Both the position numbers and the translations under genes were made by a program. A DNA stretch of 64,000 nt from Candidatus Nitrospira neomarina (lineage in GTDB: Bacteria; Nitrospirota; Nitrospiria; Nitrospirales; UBA8639). This document shows, piece by piece, positions 1 to 64,000 of this stretch. The stretch is taken from assembly GCF_032051675.1 (NCBI RefSeq), contig NZ_CP116968.1:1922001-1986000 (forward strand). Direction: 5' to 3'. Position 1 is the first letter of the stretch. Each line of letters starts with the position of its first letter. The notes beneath the pieces were generated by a model that saw only the letters and a program-made list of their open reading frames with translations, searched no databases and had not been told where the DNA came from.

Positions 1-867
1 TATCCCTTCTGGATTAAGCCCGTTAAAGCGTTTGCCTCGCAGTTAGGCTATCGCATTCATGATGACCGGGAATTTCAGGAAAAGGTGGAGATCATTCGCC
101 AGGGAATTCACAAATTTGCCAAACCGTTTAATTTCTTTCTTAATCACATCACGCTTCCACCATCAGTGGCGGGTATTGGAGGCGACTACTGTATCGCCGA
201 AGCCCTGGTGTCAGGACGGCAATGTACCTTGGAGGGCTATGTCTATAAAAACCAGGTCGAGGTCTATGGGGTGATTGATTCTATTAGAGAGAGCAACCGA
301 TCCACGTTTAGCAGATATCAATATCCGTCGCATTTGCCGCAAGAGGTGCAAACACGAATGAAGGCTGCGGCGCAGGCGATCATGCTTCATCTCGGCTATG
401 ACCAGGCACCCTTTAATATGGAATTTTTTTACGACGAATCGAACGACCGCCTGTGGCTACTGGAAATCAATCCCCGTATTTCCCAATCGCATTGCGAAAT
501 TTTTCGCAAAGTGGACGGAGCCTCCCATTTCGAAGTCATGATCGATCTGGCTCTTGGCAAGAAGCCCGAATTTCCGCACCGGCAAGGGGAGTTCGGCTGT
601 GCGGCAAAAATTTTTCTCCGCAAACATGAAGATGCCGTCGTGAAGCGAGTGCCGAATGATGAGCAGATCACGCGATTGAATGAACAATTTCCGGACGCTC
701 TCGTGAATATTCATGTCAAAGAAGGCATGCGACTCTCCGAATTGACTAATCAGGAAAGTTACAGTTATGAATTGGGGTATATCTTTTTGGGAGCCAAAAA
801 TGAACAGGACCTGCTGGAGAAGTACCACCAATGCCTGGACTATTTACCCTTCGAATATTCTTCTTAG
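1..867 (+). CDS. ATP-grasp domain enzyme, C-terminal part (5' end outside window)
   Basis: The reading frame is open from base 1 and ends at the TAG at 865-867, so the start lies upstream of the window. The visible 288 residues look like the C-terminal half of an ATP-grasp carboxylate-amine or carboxylate-thiol ligase. They contain an acidic metal/ATP-binding stretch (NMEFFYDESNDRLWLLEINP) with the family's typical E-x-N-P-R ending. Family members activate a carboxylate as acyl phosphate and pass it to an amine. The substrate cannot be read from this fragment. The next gene, a CocE/NonD hydrolase, starts 45 bases downstream on the same strand, so the two are probably co-transcribed. Confidence 0.8.
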   Translation, partial: YPFWIKPVKAFASQLGYRIHDDREFQEKVEIIRQGIHKFAKPFNFFLNHITLPPSVAGIGGDYCIAEALVSGRQCTLEGYVYKNQVEVYGVIDSIRESNRSTFSRYQYPSHLPQEVQTRMKAAAQAIMLHLGYDQAPFNMEFFYDESNDRLWLLEINPRISQSHCEIFRKVDGASHFEVMIDLALGKKPEFPHRQGEFGCAAKIFLRKHEDAVVKRVPNDEQITRLNEQFPDALVNIHVKEGMRLSELTNQESYSYELGYIFLGAKNEQDLLEKYHQCLDYLPFEYSS

Positions 868-912
868 CCCGATAGCCCTATTCCCGAAAGGGAACTCTAT
901 TCGCATCTGTTA

Positions 913-2946
913 ATGGCAGGAACTTTCAAAACCGTCCATTCGTTCCCGTATCCCGTTCGTGAGATGGATCATGTCTGGATCCCGATGTCGGACGGCATTC
1001 GCTTGGCCGCCAGAATCTGGCTCCCGGAGCAGAGCGAAGCCAATCCGGTTCCCGGAATTTTAGAATACATCCCCTATCGTAAACGCGATGGCACCGCCCA
1101 TCGGGATTCCGTCACGCATCCCTATGTAGCCGGCCATGGCTATGCCTGTGTCCGCGTGGATTTACGGGGAAGCGGCGACTCCGAAGGCATTTTGACGGAC
1201 GAGTATATCCATCAGGAACAGCAGGATGGATTGGAAGTTTTGCAATGGATCGCCAATCAACCGTGGTGCACCGGCTCGGTCGGCATGATGGGCATTTCCT
1301 GGGGCGGATTCAATGCGCTGCAAATTGCAGCCCACCGCCCGCCGGAACTCAAAGCCATCATTACGGTTTGTTCCACCGATGATCGATACGCCGATGACAT
1401 TCATCATATGGGAGGCTGTCTCCTGGGCGACAACCTCTCCTGGGCCTCCACGATGTTCGCCTATAATAGCTGCCCGCCCGATCCTGAATTAGTGGGAGAC
1501 AGATGGAAAGAATTATGGCTTGAGCGATTACAACACAGCGGTCTTTGGTTGGACACCTGGCTTCGTCATCAGCGGCGCGATGAGTACTGGAAGCAGGGGT
1601 CAATTTGTGAAGATTTTTCGGCCATCACCTGTCCGGTCTTTGCTGTCAGCGGATGGGCGGACGGATATTCTAACGCCGTGTTCCGGCTTCTGGCTCACCT
1701 CAAGGGTCCCCGCAAGGGTTTGATTGGACCGTGGGGGCATAAATATCCTCATCTCGGTGTCCCGGGTCCGGCCATCGGATTTCTTCAGGAATCCCTGCGG
1801 TGGTGGGATCAGTGGTTGAAACAGATTGATACGGGTATTGTAGAGGAACCGATGTTTCGCGGTTGGATGCAGGAGAGTGTCCCTCCCACCACCTATTATG
1901 AAGAGCGGCCGGGACGTTGGATTGGGGAACCGACATGGCCGTCATCCTCCATTGCCTCCCAATCCTACCCTTTGGCAGTCGGGAGGCTTGCCAATGCCGA
2001 TGAGCAAATTTCTGAGCAGGCTTTGAGCATTCAATCTCCCTTAAGTGTGGGGTTGTTTGCCGGCAAATGGTGTTCCTATGCGGCCGGTCCGGACCTGGCA
2101 CATGATCAGCGGGAGGAAGACGGCGGAGCCCTCGTGTTTGATAGCGCCCCTTTAAAGGAGACGATTGAAATTCTTGGGGCACCTGTTGTGGAGCTGGATC
2201 TGCAAGCCAATAAACCCATCGCGTTGGTGGCCGTACGATTGTCGGATGTGGCGGAAGATGGTAAGGCCACTCGTGTCACATATGGATTGCTCAACCTGAC
2301 TCATCGAAACAGCAACGAACATCCGGAGTATTTGAAGCCGGACGAACGATATCGGGTTCGTGTGCAGCTCAATGATACCGCGCAGGGTTTTCCGCTCGGG
2401 CACCGTCTCCGTCTCTCGATTTCTACTTCGTACTGGCCGTTGGCCTGGCCGCCTCCTGAACCAGTCCGTCTGACCGTCTATACCGGGGTTAGCAGGTTAT
2501 CCATCCCTGTTCGCCAGCCGCGAACTTCCGACAGGCAATTGAGAAAATTCGGTGAACCGGAGGGGGCGCCACCGTTGGCCACAACCTTAATCGAGCCTGA
2601 ACGTCATAACTGGCGGGTCATTCGGGACCTGGCAAAGGATGAGTCCACTCTGGAAGTCGTGAATGACAGAGGTATTGTCCGATTAGATGACATTGATCTT
2701 GAAGTGCAGAATAATGCCGTTGAAACCTACACGTATCAGGCCGATGATTTTTCATCTGTGAGAGGAGAAACGTATTGGGTCCGGAGTTTCACACGTCGTG
2801 ATTGGTCAGTGAAAACCATCACCCGTACCGTCCTGACGTCCACACCGACCCATTTCCATCTTCGGGCGAATCTGGATGCCTACGAAGGCGATACCAGAGT
2901 ATATTGCACCAGCTGGGATCAGACCATCCCGCGGGATTATGTCTAG
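913..2946 (+). CDS. CocE/NonD family hydrolase (X-Pro dipeptidyl-peptidase S15-like)
   Basis: A 677-residue alpha/beta hydrolase of the CocE/NonD (peptidase S15) family, of usual length for the family. The N-terminal catalytic domain has the nucleophile elbow GISWGGF with Ser129. The DLRGSGDSEG stretch (residues 83-92) is typical of the family. The C-terminal third matches the jelly-roll (PepX_C-type) domain, for example GHRLRLSISTSYWP. Family members cleave esters, amides or X-Pro peptides. There is no clear signal peptide, so it is probably cytoplasmic. It follows an ATP-grasp enzyme by 45 bases, which suggests a shared small-molecule or peptide pathway, but the substrate is unknown. Confidence 0.9.
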   Translation: MAGTFKTVHSFPYPVREMDHVWIPMSDGIRLAARIWLPEQSEANPVPGILEYIPYRKRDGTAHRDSVTHPYVAGHGYACVRVDLRGSGDSEGILTDEYIHQEQQDGLEVLQWIANQPWCTGSVGMMGISWGGFNALQIAAHRPPELKAIITVCSTDDRYADDIHHMGGCLLGDNLSWASTMFAYNSCPPDPELVGDRWKELWLERLQHSGLWLDTWLRHQRRDEYWKQGSICEDFSAITCPVFAVSGWADGYSNAVFRLLAHLKGPRKGLIGPWGHKYPHLGVPGPAIGFLQESLRWWDQWLKQIDTGIVEEPMFRGWMQESVPPTTYYEERPGRWIGEPTWPSSSIASQSYPLAVGRLANADEQISEQALSIQSPLSVGLFAGKWCSYAAGPDLAHDQREEDGGALVFDSAPLKETIEILGAPVVELDLQANKPIALVAVRLSDVAEDGKATRVTYGLLNLTHRNSNEHPEYLKPDERYRVRVQLNDTAQGFPLGHRLRLSISTSYWPLAWPPPEPVRLTVYTGVSRLSIPVRQPRTSDRQLRKFGEPEGAPPLATTLIEPERHNWRVIRDLAKDESTLEVVNDRGIVRLDDIDLEVQNNAVETYTYQADDFSSVRGETYWVRSFTRRDWSVKTITRTVLTSTPTHFHLRANLDAYEGDTRVYCTSWDQTIPRDYV

Positions 2947-2953
2947 CAGGATT

Positions 2954-3141
2954 TTAGAACACCCGTTCGTACTTTGCCATCGAACTCCACTGGCCTGAAA
3001 GGAGGTAATAAAATAATTGCAAGACTGAAGTCTTGCCTGCACCATTCTCTCCAACTAAAAAAGTGTGTTGTCTTGCAGCTTCAAATCGAGATCTCTGAAA
3101 CCATGCAGCTTCTTGATTCCAAACCGCGTGATCTACGTCAT
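2954..3141 (-). pseudogene. Remnant of an AAA family ATPase N-terminus (frameshifted)
   Basis: Read on the minus strand from about 3141, one frame gives ITRFGIKKLHGFRDLDLKLQ followed by DNTLF, the usual start of an SMC/OLD-like AAA ATPase. It then hits a stop in the T run at about 3055-3060. A shifted frame continues at once with FLVGENGAGKTSVLQLFYY, a clear Walker A motif, and ends at 2954. There is also an in-frame TAG just after the first ATG (3133-3135). The gene is therefore reduced to about 60 codons with a frameshift and a nonsense codon. Walker B and the rest of the protein are missing. Confidence 0.7.
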
Positions 3142-3780
3142 TATTTGAACCCTCTCCTTTGGGATGGGGATCGCTATACCCCCTAGCAAATGCTTGCTCA
3201 TTTCTTTTGCCCACTCTAGGGACCTACTCTGCGCGCCATCTAGCTACTAGCAATCTCACTGGCGTCTTTGCAGGATGCCATTCTTGCTTGAGAATTAATC
3301 CGTGTCTTGATGTTTGATGAACACCCGGTGAGGAGCAGTGCGCACATACACAAGGCATGCGGTCGATACATCGGGTCCTCCTCACATGCGCCGGGTGTGA
3401 AATGTGAAGGGGGCTGTTGAAAAAATCCGCCAGCGGCGTTCTCGCCATTTTTCCGTGCTCACGTACTGGAAGTACGCTCTGCGCGCAAAAATGACTGCGG
3501 CCTTCCCTTCGGTATGACTCAGGGCAGGACTGGACGAACTTTTTCGAACCGCCCCGAGGCCTCTAATATGCAACGTGCCTGTGGGTCAATATGCCCGTGG
3601 AAATTGTTTTTATTCAACACTCACTGGGCTTCATCCGGTGCCGGTGCACATCCTGCCGAGTGAGGTGAGATCCTATCGTGCCTGGGAGCCCGCCACCACG
3701 TCGCCTATGATCGCGCCGATCTCGGGATGCCCAGGACCGCAAGCAAGATGCTGCCCTAGCCGCTCAAAGCCCGTTATCCC
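3142..3780. other. Gene-free stretch with inverted repeat and repeat element
   Basis: No credible gene is visible. The stretch contains an imperfect long inverted repeat (arms CACCCGG at 3322-3328 and CCGGGTG at 3391-3397, each followed inward by TGAGGAG-type sequence) and a MITE-like repeat at 3409-3555. Bases 3556-3780 show no coding signal that I trust. With the ATPase remnant next to it, this looks like a site of past insertion and decay. Confidence 0.6.
3409..3555 (+). repeat. MITE-like dispersed repeat, copy A (147 bp)
   Basis: The ends form an imperfect terminal inverted repeat: left GGGGGCTGTTGAAAAAAT, right (reverse complement) GGGGCGGTTCGAAAAAGT. The interior includes CCGCCAGCGGCGTTCTCGCC and CCGTGCTCACGTACT. 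The same sequence recurs in inverted orientation at 57417-57538. Copy A is longer by about 25 bases near its right end. It encodes no protein, so a non-autonomous transposable element or a dispersed intergenic repeat is likely. Confidence 0.75.
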
Positions 3781-4728
3781 TCACAACCATCCCTTCCGCT
3801 TAAAATACCAATATGGAGCGATTCCGGATAACACCATGGCGCATACGGCCAGAGGGTATCCCCACCACCAATGCAGTTCCGGCATCACATCGAAATTCAT
3901 CCCGTAGATGCTGGCAATCAAGGTCGGGGGCAGAAAGACCACGGCGGCGATGGAAAAGGTCTTGATAATCTGGTTTTGTTCGATATTAATCAACCCCATG
4001 GCCGCATTCATTAAGAAATTGACCTTTTCAAACAGAAAGGTGTTGTGGGGGAGCAGAGAATCGATATCGCGCAAGATTTCGCGAATCCAATCGCGTACCG
4101 TTTCGTCTCCTCGCCCTCGCCGCAGGAGGAAGGCCAAAGCGCGTTGCGTATCCATCAAACACAGCCGGACCTTTCCACTGACATCTTCCTGTCTGGTCAG
4201 CGAATCGATCGCCCCATGCAGATTTCTGCCCTCTTTCGCCAGTACCGTTTGACTGATGGTTTCCAATGCCAAATGTGTGGCTTCCAACTGGTCGGCCAGA
4301 TGTTCAATTTTCAGTTCAAACAAAGCCAGAAGAACCGACAATGGATCCCGGATCAGATCCGATTCATGTCGGGCTCTTCGCCGCATCAGACGAAACAACG
4401 GGATGGGATGATCGTGTAAGGTAATGATGCAATTGTCTTTGATCGTAAAGGCCACCGCCCTCGTGGTGGCACGATGATCTTCTTCCTGAAAAAAGAATGA
4501 ATAGATATGGAGGCTATCCTCTCCTTCATTGACACGGGCACTGGCTTCAATTTCCCGCACCTCTTTGCTGGTGGGAAGAGGTTGCTCGTACAAAGTCTCA
4601 ATGATTTGCCGTTCGTCGTCCGTCGGGGCAGTGAGATCGATCCACATGGCCACGTGAAGAGTATTGGAAAGCTCCGGGACGGGCAAAGCCTGGAACTTTC
4701 CATCATGTAAGGCATACGCGTTGATCAA
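3781..4728 (-). CDS. corA: Magnesium/cobalt transporter CorA family
   Basis: A 315-residue CorA-type divalent cation channel, the usual length. I choose the TTG at 4728 because the protein then begins INAYALHDGKFQAL like other CorA proteins, with AAAGGA six bases upstream. The open frame extends to another TTG at 4752. The signature YGMN lies near residues 275-278, ending the first of two C-terminal membrane helices. The second helix (WGYPLAVCAMVLSGIAPYWY) is followed by a basic tail. The long N-terminal part is the cytoplasmic metal-sensing domain. The protein forms a pentameric inner-membrane channel for Mg2+ and sometimes Co2+ or Ni2+. It stands alone. Confidence 0.92.
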   Translation of the reverse strand: MINAYALHDGKFQALPVPELSNTLHVAMWIDLTAPTDDERQIIETLYEQPLPTSKEVREIEASARVNEGEDSLHIYSFFFQEEDHRATTRAVAFTIKDNCIITLHDHPIPLFRLMRRRARHESDLIRDPLSVLLALFELKIEHLADQLEATHLALETISQTVLAKEGRNLHGAIDSLTRQEDVSGKVRLCLMDTQRALAFLLRRGRGDETVRDWIREILRDIDSLLPHNTFLFEKVNFLMNAAMGLINIEQNQIIKTFSIAAVVFLPPTLIASIYGMNFDVMPELHWWWGYPLAVCAMVLSGIAPYWYFKRKGWL

Positions 4729-5123
4729 TGGTCGATCCTTTCTTCCTCGCAAGATCGAAAAGAATATCCCTTTATGGTGATCCTTCGTCCGATCCCCGGC
4801 TCGGTACCACCAGGCCGCTGCAAAAATTATTGTCGGAGTGGCACCCTCATCAGAGCCACATTAGGATTAGAAGAGCATTAACAAAAGGCCGTTTTTACAT
4901 CAACGGGATTCGATGAAGCAAGCGACCCTCCCGTGGGCGACAGTCTTGTGTTACGCGGCTAAAACAAGGCGATCCTCTTCCGGTGAAAAGAGCCAAGGGG
5001 ACGGAGGAATAGCGAGCATTTTTCTATTCCCGTAAAAATCAGGAATAGATCAGAGGGGAAGGGTGGTTCAAATCCTGCTGACGAGAGCCGGTCTTTATGG
5101 ACCGGTGAAGTAGACCCAGGGGC
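4729..5123. other. Gene-free stretch between corA and the radical SAM gene
   Basis: No gene is seen. A short hairpin GGAATAG-11 nt-CTATTCC lies at 5006-5030, about 95 bases beyond the minus-strand radical SAM stop, without a convincing U tract. It should hold the corA promoter, but no clear -35/-10 pair was identified. Confidence 0.5.
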
Positions 5124-6704
5124 TTAATGCACCAATCCCGGAAGTGGCCCCACCTCAACAAGCGCAGGAGTGGGCTCCTGGTATGAGTGCAGATACGCAT
5201 GATGGTCATGCATCGTGGCCCCTTCCGGAAGCAGGTCGTATAATGGGCCGAGTTTTCCACGAATTTTTCTCGCATAAAACTTCGGCAATTCCAAGGTTTC
5301 CCCTTCCAGAAAGTTTCGGACCGACACATTCGTATCCAGTAATCCCCGGATCTTCGTATGGTATTTAATCCGGCCGAACCCTTCACTCGACACCGACCTG
5401 ATGAAATTAAACCATGTGGGAATCCAGCCACGATTCAGCATCATCCGCCTGGCAATCATCGGCCAGGAAAACGCATGCCGGGACAGATCCACGACATAAT
5501 CATAAAATTCCGGCCAGGCATAATGCTTGGGACGCACATTCATCGCGTGGTTGTTATCAAGAAAATGAAAAGGAAAGGGCAGCACCCGTCCGTCCCGTTG
5601 CAATTCCCGATTAAAGGGAGCTGCCTGGCCAAATGCCGTCAGCAGGGAAAAGGCAGGAAAAGCTCCGGGAGCCAAATCCAAAAATTGTTTGGTGAGGTCA
5701 AAGGGTTCAGAGCCCTGGTCGGAATCCAGGCCCAACACGAAATTCACCTGAACATAAGGGATATAGCGGAGTATCAGATTGATATGATCGGCCACCTGCT
5801 TCACTTTTTCTTGTCCTCTGTGGCGACCGGTCCGGGATTTATCGCCCATGTCATACCACGACTCAATCCCCGGCAAAATGGCCTTGAATCCATTTTGCTT
5901 TAATCGTTTCAGGTGGGGTTCGGCCAGGAGCGACAGGGTACTTTCTGCAATGAAGTCAATACTATCGGGTGGAATTGCCGTTTCAATGGCATTCATATAT
6001 TCCTGAAACCGCACCCCGAAATTCGGGTCGTGCCAGGCCACAATCGGTCGCTTCAACTTTGTCCGCAGAAATTTGAGATCCTCGCTGATCTGATCAAACG
6101 ACAAAGGCTGATAGTCCACATTGGCGTCAACACAAAACCCGCATGTATAGGGGCATCCCATGCTGCCGATCATCGGCACGACTTTAAATGACGTGGGCGC
6201 CTTGGCGATGGTCGGCTCAATAAATTTCCAGCGCTCCTTCGCTCCAGGCAATGCGGTCGGCTGCCGGGTTGCTGCGAGCTGAACTCCCAGAGGACGATGC
6301 TGCGCACAATCCGCCAGAATATCCTGAATGAGATTCTTGTCCGTAAACCCCACGACATAATCGAAGTACTTGGCCGCATCCTGCGGATAGCTCCGAGCAT
6401 GAGGCCCGCCCAGGACCGTCACGGCCCCTCGAGCTCGAAACATGCTACTGATGGCATAGGCGGTCAGAGCGGACCGGGTAAAGGCCCCGATAAACACAAT
6501 ATCCGTCTCGTCCAGCAATTCCCGGTGAAGATCTTCACGACCGGTATAGCAGAAAAAGCGAACCTGATGGCCCAATTCTTCGCACCACACCCCAACGACC
6601 TGCGGCATAATGCTCGCCAGGTTTTGATTCATGACCCGGGCATAGAGAGAATTGGTCGGTCCCTTCGTAACAAGATCCAATATCGTCACTCGACGTGGAC
6701 GCAT
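5124..6704 (-). CDS. B12-binding-domain radical SAM protein
   Basis: The 526-residue protein starts at the ATG at 6704, with GGAGG six bases upstream. The open frame runs a few codons further, but this start has the ribosome site. Residues 1-150 look like the Rossmann-type cobalamin-binding domain that precedes radical SAM cores (VFIGAFTRSALTAY, VTVLGGPHA). The [4Fe-4S] cluster motif C-x3-C-x2-C is present as GCPYTCGFC (about Cys184, 188 and 191). The TIM-barrel continues to about residue 430, followed by an unassigned C-terminal part. This class carries out methylations, ring rearrangements and similar radical reactions. The substrate cannot be told and there is no partner gene beside it. 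Confidence 0.88.
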   Translation of the reverse strand: MRPRRVTILDLVTKGPTNSLYARVMNQNLASIMPQVVGVWCEELGHQVRFFCYTGREDLHRELLDETDIVFIGAFTRSALTAYAISSMFRARGAVTVLGGPHARSYPQDAAKYFDYVVGFTDKNLIQDILADCAQHRPLGVQLAATRQPTALPGAKERWKFIEPTIAKAPTSFKVVPMIGSMGCPYTCGFCVDANVDYQPLSFDQISEDLKFLRTKLKRPIVAWHDPNFGVRFQEYMNAIETAIPPDSIDFIAESTLSLLAEPHLKRLKQNGFKAILPGIESWYDMGDKSRTGRHRGQEKVKQVADHINLILRYIPYVQVNFVLGLDSDQGSEPFDLTKQFLDLAPGAFPAFSLLTAFGQAAPFNRELQRDGRVLPFPFHFLDNNHAMNVRPKHYAWPEFYDYVVDLSRHAFSWPMIARRMMLNRGWIPTWFNFIRSVSSEGFGRIKYHTKIRGLLDTNVSVRNFLEGETLELPKFYARKIRGKLGPLYDLLPEGATMHDHHAYLHSYQEPTPALVEVGPLPGLVH

Positions 6705-6995
6705 ACATAACCTCCATAAACTCAAGCGCTAAGGCAGGACAGTTCCAGAATGGGGGGAATAGGGTTTGTTAGCAGCCTATGCTGCCCGGGAAGTTCGAAA
6801 TCGAATCCCGTTGATCGTTCGGAATTTGGGGGGGGGATGTCATTCTTGTTGGCACGAGGATTCATTCTGATCGTCATTCCGAAAGTTTTGCCCCATTTCG
6901 CCTTTGTTAAGTTCCGACCTTGTCCCAATGTAGAAAAATTTGAGAAGTAAAAGATCTGAACGGTTAATATTTGCTCAATTATACACGAATGAATC

Positions 6996-8393
6996 TTACC
7001 GAACCTGTTTTAAATTATTACGGATTGGTAAGGTTGCGGGGTTTTTGTACAACTGGGCATTGTGCATGGGAAATTCCAGTGTCACACGTAATCCTGGATG
7101 ATTGTCGGAAAGACTGATACGGATTCCATGAAGATCGGCAATCGCCGAAACTAAACTAAGGCCAAGCCCGCTCCCGGTTGTCGTTCGACTGGTTTCCAGT
7201 CGATAAAAGCGTTGGAAAATTTTTTCTCGTTCGGATTCCGGAACGCCAGGTCCCGTATCGGTAATGACGGCCGTTACCCCGGATAGTCGTTGAGAAAGGA
7301 TGAGGGAAATTCGGGCTCCTGACGGGGAATGGCGAATGGCATTTTCCAGGAGGTTGACGAGCATTTGGGTGATCAGTCTGCTATCCCCATGGAACTGCAG
7401 ATCCGGTTGGATGGTGGTAAAGAGAATTTGCTGTCGCTCCTCCGCAATCGGGGCGTAAGTTTCTTCAAGGATTTCAAAAATTTCACTGAGTGAGATCTCA
7501 TGAAATTTCTGCCGGTAGGCACCAGAGCCCAACTGTGCGATTCCCAAAAGGGCACTGAACGTTTCCAGAATTTCATCATTTTGTTTGAGCGCCTGATCAA
7601 TAGCCTGCTCATAATCCTCCAGAGAGGTCGCCCGATTACGCGCTCCTTCCAGTTTCTGTCGCATACGCGACAACGGCGTCCTCAAATCATGAGCCATATC
7701 TATTGAAACCTGGCGCAATCCTCCCATCAATTTTTCAATTTGTGCCAGCATCAGATTAATTTGGCGGCTCAACCGATCAAATTCGTCATCGGTCCCCTTG
7801 AGAGAAATTCGACGGTCAAAGTGCCCCTTGATGATGTCCCCCACAGTGAGATTGATTTCTTCCACACGTCGCAACGTAATGGCACTCACAATCGCTCCGC
7901 AGGCAAGCCCCACTATGAGAATAGCGGCTAACAACCATCCAAACGCTTGGCGTAAAAATTCTTTCGCCGCCTCAAGCTCTTTTAAATCCTGCCCGACGAT
8001 CAATTGGGTGCCGTCCGGCAACAACACCGCCCGGGCGCGAAGTTTATGTGAGGCATTATCAATCGGGATGTCTTTCGGCGGCAGCTCCTGAAACCATTTT
8101 CGGACAGGAGCCTCTGACGGCAAATTCTGAACAATTGATCTCCCGGCGCTATCCCGCAACAGGAGGTAAGTCCCCGGTTCCACCAGATCGGGATTTGCCG
8201 AATTGAGAGATCCGGCCTGATACTCCTTGACGAGCATCTGAATCTGCCAGGTGATTTCACCGTCAACACGCTCAAGGAGGTACCGGACGGCTATCCAATA
8301 TGACACGACAAAAGTGGTGATCACAAAAACCGCAAACAGGCACGCGGTGAAAAGGGTTAATCGGAAACTGGCAGTACGTAGAAGCTTACGCAT
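6996..8393 (-). CDS. Sensor histidine kinase (HAMP, HisKA, HATPase)
   Basis: An inner-membrane sensor kinase of about 465 residues. Membrane helices lie at about residues 15-40 and 152-175, flanking a periplasmic sensor of about 110 residues. HAMP follows, then the H-box MAHDLRTPLSRMRQ (His at about 235). The ATPase domain has the N-box (LLENAIRHSP), G1 (DTGPGVPE) and G2 (GSGLGLSLV). The frame also has a GTG two codons earlier. The start overlaps the end of the response regulator gene by a few bases, so translation is coupled and the two proteins form a pair. The stimulus is unknown. Confidence 0.93.
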   Translation of the reverse strand: MRKLLRTASFRLTLFTACLFAVFVITTFVVSYWIAVRYLLERVDGEITWQIQMLVKEYQAGSLNSANPDLVEPGTYLLLRDSAGRSIVQNLPSEAPVRKWFQELPPKDIPIDNASHKLRARAVLLPDGTQLIVGQDLKELEAAKEFLRQAFGWLLAAILIVGLACGAIVSAITLRRVEEINLTVGDIIKGHFDRRISLKGTDDEFDRLSRQINLMLAQIEKLMGGLRQVSIDMAHDLRTPLSRMRQKLEGARNRATSLEDYEQAIDQALKQNDEILETFSALLGIAQLGSGAYRQKFHEISLSEIFEILEETYAPIAEERQQILFTTIQPDLQFHGDSRLITQMLVNLLENAIRHSPSGARISLILSQRLSGVTAVITDTGPGVPESEREKIFQRFYRLETSRTTTGSGLGLSLVSAIADLHGIRISLSDNHPGLRVTLEFPMHNAQLYKNPATLPIRNNLKQVR

Positions 8394-9063
8394 CGGCACT
8401 CATACGATAGCCCGTGCCGCGCACGGTATGGATCAGTTGCTGTGTAAAGCCTTTATTGATCTTCATCCTCAGACGGCTGATATGCGTGTCGACCACACTG
8501 GTACGGGGATCAAAATAGAAATCCCATACATGCTCGAGCAGCATGGTGCGGGTCACCACCTGACCGGCATTTCGCATGAGATATTCGAGCAGGCGGAATT
8601 CTCGAGGCTGAAGCTCAATGCACACCTCTCCCCGTTTTACGATTCGTGTGAGTAAATCCATTTCCAGATCCCCGACGCGCAACCGTGTCTCAACCCTTGA
8701 GATGGGCGGACGACGACGCAGAGCCTCAACGCGAGCCTTTAATTCCGAAAAGGCAAAGGGTTTAGTGAGATAATCATCACCACCACATTGGAGTCCTTCG
8801 ACTCGATGATCAATCTCACCCAAGGCACTGAGAAAGAGTACCGGGGTTTTCACATTCGTGGTTCGCAGTCCCTTGACCAGACTGATCCCGTCCAGACTGG
8901 GTAGCATCCGGTCGACAATCAAGACTTCATACACCTCATCGATGGCCTTCTTGAACCCCTCCTTCCCATCCGAGGCAATATCGACCACGTACCCTTCCTC
9001 CATTAGACCACTGGCAATATAGGACGCCGTTTCTTGATCATCTTCCAGCACGAGGATCTTCAT
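8386..9063 (-). CDS. OmpR/PhoB-family response regulator
   Basis: 225 residues from the ATG at 9063, which gives the usual start MKILVLEDD; the open frame extends 15 codons upstream without family resemblance. The receiver domain has acidic residues at 8-9, phospho-acceptor Asp51 in LIVDRMLP and the switch lysine in LTKPF. The C-terminal winged helix (LQPREFRLLEYLMRNAGQVV, then VVDTHISRLRMKI) is the OmpR-type DNA-binding domain. The gene overlaps the downstream sensor kinase, so kinase and regulator form one operon. It should act as a transcription factor. Its targets cannot be read here. Confidence 0.95.
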   Translation of the reverse strand: MKILVLEDDQETASYIASGLMEEGYVVDIASDGKEGFKKAIDEVYEVLIVDRMLPSLDGISLVKGLRTTNVKTPVLFLSALGEIDHRVEGLQCGGDDYLTKPFAFSELKARVEALRRRPPISRVETRLRVGDLEMDLLTRIVKRGEVCIELQPREFRLLEYLMRNAGQVVTRTMLLEHVWDFYFDPRTSVVDTHISRLRMKINKGFTQQLIHTVRGTGYRMSADA

Positions 9064-9612
9064 TACCGTACGTAAGCCTTTATACTTGGTTGGGGATAAC
9101 TTCAGCATAACACGGGAAAGGGCCCTGTCTCAGCTAAAATCTCCTGGTCCAACACCTGGAGCGAACGAGGAAATCTCCCCCACCATATCATTAAGACCAT
9201 TTTTTGCGTTTATCGGTTTTACCCGACGTAAGTCCATCATCTTGAAACTCTAAACTCTACTTATATTCGCCTGGGTACATCGCCTTCGTTTAAATCAGAG
9301 GCCATCTAGGTTCCGGTGGTTCTTATTTTCAAGAATCTTCTTAGCTGGATGAAAGGGTAAAAAATCGCCGTCAAACGTTGAAGGGGCTTTTTTACATTTA
9401 AGGAAAGTCAAGGAATGCCAGTTGCATTAAGACCGATCTTCCTGTACGGTTTTGTAAGAATCGACCGTCTCGCAGGATCCAAGCCATTCTCCGGCTGTTC
9501 TGGCCGGTGCCGTAGCCCAAACCTCCTCAGACCGGCCTCGATACGCAACCTCAGCATAGAACAATGTCGTTCGTGCTTCGTCTGGTTGTGTCCAACAAAG
9601 GAACCGACTGTC
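9064..9612. other. Divergent intergenic region between response regulator and typA
   Basis: It should carry promoters for the two-component operon (minus) and typA (plus). An open frame continuous with typA extends back to 9415, but those 66 residues have no resemblance to TypA and are arginine/cysteine/proline rich, so I treat them as non-coding. No other gene is seen. Confidence 0.5.
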
Positions 9613-11451
9613 ATGCTGAATCAAAAACGCCGAAAAGACCTTCGCAATGTCGCCATCATCGCTCACGTCGATCATGGCAAAACAACGTTAGTGGATGCCC
9701 TGCTCAGGCAAACCGGCGCGCATGTCTTCAAAGAAGGCGAAGCCGTCATTATGGATTCGAATCCTTTGGAAAAAGAGCGTGGCATTACCATTTTTTCGAA
9801 AAATGCTTCCCTCCTTTATAAAGATACCCGCATCAACCTCGTTGATACGCCTGGCCATGCCGACTTTGGGAGTGAAGTCGAGCGAATTCTACGCATGGTG
9901 GATGGCGTGCTCTTGCTCGTGGATGCCTTTGATGGCCCGATGCCCCAAACCAAGTTCGTCCTGAAAAAATCGTTGGAATTGCATTTGAAACCCATCGTCG
10001 TGATTAACAAGATCGATCGCCCCAGCGCCCGTCCTGAAGAAATCGTGAATCAAACCTTTGATTTGTTTTGTGAACTGAACGCAACCGACGAACAGTTAGA
10101 TTTCCCCATTGTGTATGCATCCGGAAAAGAAGGAATGTCCACGCTGGACATGAGTGATCCCGCCGTTGATATGAAACCCTTATTAGACACGATCATTCAT
10201 CGGGTGCTGCCGCCCGTGGCTGATCCCGAGCAACCGTTTCAAATGCTCGTGACTATGTTGGAATATGACTCCTATATCGGTCGTGTGGCAGTGGGACGGA
10301 TTGTTCATGGGATGATTGAAGTCGGCAATCAGATCGTCGCCGTTAAACGGGATGGCACCATTTCCCGCGGCAAGGTCACCAAACTGTTGGCTTATCAGGG
10401 GCTCACCCGCATCGAAACCGATTTCGCCCAAGCCGGAGACATTATTTCTCTAGCCGGCCATCAGGACGTTCGGGTGGGAGAAACCTTAGCTTCTCCTATA
10501 AATCCCACAGCCTTACCGACCGTCAATGTTGATGAACCGACGATTTCCATGAACTTCTCCCATAATACCAGCCCGTTGGCAGGAAAAGACGGAGGGCGCT
10601 TTCTCACGTCGCGACACATTCGTGAACGCCTGGCTCACGAAGCCATGATGAATGTGGGCATTAAAGTGGAGGAGGCCGATGGTGGCGAGCGATTTACGGT
10701 CTCAGGACGCGGCGAACTCCATTTGTCCATTTTAATCGAAACCATGCGTCGGGAAGGTTTTGAATTAGAGGTGTCACCGCCCAAAGTTATTTACAAAGAG
10801 ATGGATGGCGAAATTCTGGAACCTGTCGAACTGGTGGTCATTGAGGTAGATCCCGGTTATCAGGGTGCGGTCATTGAAGCCCTGGGTGGCCGCAAGGCTG
10901 AAATGAAAGACCTGCGGATCAGTGCGGTCGGCACCGTCCGCATGGAATTCCATATTGCGTCGCGTGCCCTTTTGGGATTTCGCAGTGAATTATTGAGGAT
11001 GACCAGAGGCAGCGGTGTCATGTCACAAATTTTTCATGAATACCAACCCTTTAAAGGAGAGATTCCTCATCGTTCGGCTGGAGTCCTCATTTCTCATGGT
11101 CCTGGACAAGCCGTGGCCTATGGCCTCTGGGGACTTCAAGATCGTGGAGAAATTTTCCTCCATCCTGGGGACGACATTTATGAGGGCATGCTGGTTGGGG
11201 TCAACAACAAAGGCAATGACCTGGTGGTGAATGCCATTCGCGAGAAAAAACTCACCAACATTCGGGCCTCTGGAACCGATGAAGCCATTCACCTCATTCC
11301 GCCGCGGGAAATGACCCTGGAATTCGCCTTGGAATTCATCGAAGATGATGAACTGGTCGAAGTGACTCCCAAAAATGTGCGGCTGCGAAAGCGCTACCTC
11401 ACCGATAATGAGCGCCGCTCCGCTCGCAACCTGTCCAAGAAGGCCCAATGA
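9613..11451 (+). CDS. typA: Translational GTPase TypA/BipA
   Basis: 612 residues from the ATG at 9613, the usual TypA length. The frame is open back to 9415, but only from 9613 does it read as the family ([20 protein letters not shown]). GTPase motifs are G1 AHVDHGKT, the switch region with RGITI, G3 DTPGH and G4 NKID. They are followed by EF-G-like domains II, III and V and the TypA-specific C-terminal domain. BipA binds the 70S ribosome and helps 50S assembly and growth under stress or cold. The gene stands alone, followed by a strong hairpin at 11486-11521. Confidence 0.96.
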
Positions 11452-11485
11452 CTTTTGCCTCCTTCCTTTTTTCGACCTGATTTTT

Positions 11486-11521
11486 GGGCCTTGCCATCAC
11501 TAAACCGTGGGGGCAAGGCCC
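11486..11521. other. Strong intergenic hairpin after typA
   Basis: GGGCCTTGCC (11486-11495) pairs perfectly with GGCAAGGCCC (11512-11521) over ten bases with a 16-base loop. It lies 35 bases after the typA stop. No U tract follows on either strand, so it is not a canonical intrinsic terminator, though it could still stop transcription or protect the 3' end. Confidence 0.55.
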
Positions 11522-11879
11522 ATGGGCATTCTCTCCGAATCAACCCGCCTGCCTTGTGAAAAAACTCTTTCAACAGAATGTGTCAATGGCACCTTCCTCT
11601 CAGGCCTTTCTCAATAATCCCTCGTAAAAATGGCTCACAAAAGACTGGAAAATCACTTTGGTTGCCCCTCTTATTTTCAAATTAACCGGTCCAAGTAGCT
11701 ATTAGGCAACTCTCCGCCCTACTTGCCATAAGATTTTGACCTCCTAGGCGTTTTCCCTTCTTCAGCACTTTCCTCTTTCATCATTTTTACGTATAATTCA
11801 GGCCTACCGTCCAGACGGGAAAAAGCCTTGCCGGCAAGGCCTATCGCCCGATAGCAGTCCATACCATTGTGGAGCAGGC
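11522..11879. promoter_or_regulatory. Upstream region of dapF-like gene with palindrome and -10-like box
   Basis: A TATAAT hexamer lies at 11792-11797, but no good -35 box is found at 16-18 bases. A perfect 16-base palindrome GCCTTGCCGGCAAGGC lies at 11826-11841, between that box and the start codon. It uses the same GCCTTGCC/GGCAAGGC arms as the hairpin behind typA. No gene is visible here. Confidence 0.35.
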
Positions 11880-12749
11880 ATGAACAACAATTTCTTCAAA
11901 GGACATGGCCTGGGCAATGACTATATTGCTCTCGACCCAGCCAAAATGTCTTTTAAATTAACACCGCGGACTATCCGGGCTCTCTGTGATCGGCATTGGG
12001 GAGTGGGCAGTGACGGCATTCTGGCGCTCGGGACCTCGAAAAAAGCGGACTTTGGACTGCGCATATACAACCCAGACGGGAGTGAAGCCGAGAAATCCGG
12101 TAATGGACTGCGGATTTTCGGTTGCTATCTGTACCACACCAAGCATACGAGGAAAAAACACTTTACCGTAGAGACCAAGGGCGGATTGGTTGAGATCCAT
12201 TTGGAACTTAACGGCCATGGATACGTGAATGGGGCCACAGTCGATATGGGACGAGCCTCGTTTCAACCCATTTCTCTCCCCTGCACCTTACGGGTGCCTG
12301 AATTAATTCAACAGCCGGTTAAAGCCGCAGGCCAGTCTCTCCGGTTTACCGGGGTCAGTGTCGGAAACCCGCATTGCGTGGTGTATAAGAAACAGGAAGA
12401 ACAATGGACCCGCCAGGACCTTCTTGAAATCGGGCCTGAACTGGAAAACCATATCATTTTCCCCAAACGAACCAATGTCCAACTGGCCGTTCCAACCGGG
12501 CCTCGGACCATTTCTATTTTGATCTGGGAACGGGGTGCGGGAGAAACACAAGCCTCAGGCTCCTCCGCCTGTGCGGCGGCTTGTGCCGGAGTACGGTTAG
12601 GGTTAGTTAAAAGTCCCGTGTGCGTAAAGGCGCCTGGAGGAACATTGGATATTACCGTTGATCCTCAGTACAACATCACCATGAAAGGGCCCGTCACCGA
12701 GGTCGCCAGAGGGGAAATCAGTCAGGCCTTCATAGACGCCCTGCGTTGA
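11880..12749 (+). CDS. DapF-like epimerase homologue lacking both catalytic cysteines
   Basis: 289 residues with the two-lobed diaminopimelate epimerase fold throughout: FKGHGLGNDYIALD at the N-terminus, NPDGSEAEKSGNG, VGNPHCV and ERGAGETQASGSSACA. In DapF the two catalytic cysteines sit in the CGNG and ACGTG/ACGSG motifs. Here both are serine (Ser73, codon TCC; Ser226, codon TCA). The substrate-binding Asn, Glu and Arg neighbourhoods appear kept. Genuine DapF converts LL- to meso-diaminopimelate for lysine and peptidoglycan using a thiol pair. With Ser/Ser the protein may be inactive in that reaction, may act on another substrate, or may have another role. It stands alone. Confidence 0.85.
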   Translation: MNNNFFKGHGLGNDYIALDPAKMSFKLTPRTIRALCDRHWGVGSDGILALGTSKKADFGLRIYNPDGSEAEKSGNGLRIFGCYLYHTKHTRKKHFTVETKGGLVEIHLELNGHGYVNGATVDMGRASFQPISLPCTLRVPELIQQPVKAAGQSLRFTGVSVGNPHCVVYKKQEEQWTRQDLLEIGPELENHIIFPKRTNVQLAVPTGPRTISILIWERGAGETQASGSSACAAACAGVRLGLVKSPVCVKAPGGTLDITVDPQYNITMKGPVTEVARGEISQAFIDALR

Positions 12750-13187
12750 AATAGATATCTATTCCCCCCTCCTGGGCTCGCTTTCGGAGTTGAGTTTTTA
12801 CCCTGCTGGAATTACCTCCCGAACTCTTACAGAAAGGCCAAGACATTCCGAAATGCTGCTACGATAACTCTTTCCAGAAGGGCATCCAGGTCCCTGACTT
12901 TCCATCTCGAAGAATCATTAATGATTCTTTCTCAGACTTTTTCTGCACCGTCTCCGAGGCGAAGGCAGGGGGCCTAAACCAGAGACTATCTGCCACCAGA
13001 CTCATCAGTTCAGACCCTTTGCCCCATGACCATTCAGGCAATAACCATAGGTCCGATTCACACGTTTGCCCTGCTCTGCCTTGCCTGGAGGATCATCCTC
13101 CAACACCATGACTCCCGACAACCTGATACAGACCTTCGCGATACAACCTCGAAACGAGCATTCGCCTACTCTCCTGTGTAGGCTGAT
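12750..13187. other. Gene-free stretch between dapF-like gene and peroxidase
   Basis: No credible gene. A 14-base palindrome AATAGATATCTATT lies directly after the dapF-like stop (12750-12763). A perfect 20-base palindrome lies at 12910-12929 (half-site AAGAATCATT), followed by a T-rich run. The flanking genes converge here. Confidence 0.5.
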
Positions 13188-14258
13188 TTACTCTGGTAAC
13201 TTCGGAAACTCAAACGGAATCGGTTCGCCGGTCAATGCTTTCAGAAAGGCAATCAGATCGGCTTTCTCTTGCGGCGCCAATCCCAGTGGTTTCATCAATG
13301 GACTTAACTGAGGATTGGCATTTCCGCCTTTATCGAAAAAGTCGATCACCTCCTCTAATGTCTTAAAGGCACCGTCGTGCATATACGGTGCAGATTCCGT
13401 AATGCTTCGAAGCGTTGGAGTTTTGAATGCCCCTTTATCTCGTTCACGACGAGTCACATAATACCGGCCCAAATCTTCTTTCATCGGTCCCACTTGCGGC
13501 ACGCCAAGGTTGTGGAATCGATTATCCGTAAAATTAGAATCGTTGTGACAGAGGATGCACCGGCCTTTTCCTTTAAAAAGGGCCATCCCACGCTGGGCGT
13601 CTTCTCCCATCGCTTGTTGATCCCCTAAGACAAACTTATCGAAGGCGGAATTGGTGGAGATGATGGTCCGTTCATAGGCAGCGATCGCTTCAGCGATTCC
13701 CTGCAAACTCACTCCGGTTCCGAATACTTTCTGAAACTCTTCCTTGTAGCCGCTTATCTTCGCAATTTTGGGAACGACAGCTTCATGGGTCTCAGCCATT
13801 TCAACGGGATTATGAATAGGACCAATGGCCTGTTCTTCCAAAGAGCCGGCTCGACCATCCCAAAATTGGAAGGGATTAAAAGCGGTGTTGTACACTGTAG
13901 GGGATTGCCGGCCGCCCCGCAGCCCTCCAACGCCCACCGAGGTTTGGTTGGGATCAGCAAATCCCGCAACAGGGTTATGACAAAACGCACAAGAGATCGC
14001 ATTGTTTTTGGATAACCGACCATCAAAATACAGCTGTTTTCCAAGAGAAAGTTTTGCCGCGTAATTGAGGTTGCCAGGAGGCTGTGGAACAACAGTCGGG
14101 AGTGGACCAATGTCGGGAACCGTATGACCATCAACCGTGATCATTTCCACTGCCGAATGAGGGCTCGTTTCACTCCCTATTCCAGTGGAAGTGAGGCTCA
14201 GTCCTACCAGGATTGTGCAAAGTACTGTGGTCAGCCCCCTTTTGATTGCTGGCTTCAT
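13188..14258 (-). CDS. Diheme cytochrome c peroxidase (MauG/CcpA family)
   Basis: 356 residues with an N-terminal signal peptide (about residues 1-29) and AGGAGG 10 bases before the ATG. Two c-type heme sites are visible, CAFCH (Cys90, Cys93, His94) and CILCH (Cys234, Cys237, His238), the arrangement of bacterial diheme peroxidases and MauG. These periplasmic enzymes reduce H2O2 with electrons from small cytochromes, or carry out protein oxidations in the MauG branch. The sequence alone does not decide between the two. There is no mau gene cluster around it, so a peroxide-detoxifying role is the simpler reading. Confidence 0.93.
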   Translation of the reverse strand: MKPAIKRGLTTVLCTILVGLSLTSTGIGSETSPHSAVEMITVDGHTVPDIGPLPTVVPQPPGNLNYAAKLSLGKQLYFDGRLSKNNAISCAFCHNPVAGFADPNQTSVGVGGLRGGRQSPTVYNTAFNPFQFWDGRAGSLEEQAIGPIHNPVEMAETHEAVVPKIAKISGYKEEFQKVFGTGVSLQGIAEAIAAYERTIISTNSAFDKFVLGDQQAMGEDAQRGMALFKGKGRCILCHNDSNFTDNRFHNLGVPQVGPMKEDLGRYYVTRRERDKGAFKTPTLRSITESAPYMHDGAFKTLEEVIDFFDKGGNANPQLSPLMKPLGLAPQEKADLIAFLKALTGEPIPFEFPKLPE

Positions 14259-14478
14259 TCCGTCTTTCCCTCCTGATTAGTTTGATGCCGTTCCCGATGA
14301 ACAAAACCCTTTATTGAATAGTTTAGTGTACCCTGAATGTCCGCAAAATTAAAACACAATTGCTTCATCTACACTGAAGAGAGATGCTTCAACCTGGTTT
14401 TTTAGGTAAGTTCCTATCCAACATGGGGGCCTTGCTGAAAACATCTGATTCGCCATTCCACCTCACAATGAATTTTAC

Positions 14479-17001
14479 ATGAAGACACACATGTATCCCA
14501 TTGATGCGGTCGTTCCACAACTACAGCAGACCCTCAGGCAACACCCAATCGTCCTGCTCACCGCTCAGCCTGGTGCCGGGAAAACGACACAGATCCCGGT
14601 GGCCCTTCTCCAAGAACCGTGGTTGATTCCAAAAACCATCATGATGCTGGAGCCTCGACGGTTGGCCGCGCGTGCAGCCGCGCGCCGTATGTCCGATCTT
14701 CTGGGGGAAACCGTTGGCACCACCGTTGGATATCGAACACGGTTGGATACTAAAATCAGCCCCAACACAAAACTGGAAGTGGTAACCGAAGGCATTCTCA
14801 CCAGAATCCTGCAGCACGATCCCTCTTTACAACACTACGGCCTGGTCATCTTTGATGAATTCCATGAACGTAGTCTGCAAGCCGATCTGGGCCTGGCCTT
14901 ATGCCTGGAATCCCAGAAGGTATTTCGAGAGGATCTCCGGCTGTTAATCATGTCGGCCACACTCGACAGTGCGGCCATCTCCCAACAATTGAGACAGGCT
15001 CCCGTGATCAGCTGCGAAGGTAAGATGTTTCCGGTCGAAACCCGTTACGTCGGAAAGCCGGATGGGAAATTTTTCGCCATGCAGGTGGCCCATACCATTC
15101 ATCGTCTGCTGAAGACCGAACAGGGCAACCTCCTTGTGTTTCTTCCAGGTGCGGGAGAAATCCGCCAGGTGGAACGCCTCCTGGCAGACCTTCCTCTTGA
15201 CCCCCATACTCGCATCGCTCCTCTCTATGGGGATCTATCCGCTCAGGCTCAGGACCAGGCTATTCTTCCACCGCCTGCCGGATGGCGCAAAGTGGTCCTA
15301 TCCACGAATATTGCCGAATCCAGTCTCACCATCGAAGGTATTCGTCTCGTCATCGATACCGGGCTCATGCGCGTACCACGTTTTGATGCACGCAGCGGTA
15401 TGAGCCGGCTGGCCACCCTCACGGTCTCTCAACAATCGGCAGAACAACGTCGCGGGCGGGCGGGACGCCTGGAACCCGGCCTGTGTATACGGTTCTGGTC
15501 TGAAGCCGAGCAGCGTACCCTCACCCCCCGGACCACACCGGAAATTCTTGATGCCGATTTAACCTCACTCGTGTTGGAGTTGTGCCAATGGGGAAATCAC
15601 GATCCCCAGGAATTAATCTGGCTTGACCCTCCTCCTGCCGGCGCCATCGCTCAGGCACGACACCTCCTTCACTCCCTGGGCGCATGTGATACCTATGGCC
15701 ACATCACCGATCATGGCCGGGCGATGGCCGATCTCCCCATGCACCCGCGACTCGCGCATATGGTCCTGAAGGGAAAGGCGCTGGGAGTGGGAGCCTTCGC
15801 ATGCGATCTTGCCGCAGCCCTAAGCGAACGAAACCTGTTCAAAGGATCAATCGCACGGGAACATGCCGATCTTCGCACCCGCTTTGATATGCTCTATGGT
15901 GGCGCCCCTGTTCAGAGAAACACCCGGGCTCCGGATAGGGGAACCATCCAACGCATTCGCCAGGTCTCTCAGTCGTGGCAACGGACACTGCACATCATCA
16001 CTCCTCACCATGGCCCCAAACAACAGATTGATCAGTTGGGTGTACTCCTGGCGCTGGCCTACCCCGACCGGATTGCGCAACGACAATCAGATGAGGACAG
16101 ACGATACCGCCTGGCCAACGGGCGAAGCGCAAGATTTCATCACCCGGATCCATTGGAACATGAAGAATGGCTCGTGATCGCAGATCTTAACGGTGCCCCG
16201 GCAACGGCACTCATCTTTGTGGCTGCCCCGATTTCAGTTGAAGATCTCATCTCCCATTGCGGGGATCTCATACAGTCAACGGATTCTGTGATGTGGGATG
16301 CCTCGACCCAAGCGGTCAGATCCATCCGGCAACGACGACTCGGAGAACTCATTCTTGAGGAAGGCCGCCTTCCCGATCCTGATCCTGATTTGGTGTTGAC
16401 CGCGCTCCTCGACGGCCTTCGAAACACAGGCCTCTCCTGTTTGCCCTGGAATCCCACACTCAGAAACTGGCAGGCGCGCGTCCAATTTCTGCGCCGCGCC
16501 ACGGAACCGGGATCCCCTTGGCCGGATGTCTCGGACGACACACTCCTTGAGACATTGGACCAGTGGCTTGGGCCCTTTCTCAGCAATCTCTCCAGCCTCA
16601 ATCAGCTGAAACGGATCGATCTTGCCTGGCCGCTTCAGGCGCTCCTTTCTCCTGAACAACGGCGCACGCTCGACACTCTGGCGCCCACTCATCTCACGGT
16701 ACCGACAGGATCGCACATTCCCTTGGATTATCTGTCAGGAGAGATTCCCGTTCTGGCTGTCCGTCTTCAGGAATTATTCGGACAATGCGACACGCCCCGC
16801 CTGGTCAATGGGAGAGTCCCTGTCCTCATTCATCTGCTTTCTCCGGCCAGACGCCCTGTTCAGGTCACCCAGGATCTCACAAGTTTTTGGAAAACCGGTT
16901 ACACGCAAGTGAGAAAAGAATTGAAGGGCCGCTACCCCAAACACTTCTGGCCCGATGACCCTCTCCAGGCCCCTCCCACTCGCGGCATTAAAAAGCGATA
17001 A
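14479..17001 (+). CDS. hrpB: ATP-dependent helicase HrpB (DEAH-box)
   Basis: 840 residues, full length for HrpB. Walker A is AQPGAGKTTQIP (residues 29-40). The DEAH-type motif II is DEFHERS (126-132). Motif III SAT and motif VI QRRGRAGRLEPG are present, followed by the HrpB-specific C-terminal region (LDYLSGEIPVLAVRLQELFG, near 755). HrpB is a widely conserved putative RNA helicase whose exact role is not settled. It is transcribed divergently from the peroxidase gene with 220 bases between them. Confidence 0.95.
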   Translation: MKTHMYPIDAVVPQLQQTLRQHPIVLLTAQPGAGKTTQIPVALLQEPWLIPKTIMMLEPRRLAARAAARRMSDLLGETVGTTVGYRTRLDTKISPNTKLEVVTEGILTRILQHDPSLQHYGLVIFDEFHERSLQADLGLALCLESQKVFREDLRLLIMSATLDSAAISQQLRQAPVISCEGKMFPVETRYVGKPDGKFFAMQVAHTIHRLLKTEQGNLLVFLPGAGEIRQVERLLADLPLDPHTRIAPLYGDLSAQAQDQAILPPPAGWRKVVLSTNIAESSLTIEGIRLVIDTGLMRVPRFDARSGMSRLATLTVSQQSAEQRRGRAGRLEPGLCIRFWSEAEQRTLTPRTTPEILDADLTSLVLELCQWGNHDPQELIWLDPPPAGAIAQARHLLHSLGACDTYGHITDHGRAMADLPMHPRLAHMVLKGKALGVGAFACDLAAALSERNLFKGSIAREHADLRTRFDMLYGGAPVQRNTRAPDRGTIQRIRQVSQSWQRTLHIITPHHGPKQQIDQLGVLLALAYPDRIAQRQSDEDRRYRLANGRSARFHHPDPLEHEEWLVIADLNGAPATALIFVAAPISVEDLISHCGDLIQSTDSVMWDASTQAVRSIRQRRLGELILEEGRLPDPDPDLVLTALLDGLRNTGLSCLPWNPTLRNWQARVQFLRRATEPGSPWPDVSDDTLLETLDQWLGPFLSNLSSLNQLKRIDLAWPLQALLSPEQRRTLDTLAPTHLTVPTGSHIPLDYLSGEIPVLAVRLQELFGQCDTPRLVNGRVPVLIHLLSPARRPVQVTQDLTSFWKTGYTQVRKELKGRYPKHFWPDDPLQAPPTRGIKKR

Positions 17002-17409
17002 TTTTTTGCGGGAGGTGACACCCATGAACCTGGCAGGCCAATCCGATGAAGAATCATGAGCCATCGCCATCATGGACAATTTCATGGAAGGATCAACCGA
17101 CATTGACCGTTCCATGCATACGACGGGTTTTTCAAAATGGCTGAAGAATTGTTCACCAAGAAACAAGAGATTGGTCTCAGGCCTACCTTTCAAGGTTACT
17201 TGCACTCATTGAGATTCCCAGTGGGGCATACTTGGCTAAAAAACGGGCGCACTCATCCCTTGGTCTCAAAATTCTCAGCAAAGATTTCCCCTTTACACCT
17301 TTAGGGAACGTCCTGACTCCCTTGCTATTCTTATGGAGAATTTTTAAGGTACGCTTGATGACTAATTGTTCTATAGGCCTTTTCATTTTCGACCTAAGGA
17401 GCCGGCCTC
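17002..17409. other. Gene-free stretch after hrpB
   Basis: Several short open frames exist on both strands but none shows family resemblance or a good ribosome site. No terminator-like hairpin or promoter stands out. Confidence 0.45.
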
Positions 17410-18216
17410 ATGCATTCAAAATTAGCTTCTCATATCCTGGTGACGGCGGGTTGGGTCTTCGGGAGCTTTTTCCTGGGATGCTCCAGCGTGGAACTCACAA
17501 AGATCCCCCAAAAACCCCTGCCCTTCCATCCCCCTCCTCTGATTGAATTACCATTGGAATTGCCACCGGAAGGAGGTCCACGACGCCCCGTCGATGCCAT
17601 GTCCCCCACGACCTTATCCGGTCCGGGACCGGAGATTATCATTGTCGAATCCGACCAGCCTGCCTTACGTGCCACAGCAGAACAGGATCCGGACGTGAAG
17701 ACCCAATTGGGCGATCGTTTTGCCTACATCAATACCGAGGAGGTCCCTGCCAACCAATGCCTGGTGACCCTGCAGGAAGACGACACGGCTAACCCTCGAG
17801 CAACGGAACGGGCATCGGCTTCCGATGCCTCCGCATATCGGTTAACTTACTACAGTTACACCCACAATGTGGCCGTGCATGTCTGCATGGAAAATGACCG
17901 AATGTCTTCTGTCCAGCAGGATCCGCGTGAGGGCTACCAGCCCGAAGAAGGTGAAGAAGAAATCACGACAGCCATTGAACTGGCCAGAGGAGATCAACGA
18001 ATTGCCCAGGAGGTTCAGCATCTGCACGGACATGCCATTCTGACTTCCCCTGAAGAATACCGGTACTTCTGGGTGAGCGACGAAGCGGGGTTCGGTGACC
18101 GGGTATTTTGGGTCACATTTTCTGAAACGCCGGAGAGCTTGGCCCTCTACTTTGCACGAGTTGACCTCACTTCTCAGACCGTCTTAGACGCAGGCAAGGA
18201 GGCAGGACCCCAATGA
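17410..18216 (+). CDS. Putative lipoprotein of unknown function
   Basis: 268 residues, preceded by AAGGAG. The N-terminus is a lipoprotein signal ending in the lipobox FFLGC at about residue 24, so it is probably anchored to a membrane on the periplasmic side. A proline-rich linker (about residues 30-60) follows, then an acidic globular part with two cysteines (NQCLVTL and VHVCMEN). I do not recognise a family. The stop codon overlaps the first possible start of the next gene (ATGA), so the two are translated together and may form one envelope complex. Confidence 0.75.
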   Translation: MHSKLASHILVTAGWVFGSFFLGCSSVELTKIPQKPLPFHPPPLIELPLELPPEGGPRRPVDAMSPTTLSGPGPEIIIVESDQPALRATAEQDPDVKTQLGDRFAYINTEEVPANQCLVTLQEDDTANPRATERASASDASAYRLTYYSYTHNVAVHVCMENDRMSSVQQDPREGYQPEEGEEEITTAIELARGDQRIAQEVQHLHGHAILTSPEEYRYFWVSDEAGFGDRVFWVTFSETPESLALYFARVDLTSQTVLDAGKEAGPQ

Positions 18217-18242
18217 CTAATCCCAAACAAGGAGCGCGTCGC

Positions 18243-19226
18243 ATGGCATCATTTCGATATTTTCTGGCCGGTGTCGCATTGACCGGTACTTTGATGGTCA
18301 GCCCCGCTTTGGCCGACTGGGAATCCAAACCATTTACCTGGGGTCCGTGGGCCTTATATCTTGACATGAAAGATGCTGCTGGCCTGGGGCTTCGCAATGT
18401 GTCCTATCAAGGCAACCTGATATTAGGTAAAGCGGATTTGCCCGTGATCCGGGTCAAGTATGTCCGGGAGTGGCCGGCCTGGCATCCCTTCAGTTGGTTT
18501 GGCCTAGGACGATCCAGTGGCCGATGCGGACCATTCGAGGATCGGATCAGCCCACAGCGCCTCAAAAAAAATCCTAACTGCGATGGGAAAAAGCTCTGTC
18601 AGGCCGAACATACCATCCAAGGCGTGAAGTGGTTGGAATTAGGAATGTATGCCAAAATCGGTCAATACCATCTGTATCAGGCCTGGTATCTGAGCGAAGA
18701 CGGTCGCCTGTATCCAAGCGTTCAGAGCTGGAATCTCTCTTGTAATACCGACCATGAACACCATGCCTACTGGCGACTGGACTTTGATATCAGCGGATCC
18801 GATCAGGATCAGGTCTTTGTCCTGGACCGGAATTCTGTAAAAGACAACGGTTGGGGACCGGGGTGGGAAAAATATTTGGTAGAGGAAGATGACAAGAAGC
18901 CCGGCACCAACAGCCAGGATCGCGTTTGGTTTGTGCGCGATTATCCCACCGGGCAGGGTGTCTGGGTTATTCCAGGTCCATTTGATGGGAAATCGAAGAA
19001 GTTTTCAGATCGTGATGTCTCGATTCGAAAATTTTACCGGGATGAAGATGCCGGCTGGCCATTTGGCGCACGTGGAGATTTGGAATTTAAAAGCGATGAA
19101 AGCGTCCAGGAGACCAATGTGGTCTTTTGGTATGTGGCCCATCTTCCTCATAAGGCAGCGGAAGGGGATCGACCGATGCGTTACTGGATGGGGCCACTTC
19201 TCCAGGTTCATCAAGAAACTCCCTAA
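18243..19226 (+). CDS. Secreted protein resembling a copper amine oxidase core, lacking the TPQ site
   Basis: 327 residues from the ATG at 18243, chosen for AAGGAGC nine bases upstream. An in-frame ATG at 18213 overlaps the previous stop. A signal peptide ends at ALA (about residue 24). The opening (DAAGLGLRNVSYQGNLIL) and the segment DHEHHAYWRLDFDI match copper amine oxidases, whose copper ligands sit in an H-x-H followed by such a strand. The protein is about half the usual length. I find no Asn-Tyr-Asp/Glu site for the topaquinone cofactor in the 60-100 residues before the histidines. It could be a non-redox relative, or a copper-binding partner of the lipoprotein encoded upstream. Confidence 0.6.
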   Translation: MASFRYFLAGVALTGTLMVSPALADWESKPFTWGPWALYLDMKDAAGLGLRNVSYQGNLILGKADLPVIRVKYVREWPAWHPFSWFGLGRSSGRCGPFEDRISPQRLKKNPNCDGKKLCQAEHTIQGVKWLELGMYAKIGQYHLYQAWYLSEDGRLYPSVQSWNLSCNTDHEHHAYWRLDFDISGSDQDQVFVLDRNSVKDNGWGPGWEKYLVEEDDKKPGTNSQDRVWFVRDYPTGQGVWVIPGPFDGKSKKFSDRDVSIRKFYRDEDAGWPFGARGDLEFKSDESVQETNVVFWYVAHLPHKAAEGDRPMRYWMGPLLQVHQETP

Positions 19227-19329
19227 CACATCTTGAGGCAGGCGCAACAAGACACTGCCAATGAACTATCGTGATTTCTCTCGCCTGTGGCCTTAACCGG
19301 AATAGGTTCCATGGCAGGTAGACCATCGC

Positions 19330-19494
19330 TTACTCAGCCTTGACCCGCTGATCCGGCCCGAGCATCCCGGTGAGCGCAAGGAGGAAACCCATCAGAAGTG
19401 CCAAACTCTCGACAAGAGGTTCTCCCTGCACCGTCAATTTAAGGGAACCTATTCGAGAAGGCCCCAATGCTCCCAAGGAATTTGATACCGTCAC
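19330..19494 (-). other. Possible short membrane-peptide gene or gene remnant
   Basis: A minus-strand frame reads from a GTG at 19494 to a TAA at 19330 and ends with a hydrophobic helix (LALLMGFLLALTGMLG) followed by a polar tail (PDQRVKAE). Composition is protein-like, but there is no good ribosome site and an in-frame stop lies 12 bases upstream of the GTG. It may be a small membrane peptide or the 3' end of a lost gene. The rest of the 19227-19710 gap shows nothing. Confidence 0.2.
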
Positions 19495-19710
19495 ATTTCC
19501 AAATTAATTTCACAGGCCCCCTCAACAATTTCTTTTCTGAGTATTCAAACTTCCGGTATGGCTTCAATTGTTGGTTTTCCTGCATTGTATCATCGCCTTT
19601 TTCAGGAAAGTTTTGCTATGGTGACCTACTCATAACAAACTGCCGATATTTTCAAAATAGTTCTTATTTTCTTCATTATCTCTAGCTTCACGAGTAAGGA
19701 ACCTTAAGTC

Positions 19711-20274
19711 ATGACATTACTTTCCGGCATCCTAAGCATACGAACCTGTGCGCTCCTCACCTGTGCTTCAATTGTCCTATCGGGTGGGCTCGGATTAGCA
19801 GAGCCCGGAATTAATGGCTTCCGGGAATTAAAATTCGGCATGACGGAACAAGAGGTAGCCGCCCTACCAGCCTGCCACACCTCTAAGGAATGTCTCTATG
19901 AACTTACCGATAAAAATCGATATATTGAACTGACCTATTTACCCGACCAAGTCTCAGATACGACGGAACCAGCCGGGAAACTGGCAAAGATTACCATCGA
20001 TATGGGGCTATTTAGAGATGAGTGGTACCAGCAATTACAGATCATTCTTGGAGCGAGTTATCACCTCACCCAGGATCTTACTGAAGCGACCAAGCAATCG
20101 TTTCTTTCCGGACAACTCAACGAGCTGAATGCGGGTTTTGAAGATGGACAGGTGTTACTGAAGGTCGTGCGCCGCCCGTTCGGAAATCTGGAATTACAGG
20201 TCGTGTATCAAAATGCTGCCCTTGCGAAAGCATTTATTCAAGAGAGACAAGAGGCGACCATTTCCTCCAAATAA
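19711..20274 (+). CDS. Secreted protein of unknown function
   Basis: 187 residues with an N-terminal signal sequence (residues 1-30, ending near GLAEPG). The mature part begins GFRELKFGMTEQEVAALP, a short motif common at the start of small periplasmic proteins of unknown function. It has two cysteines (ACHTSKEC) that could form a disulfide. AAGGAACC lies ahead of the ATG. It resembles the secreted protein at 40053-40598 in style only. Function unknown. Confidence 0.7.
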   Translation: MTLLSGILSIRTCALLTCASIVLSGGLGLAEPGINGFRELKFGMTEQEVAALPACHTSKECLYELTDKNRYIELTYLPDQVSDTTEPAGKLAKITIDMGLFRDEWYQQLQIILGASYHLTQDLTEATKQSFLSGQLNELNAGFEDGQVLLKVVRRPFGNLELQVVYQNAALAKAFIQERQEATISSK

Positions 20275-20347
20275 ATCCACACTGATAGACCATATCCGAC
20301 CTAGCACTAATGGCTTAGTCATCCCCACCCTCTCTTCATGGCGAGGA

Positions 20348-20740
20348 TTAGGACGCTTGTTTGGGTACGGAAGCTATTTTGGGTATCAACAGGCGAGGCC
20401 GGAGATTTTTCTCTTTCGCAAGGAAGGAAATGGGCAGGGTCACCACCCCCGTCTTCCGTTGTTCATGCATCAACTTCCGCCAACACCGCCGGCACAGATC
20501 ATGATCCTTCAATGAGACAGCCCGTCCTAATTTACTGGAATGGGGATTTCGTCTTGGAGAAATAAAGACCTTCACCTCACTACCACATCTGGCACAACAG
20601 ATCGCCCCGGCCGCACTGCTTCTTGATGCCCGCTGGGTCTCCAGACCAATGCTTTCAGCCATATATTTTCGTTTTGGATTCCACGCATGTTCATGTGAGG
20701 TGACGGATTCGGGAATATCCCATGTCAGCATTCGTCTCAT
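20348..20740 (-). CDS. Small zinc-ribbon protein of unknown function
   Basis: 130 residues from the ATG at 20740, which has AAGGAGG just upstream; the longer open frame to 20815 lacks this. Two cysteine pairs (CARC at about 49-52 and CRRC at about 83-86) separated by 30 basic residues form a probable zinc ribbon. The remainder is basic and mostly polar. Such proteins may bind nucleic acid or act in regulation. No family is recognised. Confidence 0.65.
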   Translation of the reverse strand: MRRMLTWDIPESVTSHEHAWNPKRKYMAESIGLETQRASRSSAAGAICCARCGSEVKVFISPRRNPHSSKLGRAVSLKDHDLCRRCWRKLMHEQRKTGVVTLPISFLAKEKNLRPRLLIPKIASVPKQAS

Positions 20741-21117
20741 GGCCCCCTCCTTGAAAAGAATGGTCGGCAGTTCAGTAACTCTTACCCTGAGCAAGGGATA
20801 TGCCTGGCAACACACCGGATAAGCCAGAGAAGAGAAAAGCGTGTGGAAACAAATGATAGAAGATCCAAGGACCAGAAGACGTGGCTCAGGAGGATAGGCA
20901 GGATATGCGGTGGAGGGGCATATCTTTCCTGTTTGAAGTCACTGGAATATTGACATCTGTTGGTACTTTTGACAGAGAGAAGGAGAGCGGATTTGCAACA
21001 CCCATGAGGAGATTGGTCAATGAACAAGACCAGGAAATGCGGGAACATTCCACCGATCTACCCAAGGCAGACACACGCCCCCCACCTGAGGTGGGTATTC
21101 ATTTTAACCTGACCGAC
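20741..21117. other. Gene-free stretch
   Basis: Only short overlapping frames with no family resemblance are present. It should contain the promoter of the zinc-ribbon gene and the 3' end of the kinase/regulator operon, but no clear hairpin or promoter was found. Confidence 0.4.
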
Positions 21118-21564
21118 TCACACCCTTTCCGGTGCCGATTCATTCAAAATGAGCCAATACAGCCCCAGGTTTTGAACCGCTTGAGAAAACTCTTGAAAGT
21201 CCACTGGCTTGCGAACATAACTATTGGCTCCAAGTTGATAGCTTTTGACAATGTCCTGCTCTTCCTTGGACGATGTCAGCACAACCACCGGGAGATACTT
21301 CGTCCGTTCATCAGCTCGTAACCGTCGAAGCACTTCCAGCCCATCAATTTTGGGGAGCTTGAGGTCCAGCAGGATAATTTGAGGCATCTGGCTTAAATCA
21401 CGACCGGCATGCGCTCCGGTTCCAAATAAATATTCCAACGCTTCCACGCCATCCCGGGCCACCACCACTTCATTTTTTATATTGTTTTTCTTGAGCGCCC
21501 GCATCGTTAACTCTTCATCATCAGGATGATCTTCCACTAACAGAATTACTTTGTTGGTCATCAT
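21118..21564 (-). CDS. CheY-like single-domain response regulator (Rcp1-type)
   Basis: 148 residues from the ATG pair at 21561-21564, with GGAGGAGGAG just upstream. The receiver domain begins [16 protein letters not shown], has the phospho-acceptor in [13 protein letters not shown] and the switch lysine in YVRKPVDF. There is no output domain. The EDHPDDE opening and the region between beta3 and beta4 resemble Rcp1-like regulators, the usual partners of phytochrome- or heme-type kinases. The sensor kinase gene ends 23 bases upstream on the same strand, so this is its likely target or a phosphate relay. Confidence 0.93.
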
Positions 21565-21587
21565 ATTCTTCTCCTCCTCCGGTTGCC

Positions 21588-23330
21588 TTACAACGTAAAA
21601 TGAAAGGTCGCCCCTTTGCCCACCACTCCTTCTGCCCAAATTTGACCGCCATGCCGTTGAATAATACGATGCACCGTCGCCAGCCCTACGCCCACTCCCG
21701 GAAATTCTGTGTAGGCATGAAGCCGTTGGAACGCGCCGAAGAGTTTATGCGCATAGGTCATATCAAAACCTGCCCCATTGTCGGAGACAAAGTAGGCGGC
21801 CTGCCCTTTGTATTGGCCATAGCCGAATTCGATACGTGGATGGGCTTGTTGCTGGGTAAACTTCCACGCGTTGCCGATCAAATTTTCTAAGACGGCCCGA
21901 AGCAATTGGGGGTCAGCAGTGGCGAATACATTATTGGCCACAATGCCTTCGACCTGCCGGTCCGGTTCCATCTTTTGAAAATCTTCAAGAACAGCCCGGG
22001 CTACAGCACTCAGATCAAAGGTCTGGGTATGGATTTCGGCTCGTGTCAACCGGGCCAGATTGAGCATGGCATCAATAAGCTTGGACATTCGTTGACTGGC
22101 CGTCCGCACCCTCCGCAAGTAATTTCGTCCTGACTCATCAAGTTTTTCATCATAATCTTCCAATACGGCCTGGCTAAACCCATCAATCCCCCGCAAGGGC
22201 GCGCGTAAATCATGGGAGACCGAATAACTAAACGCCTCAAGCTCCTTATTACTCGCCTCGAGTTGGGCCGAGCGCTGGACCAACTGGGAATTGAGTTTGC
22301 GTATATCTTCCTCGGCCCGCTTCCGCTCTGCCACTTCCCGAATGAGTTCGGCATTTGAGGCCGCCAACTTTCCCGTTCGCTCCTGGACTCGCTTTTCCAG
22401 ATTATCTTTCGCCTTCCGAAGTGTGTCTTCGGCCAATAGTCGATCATGAATTTCCAATTCCAAATGTTTATTGGCACTTTGCAGTGCACCGGTTCGATCA
22501 CGAATCTGCTCTTCCAAGTCACTTGCCACCCGTCCGAGCTTTAACACCACTAACCCGAACCCGCCCATCCAAATGACGACCAACATCCCCATCAACCCAT
22601 ACGTCCCTTGCCAACTCATGCCCATGATCGTCTCCAACGAATCAACGGGATACACGACCTCCAACAAGCCGCCAACCTGCCCGATCTGCCAATCACGTTT
22701 TGGACTGTCCGGATGACTGTTATGACACTCCACACATTCCTTCTGCATCCGATCGGCCTTCACGAAACGGAGAGACTCACGCCCCTCGACTTGCTCAAAC
22801 CGATAAAACGGCTCATCCGTATCAGGATGTTGCATGAAAAATTTCCACGCCTCTTCCTGGAACTCATCAATGAGTCCTCCTGATTTCCTTTCACGGTAAA
22901 ACGGATAGGGGCTCAGTAATTCCAATCGTTCGCCATTTCGCCCGGCGACCAATCGATTACCCAGGTCACGACTGAGAGCCGCAGGGAGAGGAATTTCGCC
23001 TTGATGGTCCCGATACCCTGTCGAGGCTTCAATTCCCTGGCTATGAAGGCGTTGAACAACCTCGACGGTGTACCAAATCCGCATTTCATTCAGCGCTCTG
23101 GTATAGATCTCGGATCCCCGAAAGGCCATCGCCGTCACCATTTGGGTTTTCAATTGAGAAATATGCAAATAAATCACGATGAGACAGAGCCCAAAAAGCA
23201 CGGTTAATACCAAAATTGTATGCCGATGTAGGAGCTCCATGGCTCCCAGGATTCTGTTCAGACAGGTTCGCCATAGTCCCACAACCGACAACGGCAATTC
23301 TTTACGAGGCGTCAACTCAGATACCGACAA
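21588..23330 (-). CDS. Heme-sensor histidine kinase (DUF3365-like domain, HisKA, HATPase)
   Basis: 580 residues from a TTG at 23330 with AGGAAAG upstream; an ATG at 23240 is the alternative. A membrane helix (about 38-56) is followed by a periplasmic DUF3365/Tll0287-like domain with one c-type heme site, CVECH (Cys199, Cys202, His203). A second membrane helix lies near 240-265. A long coiled coil with HisKA ([13 protein letters not shown]) and an ATPase domain ([19 protein letters not shown]) follow. It is probably a redox, gas or ligand sensor working through heme. It sits directly before its response regulator. Confidence 0.92.
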
Positions 23331-23697
23331 TGGTCTTTCCTATTCTCAATGCAGACGTTTCAATCCCCTCCCTCTTCGAGGGCGGTCCCCTGACTTACGC
23401 TATCGGATCCTTGCCAACAAAATTGAGCATTCCTTCCATGAGAGGTCTCCCTCATCCCCATGGGCCGGAAAACTTTGGCTTGCGATTTTTCTCGAAGGGA
23501 TTACGCCTGAATCCGACTCCTAATGGGGGCCCCACTATTCAGAAGATGATAGGCACCCATCCGGTCAAAAATACTTGCGGACCCTCAAGAAGAGAAAGGG
23601 GGAAAGCACAGCAGAGACTCACATTAAGCCCTTTATTCCTTGGCAGGAGAGTGGCCTTCGCGTAATACGACCGATTCCTCCCGCCTGGTATTCTCAC
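23331..23697. other. Gene-free stretch between kinase and ATPase genes
   Basis: Overlapping short frames on the plus strand are shadows without homology. No terminator was identified beyond the ATPase stop at 23698. It should contain the kinase promoter. Confidence 0.4.
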
Positions 23698-26022
23698 TCA
23701 CACAGGAGCTTGATTTTGTAAAGCGACAGCCATCAAACTTTCTTCCGACTCCGCGATCTTTTCAGAGTCAATCTCATCTGCCAGCGTGGGTTCCAGCTCC
23801 TGATCCTCGTCATACGTTTGCCGCACATCCAGAATTTCAATGTCTAATTGAGCTTCAGGGTACAATCGTCGCAAGTCCCATTCTGTAATCCATCCACGTA
23901 CATACTCGCGCATTCGGGTACTGGATAATTTCTCTACAGCTGAAACAGGTGGCGGTGTCCAACTATAGGCCGATCCATGAAGCGCCCGAAGCCGCTCATA
24001 TAATGCATCCACCATTGATTCATAGGGACGAATTAATGATTCGCCCTCCTGTTCGATGAGCCGGATACCCTGAATCGCCTGCAATGCTTGCATATGAGTT
24101 TCATCCGTCGATTCCTCCTGACACATCTGCTCCATTTTCTGGGAATCCTGTTTTTCTTCCAAGATCACGCTTTGGAAATCATCGGTCAGAGCGACAATGG
24201 CAGCAATAGCCGGACAGGTATCCTCGGCTAACACCCCCATCCACCGTGCCACCTCCCTATAGGACTTGGTCCGTTGTTTAAAAGAATATCGCCCGATGAT
24301 TTCCGCCTCATCAATAAGCAAGATCCACCCTTGATAGCCAGCCGCCACCATCAAGCGTGAGACAAATCGAAACCGTTGGAAGGCCAAATCCTGACTGGAA
24401 ATTCTATTGAACACATAGGGGTTTTCGGGCGGACACCCCTGAAGATATTTATTGAGTTGGCTATTGCTCAACGGATCTCCCGCCCAATACCGGATCATGC
24501 GATGACTCAGCTCAGGATCATTAATCATCCGCTCATAGAGATACAGGCTGGCAGCAAACCGGGAATCGCATCCTTGGTCCTTCCGATGCACCCAATCAAA
24601 CAAATTGGCAAAGTGCGGGCTTTGGAAATTCAGTTCACCGGCTATTTCGGTGAGAGCATCACCATGTTTACCGGGAACAATGGCATTGTTGATGGCTGCA
24701 CGAAAGAGAGGTACACCATTATAAAAGGGTGTCTCCTTACTGATCACAATGGGACTGCAGACAAAATTCTTCTCCAGCGCTACCTGTTGCAATGCATGAA
24801 GAAGATGGGATTTCCCACTCCCAAACCCTCCTTCAATTACGATACCTTTGGTAGGCGTGTCATGAGGAACGTTCGCCTCCATCTGTTGAAGTAGCCGTCT
24901 GAATTTGCCTTCCAGGTCCGGTTGGTGACTTCCCAGTACCTGCACGACATCACGATTCGGCACTCCGGATCGCAGAGCTTCCATGGCGCGTTGATGTCCA
25001 ACATCACCATTGGCCATCGCCGGCCGATCAGTGTATTCCTTCCTTCCGGTATCGTGTGCATCCCCGGCCTGTTGAGATCCAAGACGAATCAATGCCCCTA
25101 ATGGGTTTTGGTATTGGCGGTCACGGACTTCGTCCCAAATGCGTAATTTCAACGCCTCATACCGGTTGAGTCCCCTCCGTTCATCTGTCAAAAATTCTTG
25201 CGGCACCTGGACCACCAACAAGAAACTTTCCAATTCATCTGTCCCATCAATAAACTGGCGAAGCATTTCGTAGGCATCTAACGTCGTTGAAATGCCGTAA
25301 TACAGGCCTTCAGGAGAATCCGGCTTCTTACTGAGCAAACATCGACTCAAATCCAGGGACACGACTAACCCTGTTTTCCCAACTAACCGTAACCAACGGC
25401 ATAACGAAACAAACATATACCGGGCATTGGTCCGATTAATTTTCTGAAAAATTAGGGCTTCTTTGAGAGCCGAAATCTGACGAATCTCCCCGCCAAGCCA
25501 TGACTTGACCGGCTCGGTCATAAAGGGAACTTCTGAGCCAGAGTCCAATTGCCCCAGACACAATCGGATCATGGCCATACGAAATTCCTGACACATCTGC
25601 GTATCTCGATAAATAGCCCGCTCTAACCAACTATTTAAATCTCGTCGCAGTAACGGTTCCGCCCGTTCATTCATCCGGGCGACTCCCGTCATGCAGAACT
25701 CCTCCTTGTTGTCCGGAATCTGGTACCCGTTTTCTTGAAGGAGTCGACGAACAAATTGTGAGGCCAGATCATCCCATGGGATGCGACGAGCAATCTGATG
25801 GAAAAACTTATCCATCATATGAATTTTGGTGTCTTTGGCATCAACTAAGATGCACGCATACCCCTCCTGCTGAGCCAAGGTAGCCAGTTGCTCTTGGATG
25901 TCGATTCTATCCGAGTCAGAATCTGTTACCACAAACTTGACCGATGAACCTCCTTGCCCAATAAATCGTTGAAGATATTCTTGCCGAAGGGTATGAAACC
26001 ATTCTTGAGATCGTAACTCCAT
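23698..26022 (-). CDS. BrxD-like (DUF2791) tandem-module ATPase, copy 1
   Basis: 774 residues, with AAGGA upstream of the ATG. The C-terminal module (about 345-700) is a BrxD-type P-loop ATPase: Walker A GGFGSGKS (398-405), Walker B ILLIDEAE (567-574), sensor-like ALTDDFQ. It is preceded by the family's VISKETP and AGDPL stretches. The N-terminal module (1-320; GGSSVKFVV, PWDDLA, GLVVSLDLSR) has the same order of elements but no Walker A. It follows a very similar gene and a coiled-coil gene on the same strand. BrxD proteins belong to anti-phage BREX systems, but no other BREX gene is visible here. Its role is open. Confidence 0.85.
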   Translation of the reverse strand: MELRSQEWFHTLRQEYLQRFIGQGGSSVKFVVTDSDSDRIDIQEQLATLAQQEGYACILVDAKDTKIHMMDKFFHQIARRIPWDDLASQFVRRLLQENGYQIPDNKEEFCMTGVARMNERAEPLLRRDLNSWLERAIYRDTQMCQEFRMAMIRLCLGQLDSGSEVPFMTEPVKSWLGGEIRQISALKEALIFQKINRTNARYMFVSLCRWLRLVGKTGLVVSLDLSRCLLSKKPDSPEGLYYGISTTLDAYEMLRQFIDGTDELESFLLVVQVPQEFLTDERRGLNRYEALKLRIWDEVRDRQYQNPLGALIRLGSQQAGDAHDTGRKEYTDRPAMANGDVGHQRAMEALRSGVPNRDVVQVLGSHQPDLEGKFRRLLQQMEANVPHDTPTKGIVIEGGFGSGKSHLLHALQQVALEKNFVCSPIVISKETPFYNGVPLFRAAINNAIVPGKHGDALTEIAGELNFQSPHFANLFDWVHRKDQGCDSRFAASLYLYERMINDPELSHRMIRYWAGDPLSNSQLNKYLQGCPPENPYVFNRISSQDLAFQRFRFVSRLMVAAGYQGWILLIDEAEIIGRYSFKQRTKSYREVARWMGVLAEDTCPAIAAIVALTDDFQSVILEEKQDSQKMEQMCQEESTDETHMQALQAIQGIRLIEQEGESLIRPYESMVDALYERLRALHGSAYSWTPPPVSAVEKLSSTRMREYVRGWITEWDLRRLYPEAQLDIEILDVRQTYDEDQELEPTLADEIDSEKIAESEESLMAVALQNQAPV

Positions 26023-26201
26023 TGCTCGTATCCTTCACAGGTTAAAAAGTCACAGGCATACACAGAAAGGTTTTACAGACGGTTGAAAAGGCAGAGCCCT
26101 ATGCTGAAACAATGTGTTACCCCGTCTTGAAAGATTCATTCCAATCTGGTGGTTAAATTGCGCAAATTTTCTGATGACAGCCATTTTGGTCAAGATCCAA
26201 A

Positions 26202-28478
26202 TTAGTTCGACTCGGAGAGTGCCGGGTGAAGCTGGTCTTCCTCATCCCCTTCTAATTCAGAATCTTCCGAATAATCCTGTCGAATTTCCGTTAATTCAAT
26301 GTCAACTTTTTGTGTTGGATCAAGACGTGTTAGATCCCATTCGGTAATCCAGCCTTTGACATATTCACGCATCCGGGTGCTGGATAATCGCTCAATCGTT
26401 GGGACCTGAGGTGGTTCCCACCCATACGCGGCTCCATGAATGGAACGAATTTTATGGTAGATTTCTTCTACAAGCTGGTCATAGGGACCGACCAAGGGTA
26501 TGCGTTCGCATTCAATGAGCCGCATTCCCTGTTCTGCTTGGCGGGACAGCACCAAATCGGTTTCCGATCCTGATTCTCGCAGTTTTTCCGGTACTTTTTC
26601 CCTATCACCCTTTTCATCCAAAATCGCACTTTGAAAATCATCTGTGAGCGCCATCACCGCCGCCAATCCGGACTTATAGCCGAGATCGGCAAAGCTGGAG
26701 GCTTCCAGTCGGCCCAGCCACCTGGCTAATTCCGCATAGGACTGGGCTCGTTGCTTAAAGGAATACCTGCCAATAATTTCTGCCTCGTCGATCAGTAAAA
26801 TCCAACCAGAGTATCCCGCCGCAATCATCAGTCGTGAAACAAATTTAAATCGTTGCAATGCCATCTCCATGGGTGAGACTCGTTCAAATCGATAGGCAAC
26901 GCTCCCATCACAGGATTTGAGTAATCGCTTGATTTCAGCATCGGTCAGCGGATCCCCTGCCCAAAATCGAATGATCCGGTGACGTAACTCCGGGTCATTC
27001 ACCATGCGTTCGTAGAGAAACACCGAGGCCGCAAACCGCCCATCAATTTCTCCGCCCTGACGATGCACCCATTCATAAAAATTCGCGTATTGGGGACTCT
27101 TAAAGTTTAAATCCGCTGCCACCTCGGCCAAGACATCTCCTCGTTTTTCGGGGATATCAGCAGCCTCAATGGCCGACCGAAACATCAATGCAGGACTATA
27201 GAGAGGCGTTTCCTTACTTATGACGACCTTGCTACACACAAATCTGGATTCCAAGGCCATACGTCTTAAGGATTCCAGCAAATGTGATTTTCCCGTACCA
27301 AATCCTCCTTCAATCAACATCCCTTTTGTGGTCCAACCCTTATGAATGCTGGCCTGAGCGTCCTGCAACATCTGTTGAAATTTGGATTTGACCATCGGCT
27401 GTGGACATCCCAGCGCTTGGACCACACCCGGGCTCGGGACACCTGCCCTCAAGGATTCAATAACCCGTTGATGCTGCACATCTTCTTTTCGGTTTCCCAC
27501 TCTGGCCAGGAGACTGCTCTCGGCAAAGACTGCGGTCTGGTCAGTCAGCCTGACCATCGGCGCAAAGGGATTTTGTCGGGTTTTATCCCGGACATCATCC
27601 CAAATTCGAAGCTTTAGGGCCTCATACCGATTCAGACCCAACCGTTGATCCGAGAGAAAGGCTTGCGAGGTAACGACCACGACCAATAGCCCTTCGATTT
27701 CATCGCTGCCATCAATGAATTGTCTCAGCATCTCATAGGCATCCATAACTGCAGAGGGCGAATAATTCAGGGAGGTTGCACCGGATTCTTTGCCGCCTGT
27801 AAAGGCTGAAATATCGATGGTCAAGACCATACCGGGTTTCCCCAACAGGCGGGTCCAATGGGCTAAGGAGACGATGAGGTCACGCGCATTACTACGGGTG
27901 ACCTTTTCAAAAATCAATATTTTTTTGAGAGGTGCCATTTGTCTCAGCTCGCCGCGAAGCCAGGCCTTAATTGCTCCCGACTCTGTAGAGGGACTATCCG
28001 GCAATTCCAGCTGAGCCACACACAACTGGATCATGGCCAGTCGAAATTCCCGACTCATATGAAAATCCTGAAACAAGCTCCCTTCCAACCATGCGTTCAC
28101 TTCTCGGTGTATCGTGGCTTCATCGCAACTATTGAGAGAGGCCAGAGAAGACCAGCAACATTCCTCCCGCTGTTCAGGAATCTTCCATTGATGCTCTCGA
28201 AAGAGTTTTTTGACATACTCGAACGCCAAGGCATCCCAATCAATTTGTCTGGCCATTTCCTTAAACAAGAGATCAATGAGTTGAACCTTCGTACAATGAG
28301 AATCCGCGTGAATCGTGACAAAGCCTTGCTCCCGTGACAGCTCCCCCACCCCCACGCTCACAGCTTTGGCCTTCTGTGCCTCCTCCACGACCGCAAATTT
28401 GACGGCCGACCCCCCACGACGAATAAACCCCTGAAGATAGGCAGATTTGAGAACGTTCAACCATTCCTGTGGAGACAT
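26202..28478 (-). CDS. BrxD-like (DUF2791) tandem-module ATPase, copy 2
   Basis: 758 residues with a GAGGAAA ribosome site. Close paralogue of the next gene. The N-terminal module is 1-310 (GGSAVKFAV, DWDALA, GMVLTIDIS). The C-terminal ATPase has Walker A GGFGTGKS (391-398), Walker B LLIDEAE (561-567) and ALTDDFQ. The C-terminal end is strongly acidic. The gene lies 80 bases after the coiled-coil gene and 179 bases before copy 1. The two ATPases probably arose by duplication and could form a hetero-oligomer. No nuclease, helicase or methylase domain is recognised in either protein. Confidence 0.85.
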   Translation of the reverse strand: MSPQEWLNVLKSAYLQGFIRRGGSAVKFAVVEEAQKAKAVSVGVGELSREQGFVTIHADSHCTKVQLIDLLFKEMARQIDWDALAFEYVKKLFREHQWKIPEQREECCWSSLASLNSCDEATIHREVNAWLEGSLFQDFHMSREFRLAMIQLCVAQLELPDSPSTESGAIKAWLRGELRQMAPLKKILIFEKVTRSNARDLIVSLAHWTRLLGKPGMVLTIDISAFTGGKESGATSLNYSPSAVMDAYEMLRQFIDGSDEIEGLLVVVVTSQAFLSDQRLGLNRYEALKLRIWDDVRDKTRQNPFAPMVRLTDQTAVFAESSLLARVGNRKEDVQHQRVIESLRAGVPSPGVVQALGCPQPMVKSKFQQMLQDAQASIHKGWTTKGMLIEGGFGTGKSHLLESLRRMALESRFVCSKVVISKETPLYSPALMFRSAIEAADIPEKRGDVLAEVAADLNFKSPQYANFYEWVHRQGGEIDGRFAASVFLYERMVNDPELRHRIIRFWAGDPLTDAEIKRLLKSCDGSVAYRFERVSPMEMALQRFKFVSRLMIAAGYSGWILLIDEAEIIGRYSFKQRAQSYAELARWLGRLEASSFADLGYKSGLAAVMALTDDFQSAILDEKGDREKVPEKLRESGSETDLVLSRQAEQGMRLIECERIPLVGPYDQLVEEIYHKIRSIHGAAYGWEPPQVPTIERLSSTRMREYVKGWITEWDLTRLDPTQKVDIELTEIRQDYSEDSELEGDEEDQLHPALSESN

Positions 28479-28558
28479 AAATTTTTCCTCAATATCCTGT
28501 TAATCTCATTCGTCTTCTCGGTTCACCCTAGGGAAACTTAAATACGGTCCGGACTCCT

Positions 28559-29446
28559 TTATCCCGTCTGGACAAAGGAAATTCCATAATAGGTTTTCTC
28601 CCGTCCCCCTTGCGCAATCACGGTTAAGGTTTTGTTGGCATCCCGCACACCGGTACTGGCATGAAAGTTTGCCCGATGATTGTTTTTGGTGGAAATGGTT
28701 CCACTTTTATCCAATAAATAGACATCCCGGCCAAATTCTTGTCTGGTGTATTCATTGGCCTGCCACGGAAGGAGCGTCAAGAGTTGGTACAGTTCCAAGA
28801 GGGGAATCACCGTTCCTTTGCCAATGAGGTGCTTCCCTCGACCCGCCACCACAATGGAATAGGCCGTAAAGACCATCTCCAAAAACGTTTGCGGCTTAAA
28901 TCGAAGGGGTTTATTTTGAACTTCCTTTAATCGTTTGACCAAGACCGAAGGACGAAGCCGGTTTTCCCGCATTCGATCAATGGCGACCGCACGTTCTTTA
29001 TGCAGGATGCGTAATAAGACGGGATAAGAAAATAAATAGCCATCGTGCTCATAGAGATTGACACCCATCTGCTGGGCAGTAGTGAGTAGTTCCTGGCGAA
29101 ACGCTTTGCCCTCCAAATATCCAGCTTCATCAAAATTCAGACGGTCCTGGGTTTTCACAAAGTCACACCCCAGGCTCAGGGTCACCTCCTTGCCTTCCTC
29201 CAGTAATTTTCGCAGATTGACCAAATCACCTACTTTCGCTGCATCTTTAATTTTTTTAAATGACGCCATCACCTGCTTCGTGGTTTTTACTAATCCCCCG
29301 GCTTGCTCTTCAATATCAGCCAAGGCCTGCTCCAAATTGACGTTCTTCGGGACAGCCTTTGAAGGAGCATTCGGCAACTCAAGCACACCAGCTGCCGAAC
29401 TCGACCCGCAGGCTTCTACCGTATGATCAATTCCTTCGGCACTCAT
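28559..29446 (-). CDS. Uncharacterised coiled-coil protein leading the DUF2791 ATPase cluster
   Basis: 295 residues, no family recognised. A low-complexity start is followed by a predicted coiled coil (LEQALADIEEQAGGLVKTTK, about residues 35-85). A mixed alpha/beta region follows with many basic residues around 135-190 (DRMRENRLRPSVLVKRLKEV), then a C-terminal beta-rich part. No catalytic motif or signal peptide is visible. It is the first gene of the block 29446-23698 on the minus strand. It may be an adaptor, DNA-contact or target-recognition subunit of the ATPases; this is inference from position only. Confidence 0.75.
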   Translation of the reverse strand: MSAEGIDHTVEACGSSSAAGVLELPNAPSKAVPKNVNLEQALADIEEQAGGLVKTTKQVMASFKKIKDAAKVGDLVNLRKLLEEGKEVTLSLGCDFVKTQDRLNFDEAGYLEGKAFRQELLTTAQQMGVNLYEHDGYLFSYPVLLRILHKERAVAIDRMRENRLRPSVLVKRLKEVQNKPLRFKPQTFLEMVFTAYSIVVAGRGKHLIGKGTVIPLLELYQLLTLLPWQANEYTRQEFGRDVYLLDKSGTISTKNNHRANFHASTGVRDANKTLTVIAQGGREKTYYGISFVQTG

Positions 29447-29664
29447 GTCGGTTATCGAGTCCTCTGGTTTGTGGTGAATTCAGGCAATCGGCTTTGAAGA
29501 ACCGATTGATCGGCGCATACCTGTTTCATTCGGCACATCCCGGATAATTCTTAATATTTTCGGGCTTATTCCATGAGCATAGTTCATTAAAAACCGACAA
29601 CGCCTTGCTCGTGCTCAGCGCTTCTTGGTCGGTCCGCAGTTGACCAGTAGAAAGAAAGCCTTTT

Positions 29665-30486
29665 ATGGTTGAACGATTTCTTCAGACTCTATCCATGAAA
29701 AATATGGCGCCATTCGCGGTTATTACAGGAGCTTCACGAGGGATTGGGGCCGAATATGCCAGAGCCTTAGCGGCTCAAGGCTATCATCTCCTGTTGGTCG
29801 CCCGGGACCAAAGCCGTTTGAATGAATTATCCAAGGAGATTCAACAGACCACCTCTGTTCAAGTCTGGACAGAAGCGCTGGATTTGGCCAAGCCTAACGC
29901 GGCTGAAACCCTTTACCAATTAGCTCAATCATATCGGACGGATGTGTCGTTACTTGTCAATAATGCCGGTTTTGGGCTGTATGGCTTATTTACAAACATG
30001 CCACTCTCCACGATCCAAGACATGTTACAGGTCCATATCCATGCGACCACAGAAAGCACAAGACTCTTCCTACCTGATATGATGAATCGACGGCAGGGTG
30101 CAATTATCAATGTGGCTTCCGTGGCAGGATTTTTTCCAATTCCCTATATGGCGGAATACGCCGCCACGAAAGCCTTTATCATATCTTTCTCTGAAGCCGT
30201 GGCGATGGAGGCCAAGGAAAATGAGGTAACCATCCAGGTATGCTGTCCAGGCTACACAAAAACCGAGTTTCATAGGACGGCAGGGCACTGCCCACGCCAC
30301 ATCTCTTCTGCTCACACTCCCCACGACGTCGTACAAAAATCATTAAAGGCCTTGATGTCCCGGCAAACCCTCGTGACTATTGGATGGCAGGGACTGGCAA
30401 CCCAATGGATAACTCCATTTTTTCCTAAAAAGTGGCTGACGCGTCTTACCAGCCGATTTGTTCGACCAAATACCTCCTCTCATTGA
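29665..30486 (+). CDS. Short-chain dehydrogenase/reductase (SDR)
   Basis: 273 residues; a second ATG ten codons in (29695) is possible. The classical SDR Rossmann motif TGASRGIG is near the N-terminus. NNAG is present, and the catalytic Tyr-x3-Lys appears as YAATK. These enzymes oxidise or reduce hydroxyl/keto groups with NAD(P). The substrate is unknown. The DltE/YqjQ-like pattern (SVAGFFPIPYMAEYAATKAF) suggests an uncharacterised oxidoreductase branch. It is divergent from the coiled-coil gene, with 218 bases between the starts. Confidence 0.93.
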   Translation: MVERFLQTLSMKNMAPFAVITGASRGIGAEYARALAAQGYHLLLVARDQSRLNELSKEIQQTTSVQVWTEALDLAKPNAAETLYQLAQSYRTDVSLLVNNAGFGLYGLFTNMPLSTIQDMLQVHIHATTESTRLFLPDMMNRRQGAIINVASVAGFFPIPYMAEYAATKAFIISFSEAVAMEAKENEVTIQVCCPGYTKTEFHRTAGHCPRHISSAHTPHDVVQKSLKALMSRQTLVTIGWQGLATQWITPFFPKKWLTRLTSRFVRPNTSSH

Positions 30487-30517
30487 ACACACGGCCTCCA
30501 TAGAAAAGGAGCACAGT

Positions 30518-30949
30518 ATGTCCCATTCCTATTTCCATTCATTTATTGTCCCCCTTAGCATCTGTAGTGTTTGTATCCTAGCCTTTGGCTGCTCTGGCCC
30601 TCGCCCAATCCTTTATCCCAACGATCATCTTCAACAAGTTGGCCCCGATCGAGCAGAACAGGACATTGAGGAATGCCAACAGCTTGCAGAGGATTATGTC
30701 CCGGAGCACGATGCCGCGTCGGTGGCTGGGAATACTGCCGTTGGAGCGGGAGCAGGGGGTGCCGTCGGTGCAGTCAGCGGGGCCATTCGAGGAGGAGCGG
30801 GTATTGGCGCAGCCATAGGTGCCGCAACAGGTGCGACCGTTGGCTTTATTCGTGGCTTATTCCAGGCCTCGCAACCAACACCTGCTCACAAGTCTTTCGT
30901 TAACCGATGTCTTTCGGAACGAGGGTACGATTCGATTGGTTGGGAATAG
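30518..30949 (+). CDS. Glycine-zipper lipoprotein
   Basis: 143 residues from the ATG at 30518, with AAAAGGAGC upstream; the frame is open to 30458 inside the SDR gene. A lipoprotein signal ends at the lipobox AFGC. The centre is a glycine-zipper region (GNTAVGAGAGGAVGAVSG and GAGIGAAIGAATGA, about residues 70-110), which usually packs helices in the outer membrane. Cysteines near each end could pair. It probably lies in the outer membrane and helps envelope integrity; exact function unknown. Confidence 0.8.
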   Translation: MSHSYFHSFIVPLSICSVCILAFGCSGPRPILYPNDHLQQVGPDRAEQDIEECQQLAEDYVPEHDAASVAGNTAVGAGAGGAVGAVSGAIRGGAGIGAAIGAATGATVGFIRGLFQASQPTPAHKSFVNRCLSERGYDSIGWE

Positions 30950-31066
30950 ATCAGAAAACACATAGGGAACATAAGGCAAGAACACCTCCAGGCGCTATTC
31001 GTGGTTGTTTCCACTTTGAGCCAATCCAGTATCGAAACGTGGCTCACAGGTGAATTAAGGAACGCC

Positions 31067-31927
31067 TTAAAAAAATGAGGAGCTTTCTGCACGACGGAGG
31101 GCTCGCATCAAAACTGGATCTTGATATGCCACTTCACTTAAGGCGTCCAATATATGAAGATCTTTTTCCTTGGCCAGAGCTTTAGCTTTACTGAATTGTC
31201 GTGAATTAAATCGGGCCACGGATGGCTGACCATTGATGATCTGACACGCAAGACCTCCACCATCTTTCAGTGCAAGGGTGCCCCCATGATCAAACAAGGT
31301 ACGAGTCTCATCCACGCTGATCCCATGCAGTTCCGCAAAATCATGGAGCCCACTGGTCTCAATCAAACGTCCATCTGGCATGACACATTTTCGCTTAAAA
31401 TGGGGAGACCAATCTTTCCGAAAATCAATATATTGAATGTCTCCACTACACGCGTTCCCTGATTCAACTTTTGTCAAATCGATCCCTAAGTTTTTTTGCC
31501 GCAACCGATCCTGTAATTCCTGAGGAAGGCCTCGATAAAAAACCCGCTCCATGCCTTCTTCCAACGTTACACCATAACTTTGACGCATGCGTTCGGCTGC
31601 CGCATATTGCTCAAGATCCATGACCCACGTGTGTTTCGGATCTTTACCAAGAGGATCAACACGACAGACGAATGCGCCTTTTGTGACAAGCGGACCTTCA
31701 TGCGGATAGAGATATATCCCCCCGTCTTGAAGCACGCCAGTTATAGATTCAAGAGGAATAGCATAACTTTCAGACAGGACTCGTGCATGCACCTCCAAAT
31801 CTTCCGGTTCCGTCATTCCGCAGACCATTACATTTCCAGGAGGATCATAATCGGTATAGTTCTCTAGTATATTATAGAGAACCGGGGGTTTCTCTTTTTT
31901 TAAGGGACGTTTTTTCACTTTAAACAT
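31067..31927 (-). CDS. Conserved-looking protein of unknown function
   Basis: 286 residues, cytoplasmic by appearance, with a very basic start (KVKKRPLKKEK). Nothing recognisable: no P-loop, no signal peptide, no membrane helix. The middle carries an aromatic/charged block (GDIQYIDFRKDWSPHFKRK) and the end a helical part. Composition and length support a real gene. It stands alone between a convergent lipoprotein gene and the divergent pyrE. Confidence 0.65.
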   Translation of the reverse strand: MFKVKKRPLKKEKPPVLYNILENYTDYDPPGNVMVCGMTEPEDLEVHARVLSESYAIPLESITGVLQDGGIYLYPHEGPLVTKGAFVCRVDPLGKDPKHTWVMDLEQYAAAERMRQSYGVTLEEGMERVFYRGLPQELQDRLRQKNLGIDLTKVESGNACSGDIQYIDFRKDWSPHFKRKCVMPDGRLIETSGLHDFAELHGISVDETRTLFDHGGTLALKDGGGLACQIINGQPSVARFNSRQFSKAKALAKEKDLHILDALSEVAYQDPVLMRALRRAESSSFF

Positions 31928-32114
31928 TCAATACGCTCCTTCACGCTGAGTTTACTTTTTTTGGCCTTGGCCTTCTTCACCCTCGAGGGAAAGCCGAGAT
32001 TTTCACGACACCGGTGCTTTCCGATTCCACACGAACATTCTCATTTTTAACACCATAATTTTTTCCGTGCCTTGTTGCAGATCTCGAAGTCGTAATGGTA
32101 GAAGGAAATCGCTT

Positions 32115-32723
32115 GTGACTCAACCGAAACACTCTCCTAATCTTCCTATGCCAAAAAATGCCCTCATTCAGGCCTTCCACCAGCTGGAAGCCTTCAAATG
32201 GAATCAGCAAGAGGGCTTCCGGCTCGCCTCAGGAAAAAACAGCCCCTATTATGTCGATTGTCGTATTGTATTGGCTCATCCGCACTCACGTCACCTTGTG
32301 GCCCAATTAGCCTATCACCTGCTGAAATCCTTAGATTTTACACTGATTGGTGGACTGGAAATCGGAGCCATTCCCCTGGCCACCTGTATTTCAGATTATG
32401 GTTATAGGGCCGATCCACAGCGGGAATGGCGAACGTTCGTCGTGCGCAAACAACCGAAGGATCATGGATTAGGCAAATTAATTGAAGGCACTATTCATCC
32501 CGGGGAAACAGCTATAGTGGTCGACGATGTTTTAACAACAGGCGGATCATTGATAAAGGCCGCCGAAGCAGCCCGCGCCCAGGGCTTAATTGTGACGCAT
32601 GGGTTAGTGGTGGTGGATCGATCTGAAGAGGAAGGAAAAAGCAATCTGGCTCACATGGGCATTCAATTGCTCCCGCTTCTCACCCTGGAAGATTTAAGAC
32701 AAACCCCTCCTTCCGTCCGGTAA
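32115..32723 (+). CDS. pyrE: Orotate phosphoribosyltransferase
   Basis: 202 residues from the GTG at 32115, with AAGGAA seven bases upstream; ATG at 32148 is the alternative. The PRPP-binding motif AIVVDDVLTTGGS is complete, and the N-terminal substrate region FRLASGKNSPYYVDCR is typical of PyrE. It makes orotidine 5'-phosphate from orotate and PRPP in pyrimidine synthesis. No other pyr gene is adjacent. Confidence 0.93.
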   Translation: MTQPKHSPNLPMPKNALIQAFHQLEAFKWNQQEGFRLASGKNSPYYVDCRIVLAHPHSRHLVAQLAYHLLKSLDFTLIGGLEIGAIPLATCISDYGYRADPQREWRTFVVRKQPKDHGLGKLIEGTIHPGETAIVVDDVLTTGGSLIKAAEAARAQGLIVTHGLVVVDRSEEEGKSNLAHMGIQLLPLLTLEDLRQTPPSVR

Positions 32724-33027
32724 GTCCCCCGAATATTTCCCACCACGGTTCAAAACCTTAATTGGTTCTTACGGCCTCAACGGATAGGCATCCTATTTTT
32801 CAAAGATTATCCAGTCCAAATTGATCAATGATAATCATTTTAACTCACAACCTCGTCGGTACTCACCTATTCTGGATGACTCACTTGACCGTCTCTTCTA
32901 ACCAACCATACAATTTTAAAATAATTACTCAACGATTGTCTGATCAATCCCTATTCAGAGAGGACAATGCCGGCTGCCTTAACTTCCTCAAGCAAGAAAG
33001 CCATTCCCAATACTACGGAGAATAACC
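32724..33027. other. Gene-free stretch between pyrE and the rhodanese gene
   Basis: A 65-codon frame at 32828-33025 has no family resemblance and no ribosome site. The region should carry the rhodanese promoter. Nothing else is seen. Confidence 0.4.
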
Positions 33028-33447
33028 ATGAAACGCTTTTCTTTTTCCTTGACAATCGCTCTTCTATTTCTTGGATGGTGGAACCCCACCATTGTTACTG
33101 CTGAGCCCTACCTTTTAACCGTTCAGCAACTCAAAGCAGGACTTGAAAAGGCTTCCCAACCCAAACAAAAAGGATTTGTGCTCATCGACGTTCGGAGTCC
33201 AGACGAGCATATGAGCGGCTTCATTCCCGGAACGGATTTCAATATTGATTTTCGGGAAATGCAAGGACGCCACCAAGAGCTCAATGCGAAACTGGACCAG
33301 CATATCGTGGTGTACTGCCAATCTGGACACCGCAGCAATATTGCTGCTGAAACTTTAATGGGATTAGGATATCAGCATGTGTATAATGTGGAAGGAAGTA
33401 TGAATGCCTGGACCGACGCGGGATATCCTATCGAACACCCCAAGTAA
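33028..33447 (+). CDS. Periplasmic rhodanese-like sulfurtransferase
   Basis: 139 residues: signal peptide (about 1-25, ending VTA), then one rhodanese domain. The active-site loop is CQSGHRS with Cys97, and LIDVRSPDEHMSGFIPG is the typical front part. Such proteins transfer sulfane sulfur via a cysteine persulfide. The signal peptide places it in the periplasm. It stands alone. Confidence 0.9.
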   Translation: MKRFSFSLTIALLFLGWWNPTIVTAEPYLLTVQQLKAGLEKASQPKQKGFVLIDVRSPDEHMSGFIPGTDFNIDFREMQGRHQELNAKLDQHIVVYCQSGHRSNIAAETLMGLGYQHVYNVEGSMNAWTDAGYPIEHPK

Positions 33448-33473
33448 TCGAAAACAGCCTGCGGCAAAGAATG

Positions 33474-34352
33474 TTAGATTTCGCCTACAGTAGAATAGAT
33501 GCCGTTAAAGTCCTGATGCATCTCCCGGAAAGCCTCCAAAAGGTGTGGATCAAAATGTGTCGGCTTTGTTCTGTCGTTCCCGTTTAAAATGATGTCGCAT
33601 GTCTTCTCATGGGTAAACGCTGGTTTGTATGGCCTTTGGCTTCGTAAGGCATCGTAAAGATCGCACAGCATCACAATTCGGCCTGTGATGGGAATCTGTG
33701 TTCCCTTCAGCCCCCGAGGATATCCACTTCCGTCCCAACGTTCATGGTGAGTCAGCGCGACTTCCTTGGCCATCTCTAGCAAGGGAGATGTCGAGCCATC
33801 CAATAAACTCGCTCCCAAAAGAGGATGCTGCTTAATCGATTGCCATTCTACTTCCGTCAACGGGCCATTCTTTCCAAGAACGGCATCTGGAACTCCAATT
33901 TTCCCCACATCATGCATCGGCGCAACGGCGAATAAACAACGAGCGCGTGGCTGATCCCAGCCAATAGCCAAAGCAAGCGATTGCGAGTAATGGCTTAACC
34001 GTTCAATATGTGCCCCTGTTTCCTCATCTTTATAGCGTGACGCCCGGGCTAAGCGAAGAATAGTGTCGGCATAAGCCTGTTCCAATTCACAATTTTTCCG
34101 TTGCTCTGCCTCCAAAGAAAGCTTAAGGTCCCGGGCGTAAACAAGCATTTGGGCATGAGCTTTTTTAAGCAGTTGAGTTTTCTGACCTTCCTGCTCCAAC
34201 ATCTGCTTGAGATCTTTGGCATAGGCCATGAGTTGAGAGCGGGCCGCCTGGAGTTCCCCTGTGGCAGATACTTGGGAACCTTCGGCCTTCGAATACAGCA
34301 TACTTGATGAGGGAGAAACCCCATCTTCCTCGTTGGGTTTATCCTCATTCAT
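33474..34352 (-). CDS. HD-GYP domain protein (putative c-di-GMP phosphodiesterase)
   Basis: 292 residues. The N-terminal 100 residues are a coiled coil with an internal repeat (LMAYAKDLKQMLEQE and MLVYARDLKLSLEAE). The HD-GYP domain carries HD at 147-148 (MHDVGKIGVPD) and HHERWDGSGYP at 202-212. The family hydrolyses c-di-GMP with two or three metal ions. The gene starts within the stop codon of the response regulator gene (TAATG), so the regulator probably controls it as a separate-subunit version of RpfG. Confidence 0.92.
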   Translation of the reverse strand: MNEDKPNEEDGVSPSSSMLYSKAEGSQVSATGELQAARSQLMAYAKDLKQMLEQEGQKTQLLKKAHAQMLVYARDLKLSLEAEQRKNCELEQAYADTILRLARASRYKDEETGAHIERLSHYSQSLALAIGWDQPRARCLFAVAPMHDVGKIGVPDAVLGKNGPLTEVEWQSIKQHPLLGASLLDGSTSPLLEMAKEVALTHHERWDGSGYPRGLKGTQIPITGRIVMLCDLYDALRSQRPYKPAFTHEKTCDIILNGNDRTKPTHFDPHLLEAFREMHQDFNGIYSTVGEI

Positions 34353-34735
34353 TAGGCAAGTACTTCCCGAACTTTTTGAATCAACTCTAATGGGCTAAAT
34401 GGTTTGACCAAATACCCCGCAAGATCAAGAGAAGCTATCTGCTTACGTGCATCAAGCCCGTCTTTCGCCGTTAACATGACAATTGGAATTCTAGCCGTGT
34501 CGGAGTGTAGGCGAAGCTTTCGTACCACCTCACACCCATTTAGACCCGGCATCATCCAATCAAGAATCAATAGGTCGGGAATGTGAGTGCAAACGGCATC
34601 CACCGCCGCGCAACCATCTATAGCAGTGAGAATCCGATACGAGGGGTCTTCAAGAGTAACCTGGACCAGGAGCCTAAGATCTTCTTCATCATCGGCAATG
34701 AGGATCGTTTTCACGGGACCCACCATGGTAAACAT
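34352..34735 (-). CDS. Single-domain response regulator
   Basis: 127 residues; a GTG at 34714 giving the usual start KTILIADDEED is an alternative. The receiver domain shows the acidic pair ADDEED, phospho-acceptor in LLILDWMMPG, MLTAKD, and the lysine in LVKPF. It overlaps the HD-GYP gene by one base and is co-translated with it, so phosphorylation most likely steers c-di-GMP breakdown. The kinase is elsewhere. Confidence 0.92.
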   Translation of the reverse strand: MFTMVGPVKTILIADDEEDLRLLVQVTLEDPSYRILTAIDGCAAVDAVCTHIPDLLILDWMMPGLNGCEVVRKLRLHSDTARIPIVMLTAKDGLDARKQIASLDLAGYLVKPFSPLELIQKVREVLA

Positions 34736-34757
34736 TTCGCGTTGGCCCGAAAAAGGC

Positions 34758-35657
34758 TCAGGGAATATCTAATCCATCACCGAGATATTCATCCTCCTTG
34801 ATGACATGATCGTCTTGTTGAGATGCAGGTTCAATAGCGTTGTATGGCTCAGAATTCCAAATGTTATTTTCGACTTTTCTGGCCACGGTAATAAAACCGG
34901 AATGGGCAACCATTCGGTGATCGGGTCGAACACTCCGGCCTTTAATATTCCACGTCCGCAACAATGTTTCAAAATTTTGAACCATGGTAAAAACTCGGCT
35001 CTGTTCCAAAGCCTGTACCGTTTGCATCACCTGCGGCACCGTCGGGACATAACTCAAATATAGACCCCCGGACCGTAATGCCCGTGCCGCATGCGGAACC
35101 ACTCGCCATGGCTCTGGAAGATCCAATACCACTCGATCAAACATCCAGGCAGACGCCCCTTCCCCAATCTCGATACCTTCGTATGCATTACGAATCTGAA
35201 GGAAATGGTTAGGTACCTTTCCCATGAACCGTTCAATATTTTTCGTGGCCGTGGCCGCAAAATCCTCTCGCATTTCATAGCTCACCACACACCCACGATC
35301 CCCCACCGCCCGCAAAAGAGCCATCGTTAATGCGCCAGAGCCCACCCCGGCCTCAAAGACCCTGGCTCCTGGATAAATATCCGCCCACATTGGAATGACG
35401 GCTAAATCTTTGGGATAAATCACCTGAGCTCCTCGAGGCATTTTCAAGGTATACTCAGCTAACGTTGGATGAACGGCTACCATTAACTTTCCATTAGAAA
35501 ACTGGACCACTGTCCCATCCGGTTGTCCAATAATGTCATCATGACTAATCCGGTCTCCACTATGCTGAAAGATTTCTCCGGCTTTAAGCGTGACCGCATA
35601 CGGTCGTTCTTTCTTGTCGATTAAATGAACTCGTTCTCCCGATTGAAATGTTTTCAT
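34758..35657 (-). CDS. trmI: tRNA (adenine-58-N1) methyltransferase TrmI-like
   Basis: 299 residues, typical for TrmI. An N-terminal beta-rich part (VTLKAGEIFQHSGDRISHDD) precedes a class I SAM-dependent methyltransferase with FEAGVGSGALTMALLRAVG as the SAM loop. The YPKDLAVIPMWADIYPGARV segment is characteristic of the tRNA m1A58 enzymes of bacteria and archaea. It methylates A58 in the T loop. The C-terminal acidic tail is an extension. It is 22 bases upstream of the regulator/HD-GYP pair, possibly in the same transcript. Confidence 0.88.
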   Translation of the reverse strand: MKTFQSGERVHLIDKKERPYAVTLKAGEIFQHSGDRISHDDIIGQPDGTVVQFSNGKLMVAVHPTLAEYTLKMPRGAQVIYPKDLAVIPMWADIYPGARVFEAGVGSGALTMALLRAVGDRGCVVSYEMREDFAATATKNIERFMGKVPNHFLQIRNAYEGIEIGEGASAWMFDRVVLDLPEPWRVVPHAARALRSGGLYLSYVPTVPQVMQTVQALEQSRVFTMVQNFETLLRTWNIKGRSVRPDHRMVAHSGFITVARKVENNIWNSEPYNAIEPASQQDDHVIKEDEYLGDGLDIP

Positions 35658-36019
35658 AAGGCACGCATTCTAGCAAGGCTTTTCTCCGCTTTGATACCCA
35701 CCATAATGGTGGAGCCTTCTTAAGTGAACCAACTCGACAACTACTCGACATTTCAATGGGATCATTCTTGACACCCTCCCCATTCAGACGTATGATTAAT
35801 CAACTTCAGTCTTTACATACCTATCGCCACCAAATTCTCAAAATTTTTCAGATCCTTTATTTTTGCAAATGGCATTTGTGCGAATGTTCTCAATATACAA
35901 AAAGAATCGAACACCGGCTCTGGAAGGGATCAGAAGAGTTTTTTTAACCACAGCACTCTCGGCTGCTCTTGATGCAGGAATAGTCGCATGGTGATCACAA
36001 TGGTTGTTGCCAATCTACC
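35658..36019. other. Intergenic region with a strong promoter-like signal
   Basis: Divergent gap between trmI and ktrA. It contains the sigma-70-like promoter at 35768-35796 and, downstream of it, a run of seven T at about 35939-35945. There is no protein-coding frame of note. A short non-coding transcript of about 140 bases between the two signals is conceivable, though no strong terminator stem precedes the T run. Confidence 0.4.
35768..35796 (+). promoter_or_regulatory. Sigma-70-type promoter
   Basis: TTGACA at 35768-35773 is followed after exactly 17 bases by TATGAT at 35791-35796, so 11 of 12 bases match the consensus. Transcription would begin near 35803 and run toward ktrA, whose start codon lies about 217 bases further on. 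It is the best promoter match I noticed in the window. Confidence 0.6.
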
Positions 36020-36709
36020 ATGAAACGCCTTTTTACAGTTATTGGGCTTGGGCGCTTCGGCTATAGCGTGGCACAAGGACTTGTCACCAAAGGATGCGAA
36101 GTACTTGCCATCGATAAGGATGAGGAAAAAATCCAGGCGATCAGTGACATTGCGACATTTGCCGTCCAATGCGATGCGACTGATGAACGCGCGTTAAAAG
36201 CGGTCAGTGCTCAAAACGTCGATGTCGCAGTCGTCAGTATCGGTGAAAACATTGAAGCCAGCATACTTATTGTTCAAACACTTAAGGAAATGGGAGTAAA
36301 ATCCATAGTGGCGAAAGCCGTGGCCCCAATCCAGGGAAAAATATTAATGAACCTAGGGGTCGATGAGGTCATCTACCCCGAACGAGATGCAGCTATCCGT
36401 CTCGCACATAGGCTTGTCTCACCGAGCGTACTTGAATATTTAGAATTGGCTCCAGGCTTTAGTGTGGAAGAAGTGTCCGTTTCAGAGAGCTTGTCCGGGT
36501 TAAGTCTTGAGGATGTTAAGTTACGCGGCAAGCATAACTTGAATGTGATTGGGATAAAAAAACAAGTTACCAGAATGGTCAAGGGGCGCATGATGAAAGA
36601 AGAAATATTTAATTTCACCCCAAAACCCGATGACGTCATTGAAAAAGGTGATGTCTTGGTCATGATTGGCCGGGAAGAAGATTTGGACCGTTTTTGCAAT
36701 AACGTGTAA
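36020..36709 (+). CDS. Potassium uptake regulatory subunit (TrkA/KtrA, RCK domains)
   Basis: 229 residues: RCK_N with the nucleotide-binding GLGRFGYSVAQ, the acidic end of beta2 (LAIDKD) and QCDATDERAL. A shorter RCK_C domain (about 135-225) follows. This is the architecture of KtrA, the cytoplasmic ring that gates KtrB in response to ATP/ADP or c-di-AMP. No membrane subunit gene is adjacent, so the partner must be encoded elsewhere. Confidence 0.93.
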   Translation: MKRLFTVIGLGRFGYSVAQGLVTKGCEVLAIDKDEEKIQAISDIATFAVQCDATDERALKAVSAQNVDVAVVSIGENIEASILIVQTLKEMGVKSIVAKAVAPIQGKILMNLGVDEVIYPERDAAIRLAHRLVSPSVLEYLELAPGFSVEEVSVSESLSGLSLEDVKLRGKHNLNVIGIKKQVTRMVKGRMMKEEIFNFTPKPDDVIEKGDVLVMIGREEDLDRFCNNV

Positions 36710-37116
36710 GAAATATAACAGTTCCGTCAATTACCTCTGCACTTTTTAATTCCTCACCACCTCTCTCCTATAAATTGTGCGTTTTTCCCCTTTCGCACTA
36801 TCCAGGGAATGCGATGGGCTACCGATTTCTTTAATAGCTATCCTTTCATTCTAAAAGATAGGAGAAATTTCACAGAGCGCAGTTTTGTCGTTAGTTTTCA
36901 TACTGTTAACCATTTAATGAAATAAGAGCTTCACTTCATACCATCGTAATAGAGGAAATTCAGCTTTTCAAAAATGGGCATTAAGTTCTTTTCCATTGAT
37001 AGATAAGGGCTGAAACATATCATTGGCTTGGTTTTTGCTTTTAAAGCATTATTTAAGGTTCACATGGATGTTGAACTATCGGCTATCGGAAACCTGAACC
37101 CACAGGGGAAACTATC
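36710..37116. other. Gene-free stretch upstream of the sigma factor
   Basis: AT-rich, no gene. It should contain the promoter of the sigma factor gene. I found only weak -10-like boxes and no clear pair. Confidence 0.4.
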
Positions 37117-38262
37117 ATGGAATACCAAACTGTTTTGGATGAGCCCACAGAATCCGAACTCGCTACCATAAAGACTGAGGGAGTCAAACCTTCAATCAGA
37201 GGATTCGGGCCGGCTCTCGAATCATTATATTTCCGATCATTTGGCAGCCGCCCTCTTCTCAATAAAGATTCCGAGATCGAATTGGCGAAGGAAATTGATC
37301 AAGCGTCCAGAACAATCAGGGTCATTATCAAACAAAGCCTTCATCTCACTCAGCCATTAAAAAAGGGACCAGAGAAAGAAGAAACTATTGCTTTACTCAA
37401 GGAAACGTTTGCCTTGAGTGGTTTTTCGGCTCCCGCCATTGAAAAATTGAAATCCGTTCTGTTGGCCTTAGGCCAAACGAATCCCTCCGTGTCCTCATCC
37501 ATTCAGGAGCTCTGCCGACAACTTCAAAACGCGAAATTTCAACTAGAAAAAGCGAAATCCGAACTCGTTCAGCGGAATCTTCGCCTGGTTGTAGACATCG
37601 CGAAACGATATACGGGTCATGGATTGGCCTTTTTGGACTTAGTCCAAGAGGGGAATATCGGGCTTATGAAGGCGGCAGAACGATTTCAATATCGCAAAGG
37701 GTTTAAGTTCAGCACCTATGCCACATGGTGGATTCGACAAGGGATTACGCGATCACTCGCCGACCAATCTAGAACCATTCGTGTCCCCGTCCATTTAAAT
37801 GAAATCTCCAATAAGATTGCTCGCGCCTCCAAACGGTTGACACAACAGCATGCCCGCCCAGTTCAGTTGGATGACATTGGAGAGGCGCTCAAATTGAGTG
37901 TGGAAAAAGTTCATGACACCATTCAAGCCTTTCAAGATCCTATATCGTTAGAAACTCCGGTTGGAGATGGAGAAACCTTTCTCACAGACTTCATTCCGGA
38001 TATGGGAACTTTGACGCCCGATGGACCTGTCTCACGCCAGGAGACGAACCAACAAGTCGAACGGATTTTGGATTCGCTGACTCCAAGGGAACAAATGGTG
38101 ATCCGCCTGCGTTTTGGCATTGGCCAAGACGAGCCCTGGACCCTTGAAGAAGTCGGACAAAGTATGTCGGTTACCCGGGAACGTGTCCGCCAAATTGAAG
38201 CCAAAGCCCTTCAAAAATTAAAGGAGCCTGCTATGAAGGATATGTTATATTCCATTAAGTAG
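37117..38262 (+). CDS. RNA polymerase sigma-70 family factor (RpoD/RpoS-like)
   Basis: 381 residues. Region 1.2 (SFGSRPLLNKDSEIELAKEI) is followed by region 2 with LRLVVDIAKRYTGHGLAFLD and FKFSTYATWWIRQGI, the core- and -10-binding part. Region 3 follows, then region 4 with LTPREQMVIRLRFGIG and the helix-turn-helix VTRERVRQIEAKAL. It is much shorter than a primary RpoD and lacks region 1.1, so it is more likely a group 2 (RpoS-like) factor than the main sigma factor. AGGGGAAA precedes the ATG. No anti-sigma gene is adjacent. Confidence 0.92.
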   Translation: MEYQTVLDEPTESELATIKTEGVKPSIRGFGPALESLYFRSFGSRPLLNKDSEIELAKEIDQASRTIRVIIKQSLHLTQPLKKGPEKEETIALLKETFALSGFSAPAIEKLKSVLLALGQTNPSVSSSIQELCRQLQNAKFQLEKAKSELVQRNLRLVVDIAKRYTGHGLAFLDLVQEGNIGLMKAAERFQYRKGFKFSTYATWWIRQGITRSLADQSRTIRVPVHLNEISNKIARASKRLTQQHARPVQLDDIGEALKLSVEKVHDTIQAFQDPISLETPVGDGETFLTDFIPDMGTLTPDGPVSRQETNQQVERILDSLTPREQMVIRLRFGIGQDEPWTLEEVGQSMSVTRERVRQIEAKALQKLKEPAMKDMLYSIK

Positions 38263-38418
38263 AAAATCACTGCGTTCATTACCTCATCACTTTTCGCATT
38301 CAACCATTTTATTAGGTGGATTTGCCTTTTCTGAGCAAGGGCTTGTCAATCAGCCAATTACCGCCTTAACATAGGGCTATCCGGTGCTTGTTTCATTCTT
38401 GAATAAAGACCAGCGCAC

Positions 38419-38814
38419 TTGTTGCCATCAGACCCTATTTACAGACTTCGACAAGAATTCAGAGGCCACCTTGAAGAATTCTACACCCATCTGAATCTGG
38501 CCCCGCCCTACCATAGTATTGAAAAAGCGGTTCAACATTTTTCCAATACGCTCAGAACAAAACCTGAAGAATTCTCCCGGGGATTGCTACAAGATGCGTC
38601 AAAAAAATGGACGGTATTTCAGGAAATTTTCTTAGCCTCTGGCTTACATAAAAAGCATCGAGGAATCATTCAACAATTAGCTCATTCTCATGATGCGACT
38701 TTAGTTGATGAACCTGAATCCCGTCGCTTCCTTCAAAATTTTTTAACAAACTCGCAAGAATCCACTTCCAAGCCAGTAAATCATCCACCACCGCAGCCAA
38801 TCCTTCCCCACTGA
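38419..38814 (+). CDS. Hypothetical protein
   Basis: 131 residues from a TTG; there is no ATG in the frame and only a poor ribosome site. The protein is largely helical (LRQEFRGHLEEFYTHLNL), with a proline-rich tail, and shows no recognised domain. It lies 157 bases after the sigma factor gene on the same strand. A link to that factor is possible but unsupported. Confidence 0.5.
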   Translation: MLPSDPIYRLRQEFRGHLEEFYTHLNLAPPYHSIEKAVQHFSNTLRTKPEEFSRGLLQDASKKWTVFQEIFLASGLHKKHRGIIQQLAHSHDATLVDEPESRRFLQNFLTNSQESTSKPVNHPPPQPILPH

Positions 38815-38974
38815 CCAATCCTTAACAACCATTTAGTGAAAAAAGTATACATTTGTTTGGTTTCTGCAACACTCAAAAACAGAAAGGCCTAATTTCAACT
38901 ATAAACACCGCCTTTCTCTAAATCATCGCGTAGTACAAATTTTGCATGTTTAAATACTAAATTCCCAGGAACTT

Positions 38975-39922
38975 ATGCGTCATCAACAAACACTCGAAAC
39001 ATCATCATTCTTATCTGGCATCGGCCTCCATTCTGGTAACCCTGCCTCAATTGCCATTCATCCAGCTCCGGTTAATACAGGAGTGGTCTTTGTGAAGCAT
39101 GTAGCTGATCAAATCCAGTCATGCCCAGCCAGCATCGCCTTTTTAGGACAAACCGATCATTGCACCACACTGCAAGTGGGTGATTTTGACATACAGACTG
39201 TTGAACATGTGTTAAGTGCACTAGCTGGCCTGGAAATCGATAATGCCTACGTGGAATTGCTTGGCAGTGAAATTCCTGCAGCAGATGGCAGCGCCACTCC
39301 ATTCGTCGATATGGTTTACCAAAGCGGGGTTCTGACCCAGGAAGAACCACGCAAATACCTTAAAATTATTCAACCGATTACGGTGGAAGATGGGCACCGA
39401 TCAATCAGTGTTCTTCCCTCGGCCCTCCCACAAATAACCTATTTCATTGATTTTCCTCATCCCCTTATACAACAACAAGAATATCACCATTTTTGCACGC
39501 CCCAGGATTATGGCAAAAATATTGCCGGAGCCCGTACATTCGCTTTTCGAAAAGAGGTGGAATTTTTATGGTCGCGAGGACTGGGGCTCGGTGGTTCACT
39601 ACATAATACAGTCGTCTTTGCTGAAACGGGATTGGTCAATGATGATGCCTTACGGTTCTCGGACGAATGCGTTCGACATAAAGTGCTCGACCTTATTGGC
39701 GATTTATCATTATTAGGAATTCCCGTTATTGGTCATTTCTTCGCAAAATGCGCCGGACACGCACTCCATACTCAATTAGTCCAAGCCATCATGGATAATT
39801 CTGACAAATGGATCATGTTAAACGCGGGAGAATCTGGAAAGGATGGCATCTTCAACGGACAGTCCTCCTCTCATCCAACGATTCACCTCCCTGAACTCCA
39901 ACCTGCCTTTCACGCATTCTAA
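38975..39922 (+). CDS. lpxC: UDP-3-O-acyl-N-acetylglucosamine deacetylase
   Basis: 315 residues, normal for LpxC. It begins RHQQTLETSSFLSGIGLHSG. The zinc site histidine is in TVEHVLSAL, and HKVLDLIGDLSLLG supplies the second His and the Asp. The catalytic His follows in AGHALH. LpxC performs the committed, regulated step of lipid A synthesis in the cytoplasm. AGGA precedes the ATG. Its presence shows an LPS-bearing outer membrane. Confidence 0.96.
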   Translation: MRHQQTLETSSFLSGIGLHSGNPASIAIHPAPVNTGVVFVKHVADQIQSCPASIAFLGQTDHCTTLQVGDFDIQTVEHVLSALAGLEIDNAYVELLGSEIPAADGSATPFVDMVYQSGVLTQEEPRKYLKIIQPITVEDGHRSISVLPSALPQITYFIDFPHPLIQQQEYHHFCTPQDYGKNIAGARTFAFRKEVEFLWSRGLGLGGSLHNTVVFAETGLVNDDALRFSDECVRHKVLDLIGDLSLLGIPVIGHFFAKCAGHALHTQLVQAIMDNSDKWIMLNAGESGKDGIFNGQSSSHPTIHLPELQPAFHAF

Positions 39923-40052
39923 CCCCTCTCTTTCTTTCCCCACTGTGTGCCCTCAACTAGCATTGCATTTGCTATCTGCCTATCAATAGAAAGGAAGAAA
40001 TTCTTTTCTCCATTGTCTTCATCCCCCACGCGTGGTAGCGTCTGGCATAACC

Positions 40053-40598
40053 ATGAGACTCCAATCATTTGTCCGCCCTTATAGAACAAGCAGGCTTAAA
40101 TTATTTTTCATCATTTGCGTCTGCCTTTTCCCGTGGACGCCCGTCTTAAGCGCCACACCAATAGAAAATGATCCCAAAGGATTCTTCGGCAGCCTCTGGG
40201 GCCATTCTCTCCAAGATCGCACAGACTTAAAAGAAATCGATTCCATAGATTCAATGCATATTTATACGATTAAACGCGGGGCTCCCCAGCTTGGATCGAC
40301 TGAGTTGGAATCCGTCAAACTCTATACTTTAGATGGAAAGTATGCCCGGGCACTCTTTCATTACCAGGGGGAAGCTATTCACAAAGCCATCCTACAGTAC
40401 CTGAGAAATGAGTTTGGACAAACAAACGACCAGTATGGATCCATGATCCGAGGATTAAGCCAACAGTACGCCTGGCGCGGATCAGAAACCCAAATCACAC
40501 TTATCTACCATGGATTTCGAGAGCGGGGAACTTTAACTGTCGAGGGTCGGATCTATGCTCCACTGTTTCTTGACACACTTTCTGAGAATTCCTATTAA
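40053..40598 (+). CDS. Secreted protein of unknown function
   Basis: 181 residues from the ATG at 40053; a GTG at 40032 is in frame. An N-terminal basic stretch and hydrophobic segment (LKLFFIICVCLFPW) end in LSA, a probable signal peptidase site. The mature part begins DPKGFFGSLWGHSLQDRTDL and is mixed alpha/beta without recognised domains. The style, GFFGSLWG followed by comparison of strands, recalls small periplasmic proteins such as the one at 19711-20274. Function unknown. Confidence 0.65.
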   Translation: MRLQSFVRPYRTSRLKLFFIICVCLFPWTPVLSATPIENDPKGFFGSLWGHSLQDRTDLKEIDSIDSMHIYTIKRGAPQLGSTELESVKLYTLDGKYARALFHYQGEAIHKAILQYLRNEFGQTNDQYGSMIRGLSQQYAWRGSETQITLIYHGFRERGTLTVEGRIYAPLFLDTLSENSY

Positions 40599-41594
40599 TA
40601 GCTGAGTTCCTTTCGTGATCACAAACAATAAATTATCAGACATGTGATAATTCGTCGCAAACCTCGCATGGAGGCCATCATGCGTTTCTTTTCGGTTTAC
40701 CTCTCCTCTCAATTGTGACGAGGAGCAAACAATAAAGGATTTCAAGACGATAATTGGCTCTTCATAATTCAAGAAGCAACAACAATCGGTTCAAAAAAGT
40801 ATTACTTCACCCCCGGTCATAACTTCCTGATACAAAAATTTAGAGAATTTCACGCTTGGAAGCATTGCGTTTTAACAGAATGTCACGGAATGCGAACTCA
40901 TGCATTTCGGTTTCCGTTATCTGAAAAAGCGTCCACTCCTTCGGGATACATCCAAAGGAGCATGTCCGGGCCAAAGTTAACCCGGATGACCACCACCTAC
41001 TTGGTTAAGATCTTAGACTCATATCTAGGACATCAGGCCGACCCCTTCCAGCCCGGCCAAGCCGATCCCATGATTCAATTCACTCACACTAAATTCGAGT
41101 TATAGAGTGAAGCGATCAGGCACCACTAAGAAAAGCGATCGTAAGGCGGGGAACAACACGTTTCCTATTTTCAGGTATGACCCCATGCAGTGAGCCCCGA
41201 ACAATACTCAATTAATTCCTAGATGACAGTCTCCACACTGCTGTCCTTTTCAGCCTACCTTCTCGGCCTAGCCGTGTATAACCAATTCAACACACTCAAA
41301 AAGCACCCTTCATGGCATCCATGAATTCAATCGACCTTAAAATGCTATGGGTCAATGAGAAGTCATGGACTCGATCTGATAATGGCTGAGGGTAAGGTCA
41401 TGTAAATCTGCGTTCATACTTTCCCAAATAAAGCTCCCATGCCTCAGGACGCTTTTCAAGGCGTTGCTAACCTCGTATGGTAATCGTTCCTCTCTCCAGC
41501 AAATTTCATGAAAAGCCCTTGACTCCTCCCGAAACAAAGTTCACTATAGGCCCGTTTTCCAACGTCATCCTAGCCGAATACCAATAGGGACTCC
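40599..41594. other. Long gene-free stretch
   Basis: About 1 kb with only short frames (for example 40890-41105 plus, 41352-41537 minus), none with a ribosome site or recognised family. An 8-base perfect inverted repeat, AATTATCA-6-TGATAATT, lies at 40631-40652 just behind the secreted-protein gene and could be an operator or 3' hairpin. No RNA gene was recognised. Confidence 0.45.
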
Positions 41595-42368
41595 ATGTCC
41601 AATCACATTCGCTCGGATCTTCTCGCCCTCAATCCCCACCAAACAGTATCAATTCAGCGCGTTGGAATAGGCCACCATCAGGTCGTGATTGTAGATGATT
41701 TTTATCAATACCCTGATGAAATTCTGAAAGTCGCGTTGAGCCTCCCCTATACCGACCGCTTCGACATCGTGGGAAATTTTCCGGGAGTCCGAGCCCGCCT
41801 GAATTATGAGCACCGGGAACTTGTGAAATCTCTAAGCGCACTTTGGGGATGCCCTCTCTTCACATTTTTTTCTCCCCAACCAGTCGTTTTTCAAGGTATC
41901 AAAACCGACAACTACGCGCTCAACGTTGGGCAACGGCAACCTCACATCGATCAGGATATCACCGCCATGGTCTATTTGAACCCTGCAGATTCATGTAGGG
42001 GTGGAACCGGCTTATATCGCCACCGACCGACAGGATTCGAACGCGTACCGCCTATACCCGACGGGACAATTCGACAACTTGCGGACCAACTTGAACTCAG
42101 CGACGAATTTTTCAACAGCCCGGAAGGATATGAAAATTTTCAAAATAGCATGATTTTCAATCCACTCTTCGCTTGTCGAGACAATAGGTATATCAACGAT
42201 GGAAATGAATATTGGGAATTACTGCAACTTATCGAGATGCGTCCAAACAGATTGATGATGTTTGATGGACGATGTTTTCATTCTCAGTATATCCAACCTG
42301 GCCACTACAACGAGGCCTTTCGGGTAAACCAAATTCTGTACCTCAGTCAAAAGGAAAAAATGCTCTGA
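41595..42368 (+). CDS. DUF6445-like protein (2OG-Fe(II) oxygenase-like fold)
   Basis: 257 residues. The middle has PHIDQDITAMVYLNP and GGTGLYRH, and a second His lies near the end in MFDGRCFHSQY. Such an H-x-D...H pattern in a double-stranded beta-helix is that of 2-oxoglutarate/Fe(II) oxygenases, and the overall look is that of the DUF6445 family. The substrate is unknown and it stands alone. I rate the fold as likely and the reaction as unproven. Confidence 0.7.
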   Translation: MSNHIRSDLLALNPHQTVSIQRVGIGHHQVVIVDDFYQYPDEILKVALSLPYTDRFDIVGNFPGVRARLNYEHRELVKSLSALWGCPLFTFFSPQPVVFQGIKTDNYALNVGQRQPHIDQDITAMVYLNPADSCRGGTGLYRHRPTGFERVPPIPDGTIRQLADQLELSDEFFNSPEGYENFQNSMIFNPLFACRDNRYINDGNEYWELLQLIEMRPNRLMMFDGRCFHSQYIQPGHYNEAFRVNQILYLSQKEKML

Positions 42369-42599
42369 TAATTTAATACCTCCACCCCGCCTTCCCTACC
42401 TACATTTCGTCATTCGTTTTTATTAGACTTCCTACTCCTCCGAATCCAAGCTTGAACAAAAATCAGAACATTATAAGGGTTCTTTGCCTCTATCTGGTTT
42501 ACAAAGTGCGAGAGAATACCCATCTCAACCAACGGTGAAAAAAAGAAAAAGGCGATCTCCAAACCCGCATAGATCCAGGCCTATGATGCTCTGGTCAGG

Positions 42600-43946
42600 T
42601 CATCCCGGTCGTGTTCCTTGCAAGTACGCTTTTTCCTCGTACCCTTTCATCACCAGAAGAAACAGGCAGGCAACAAGAAACATGATGCCTGCAAAAAACC
42701 AATAGTAGTCCGGGCCAGTCAACGCAACAGTCCCATCTGAATTCTGAATCCAATAATTTACAAAGGCGGTAAATCCGTTTCCTAAGGACACGGAAAGCAG
42801 AAATAAGCCCATCAGAAGCGATTTGAGTTTGAGTGGAGCCTGTGTATAGGAAAATTCGAGACAGGTAATCGACACCATAACCTCCGCCGCCGTAATCACC
42901 ACGAAGGCCAATAACTGCCAGGCAATCGCCGGTTCCATCCCCGATTCAATTTGTTGCTCGATATAGGCTGAGATCAGAAACGCTCCAACCGCCAGAAAAA
43001 AGCCCATAGCCATTTTTCGCAAAGATGTGAGGCGAACCATTCTATTCAACACCGGATAGACCACATAGGTAAACAAAGGAATAAACACCATGATCAAGAC
43101 CGGATTCACTGCTTGAATTTGCGAAGGCAGCCATTCAACACCCATCCAAACCCGATCCATATGTTGGGCTTGAAGAACCCACGCGGAAGAGGTTTGGTCA
43201 TAGAGGGACCAAAAAAATGCGACAAACACATAAATACCCGCCAACTTCCCAATCCCTCGCCATGTCTGTGGACGAGAAAGCGCTTGAAATACGCCTGAAC
43301 GGTCAGGAGGAATATGCGCATAGTGGGCCCGGCCAGACCAAAAAATGATGGTCGCCACAAACATCAAGATGCCAGGCACCCCAAATGCCAGGCCGGGGCC
43401 AAAATGCTCCAACAGCCAGGGGGTGAGCATCACGGATCCGAATGCCCCCACGTTGATCGCAAAGTAAAACCAGGCAAAGGCCTTGGTTAAAAGATGTCCA
43501 TTGACCACACCAAACTGATCCCCCAAATTAGCTGACACACAGGGTTTAATTCCCCCGGAGCCGATCGCGATTAAAGTCAATCCAACAAGCAGGCCAAATC
43601 GGGTGTGATCTAAGGCCAAAACGACATGGCCGCCACAATACACCAGAGAAAGGAGAATGATGGTTTTATATTTTCCCCAAAAGGCATCGGCCAAGATCGC
43701 CCCCAAAAAAGGGAAAAAGTACACTCCCGAGGCAAACAGATGGAAATAACTTTTCGCTTCTGCCTCGCCCATGGGATCCAAGCTTCCCTGTGTATTCAGC
43801 AACATCCCCGTCATAAACACCACCAGAATGGAACGCATCCCATAGTAACTAAATCGCTCAGCGCCTTCATTGACAACCAAATGCACGACTCCCGATGGCA
43901 TGGAAGGCGTGGGCAATGGTTCTGTTCGAAATTCATGTTTTTTCAT
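42600..43946 (-). CDS. POT family proton-dependent oligopeptide transporter
   Basis: 448 residues from the ATG at 43946 with GAAAG upstream; a TTG two codons earlier is possible. The family signature NEGAERFSYYGMRSIL contains the ExxER proton-coupling motif in the first helix. About 12 membrane helices follow, including the helix with GSGGIKPCVSANLGDQF. It imports di- and tripeptides, or other substrates in divergent members, with protons. It is divergent from the TonB receptor gene. Confidence 0.9.
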   Translation of the reverse strand: MKKHEFRTEPLPTPSMPSGVVHLVVNEGAERFSYYGMRSILVVFMTGMLLNTQGSLDPMGEAEAKSYFHLFASGVYFFPFLGAILADAFWGKYKTIILLSLVYCGGHVVLALDHTRFGLLVGLTLIAIGSGGIKPCVSANLGDQFGVVNGHLLTKAFAWFYFAINVGAFGSVMLTPWLLEHFGPGLAFGVPGILMFVATIIFWSGRAHYAHIPPDRSGVFQALSRPQTWRGIGKLAGIYVFVAFFWSLYDQTSSAWVLQAQHMDRVWMGVEWLPSQIQAVNPVLIMVFIPLFTYVVYPVLNRMVRLTSLRKMAMGFFLAVGAFLISAYIEQQIESGMEPAIAWQLLAFVVITAAEVMVSITCLEFSYTQAPLKLKSLLMGLFLLSVSLGNGFTAFVNYWIQNSDGTVALTGPDYYWFFAGIMFLVACLFLLVMKGYEEKAYLQGTRPG

Positions 43947-44068
43947 GAACAAACTTTCATCTGAAAGAAGTGGACAACCATTAAAAATTCGTATAGATCC
44001 TATCCGGTGAGAACGGCTATGTCAGTCCGACAAGCAAACTTCCGTCCCCACCGGAATGTCATTGTATA

Positions 44069-46027
44069 ATGCCAACTCCTCTCCCGCCATTCTTAGGCAT
44101 AATCCTCCTCGCCACCCTTTCAGTTATTAGAATATGGCTTCCCACCCCGGTACAGTCCGAGGAATCATCGGTTACGACTCTTGATACGATGATTGTCACA
44201 GGTTCCGCCCAACCCACCCAACCCCACCAATCAACTCAAAGCATTACCACCCTCAATGCTGAACAGATTGCCCCCCTTCAGCCCAATCGGGTTACCACCA
44301 TCCTCCAGCAAGTCCCAGGACTGCATACCGATGAGATGAGCGGGAGAAGTGGAATCAGCTCAGTGTATCTCCGAGGAGCCGATCCCAACTTCACCTTGAT
44401 TATGCTGGATGGAGTCCCCATGAATGACTCAACGAACCAGCGAGGCGGATCAGTTGATCTTTCCACTATTCCTATTGATCGGATTGAGCGAGTAGAAATT
44501 GTTCGGGGGCCTCTCTCGGCATTTTATGGTTCTGAAGCCATGGCGGGCGCAATCAATTTTATTACCAAATCTGCTTCCACGGCTCCCTCCTTCCGCCTCT
44601 TGGGCGAAGGAGGTCGATACGATTATCTCAAAGGGCTCGTCCAAACCGGAGGATCACTGGGACCATTGTCCGCCAATCTGACGCTGTCCCATACCCAAAA
44701 TGGAGAGCAAATCGAAAAAGATTCATTTTTGATGGACTCAGCTGGATGGAATTTTTCCATTCAGACAGATCCCAACTTCGACATCCAACTAAACGGGCAA
44801 TATACAGATTCAACGGTCCGGAGTTTTCCGGAAGGCAGTGGCGGGTCGAAACTGGCTTTACTCCGGGAAACCGAACGACGAAAGACCCAAGAATTCCTGA
44901 CCGGTTTGTCAGCCTCATTTCACATTCCTGCGGGTTGGCAGCATCAGGTATTTCTGAGCGTCACCCGAAGACTTCAAGACGTGTCAAACCCCGGAATTCT
45001 TGCGACTCCAACCACCTATGCCCTGCCTCCGGCTGACTTTGACACTCTTTATACCCGTTTTCAAACACGCATGACGACAACGTGGACGATCAGCCCCCAA
45101 TGGAAATTTTCACTTGGTGAACAGCTGACTCATGAACGCGGAAGCCGGAACGGGACTCAAGACCTGAGTTCCTTCGGAGGCTCCTCTAACCAGCCAGATG
45201 ACTTTGCCATCCGGCGGACACTCGGAGGAACCTTTGCGGAACTCACGACCGTCTGGTGGCAAAAACTGACCCTGAACTCCGGGGTTCGAGCCGATATCTC
45301 ACAAGGGTTCCAGCCGAAGATTAGCCCCAGGATTGGTGCGAAATATCAACTGTTCGACTCAATCCAGATTCGTGGTGGCTATGGAAGGGCGTTCAAATTG
45401 CCCAGCTTATCCAGTTTAGGAGACCCTTTGATTGGCAACCCTTCCTTACAACCCGAAACCAGCGTCGGGTGGGATCTCGGCCTAGAGTATCACACATTGG
45501 ATGAACGATTTACCGCAACGATAGAATACTTTCACAACCGGTTCAAAAACCTTATTGACCTCGATCCCGACCTCCTCAATCAAGGAATTATTCGCCTGGC
45601 CAATATTGATGAGGCAAAAACTCATGGTTGGAATATTTCCTTGTCCCTCACGCCAATCCCTGCTGTTTCTTTTCAGTCTAGTCTCACACACCTCACCACT
45701 CGAGTGACGGAAACGGGAGATCAACTAAGAAATCGCCCAAAATGGCGCGCATGGGTCGGGGTTATGATGAAGCTCTCTTCGACCCTCAATGTCAAAAGCC
45801 AAGTCACATGGGTCAGTTCAAGTTTTGATTTTCAAGTTCCAACCCAAACCACACGAGTAGGAGGATTTGCCAAGGCAGACATCACGGTCAATTACTATCC
45901 CTTTACTGAATGGAGTTGCTATGCAGCCCTCGAAAATGTCACCAACTCCTCATATGAACAGTTTGCCGGGTTTCCAGCTCCCCCCTTGACCTTTCGGTTA
46001 GGACTGGAATACCGGCCAGCATTGTGA
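44069..46027 (+). CDS. TonB-dependent outer-membrane receptor
   Basis: 652 residues with an N-terminal signal peptide (about 1-32). The plug domain begins TLDTMIVTGSAQP (TonB-box-like) and continues with VPGLHTDEMSGRSGISSVYL and VEIVRGPLSAFYGSEAMAGA, typical of BtuB/CirA-type receptors. A 22-strand barrel follows, with a C-terminal strand ending RLGLEYRPAL. It imports a siderophore, cobalamin or similar ligand using TonB energy. No cobalamin riboswitch is recognisable in the 120 bases upstream, so the ligand is open. Confidence 0.93.
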   Translation: MPTPLPPFLGIILLATLSVIRIWLPTPVQSEESSVTTLDTMIVTGSAQPTQPHQSTQSITTLNAEQIAPLQPNRVTTILQQVPGLHTDEMSGRSGISSVYLRGADPNFTLIMLDGVPMNDSTNQRGGSVDLSTIPIDRIERVEIVRGPLSAFYGSEAMAGAINFITKSASTAPSFRLLGEGGRYDYLKGLVQTGGSLGPLSANLTLSHTQNGEQIEKDSFLMDSAGWNFSIQTDPNFDIQLNGQYTDSTVRSFPEGSGGSKLALLRETERRKTQEFLTGLSASFHIPAGWQHQVFLSVTRRLQDVSNPGILATPTTYALPPADFDTLYTRFQTRMTTTWTISPQWKFSLGEQLTHERGSRNGTQDLSSFGGSSNQPDDFAIRRTLGGTFAELTTVWWQKLTLNSGVRADISQGFQPKISPRIGAKYQLFDSIQIRGGYGRAFKLPSLSSLGDPLIGNPSLQPETSVGWDLGLEYHTLDERFTATIEYFHNRFKNLIDLDPDLLNQGIIRLANIDEAKTHGWNISLSLTPIPAVSFQSSLTHLTTRVTETGDQLRNRPKWRAWVGVMMKLSSTLNVKSQVTWVSSSFDFQVPTQTTRVGGFAKADITVNYYPFTEWSCYAALENVTNSSYEQFAGFPAPPLTFRLGLEYRPAL

Positions 46028-46213
46028 GGTCAGTAATTATTTCTCATAAAGAGGCATTGGTTCCATCATCACCCAAGCTTTCTCCATGATCCTTTTGCAG
46101 AAACCTGCTTAAGCCAGGGCATGTTTTGACCGAAAAAGGGAATGACGTTGAAAAGAGGCAGGCGAAGATGTGCTAAACATCGCCTCCTACTTTACATTCA
46201 CTAGGAATCTTAC

Positions 46214-47200
46214 ATGCAACTCATCCTTCCATTAGATCCGGTTCAGGACGAAGAGCGTTCCACGATTTTTGCCAGAGTTAAAAGCTGTAAATCCTTGCCG
46301 ATTCTGTCTCCCTTGGCCTCGACCATCCTTAAGATGTGCCAAAATGAGGAAACCAATGCCTCCGAATTAGCCACGATCATCAGCCAGGATCCCGGAATGG
46401 CGGCTCAAATCTTATTTATGGCGAATTCGGGGTATTACGGCGGGTCCCGACACAAGGTAACCAGCATTGGACAGGCCGTGACCTTGCTTGGATTTTCAAC
46501 GATCGCCAATCTGGCTCTATCTTTTTGTTTTTACCGTTTAATTAAGGACATGAAAGAGGTCTCAACATCCGGGATTGACCATGTAAAATTTTGGCGGCGA
46601 TCCATTCTGGCCAGTGTTGCAGCTCGTGCCATTGGAACACACTTCGCCTTTCCTGATGTCGAGCTTATGTTTCTTGGTGCTCTGCTTCAAGACATCGGAC
46701 TATTGGCCTTAAACGAGGTGGCTTCACGGGAAATTGTCTCTCTCCAGGAATACAATCAGGACCATCATGCCAATTTACACCAGTATGAACTTGAAAACTT
46801 GGGAGTTGATCATTCACAGGTAGGAGCCTGGTTGGCCCAACATTGGCAACTTCCTGAGGAGTTTCAGTTGGCCATCCTCTATAGCCATACGCCCGAATTA
46901 TTTGAAACGCCGCCGGACTTTCAATCTCTGGTGGATACCGTTGCACTCTCCGGTATCATCGCGGACATCTGGATTAATCCCGATACCGAGGCGGCCATTG
47001 CCTCAGTCCGTAAAAATAGTCAGGGTCGCTTATCCGTGCAACCGGAAGATTGGGAACCGATTCTTGAGCACATGATGACGGGAATTCCACAAATTGCCAG
47101 TTTTTTTCACAGCCGGATTGGGAACTTCGAAGACATCGCCCACATCCATCAGGTAGCCTTACAACAGCTGAACTCCACTGATCCCCAATTATTCAACTAA
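46214..47200 (+). CDS. HDOD domain protein
   Basis: 328 residues. The HDOD domain starts at about residue 20 (KSLPILSPLASTILKMCQNE) and includes the typical segments LATIISQDPGMAAQILFMAN and SIGQAVTLLGFSTIANLALS. HDOD domains resemble HD phosphohydrolases but lack the metal residues and usually work in signalling, often linked with c-di-GMP or two-component systems. No other output domain is fused. It converges with the diguanylate cyclase gene. Confidence 0.9.
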   Translation: MQLILPLDPVQDEERSTIFARVKSCKSLPILSPLASTILKMCQNEETNASELATIISQDPGMAAQILFMANSGYYGGSRHKVTSIGQAVTLLGFSTIANLALSFCFYRLIKDMKEVSTSGIDHVKFWRRSILASVAARAIGTHFAFPDVELMFLGALLQDIGLLALNEVASREIVSLQEYNQDHHANLHQYELENLGVDHSQVGAWLAQHWQLPEEFQLAILYSHTPELFETPPDFQSLVDTVALSGIIADIWINPDTEAAIASVRKNSQGRLSVQPEDWEPILEHMMTGIPQIASFFHSRIGNFEDIAHIHQVALQQLNSTDPQLFN

Positions 47201-47248
47201 CCATACCCAACTCCCGCCACTCTGCCTCAGCCGTTCTTCCCCACTCCG

Positions 47249-48382
47249 TCATGCAGTCGCCAGATACAATTGGTTCCGACCATTGTCTTTTGCCCGATAC
47301 AACGCACGATCTGCACGTTCAAGCCAGGAGAGCACGGTTTCACCGGGAAGTAGCTCCGCCAAACCGACCGACGCCGTGACCGGAATGGTGATATCTTGAT
47401 AAGAAAATCCCTCTCCTCTCACGGCATCCAGCAATCGCTCACCCAGTCGTTGACTCAGTTTCCCATCGGCTCCCTGAAGCAAGACACAAAATTCCTCCCC
47501 TCCATATCTGGCAATAAAATCAGTTTTTCTGGGAAAAGTCGATACCAGACGTTTCGCCACCTGCTGTAGCACCACATCCCCAGCCGGATGACCATAGGTA
47601 TCGTTCACAAGCTTAAAATGATCGATATCAACCATCAAAATGCAGGCCGACGTCCCAGAGAAAAAACTCATCCCGGCCGTTCGTTCTAATTGAAGATCCA
47701 AGGCCCCACGATTATACAGCTGGGTCAGAGCATCTAGCGTCATTTGCTTTCGCGCACCTCCCAGTTCCTCCTCAACAAGACGTAATTTTTCTCCGAGATT
47801 TTCCAATCGTTGCTGCTGACGTTCTTTTCGTTCATCCACAAGAGCACTGATGCCTTCAACCACAGCCAATAAGGCCTGCTTCACATCGTGAAAGGAACCG
47901 TCCTCGGTTGCCGTGCGCAATTGAACGAGATGATTGGTCACTTTTTGATCGGTTTCCTGATCCTCGACAAACGCGCGCCCCATGATATTGGTAAATTCGC
48001 AAAGAACCGTTCGCATATCTTGAAGATTCCGTGTCACATAGGATTTTTCCTGTTGACGATGTCCATTAACAAATTGCGTGAGCGCCCCCCAATCACGGCG
48101 TGGGCCAGCCTCGGGTTTTTTTGAATCGTCGGCATCAATCTGAGTGCCCACCAACACATGTCTCGCCCACCGTTCAAACTCTTTTTCTATATCCTCTTCC
48201 GACAGTTGATCGAGTGCAAATGCATGACGGCCGAGACATCGCAAAACCCTGGCTAGGGATTCATATGCCTTGTCGGACTCTTCGGAGATCTCTGTGGCCC
48301 CAGATCCGTTGGCGACCGGCTCTTTTGGGGCCCTATTCTCATGAGAGTGATCTTTTTTCCCAATGGACCAAGATCCTAACAT
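47249..48382 (-). CDS. Diguanylate cyclase (GGDEF domain)
   Basis: 377 residues, with AGGAGG upstream of the ATG. An N-terminal helical region without a recognised sensor (about 1-210, ending in a coiled coil) precedes a GGDEF domain. The active-site loop is RYGGEEF, and the product-inhibition site RxxD is present as RKTD five residues before it. The enzyme should make c-di-GMP from two GTP and be feedback-inhibited. There is no membrane segment, so it is cytoplasmic. Confidence 0.93.
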   Translation of the reverse strand: MLGSWSIGKKDHSHENRAPKEPVANGSGATEISEESDKAYESLARVLRCLGRHAFALDQLSEEDIEKEFERWARHVLVGTQIDADDSKKPEAGPRRDWGALTQFVNGHRQQEKSYVTRNLQDMRTVLCEFTNIMGRAFVEDQETDQKVTNHLVQLRTATEDGSFHDVKQALLAVVEGISALVDERKERQQQRLENLGEKLRLVEEELGGARKQMTLDALTQLYNRGALDLQLERTAGMSFFSGTSACILMVDIDHFKLVNDTYGHPAGDVVLQQVAKRLVSTFPRKTDFIARYGGEEFCVLLQGADGKLSQRLGERLLDAVRGEGFSYQDITIPVTASVGLAELLPGETVLSWLERADRALYRAKDNGRNQLYLATA

Positions 48383-48605
48383 TCCTTCCTCCTCTTCAAT
48401 TCACTTCTGCCTCTGTCTGTGTCGGTGACCACCCAGCGAATGCATGGGGAGAGTGGGGTGACGGTTTGATTCCGTTATCGGCGTTTCCTCTATGTCTCTT
48501 GAGTCACTTTTTGTTATGCTCTTCGCCAAGAGCTACACAACACCATGTCTCAATGACTACCTTGATATTCCATTTCATCGTTCACGCGCATTTTCCTGAA
48601 CCCTC

Positions 48606-49373
48606 GTGAACCAACGATACACGATCTCCAGCAGACAAAATTCCCATTTCAAACGATGGGTATCGTTACTTGACTCACATGGGATTAAACGGCATCGCCG
48701 CTGTCTCGTTTCCGGGAATAAACTCCGGAAGGAAATCGGGACGCATTCTGGGATAACTGTCCACGAGATCTTACTTCCGCCCTCGTGGACCTCCAGAGAT
48801 GACCTCCCTTCTCAGGCCCTCCAGTATGAGTTATCACATTCCCTGTTTCAGGAGTTGGACGTGTTTGGGACGAAAGAACCGCTCCTGGTCTGCGGTGTCC
48901 CCGAAATGTCGCGAAGAGATCTTCGCCAGGCCCCCACTGGATTGGAAGTCCTGTGCCCGATTGGAGACCCTGGGAACCTTGGAGCCTTACTTCGGTGCTG
49001 TCGGGCCTTTGACGTGCAAACGGTCGTGTTGCTTCAGGAGGCGGTACACCCCTTCCACCCGAAGGTCATTCGTGCCAGTAGCGGTGCGGTGTTTGCCCAG
49101 TCCTTGGAATGGGCAGGCTCCATCACCGACCTGGATGCCCCGGAAACCTTGCAATGGATTACAGCGTTAGATTTGCACGGGACGGATATGTCCACGGTAC
49201 AATGGCCTAAACATGTTCGATTACTGATCGGCGAAGAAGGTGCAGGTGTTCCACCTTTTCAGTATTTGGAACGCCTGTGTATTCCTCAAATCCATCCATC
49301 GATCCCATTAAATGCGACAGTCGCAGGTAGCATCGCCCTCTATGCGTATCGCCAACACCACTCACAGTCCTAA
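48606..49373 (+). CDS. SpoU/TrmH family RNA 2'-O-methyltransferase
   Basis: 255 residues from a GTG. An N-terminal substrate-binding domain (SRQNSHFKRWVSLL, LVSGNKL) is followed by the SPOUT knot with motif 1 IGDPGNLGALLRCCRAF, motif 2 LLIGEEGAGV and motif 3 IPLNATVAGSIALY. The order and the RNA-binding domain suggest an rRNA methyltransferase of the RlmB or TsnR type. The target base is not deducible. Confidence 0.9.
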   Translation: MNQRYTISSRQNSHFKRWVSLLDSHGIKRHRRCLVSGNKLRKEIGTHSGITVHEILLPPSWTSRDDLPSQALQYELSHSLFQELDVFGTKEPLLVCGVPEMSRRDLRQAPTGLEVLCPIGDPGNLGALLRCCRAFDVQTVVLLQEAVHPFHPKVIRASSGAVFAQSLEWAGSITDLDAPETLQWITALDLHGTDMSTVQWPKHVRLLIGEEGAGVPPFQYLERLCIPQIHPSIPLNATVAGSIALYAYRQHHSQS

Positions 49374-49492
49374 CCACCTGCGATCCAACTGATTATGAGG
49401 CACTTGGTAGCTCGTGGTAGAACCCTGCGAACAGAGCAACACCCACACATGTTATGCACACACCACAGCCGCATCAGGATCAGGGTCTGACG

Positions 49493-49738
49493 ATGATTCA
49501 ACCAGGCAGATATCGTCACTATAAAGGGAAAGAATACCAGGTTATTGGCGTTGCCAAACATTCCGAAACAGAAGAAGATCTCGTGGTCTACCGGGCACTC
49601 TATGGCGAATTCGGCCTGTGGGTCAGACCGGAAAAGATGTTTAGGGAAAAAATTGAAGTAGAGGGGAAACTCGTCTTCAGATTTGAATATATCGACGGTG
49701 CCAACACCGGAACAGACACCACAACCATCAAACCCTGA
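49493..49738 (+). CDS. DUF1653 domain protein
   Basis: 81 residues from the ATG at 49493; the open frame begins at 49454 but the family alignment starts here. It has the DUF1653 sequence pattern GRYRHYKGKEYQVIGVAKHS, LVVYRALYGEFGLWVRP. Function of the family is unknown. It is small, soluble and monocistronic. Confidence 0.85.
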   Translation: MIQPGRYRHYKGKEYQVIGVAKHSETEEDLVVYRALYGEFGLWVRPEKMFREKIEVEGKLVFRFEYIDGANTGTDTTTIKP

Positions 49739-49915
49739 GGAGTGTAACCGGAATTCGTCTGATCAGACAGAGTGCCTTTCCATGTTGATTGCCGGCTTGG
49801 CCAGACATCAAATCTATGATTCCGCTGAGGGAGGCTCCTGGGAATTCTCCCCTCAAAGACCGTGCCCGTCATACACCTTGTTTGAAAAACTATCTAGAGA
49901 ATGCTCCCTCGACAC

Positions 49916-50404
49916 TCACAACTGTTCTGCCAACACAGCACGCGTTTGTTCTTCTCTATAGGCATTCAACCGTTTGGAGAGAGAAGCATCTGCCAAGGCT
50001 AAAATCGCAGCAGCCAACAACGCCGCATTCACGGCTCCAGCGCCTCCTATCGCCAAGGTTCCTACAGGAATACCTTTGGGCATTTGCACAATGGACAGGA
50101 GGGAATCGAGGCCTAGCAGAGCCTTTGATTGCAGGGGGACACCCAACACCGGCAATTGGGTTTTGGCCGCAATTGCCCCGGCTAAATGGTACGCCCCTCC
50201 AGCCCCGGCAATAAATACCTGCACTCCACCAGCCTCCGCCTCACGAATATACTCCTCCAAGGCATCTGGAGCCCTATGGGCAGAAAAAACCCGATTCTCA
50301 TGGGTTATATCCAGCTTAGTCAGCGTTTCACCCGCTAACCGCATCGTGTCCCAATCCGATTGGCTGCTCATGAGAATTGCAACCCGAAATGATGACTGAG
50401 CCAT
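49916..50404 (-). CDS. purE: N5-carboxyaminoimidazole ribonucleotide mutase
   Basis: 162 residues, full PurE length. Motifs are SSQSDWDTM and SAHRAPD (substrate binding), and [20 protein letters not shown]. The loop usually written GGAAHLPG is GGAYHLAG here; the catalytic His is kept. It interconverts N5-CAIR and CAIR in purine synthesis. PurK is not adjacent. Confidence 0.94.
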
Positions 50405-50510
50405 AACCTCTTATACTCCTTCTTACCGTTTTTATTCACAGATGACGAGGGATGGCGAAAAAGTCCATGGTTCCATTAAACGGGCTTACGATAGCGCATC
50501 TTGACCCAAG

Positions 50511-50540
50511 TTGACCATATAACAGAAACTGTCTTACACT
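50511..50540 (+). promoter_or_regulatory. Possible sigma-70 promoter upstream of peroxiredoxin
   Basis: TTGACC at 50511-50516 and TACACT at 50535-50540 are spaced by 18 bases. This gives 5/6 and 4/6 matches to consensus. The transcript would have a leader of about 108 bases before the peroxiredoxin start. Confidence 0.35.
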
Positions 50541-50654
50541 AGTTTTCCTCCGTTTTTGTAAGAATTTTCTTTAGGAGCTAAAAAATTTTCTCGCGGGATT
50601 TCATATACCGGAGAGATATATTATTCACCTCATTCATAATGGGAGAGAAAGATT

Positions 50655-51290
50655 ATGGCAATACGTCTAGGAGATGAAGCACCAAATTTTACAGCAGAAA
50701 CGACGCAAGGTACCCTGAATTTCCATGAATGGCTTGGTGACGGATGGGGCATACTCTTTTCACATCCTAAGGATTTCACTCCCGTGTGCACCACGGAATT
50801 GGGAACCATGGCGAACATGACGGAAGAGTTTAAAAAACGAAATGTGAAAGTGTTGGCTATCAGCGTGGATCCACTCGACTCCCATAAAGGCTGGGTCAAG
50901 GACATTGATGAAACTCAACATTGTACGGTGAGTTATCCCATCATTGCCGATCCCGAAAAAAAGGTCGCAAACCTCTATGATATGATTCACCCCAACGCAC
51001 TCGATAATATGACCGTTCGTTCGGTATTCGTGATCGGACCGGATAAAAAGGTCAAATTAACGCTCACCTATCCCGCATCAACTGGCAGAAATTTCAACGA
51101 AATTCTCCGGGTAATTGACTCACTGCAATTAACGGCCAAACATAAAGTTGCCACACCGGCAAACTGGAAAGACGGAGAAGATTGTATTATCACACCAGCC
51201 GTGACGGATGCAGAAATCCCCGCACTGTTTCCGAAAGGGCATCGTGCAGTAAAACCTTATCTACGCTTTACCCCGCAACCCAACCGTTAG
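50655..51290 (+). CDS. 1-Cys peroxiredoxin (Prx6/AhpC-TSA family)
   Basis: 211 residues with a GGGAGA ribosome site. The peroxidatic cysteine is Cys45 in HPKDFTPVCTTELG. The C-terminal domain (WKDGEDCIITPAVTDAEIPA) is that of Prx6-type 1-Cys enzymes. It reduces hydrogen and organic peroxides in the cytoplasm and is regenerated by a thiol donor. No alkyl hydroperoxide reductase gene is adjacent. Confidence 0.95.
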   Translation: MAIRLGDEAPNFTAETTQGTLNFHEWLGDGWGILFSHPKDFTPVCTTELGTMANMTEEFKKRNVKVLAISVDPLDSHKGWVKDIDETQHCTVSYPIIADPEKKVANLYDMIHPNALDNMTVRSVFVIGPDKKVKLTLTYPASTGRNFNEILRVIDSLQLTAKHKVATPANWKDGEDCIITPAVTDAEIPALFPKGHRAVKPYLRFTPQPNR

Positions 51291-51300
51291 AGCTTCTGAC

Positions 51301-51341
51301 AAAAAAGTTGAGGCAGCGCCACATGTGTATGGCGCTGCCTC
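51301..51341 (-). terminator. Rho-independent terminator-like hairpin
   Basis: GAGGCAGCGCC (51310-51320) and GGCGCTGCCTC (51331-51341) form an 11-base perfect stem with a 10-base loop. On the minus strand the stem is followed by AAC and then TTTTTT (51306-51301), the layout of an intrinsic terminator. The hairpin is also 20 bases behind the plus-strand peroxiredoxin gene. It therefore sits at a convergent junction. Confidence 0.7.
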
Positions 51342-51666
51342 CCGTGACGCATCCAATCTTTTCTCTCCGCATCCCCTCCCAATTACTGAAGGAGTCAGGT
51401 TCTCACATGGCTACCTTGACCACGTTTATCTCACGAATTGAGGAGGTACCTTCAGACTCGCAAGTGACCCAGGACCACACCAAGTCAGAAGAAAACGTAC
51501 ATTCAAGTTCTACACGGAGGGAGATTGCTGACAGACAAGTGACGTACTCCCATCAGGACTCGCTTCCGTCCAACCCTTCTCAGAAGACGCTTCAAAGTTG
51601 AACCACCTGTGGGCATTCAAGAGAAAAGTTGAAAAAGGACAAGAAGGAATTGCAGTAAAAGATCAG
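51342..51666. other. Gene-poor stretch between convergent genes
   Basis: A 64-codon plus-strand frame (51407-51601) with GGAG twelve bases upstream begins MATLTTFISRIEEV. It is polar and low in complexity, with no resemblance to a known family. It might be a small protein, but I give it low weight. Otherwise nothing is seen. Confidence 0.3.
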
Positions 51667-52011
51667 TCAAGATTGATGGGTCTCAAACAGGGCCACATGC
51701 AACTCATAGGTACGATGACAGGAGCCACATTTGAATTCTACCGCAGACTGTTCGATATGGACCAAGCTGACCCGGACATCGTGAGGATGATTTTGAACAC
51801 ATCCTTGAAGCAGAAATAGTTCCTGACGCGCAATGTCGGTACCCGACTCCGTGGGTACAAGGGCCTGCGGAAGGGTTAAACGATGGCGCATCTGACAATT
51901 TGTACAGAGCACCCCGACAATTTGCGGAGGAGAAACAAGCTTCACATTCAGACAAAGCGGATGTACTGAGAAACATTGCTGAAGAAAGGCTCCGCTTTTA
52001 TGCACACTCAT
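51667..52011 (-). CDS. Small zinc-ribbon protein of unknown function
   Basis: 114 residues from the ATG at 52011, with GATGGGA upstream. Two C-x2-C pairs (CTNC at 36-39 and CGSC at 95-98) are separated by about 55 residues and together suggest a zinc ribbon. The intervening part is hydrophobic/polar mixed. A plus-strand frame overlaps (51598-51819), but the cysteine pairs and the terminator at 51301-51341 on this strand support the minus-strand reading. No family is recognised. Confidence 0.55.
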   Translation of the reverse strand: MSVHKSGAFLQQCFSVHPLCLNVKLVSPPQIVGVLCTNCQMRHRLTLPQALVPTESGTDIARQELFLLQGCVQNHPHDVRVSLVHIEQSAVEFKCGSCHRTYELHVALFETHQS

Positions 52012-52097
52012 GCGTTTAATCCCATCAATTCTATTGTGTGAAAATTTCTATCACCACGGTGAGGATCTCTTGCTGACTTCTGTGAACTGAACCATTC

Positions 52098-52550
52098 CTA
52101 GCCCGAAAGTCCGCGTTGAAACGGATCGGGGGGTTGGGGAATTTGACAGAGCTCCCGCTCCCAATGGCGCAAGATCCCCTCTTTGTCAAAGGTCAAAACA
52201 TACATAAAACAATAAACTTTTTCACGTGGGCCACCTTGAGCCCCACCCATCAGACTTCCAGCCTGCTTACCCAAGGCTTTGACTCCGGACGGATCCAATT
52301 CACTTTCGGACATCGCAAACCTGTACGTCCAAGTGGTCGTGTCCGAAAGCAATGGATCTTTAACGATATGAGGTTTTCCCAGCTTCCCTTTGATATCGGA
52401 CTGCGTTAAAACCCCCACGCCATCGTCGAAATAGCTATCACGCCAGTGAGAACAGGCTGCGAGTGCGAGACAGAGCATAAGGACTACCCATGGATTCAAT
52501 TGGCTCACAATCAGACGATGAGGCATCGCACTACCGGATGATTCAGTCAT
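52098..52550 (-). CDS. Putative lipoprotein, last gene of the ettA operon
   Basis: 150 residues from the ATG at 52550, which overlaps the end of the 90-residue gene by eight bases (GGATGACTGA), so translation is coupled. An ATG eight codons later is possible. A lipobox LAAC follows a hydrophobic segment (VVLMLCLALAAC). The mature part contains LTQSDIKGKLGKPHIVKD, a pattern like the start of small outer-membrane SmpA/BamE-type lipoproteins. Role unknown. Confidence 0.75.
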   Translation of the reverse strand: MTESSGSAMPHRLIVSQLNPWVVLMLCLALAACSHWRDSYFDDGVGVLTQSDIKGKLGKPHIVKDPLLSDTTTWTYRFAMSESELDPSGVKALGKQAGSLMGGAQGGPREKVYCFMYVLTFDKEGILRHWERELCQIPQPPDPFQRGLSG

Positions 52551-52815
52551 CCCCCTTGCCTTGTGAACCCACAAAACAGGCCTTCACTAATGCAAACACT
52601 TGTGCAACTAAGCCCGTCGCAATCATCCCTAAAGCGGTGGGAAGCATGGGAGAGCCAGGATGTTCTAATCCATGAATACCCAGCACAAATCCTACCGCAA
52701 CACACAGAATCCCTATGACTCTGGCAATCATAACGGAACGAGGTCTCCCGGTCGATGTTGAAACAGGAGGAGACTTCTCTGAGGAAGAAGGACTATTAAC
52801 AGGTTCTCTTGCCAT
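52543..52815 (-). CDS. Small membrane protein of unknown function
   Basis: 90 residues with a serine/proline-rich N-terminus and two membrane helices (about 31-48 and 57-80). It begins 10 bases after the ettA stop and overlaps the lipoprotein gene, so it is the middle gene of a three-gene operon. No family recognised. Confidence 0.65.
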   Translation of the reverse strand: MAREPVNSPSSSEKSPPVSTSTGRPRSVMIARVIGILCVAVGFVLGIHGLEHPGSPMLPTALGMIATGLVAQVFALVKACFVGSQGKGDD

Positions 52816-52825
52816 CCTTATTCCA

Positions 52826-54511
52826 TCAGGATTTGGTCAGTTTTCTGTATCGAATTTGATGGGGACGTTCTGCAGCCTTCCCTAATCGCTTTTTGCGATT
52901 AGCCTCATATTCACTGTAATTGCCTTCATACCAACTCACCTGGCTGTTCCCTTCAAAGGCTAATATATGGGTGGCCACACGATCCAGAAACCATCGGTCA
53001 TGACTGCTGATCACCGCACATCCTCCGAAATGATTCAATCCCTCCTCTAAAGCCCGCAGAGTATTGACATCCAGATCGTTCGTCGGCTCATCCAGCAATA
53101 ACAGATTCGCACCCTCTTTCAACGTGCGGGCCAAATGAACCCGGTTGCGTTCTCCTCCCGACAAATCCTTGACCATTTTTTGTTGATCAGATCCTGAAAA
53201 ATTAAACCGGGACACATACCCACGCGAATTCACTTCCATCCTTCCTAATGTAACGGTTTCTTTTCCATCAGAAATACATTCCCAGACGTTTAAATTACCA
53301 TCAATCTCGCGGTTCTGATCTACATAGCCCAATGTGACCGTTTCACCCAGAGTCAGATTGCCGGTATCCGGTTTAACCAACCCGGCAATAATTTTAAACA
53401 GGGTGGACTTTCCCGCCCCATTTGGCCCAACCACACCGACGATACCCCCTTTGGGCAAGGAAAACGAGAGATTATCAAACAGCAGGGAATCCCCATAGCT
53501 CTTCGAGAGATTAGTGGCTTCCACCACGACATCACCAAGACGCGGGCCGGAAGGAATATAAATCTCCAAATCGTCAGTTTGTTGACTCTGCTCTTCACTC
53601 ACTAATTGTTCATATTTCGATACGCGGGCTTTCCCCTTAGCCTGGCGGCCTTTGGGAGACATACGAATCCATTCCAGTTCCCGTTCCAACGTTTTTTGTC
53701 GTTTCGACTCGGATTTTTCTTCCTGCGCCAGTCTCGCCTGCTTCTGCTCCAACCAGGAAGAATAGTTGCCCTGGAAGGGAATCCCTTGCCCACGATCCAA
53801 CTCCAGGATCCACCCAGCCACATTGTCTAAAAAATACCGGTCATGGGTCACCGCAATCACGGTGCCCTTATATTCCTGAAGGTGCTGCTCCAACCACCCC
53901 ACCGTCTCCGCATCCAAATGGTTTGTGGGCTCGTCAAGCAGCAAGATGTCGGGTTCCTGGATCAGCAACCGGCACAAAGCCACCCTCCGACGTTCGCCGC
54001 CTGACAAGAGGTCAACTCTGGTATCCGGTGGTGGACAGCGGAGGGCATCCATGGCGATTTCCAACTGATGCTCCAATTCCCAGCCATTGACCGCTTCGAT
54101 TTGCTCTTGCAGTCTGCCCTGCCGTTCGAGCAACTTTTCCATCTCTTCAGGACTCACATCTCCCGAAAAGGCCTGACTGATCTCTTCGTAATCTCGGAGC
54201 AATTGGGCAACCTCGGCCCGCCCTTCTTCAACGACTTCTTTCACCGTTTTACCTGGCTCCAAATACGGCTCCTGTTCAAACAGTCCTATGGAATACCCCT
54301 TTGAGAAGGTAATTTTCCCGATATAGTTGGTATCCACGCCGGCAATAATTCTGAGAAGGGTACTCTTTCCCGATCCATTCAATCCCAAAACCCCGATTTT
54401 TGCCCCGTAAAAAAATGAGAGATAGATATCTTTCAAGACCTGCTTTTTCGGGGGATGGATGCGGCCCACACCCACCAAAGAAAATATAATTTGTCGATCA
54501 TTCGTACTCAT
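52826..54511 (-). CDS. ettA: Energy-dependent translational throttle protein EttA (ABC-F)
   Basis: 561 residues with two ABC ATPase domains and no membrane part. The first Walker A is GLNGSGKSTL and the first signature is LSGGERRRVAL. The linker contains RMSPKGRQAKGKARVSKYEQ, typical of EttA. The second Walker A is GPNGAGKSTL and the second signature is LSGGERNRVHLA. ABC-F proteins bind the ribosomal E site; EttA holds or releases the initiation complex according to ATP/ADP. Two small envelope genes follow directly in one operon. Confidence 0.95.
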   Translation of the reverse strand: MSTNDRQIIFSLVGVGRIHPPKKQVLKDIYLSFFYGAKIGVLGLNGSGKSTLLRIIAGVDTNYIGKITFSKGYSIGLFEQEPYLEPGKTVKEVVEEGRAEVAQLLRDYEEISQAFSGDVSPEEMEKLLERQGRLQEQIEAVNGWELEHQLEIAMDALRCPPPDTRVDLLSGGERRRVALCRLLIQEPDILLLDEPTNHLDAETVGWLEQHLQEYKGTVIAVTHDRYFLDNVAGWILELDRGQGIPFQGNYSSWLEQKQARLAQEEKSESKRQKTLERELEWIRMSPKGRQAKGKARVSKYEQLVSEEQSQQTDDLEIYIPSGPRLGDVVVEATNLSKSYGDSLLFDNLSFSLPKGGIVGVVGPNGAGKSTLFKIIAGLVKPDTGNLTLGETVTLGYVDQNREIDGNLNVWECISDGKETVTLGRMEVNSRGYVSRFNFSGSDQQKMVKDLSGGERNRVHLARTLKEGANLLLLDEPTNDLDVNTLRALEEGLNHFGGCAVISSHDRWFLDRVATHILAFEGNSQVSWYEGNYSEYEANRKKRLGKAAERPHQIRYRKLTKS

Positions 54512-54745
54512 GCCGTTCGCTCCAATCAGTTCTCACACGATCCACGATTTGTCAGGGTTGCAAGAAAGCACATGCAGATGCCAACCTTACCAAAGGAATA
54601 CGAAGATTCACAATGCAGTGCGGCAAATGGGCCCCCTTTCCTTACAAAATGTGACTGGGATATGCTGCCCATAAAGAAAAGGATCCGTCATGGAAACACC
54701 CCATTGAATTACAGGCGAGACAGAGTATGATAAAGAAAAGTCCAC

Positions 54746-55396
54746 ATGACCCAGGTTCTTCAGATCGTGAAACACGCTCAAGTCTCTCGCTCAATATCGT
54801 GTCCATCTAAATGTAGATCTACCACCTTGCCCAATAACATCAAATACTGTGCTCAATGTGGAAGCGTCGTTGAAGAAAAAATTCCTTCGGGTGAATCCCT
54901 TCTCAGAGCCGTCTGTTCCTCCTGCCATACCATCCACTATGAAAACCCCAAGATCGTGGCGGGCAGTATTCCTGAATGGGAAGACAAAATTCTCCTCTGC
55001 CGACGGGCCATCGAACCTCGTTTAGGGCTCTGGACCTTTCCGGCTGGATTTATGGAATTAGGCGAGAGCACCGAAGAGGCGGCAACCCGGGAAACCCTTG
55101 AAGAAGCGCACGCGGAAATCACCATTCATAGTTTATTCGGTATATTTAGCCTTCCACATGTCTCTCAAGTCTATGTGGTCTACCGGGCCCATCTACAAAA
55201 CCTGAACTTTAAACCGGGTCCGGAAAGCCTGGATGTCCAACTGATTTCCCTTGCCGACATCCCCTGGAACCATCTGGCCTTCCCCGTCATCCATGAATCG
55301 TTAACTCGATACGTCAAGGATATCCAAACCTCCACCTCTCAAACCCATTCTTCCGTCGTCCCCATCCAAAAAGCTCCGTCCTTTTATACATCCTAA
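54746..55396 (+). CDS. Nudix hydrolase with zinc ribbon (NudC/YjaD-like)
   Basis: 216 residues. A zinc ribbon with CAQCG and CSSC (about residues 36-60) precedes a Nudix domain with the box GFMELGESTEEAATRETLEEAHAEI (spread over about residues 93-117; key REtxEE and Gly present). This arrangement resembles NADH pyrophosphatase NudC and its relatives, which cleave dinucleotides such as NAD(H). The N-terminal domain of classical NudC is absent, so substrate choice may differ. Confidence 0.9.
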   Translation: MTQVLQIVKHAQVSRSISCPSKCRSTTLPNNIKYCAQCGSVVEEKIPSGESLLRAVCSSCHTIHYENPKIVAGSIPEWEDKILLCRRAIEPRLGLWTFPAGFMELGESTEEAATRETLEEAHAEITIHSLFGIFSLPHVSQVYVVYRAHLQNLNFKPGPESLDVQLISLADIPWNHLAFPVIHESLTRYVKDIQTSTSQTHSSVVPIQKAPSFYTS

Positions 55397-55491
55397 CCGT
55401 CGACCCACCAAAGGATTAACATATAGGAAAATCTTGTGTTCCAGGCTTGAGGGAAGTGAGGGCAGTGGGGACGGGCGAAAAGGACAGGAGG

Positions 55492-56007
55492 TTAATGCCT
55501 CGACTGTTCCAAGGCTAATAGGGCGGTTTTGATGGGTAATCCACCTCCGTAACCAACCAGTTTTCCATTAGATCCGATTACCCGATGGCACGGCACGATA
55601 ATAGAGACAGGGTTTTGGCCATTGGCGGCTCCCACAGCTCGTGAGGCCTTCGGCCTGCCAACCTGTTGAGCAATTTCTCCGTACGACACGGTTCGGCCAT
55701 AGGGAATACGTTGAAGGGCCTTCCAGACATGACGTTGAAAGGGGGACCCTTGTAGGTTCAATGTGATCTGAAACCGTGTCCGGAAACCATCAAAGTATTC
55801 CTCCAGTTGCTCAAGCACCGCATGAAACGGCTCACGTGATTGTGTCCATGTCGGCTGAATATCCAGAGGGTGGGCTCCATCTTGAAACTGCAGGCCCTGC
55901 AACCCATCTGAGTTTCCCACCAAAAGAAGGCGGCCAACCGGACTTGGACTAATCCAGTAAAAAATCCCGGTATCCTTGGAGGCTTTTTGGGGCACTGGTG
56001 GCTTCAC
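55492..56007 (-). CDS. ogt: Methylated-DNA-protein-cysteine methyltransferase
   Basis: 171 residues from a GTG with GGAGG upstream. The C-terminal DNA-binding and catalytic domain has PFQRHVWKALQRIPYGRTVS, RAVGAANGQNP and the active-site IVPCHRVIG with Cys140. The protein removes methyl groups from O6-methylguanine onto its own cysteine. It has no Ada domain, so it is the constitutive Ogt type. Confidence 0.95.
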   Translation of the reverse strand: MKPPVPQKASKDTGIFYWISPSPVGRLLLVGNSDGLQGLQFQDGAHPLDIQPTWTQSREPFHAVLEQLEEYFDGFRTRFQITLNLQGSPFQRHVWKALQRIPYGRTVSYGEIAQQVGRPKASRAVGAANGQNPVSIIVPCHRVIGSNGKLVGYGGGLPIKTALLALEQSRH

Positions 56008-56103
56008 GATCCTGATCCTCCCGATTATCGCAGGTGAAACCGTCTAGGGTGCGGCCGAAATTGAAGATGGACAGGCTGACGAACATTTTCCTATGATCGG
56101 ACC

Positions 56104-56571
56104 ATGTCCATTCAGCAACATTTAAGTCAGTGGTGTCAAACCAGAGGACTCTCTTTGGCCGACCTGAGTCAACAAACGGGCGTGGCCCTGACGAAATTAC
56201 AGGATTTCCAAAAGGGCAATTGGGACCCTCCGTTGTCCACGATGGCGTTGATTGCAGAATCCTTGAATGTGCCTGAGTCCTGGCTCCATCATGATCCCCG
56301 GACCCTTTTGCGGTTATGGAATGACTCTGAGGAAGATAATCCGGAACTTCCGAGCACCTCCTCTCCCGATCCCCTCTTTCAACGAATAATCCAAACCAGC
56401 CGTGATTACCAAGACCTCTTCGTCTTGCTCACGAGCCTGCTGCACCACGGTGATCCCAAATTAATTCGCGCCGCTCAGGTAAACCTCCAAAGCCTTTTCA
56501 AGCAGGTGCGCCCCACCACTGTTCCCTGGGGGTCTAGACCTCCAGGACACTTCGAACCTCCCAACGATTAA
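56104..56571 (+). CDS. XRE-family helix-turn-helix protein
   Basis: 155 residues. The N-terminal 60 residues are a Cro/C1-type helix-turn-helix (LADLSQQTGVALTKLQDFQK, MALIAESLNVPESWL). The remainder is helical without a recognised domain. Likely a transcription factor; targets unknown. It is divergent from ogt. Confidence 0.8.
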   Translation: MSIQQHLSQWCQTRGLSLADLSQQTGVALTKLQDFQKGNWDPPLSTMALIAESLNVPESWLHHDPRTLLRLWNDSEEDNPELPSTSSPDPLFQRIIQTSRDYQDLFVLLTSLLHHGDPKLIRAAQVNLQSLFKQVRPTTVPWGSRPPGHFEPPND

Positions 56572-56625
56572 CCACCCAAACCTTCTTACCCAAAGATTGA
56601 GTTGAACCAAAGAAAGAAATGGCTG

Positions 56626-57029
56626 TTATGAAAGTTGGATAGGAACGGGAGAAGAACGAACGAAACCGACCAAAGCCCTTTGCACGGTTTGGAGAAGCTC
56701 ATCAACAGTAAAGGGTTTTTGCAGGGTGCAGGTCGGCTGGAATATTTGGTGAGGGCCCTTCATGGTCTACCAGATGCAGGAATATTTCCCGTCAGCGTGA
56801 TCATCGGAATACGAGAAGATTGTTCAAGAACAGGTGCAGTGGGTTGGTCATCTCTTTCTTCCATCGCCAACACATCCATAATAATCAAGGACGCTTGGAA
56901 ATTTTCATGATTTTGGAGCCCCTCCTGGCAGGACCTTGCGGCCATAACCATATACCCGGCTGTTTCCAAAGAAAGAGAAACAGACTCCCTCACCTGGATA
57001 TCATCATCAATCACCAAAATCCTATTCAT
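56626..57029 (-). pseudogene. Response regulator with a single-base frameshift
   Basis: From the ATG at 57029 the frame encodes a receiver domain (MNRILVIDDDIQVRESVSLS, LIIMDVL, PMITLTGN) and stops at 56760 after about 90 residues. The missing C-terminus (LQKPFTVDELLQTVQRAL, with the Lys-Pro pair) follows in another frame until the TAA at 56626. Adding one base in ACCATGAAG near 56760-56766 rejoins the two parts into a full regulator of about 130 residues. It is either a recent pseudogene or a sequencing error. Confidence 0.8.
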
Positions 57030-57548
57030 TCGTTCACCAGTAGTATTCACGAATAAAAATGCTCGCTATCCTTGAAAAGGCGCAACTTCCATCGCCACTT
57101 AAATATGAGCAATTTATGTTCCTTCCCAATGAAATTGTCCCTCAATAAATTTTTCATTAAAAAATCAAAAACTTACACCATTACATCAGAAATAGTTTAG
57201 TGACCGATATGAAGGAGGAAACCTGCAACATGCAGGGTTTATCATTCACCGTTTTCCCCATCATCCCCCTAATGAACCTCCAAACCACCTGACGGGTCTA
57301 GGAGCCAGCCGAGCATTCCTCGAACAATCCTTAAAATTTGTGTAAGTGGGAGTGTTGAATAATAAAGATTTTCAAGGGAAAATTTGCCCAGGATCAGATT
57401 TCTCATCAAAGGCTCCGGGTCGGTTCAAAAAAGTCCGTCCAGCAAGGCCGCAGCCGTTTTTACGCGCGGAGCGTACGCGTAGTACGTGAGCACGGAAGAA
57501 TGGCGAGAACGCCGCTGGCGGCTTTTTTCAACAGACCCTAAGTGGACA
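57030..57548. other. Gene-free stretch with second copy of the repeat
   Basis: No established gene. A short frame (57209-57292) begins near AAGGAGG and could encode a peptide of 20-27 residues with a hydrophobic centre, which I do not claim. The repeat at 57417-57538 ends ten bases from the stop codon of the next gene. Confidence 0.5.
57417..57538 (-). repeat. MITE-like dispersed repeat, copy B (122 bp)
   Basis: Reverse-oriented copy of the element at 3409-3555. Read on the minus strand, the ends are GGGTCTGTTGAAAAAAGC and, inverted, GGGTCGGTTCAAAAAAGT. The interior again has CCGCCAGCGGCGTTCTCGCC and CCGTGCTCACGTACT. It lacks the 25-base insertion seen in copy A. Confidence 0.75.
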
Positions 57549-58859
57549 TCAAACCTGCGACTGTTTCCTCCATAGCCACCATAGTTGAAATCCGAACCCG
57601 GAAAGCATCGCGGCCAAGCCCACATATAATCCGGTCACTTGCCCATAAAGAACTCCGGCCAGTAAAAACATGGAACTTCCAAACAGATACAAACACACGG
57701 CTTGAGTAATAACAGAAGTCATCCCACGATGAACAAACTGGCCTTGAAAAAAACTTTCCCATGGACTCAAAGCGGGAAAAATCACCATGAGCCAGAGGGC
57801 TGTGGAGGCCAACACGGTCAGCTCAGGAGTCAGAGCCGCACCCCATTCAAACCAGAGAGTGGAGAGAGGAGTGGCTGCAATGATAAAAAGGATTCCGCTC
57901 GTACAGATTGAAACTATCGTCACAAATTTCTTCAGAGGGACGAGAAAATGCGGTCGGTCATAGAGGGCGACAACCACCTCCTGCATCGCCAATCCTCCAC
58001 TCCGAAACACAAACGAGAGCCCACCCAACACCGGCCAGACAGCCAAGGACTCTATCGCGTTTGGCATCCGACTGATGGCCGCACTGACAATCGGTAGATT
58101 CCCAAGAGAAATGAGTGGAGTAAATGCGAGAGGCCAATAAAACACGCGTAATTGATTCAGTGTGAGAGGCAAAGGATGCACCGGACTCATTTTAAGATTG
58201 GTGAGGATCGGACGCACGAAAAACAAAATAAAGCCAGCCTCGACCATTGCCCCGGAAGACATCGCGACTGTCGCCACGACAATCCCTGGAAAACTCTGTA
58301 GAACGATTCCGCAAATTAAGACCGAACTGCTTATGAATAAACGGACCAAGGTTCCCAGTCCAATCAGGCGCGTCTGCCCTGCACGAATCACCACTCCCTG
58401 AAAAAACCTTCTCACCGCAATCGAGAGCGTCCATGGCGTCATGCATTGAAGACCGATTCTGGCCGGTTCCACAATAATATCAGGAACACCTAACACGTCT
58501 TGTACGATCATCCCGTACACCGGCGTAAAGGCCACGACGACATGCACGACAGTGAGAAGACTTCCCAAAACCAGAATGAAATTTCGAATAAGCCGGTAGG
58601 CCAACCAATCCTTACATAAGGCGGTGGACGCAACCAAAATCATAATGACGGGTGCCTCGATCAACAATGAGAGAGGAAAAACCACTCCACCATAGGCTGC
58701 TAAATGGACCTCAGGATCGGCCAGGCGGGATACCGTGGCCGTGACCAGTGGAAACTCCAAACCCATGAGCATCCAACTCGCGGCCAAGGGCCACCACATG
58801 CGGAAAATCGTGAGGAATGGAGAAGGAGAGGCAGGTAGGGCCTGCGTGTAAGCAGTCAC
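57549..58859 (-). CDS. Multi-spanning membrane protein (ANKH/MATE-like)
   Basis: 436 residues from a GTG, with about 12 membrane helices. The first segment (WWPLAASWMLMGLEFPLVTA followed by VSRLADPEVHLAAYGGVV) resembles bacterial homologues of the ANKH/MATE superfamily. Later parts (LSPWESFFQGQFVHRGMTS) fit the second six-helix half. It is probably a transporter or flippase; the substrate is not evident. No accompanying biosynthesis gene. Confidence 0.7.
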   Translation of the reverse strand: MTAYTQALPASPSPFLTIFRMWWPLAASWMLMGLEFPLVTATVSRLADPEVHLAAYGGVVFPLSLLIEAPVIMILVASTALCKDWLAYRLIRNFILVLGSLLTVVHVVVAFTPVYGMIVQDVLGVPDIIVEPARIGLQCMTPWTLSIAVRRFFQGVVIRAGQTRLIGLGTLVRLFISSSVLICGIVLQSFPGIVVATVAMSSGAMVEAGFILFFVRPILTNLKMSPVHPLPLTLNQLRVFYWPLAFTPLISLGNLPIVSAAISRMPNAIESLAVWPVLGGLSFVFRSGGLAMQEVVVALYDRPHFLVPLKKFVTIVSICTSGILFIIAATPLSTLWFEWGAALTPELTVLASTALWLMVIFPALSPWESFFQGQFVHRGMTSVITQAVCLYLFGSSMFLLAGVLYGQVTGLYVGLAAMLSGFGFQLWWLWRKQSQV

Positions 58860-59078
58860 GAAACGACAAGCGGATCAAAAAAACCCATATTCATAGTGTC
58901 TAAAATAAATAGGAAACCTGAGAGGAGGCAAAAGGGAACCAGGTTCATATGCAAATGAATACGGCTACATATTCGGGGAAGTAAAGTAGAGCGTCATGCA
59001 CGAAAGGGAACCGCCCTTTCGTGATGAGCCTACCTTATCATGAACACGAGGAGTTCCGCCAAAAGGTCAGAACCGGAG

Positions 59079-61661
59079 CTAGAAAGCAGTTTTAGGGCCA
59101 TTGGTGAAGGAGCCAGAGGCGTTTGGAGTGCCGGGGGCAACAAATTCCTCGTCTCCAGATTTTTCCGCCATCGTCGAATCGGGTTCCACTGCAAAACGCC
59201 CCCCATGGCTTTTCTGCTGGTTAGCTTCTTCCGCCTTGACTTTCTGGGCGTCATCCTGATCGACACAAGACGGCTTCCATGTCGAAGCTTCAATTTCACA
59301 CGCTTCTCCGGGATAGAAACGAAGTGAATCCCAATGTGTCACCCAACTCTTGACATATTTCCGCATACTGGTTCCCGGGGTAATTTGGGCGGGATCATTT
59401 GCCGCATTTTCCCACATATGCCACCCATGCCCTTTCAGATGAAGCGATCGAATCGTCTGATAGGATTCTTGAATAATATCGTTCGGTGGCTGTCCAAGGG
59501 GAATGCGTTGGGTCTCCAATAAGCCCATGCCTTTCTCCGCTTTGTCGGCCAGTAGTCGTTCGGCTTCCGTCTGCTTCGCTCGAAGTTTTTCCAAAAGTTT
59601 GACCTTGTCACCTTTTTTCTCTAAGACCTCTTCCCGAAAATCATTGGTTAAGGCCAGCACAGCACCCAAGCCGGGCAGAGTAGGACCGCCATCTGAGTTC
59701 ATGAGGCGTGCCACTTCGGCATAAGATTTCGCGCGCTGATTCACCGAATATCGGCCAATCAGTTCGGCTTCATCGATCAGCAAAATCCACCCGGCATATC
59801 CGGCGGCTTGCATCAGACGGGCAGCAAATTGAAAGCGCTGAAGCGCCAATTCTGCAGCCGATATTTTTCCAAACGCATACCGCTCTCCAAATCCGGCTTC
59901 TTGCAGGTACTTTTTTAAATCTCCTACCCCGATGGGGTCTCCCGTCCAAAATCGAGTCATTCGGTGGCCCAATTCCATATCGGAGCTCAATCGTTCATAC
60001 AGCATCAACGTCGCGGCAAACCTGGCATCAATCTGACTCTCCGGATCATTCACCCACGTCACAAGATTCTTATAGCGCGGTGCCCAGACATCACATTGAC
60101 CCGCAATTTCCGAAAACACTTCCCCGCGTTTGTCGGGAATCACCGCAGCTTCGATCGCAGAATAATACAAACGGACAGGGTGATACAGAGGCGTCTCCTT
60201 ACTGATCACAATCCTGCTGCAGATGAAATTGGCATCCAGCGCCAGATTTTGGAGATACTCCAGGATATGCGATTTTCCACTACCAAAGGCGCCCTCGATC
60301 ACCATACCCCGTGGGCACGGACCCGCAGTAATATTTTGCTGTGTGGCTTCTAATAACCGCCGAAAACGTCCCTCCGCCTCTGGCTGAAGACATCCAAGCG
60401 TCGTCACCACATGCCGGTTCGGAACCCCCGCCCGAAGACCTTCAATGACACGACGGGCTTCTCCATCAGGCACCATTCTCCTTGGCGTGGCGGTGGAAGC
60501 ATGCGCTTCTTCAGAAACCTGCTGATGATGGTCTTGGATCCGGACCAACGAGGCCAACGGATTCTGACGGTGTTTCGGACGAACGTCATCCCATACCCGC
60601 AATTTCAAAGCCTCGTACCGATCCACACCACGACGGGAATCGGTCAGGAACTCTTGCGGAGCCAGGACCACCATCAGCAAGCCTTCCATCTCATCAGCCG
60701 AATCAATAAATTGACGAAGCAATTCATACAAATCTATGGTGGCTGAAGGCGAAAAGGACAGGGAGCCATCATTCGGCAACCCATCCTTTTTCATAAGATA
60801 CCGAGAGATATCGAGTGAGAGAATGAGGCCCCCCTGTCCTGTTAATCGAAGCCAGCGAGTTAAAGAAGACAGCATGTACCGTGCGTTATGACGCGAAATC
60901 TTTTGATAGATCAGCGCCTTTTTGACGCCACTCACCAGTCGAAGGTCTCCACACAACCACTCTTTCACCGCTGAGGCCAAGACACGATCAGAATCGCCGG
61001 CATCCAGCTGAGCCATACACAGCCGGATCATCGCCATGCGAAATTCACGGCACAGGCCCGAATCGCCTTCAATCGCTTTTTCCATCCATGTTTGAATATC
61101 CCGGCGGAGCATCGGCTCCTTCCGTTCATTCACCATCGCAACCTGCCGCAACGAGAATTCCTGTCGGTCTGAAGGAATTTGGTGCCCATGCTCTTCGAGT
61201 AACCGTTGGAGAAACCGATACGCGAGTTCATCCCAATCTATTTGTTTGGCAATTTTCTGAAACAATCGCTCGATCATGTGGGCTTTTGTGAATCGCGCGT
61301 CGACTTTTGCCAAGACATATCCTTCACGTTTGGCCAGTCCCTCTAATTCCTGTTGGCAGGTTTTTAATCCGTCTTCACTGGGAAACACCGCAAATTTGAC
61401 CGCTCCACCCCCCTCACGGACGAAACTCCCAAGATATTCATGGTGAAGAATCCCCAGCCATTCGGAAAGAGCCAGATTAAATCGGGGACCCTCCTCGGAG
61501 TGAATACTGTTCTGGGGCGATGATTTCGTATCCGGCGGATGTTGTTGCACAGATTCCGGCTTGTCCGGACATGAGTCAGAGAGCAAAGAAAGGGAGGAAG
61601 GCAGACCTTCTTCTGTTCTCACGGACTGTAAGCGATTTAAGGCCTCAATTAATTTGCTCAT
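59079..61661 (-). CDS. BrxD-like (DUF2791) tandem-module ATPase, copy 3
   Basis: 860 residues with AAGGAACC upstream. The N-terminal 62 residues are an extension (MSKLIEALNRLQSVR, then a polar, serine/proline-rich linker) absent from copies 1 and 2. The modules then follow as in those: N-terminal GGGAVKFAV, DWDELA and GLILSLDISR, with no Walker A. The C-terminal ATPase has GAFGSGKS (457-464), LLIDEAELIGRYS and LTNDFRE. A C-terminal acidic, low-complexity tail follows. It lies 111 bases after a DUF6499-like gene on the same strand. Confidence 0.85.
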   Translation of the reverse strand: MSKLIEALNRLQSVRTEEGLPSSLSLLSDSCPDKPESVQQHPPDTKSSPQNSIHSEEGPRFNLALSEWLGILHHEYLGSFVREGGGAVKFAVFPSEDGLKTCQQELEGLAKREGYVLAKVDARFTKAHMIERLFQKIAKQIDWDELAYRFLQRLLEEHGHQIPSDRQEFSLRQVAMVNERKEPMLRRDIQTWMEKAIEGDSGLCREFRMAMIRLCMAQLDAGDSDRVLASAVKEWLCGDLRLVSGVKKALIYQKISRHNARYMLSSLTRWLRLTGQGGLILSLDISRYLMKKDGLPNDGSLSFSPSATIDLYELLRQFIDSADEMEGLLMVVLAPQEFLTDSRRGVDRYEALKLRVWDDVRPKHRQNPLASLVRIQDHHQQVSEEAHASTATPRRMVPDGEARRVIEGLRAGVPNRHVVTTLGCLQPEAEGRFRRLLEATQQNITAGPCPRGMVIEGAFGSGKSHILEYLQNLALDANFICSRIVISKETPLYHPVRLYYSAIEAAVIPDKRGEVFSEIAGQCDVWAPRYKNLVTWVNDPESQIDARFAATLMLYERLSSDMELGHRMTRFWTGDPIGVGDLKKYLQEAGFGERYAFGKISAAELALQRFQFAARLMQAAGYAGWILLIDEAELIGRYSVNQRAKSYAEVARLMNSDGGPTLPGLGAVLALTNDFREEVLEKKGDKVKLLEKLRAKQTEAERLLADKAEKGMGLLETQRIPLGQPPNDIIQESYQTIRSLHLKGHGWHMWENAANDPAQITPGTSMRKYVKSWVTHWDSLRFYPGEACEIEASTWKPSCVDQDDAQKVKAEEANQQKSHGGRFAVEPDSTMAEKSGDEEFVAPGTPNASGSFTNGPKTAF

Positions 61662-61772
61662 CGTACGGTTCCTTCCCCCATGTTCATTCTGAAATTTTCA
61701 GACTTTTCCCACTCCACACCTGATTCATTGACTATGCCCACAGTCTACCGGGCTCTCGTCACCTTGGACCTC

Positions 61773-62513
61773 TTACACAGGAAAATGCACACTGATTTGA
61801 CAGGCACGTTTATACAATTGATTAGCTCGCGCTTCGCATATTTCATCATCGTGTAGATGAAATAACGTTCGTCCGATTTCATGAAACGGCACACCCAGAT
61901 CCACGGCATCCAGCACGCGGAGATACATCGGCCATTCATCCCGACATTTTCGCCGTTCGAGATTTCGACCGACTTGATGTTTTTGCCATTCCATAAGATC
62001 TGCCTTCACTTTTTCAATTTGCCCCGACAACGGCTTTTTCAGATCAAACACGGCCGCCATTCGCCATTCCGACAAACACAAGGTGACCTCTTCACCTCCC
62101 CCCAGCCAATCCGGTCCCTGTCCGAAATAGATCCGACCGTAATTCGAATCAAATGACAACATCCAGGGTTTGGCAATGGCGGGATTCGGAAGGCCACTGA
62201 GATGGTATTTTTCTAATGAATTGGGCATGCGAGCTTTAAATGCCGGATGATCCGGCGTAAAAACTTTTTTGCGATATCGAGTGGGATACTGAGGATCTTT
62301 GGCACAGGACAGATCAAAATCGTATGTTTGCAGGTAGTGTTGTTCCCAATCCTTCCGGTAATCCGAACGACGCCGGAGAAACTCCCACCGCCAAAAGGTA
62401 TCGTTTAAACTCTGGGCGCAGGGATAGGTCTCCTCACGTTGCCAGTTGGGAACGGTCCCTACCACTCGTGGATGCCGCTGTAGTTCTTTGGGCGGTCGTT
62501 TACTGCTCGACAT
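61773..62513 (-). CDS. DUF6499-like protein, possible regulator of copy 3
   Basis: 246 residues with a strong ribosome site (AGGAGG). The segment FWRWEFLRRRSDYRKDW (residues 40-56) matches the N-terminal pattern of DUF6499 proteins, called transcriptional-regulator-like. The middle and C-terminus (PMYLRVLDAVDLGVPFHEIG then LFHLHDDEI) look like a DUF2285-type helical domain. It may bind DNA and control the downstream ATPase gene; this is inference from position and family. Confidence 0.65.
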   Translation of the reverse strand: MSSSKRPPKELQRHPRVVGTVPNWQREETYPCAQSLNDTFWRWEFLRRRSDYRKDWEQHYLQTYDFDLSCAKDPQYPTRYRKKVFTPDHPAFKARMPNSLEKYHLSGLPNPAIAKPWMLSFDSNYGRIYFGQGPDWLGGGEEVTLCLSEWRMAAVFDLKKPLSGQIEKVKADLMEWQKHQVGRNLERRKCRDEWPMYLRVLDAVDLGVPFHEIGRTLFHLHDDEICEARANQLYKRACQISVHFPV

Positions 62514-63416
62514 ATCGCCGGACCTCCTGTTCAGGAGTATTCAAGGTAATTCGCGGGATGAGAGGTACGTGCCGGGTCCGAATTGCGCCCAAAGACAGTC
62601 AATCCCGGCTAACGCGACATTCCAGCAACCGGCCTCAAACCCGCAAGGACTCAGGAATACTGATAGCACGGTCAAAAAAAGAATGGATTCGGTTCTCAAA
62701 CTACAGAACAAACGAGGCAGGTGTCGGGAGATAAGCTGAGTGATCTTTACTCATGATGAGGAGAACAGGTTTTGCGCCTTGACCAAGACACTCCATGGAC
62801 CCATCCAAACCAGGAGAGCACCGTCACACAACAAGCTAAAGCAACCATGGCCAAGACAAAACAAATTTTCCCTAACATGTCGAAGACCCCCAGGAGAGCG
62901 GTTCTTCATTCCTGCCTCTACTCTCTGTATCGGCAGGGTTTTTACAGGTCTTTACTCGATGCCAAAAAAAACATACCCTTTCTTTAAAGAAAATAACTCC
63001 AAAAATGCTACAAAACAATAGGCAAGACTTTCTTCTCGGCGATTTCCACATTTTCTCTTAAAAAACAATTGTTTACAGAAAAAATTCTATTGGAAGATGC
63101 CTCAGGCGGCGATTTCAAGTCCACTACACGCCCAGAGTTCATATTCACGGTCCAGCCACGGCTTTGAGCAGATCACTATTCAATTGAACCGACAGTAGAA
63201 ACAAACTTATAAATTACAGAGCCCAGTTGGTTGGCACACCCCTCATCGGCTCCAAGGGGAATGGATCAGCGTACCGGACCCAGTTAGTGGAGACACTTCT
63301 CCCAAGGACCCAACCCTTTAGCCAAGAAGGAGCTCGAACTTGTGAGTGTCCTGCGACAAAAACCACCAGAGATCTCGAATTCTTCGGCCACTGGCGATTC
63401 AACAAAAAAACCAGGC
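62514..63416. other. Long gene-free stretch before the pseudouridine synthase
   Basis: About 900 bases with only small frames. The best (62847-62987, MAKTKQIFPNMSK) has no ribosome site. No RNA gene, repeat or mobile element was recognised. It may carry remnants, but none is identifiable. Confidence 0.4.
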
Positions 63417-64000
63417 ATGCCTGACTTCAAGGGATTGGACGCTGGAACAGGACCTTCTCCACGGGCGCGAACCAGCGTCATCTTGTTCCATAAGCCCAAA
63501 GGGTATCTGGTGACTCGAAAAGATGAGAGGGAGAGAAAAACGGTCTATCATATCCTACCGCCTTTCCTATTGCAGGAAGGCTGGGTACCAATCGGCCGCT
63601 TAGACAAAGACTCCCGTGGCCTCCTGCTCTTCACTCAAGATGGAACAATGGTTGATCGGCTCACCGCACCAGGCGGATGCGAAAAAACCTATGAGGTTGA
63701 GATCCGGGGAAGAATTTCAGACGATGACTTGTCCCGCGTGTTGCAGGGAGTTTCCACTTCCATCGGAATATTAAAAGTACACAGGATTACAAAAAAAAGA
63801 GAAGTCGGACCCAAAACACAGCTAGAGGTCGTCTTACAGGAGGGGAAAAACCGGCATCTCCGTCGAATCTTTCACGCCCTGAAAGATCCAAAATTTCATA
63901 CGCCGCTCAAAGTTCTCGATCTCAAACGCATACAAATCGGCACTTTGCCCTTGGATATCCCCGTTGGAACATGGAGGTTTTCAACACCCGACGAGGAGAG
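63417..64000 (+). CDS. Pseudouridine synthase, RsuA/RluB/RluE family (3' end outside window)
   Basis: The frame is open from the ATG at 63417 to the window end (194 codons). After a short N-terminus it reads VILFHKPKGYLVT, then the catalytic motif GRLDKDSRGLLLFT with its Asp, and GKNRHLRRIF. No S4 RNA-binding domain precedes it, as in RluE. These enzymes isomerise uridine in rRNA. The exact member cannot be told from a partial sequence. Confidence 0.85.
   Translation, partial: MPDFKGLDAGTGPSPRARTSVILFHKPKGYLVTRKDERERKTVYHILPPFLLQEGWVPIGRLDKDSRGLLLFTQDGTMVDRLTAPGGCEKTYEVEIRGRISDDDLSRVLQGVSTSIGILKVHRITKKREVGPKTQLEVVLQEGKNRHLRRIFHALKDPKFHTPLKVLDLKRIQIGTLPLDIPVGTWRFSTPDEE

What the first reader, a model, noticed from the sequence alone, without database searches (positions are those of the whole stretch)
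23698..29446. Gene cluster of a coiled-coil protein plus two tandem BrxD-like (DUF2791) ATPases with no BREX partners
Three same-strand genes in a block between ordinary genes: an unknown 295-residue protein and two paralogous ~765-residue ATPases with intact Walker A and B. BrxD-like ATPases are known from BREX type 2, where they occur with PglZ, PglX/W, PglY and a helicase. None of these is visible in this window. The arrangement suggests a separate ATPase-based system, perhaps anti-phage or DNA-processing, with the coiled-coil protein as its specificity or adaptor subunit.
Basis: partly seen in the sequence, partly recalled or inferred. Interest (0 to 1): 0.8.

Follow-up and report, generated by a model that had tools for sequence, protein, structure and literature searches.

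The report
Helicase-less derivative of widespread AAA+ operon
Marine nitrite-oxidising bacteria keep, as permanent and duplicated core genes, a DNA-ring-type motor and its partner protein that elsewhere in bacteria belong to a rare, patchily spread and apparently undescribed operon ending in a helicase, often fused to a DNA-cutting enzyme.

Summary
S (295 aa) and two ~765-aa paralogous ATPases lie in a same-strand block. A third paralogue (860 aa, 59079-61661) in this window was missed. Each ATPase is a fusion of two ORC/Cdc6-class BrxC/D-like modules: an N half that has lost Walker A and a C half with intact Walker A and B.

S-N-C is a recurrent module. All 67 loci with room, from about ten phyla, encode N and C directly after S. 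Outside the window's family and Actinobacteria it is a five-gene operon, S-N-C-X-helicase (X in 20/23, helicase in 22/23). The helicase is SNF2-type, often with an intact Mrr nuclease domain. Acidimicrobiia-type actinobacteria have an XPB-like helicase instead. S and X match no Pfam or PADLOC family, and I found no description in the papers searched.

Where tested elsewhere, S is accessory: 4-5% of genomes in two groups, one copy decayed. In the window's genus it is core (18/20), syntenic, under strong purifying selection (dN/dS 0.05-0.09), with N-C fused, three paralogues, and X and helicase gone. PglZ is absent genome-wide, so this is not BREX.

Best reading: a domesticated derivative of a restriction-like system, now a resident DNA-associated AAA+ machine. 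Mechanism and function are inferred.

The parts
28559..29446 (-). S: 295-aa family-specific protein; disordered N-terminus, helical hairpin (about 38-103), then an alpha/beta domain of about 190 aa with no clear PDB fold match
   Evidence: ORF; no Pfam/NCBIfam/PADLOC/PHROG family; AlphaFold2 mean pLDDT 85 on a 64-sequence alignment; fold searches weak; directly upstream of N-C in all 67 loci with room
26202..28478 (-). B: fused N-C ATPase (758 aa); N module about 1-330 without Walker A, C module about 335-758 with Walker A GGFGTGKS (391-398) and Walker B ILLIDEAE (560-567)
   Evidence: AlphaFold2 mean pLDDT 90, pTM 0.89; C module closest to ORC/Cdc6, TnsC and BrxC
23698..26022 (-). A: second fused N-C ATPase (774 aa), paralogue of B, same architecture
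   Evidence: separate well-supported clade from B in the tree
59079..61661 (-).
   Evidence: conserved with its own neighbours in related genera; in the tree it falls with the A/B group (100/99) on a long branch
29665..30486 (+). Divergent short-chain dehydrogenase gene, conserved syntenic neighbour (landmark, not a proposed component)
   Evidence: adh_short; next to S in other genera of the family
30516..30949 (+). Small glycine-zipper lipoprotein-like gene, conserved syntenic neighbour (landmark only)

Best explanation
The cluster is a domesticated, helicase-less derivative of a widespread S-N-C-[X]-helicase operon. N (a pseudo-AAA+) and C (an active AAA+) are ORC/Cdc6-class subunits that probably assemble on DNA as a mixed ring or filament. 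S is probably their dedicated adaptor, through its helical hairpin and C-terminal domain. In the full operon the ATP-driven ring would load or license the SNF2 (or XPB-like) helicase, often with a fused Mrr nuclease, on foreign or abnormal DNA. In the family of marine Nitrospirales that holds the window, N and C were fused, the fusion was triplicated (A, B, C3), X and the helicase-nuclease were lost, and the rest became a resident DNA-associated ATPase machine. Shown by computation: domain anatomy, recurrence, gene order, losses, fusion, core status and purifying selection. Inferred: ring formation, helicase loading, restriction function of the ancestor, and a housekeeping role here.
For: Two BrxC/D modules per protein, N without and C with Walker A in every sequence aligned. 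N and C are separate genes outside the family (2 of 47 fused) and fused in 20/20 loci of the family; the one exception seen inside the family is G032. S-N-C in 67/67 loci with room; X 20/23 and helicase 22/23 outside Actinobacteria and the family; 0/14 for both inside it. The helicase is SNF2, some with Mrr_cat and an intact D-(15)-QCK motif. C module nearest ORC2 (Z 10.6), TnsC (10.5), BrxC (10.3). Tree: A, B and C3 in one clade with the family (100/99) beside the S-N-C-X-H clade. Core versus accessory: S in 18/20 of the genus, against 6/151 and 8/149 elsewhere (Fisher P 7e-19). dN/dS 0.05-0.09 for S, A and B, level with or below their neighbours. X absent from 59 relatives, with positive controls in G090, G237 and G238.
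Against: No experiment bears on the function of any member. Neighbours of the full operon are a mix of defence genes and housekeeping genes, with no control set scored. Unrelated large SNF2 proteins exist elsewhere in these genomes and could act with the ATPases, so 'helicase-less' holds for the locus and this helicase family only. Core conservation alone does not exclude a fixed defence system. Ring formation is deduced from fold class; no complex was modelled. The best fold matches have modest Z for a 758-aa model.
Confidence: 0.52

Rival explanations
1. The Nitrospira cluster is still an active anti-phage or anti-plasmid system in compact form: the duplicated ATPases block or exclude invading DNA by themselves or with an unlinked helicase or nuclease.
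For: Its relatives carry nuclease-helicases and sit next to DUF499/DUF1156 BREX-related genes or type I restriction genes in some genomes. Unlinked SNF2 proteins are present.
Against: Core, syntenic and under strong purifying selection across a genus and beyond; no match on plasmids, phages or viral contigs; X and the linked helicase are lost.
Confidence: 0.2
2. The whole S-N-C-X-helicase family, not only the Nitrospira branch, is a DNA-repair or replication-restart machine rather than defence; the AAA+ ring remodels stalled or damaged DNA and hands it to the helicase.
For: ORC/Cdc6-like AAA+ plus SNF2 or XPB-like helicase is also a repair and replication combination (general knowledge); some operons lie among housekeeping genes, e.g. 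a MutS gene upstream in L107; some helicases lack the nuclease domain.
Against: Patchy 4-5% distribution with a decayed copy, mixing of phyla in the tree and Mrr-type nuclease fusion fit an accessory restriction-like system better.
Confidence: 0.22
3. A remnant of type 2 BREX: orphan BrxD proteins left after loss of the other components.
For: Best named family for the ATPases is BrxD.
Against: BrxD scores 93 and 69 bits against an equivalog cut-off of 350; S-N-C has its own conserved partners in 67 loci; no PglZ in this genome or in six of its relatives tested.
Confidence: 0.03

Closest known systems
BREX type 2 BrxD ATPase with BrxHI helicase
   Same: Same Pfam superfamily (PF10923) and ORC/Cdc6 AAA+ class; an AAA+ gene linked to a superfamily 2 helicase; a helicase-loading role has been proposed for BrxD (PMC12839542)
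   Different: Two modules, N dead and C live, plus S and usually X; helicase is SNF2 or XPB-like, not Ski2-like; no PglZ, PglX or PglW seen; far below the BrxD equivalog cut-off
BREX-Related (BR) DUF499 systems (PMC12839542)
   Same: AAA+ ATPase combined with a Swi2/Snf2 helicase that can carry a C-terminal restriction-endonuclease domain; one such DUF499/DUF1156 locus adjoins S-N-C-X-H in Dethiobacter-type genomes
   Different: No DUF499 or methyltransferase within S-N-C-X-H; different ATPase pair and small proteins
Zorya ZorD
   Same: SNF2 helicase with Mrr-like nuclease; H matches the ZorD models best
   Different: Operon mates are S, N, C and X instead of ZorA-C; many H proteins lack the nuclease domain
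Shango SngB
   Same: PADLOC SngB ATPase model gives a weak match to the ATPase modules
   Different: Score low; S and X have no match in that model set
TnsC / MuB / ORC-Cdc6 AAA+ proteins
   Same: C module structurally closest: ORC2 Z 10.6, TnsC Z 10.5, BrxC Z 10.3, MuB Z 9.1
   Different: About 10-15% identity; here the live module is paired with a Walker-A-less copy, and no transposase was seen as a regular neighbour

Membership tests
BrxC/BrxD AAA+ superfamily (PF10923) | Match above Pfam gathering score | tested here: met
   106, 108 and 111 bits against cut-off 22.2 for A, B and C3
BrxC/BrxD AAA+ superfamily (PF10923) | Intact Walker A and Walker B | tested here: met
   C module: G-x-FG-x-GKSH and a DE-type Walker B in every aligned sequence
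BrxC/BrxD AAA+ superfamily (PF10923) | Walker A in the N module as well | tested here: not met
   N module reads GGxxVKF-like at the equivalent place in the aligned sequences
BREX BrxD (NF033438 equivalog) | Score above curated cut-off 350 | tested here: not met
   93.1 and 68.8 bits
BREX system | PglZ present | tested here: not met
   No PF08665 match in the window's genome or in six of its relatives; control genomes respond
BREX system | Other core genes (PglX methyltransferase, PglW, BrxHI) at the locus | tested here: not met
   Window ORFs checked around the cluster are ordinary genes; not searched genome-wide
S-N-C-X-helicase operon family defined here | S, N and C contiguous in order | tested here: met
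   S then fused N-C from 29446 down to 23698; 67/67 loci with room
S-N-C-X-helicase operon family defined here | X and SNF2-type helicase downstream | tested here: not met
   0/14 loci in the window's family; X absent genome-wide with positive controls
Zorya | ZorA, ZorB and ZorC with ZorD | tested here: inconclusive
   Only H resembles ZorD; ZorA-C not among the 25 listed neighbour families, but the list was cut
Shango | SngA (TerB-like), SngB and SngC together | tested here: inconclusive
   Weak SngB match only; SngA and SngC not searched individually
Anti-phage function | Reduces phage infection or plasmid entry | not testable with these tools
   No experiment possible

The most novel reading that the evidence does not exclude
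S-N-C-X-helicase is an undescribed restriction-like anti-invader system in which a pseudo-AAA+/AAA+ pair loads a SNF2-Mrr helicase-nuclease, and marine nitrite-oxidising Nitrospira have domesticated its loading half into an essential or near-essential chromosome-maintenance machine with three paralogous fused motors.
Probability: 0.35. Interest if true: 0.82.

Novelty: new variant of a known kind. Interest (0 to 1): 0.6.

Why it matters
It defines an operon family, recurring across about ten phyla, whose S and X proteins match nothing in Pfam or in the 2023 PADLOC library, and whose helicase-nuclease gives a direct functional test. The marine Nitrospira branch looks like a rare case of a defence-type ATPase module fixed as core genes: accessory in 4-5% of genomes in two other groups, present in 18/20 genomes of one genus, with gene fusion, triplication and loss of the effector. 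That makes defence-to-housekeeping conversion testable in a globally important nitrite oxidiser.

Tried and rejected
Plasmid, phage and viral-contig searches for the ATPases or S gave nothing. The Mtr4/Ski2-like helicase beside S-N-C in G032 (L031) was considered as a partner and rejected: it is present in all nine genomes tested, including relatives without S. The large SNF2 proteins found in relatives were not taken as the missing H: they are mostly about 1190-1220 aa, unlinked, and also occur in a family that lacks S. Fold search of S: Foldseek gave no match under E 0.001 and the VIA-align rows cover only the helical hairpin, so the C-terminal domain's fold stays open; it was not modelled alone. 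PDB sequence searches of B and S gave nothing useful. The PADLOC scan of 81 flanking proteins shows defence neighbours in some loci only and has no control set, so island association is not claimed.

Full report
WHAT IS IN THE WINDOW. The genome is one 4.80-Mb contig; its close relatives carry titles such as Nitrospirales bacterium NPIRA03, NPIRA06 and Nitrospira sp. HKST-UBA08, so I take it to be a Nitrospirales nitrite-oxidiser of the marine kind (inference).

ANATOMY. A, B and C3 match PF10923 (BrxC_BrxD) at 106-111 bits against a gathering score of 22, in two or three stretches. NCBIfam's BrxD equivalog is far from reached (93 and 69 bits, cut-off 350). The stretches are two tandem modules. 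The N module (about residues 1-330 of B) has no Walker A: the equivalent place reads GGSAVKF. The C module (about 335-758) has GGFGTGKS at 391 and ILLIDEAE at 560. In the representative alignment from many phyla, N never has a P-loop and C always does. AlphaFold2 gives B a mean pLDDT of 90 and pTM of 0.89; its C module is structurally closest to archaeal ORC2 (Z 10.6), TnsC (Z 10.5) and BrxC (Z 10.3), and Foldseek's only match below E 0.001 is the RADAR ATPase RdrA. S is predicted confidently (mean pLDDT 85): a disordered first 34 residues, a long helical hairpin (38-103) and an alpha/beta domain whose fold was not resolved by search.

RECURRENCE. S-family relatives were found in Syntrophales and other deltaproteobacteria, Myxococcota, Bacillota, Chloroflexota, Gemmatimonadota, CSSED10-310, Actinomycetota and Nitrospirota (groups). 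The scan used one short peptide pattern and kept 80 of 90 hits, so counts are lower bounds. In every locus with more than 3.3 kb from the S start, N and C follow S: 20/20 in the window's family, 21/21 in Actinobacteria, 26/26 elsewhere. N and C are separate genes in most lineages and one fused gene in 20/20 loci of the window's family and in two others (the CSSED10-310 loci). G032, a genus of the same family, still has them split (319 and 427 aa).

THE FULL OPERON. Outside the family and Actinobacteria, S-N-C is followed by X (about 185 aa; 20/23 loci with room) and a SNF2 helicase (22/23). Several helicases continue into a Mrr_cat restriction-endonuclease domain with an intact D-(15)-QCK motif; others stop after the helicase core. 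The best PADLOC matches are ZorD and DpdE models. S and X match nothing in PADLOC and Pfam. One actinobacterial subclade carries a 510-540-aa ResIII/XPB-like helicase directly after C instead. Thus S-N-C is a portable module paired with different helicases.

ACCESSORY ELSEWHERE, CORE HERE. S occurs in 6 of 151 genomes of the Actinoplanes family sample and 8 of 149 of the Syntrophus order sample, one of the latter decayed with internal stops. In the window's genus it occurs in 18 of 20 genomes including the window's own, the two misses being fragmented 82-83% complete assemblies that still carry the ATPases. Fisher P is 7e-19; related species are not independent samples, so this describes a contrast and is not a formal test of domestication. 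The order S, ATPase, divergent SDR and lipoprotein gene is kept across genera. dN/dS of S, A and B between close species is 0.05-0.09, against 0.14-0.28 for the SDR neighbour and 0.06-0.10 for the orotate phosphoribosyltransferase-like gene; over larger distances S and B are better conserved than the SDR (79% and 76% against 54%). Low-complexity lipoprotein values in that table are unreliable and not used.

WHAT WAS LOST. X is absent from all 59 relatives searched, and the same profile responds in G090, G237 and G238. No SNF2 or X gene follows C in any of 14 loci of the family with room. SNF2 matches in these genomes are unlinked, mostly 1190-1220-aa proteins also present in a family that lacks S. 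PglZ is absent from the genome.

HISTORY. In the C-module tree, A, B, C3 and their family form one group (100/99) beside a clade of S-N-C-X-H operons from Bacillota, Thermodesulfobacteriota, Myxococcota and others. A and B form two separate clades that both contain the J017 lineage, so the A/B duplication predates that split. C3 sits on a long branch and its exact place is unsure; it is conserved with its own neighbours (a 436-aa membrane-type protein and small regulatory genes) in other genera. The tree is consistent with fusion first and duplication later, but the order of fusion and losses is inference.

MECHANISM. ORC/Cdc6, TnsC and MuB-class AAA+ proteins assemble on DNA and recruit or load partners (general knowledge), and the BREX survey PMC12839542 proposes helicase loading for BrxD with BrxHI. 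By analogy I propose that N and C form a mixed ring in which N is a structural or DNA-sensing subunit, S is the adaptor, and the helicase, with or without Mrr nuclease, is the engine that acts on DNA so marked. In Nitrospira the remaining S plus fused motors would act as a DNA-bound ATPase machine without the nuclease. None of this has been tested. Defence neighbours occur in some loci (DUF499, DUF1156 methyltransferase and PLD-helicase in L089/L090; a type I restriction gene in the L083/L085 group), while others sit among ordinary genes, so the defence reading of the full operon is likely but not shown.

NOVELTY. A text search of the held open-access library found no paper describing this gene set; BrxD is discussed at length in only one relevant paper. 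Subscription papers, preprints and databases newer than PADLOC 2023 were not searched. I therefore class it as a new variant of a known kind (AAA+ plus SF2 helicase, restriction-like systems) with an unusual domesticated branch.

Noticed in passing
59079-61661: Third paralogue C3 carries an N-terminal extension starting MSKLIEALNRLQ, conserved across genera (MSxIxxALNRLQ), absent from A and B; it looks like a short docking peptide and suggests that C3 has a distinct partner.
   Followed up: partly
57549-58859: 436-aa membrane-type protein with no Pfam match, next to C3 and conserved beside it in other genera (54-95% identity).
   Followed up: partly
61773-62513: 246-aa protein with a weak PF20109 (transcriptional regulator-like) match upstream of C3, conserved at that place within the genus (72-96%).
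   Followed up: partly
31067-31927: 286-aa protein with no Pfam match, conserved in synteny with S and the SDR gene in another genus (L032).
   Followed up: no
L089:2-9904 and L090:990-9425: DUF499, DUF1156 methyltransferase and PLD-helicase genes directly upstream of an S-N-C-X-H operon (L090 is cut after the start of N): two candidate defence operons side by side.
   Followed up: partly
L147:12950-14560, L153:12963-14498: In one actinobacterial subclade the SNF2 gene is replaced by a ResIII/XPB-like helicase with an extra N-terminal region after C.
   Followed up: partly
L107:5777-8353: A MutS gene lies upstream of S-N-C in a Dehalococcoidia locus; possible repair context, single case checked.
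   Followed up: no
L131:15396-19823: 1475-aa ORF with an SMC-like GGGKSS motif and no Pfam match, downstream of S-N-C in Actinoplanes subtropicus.
   Followed up: no
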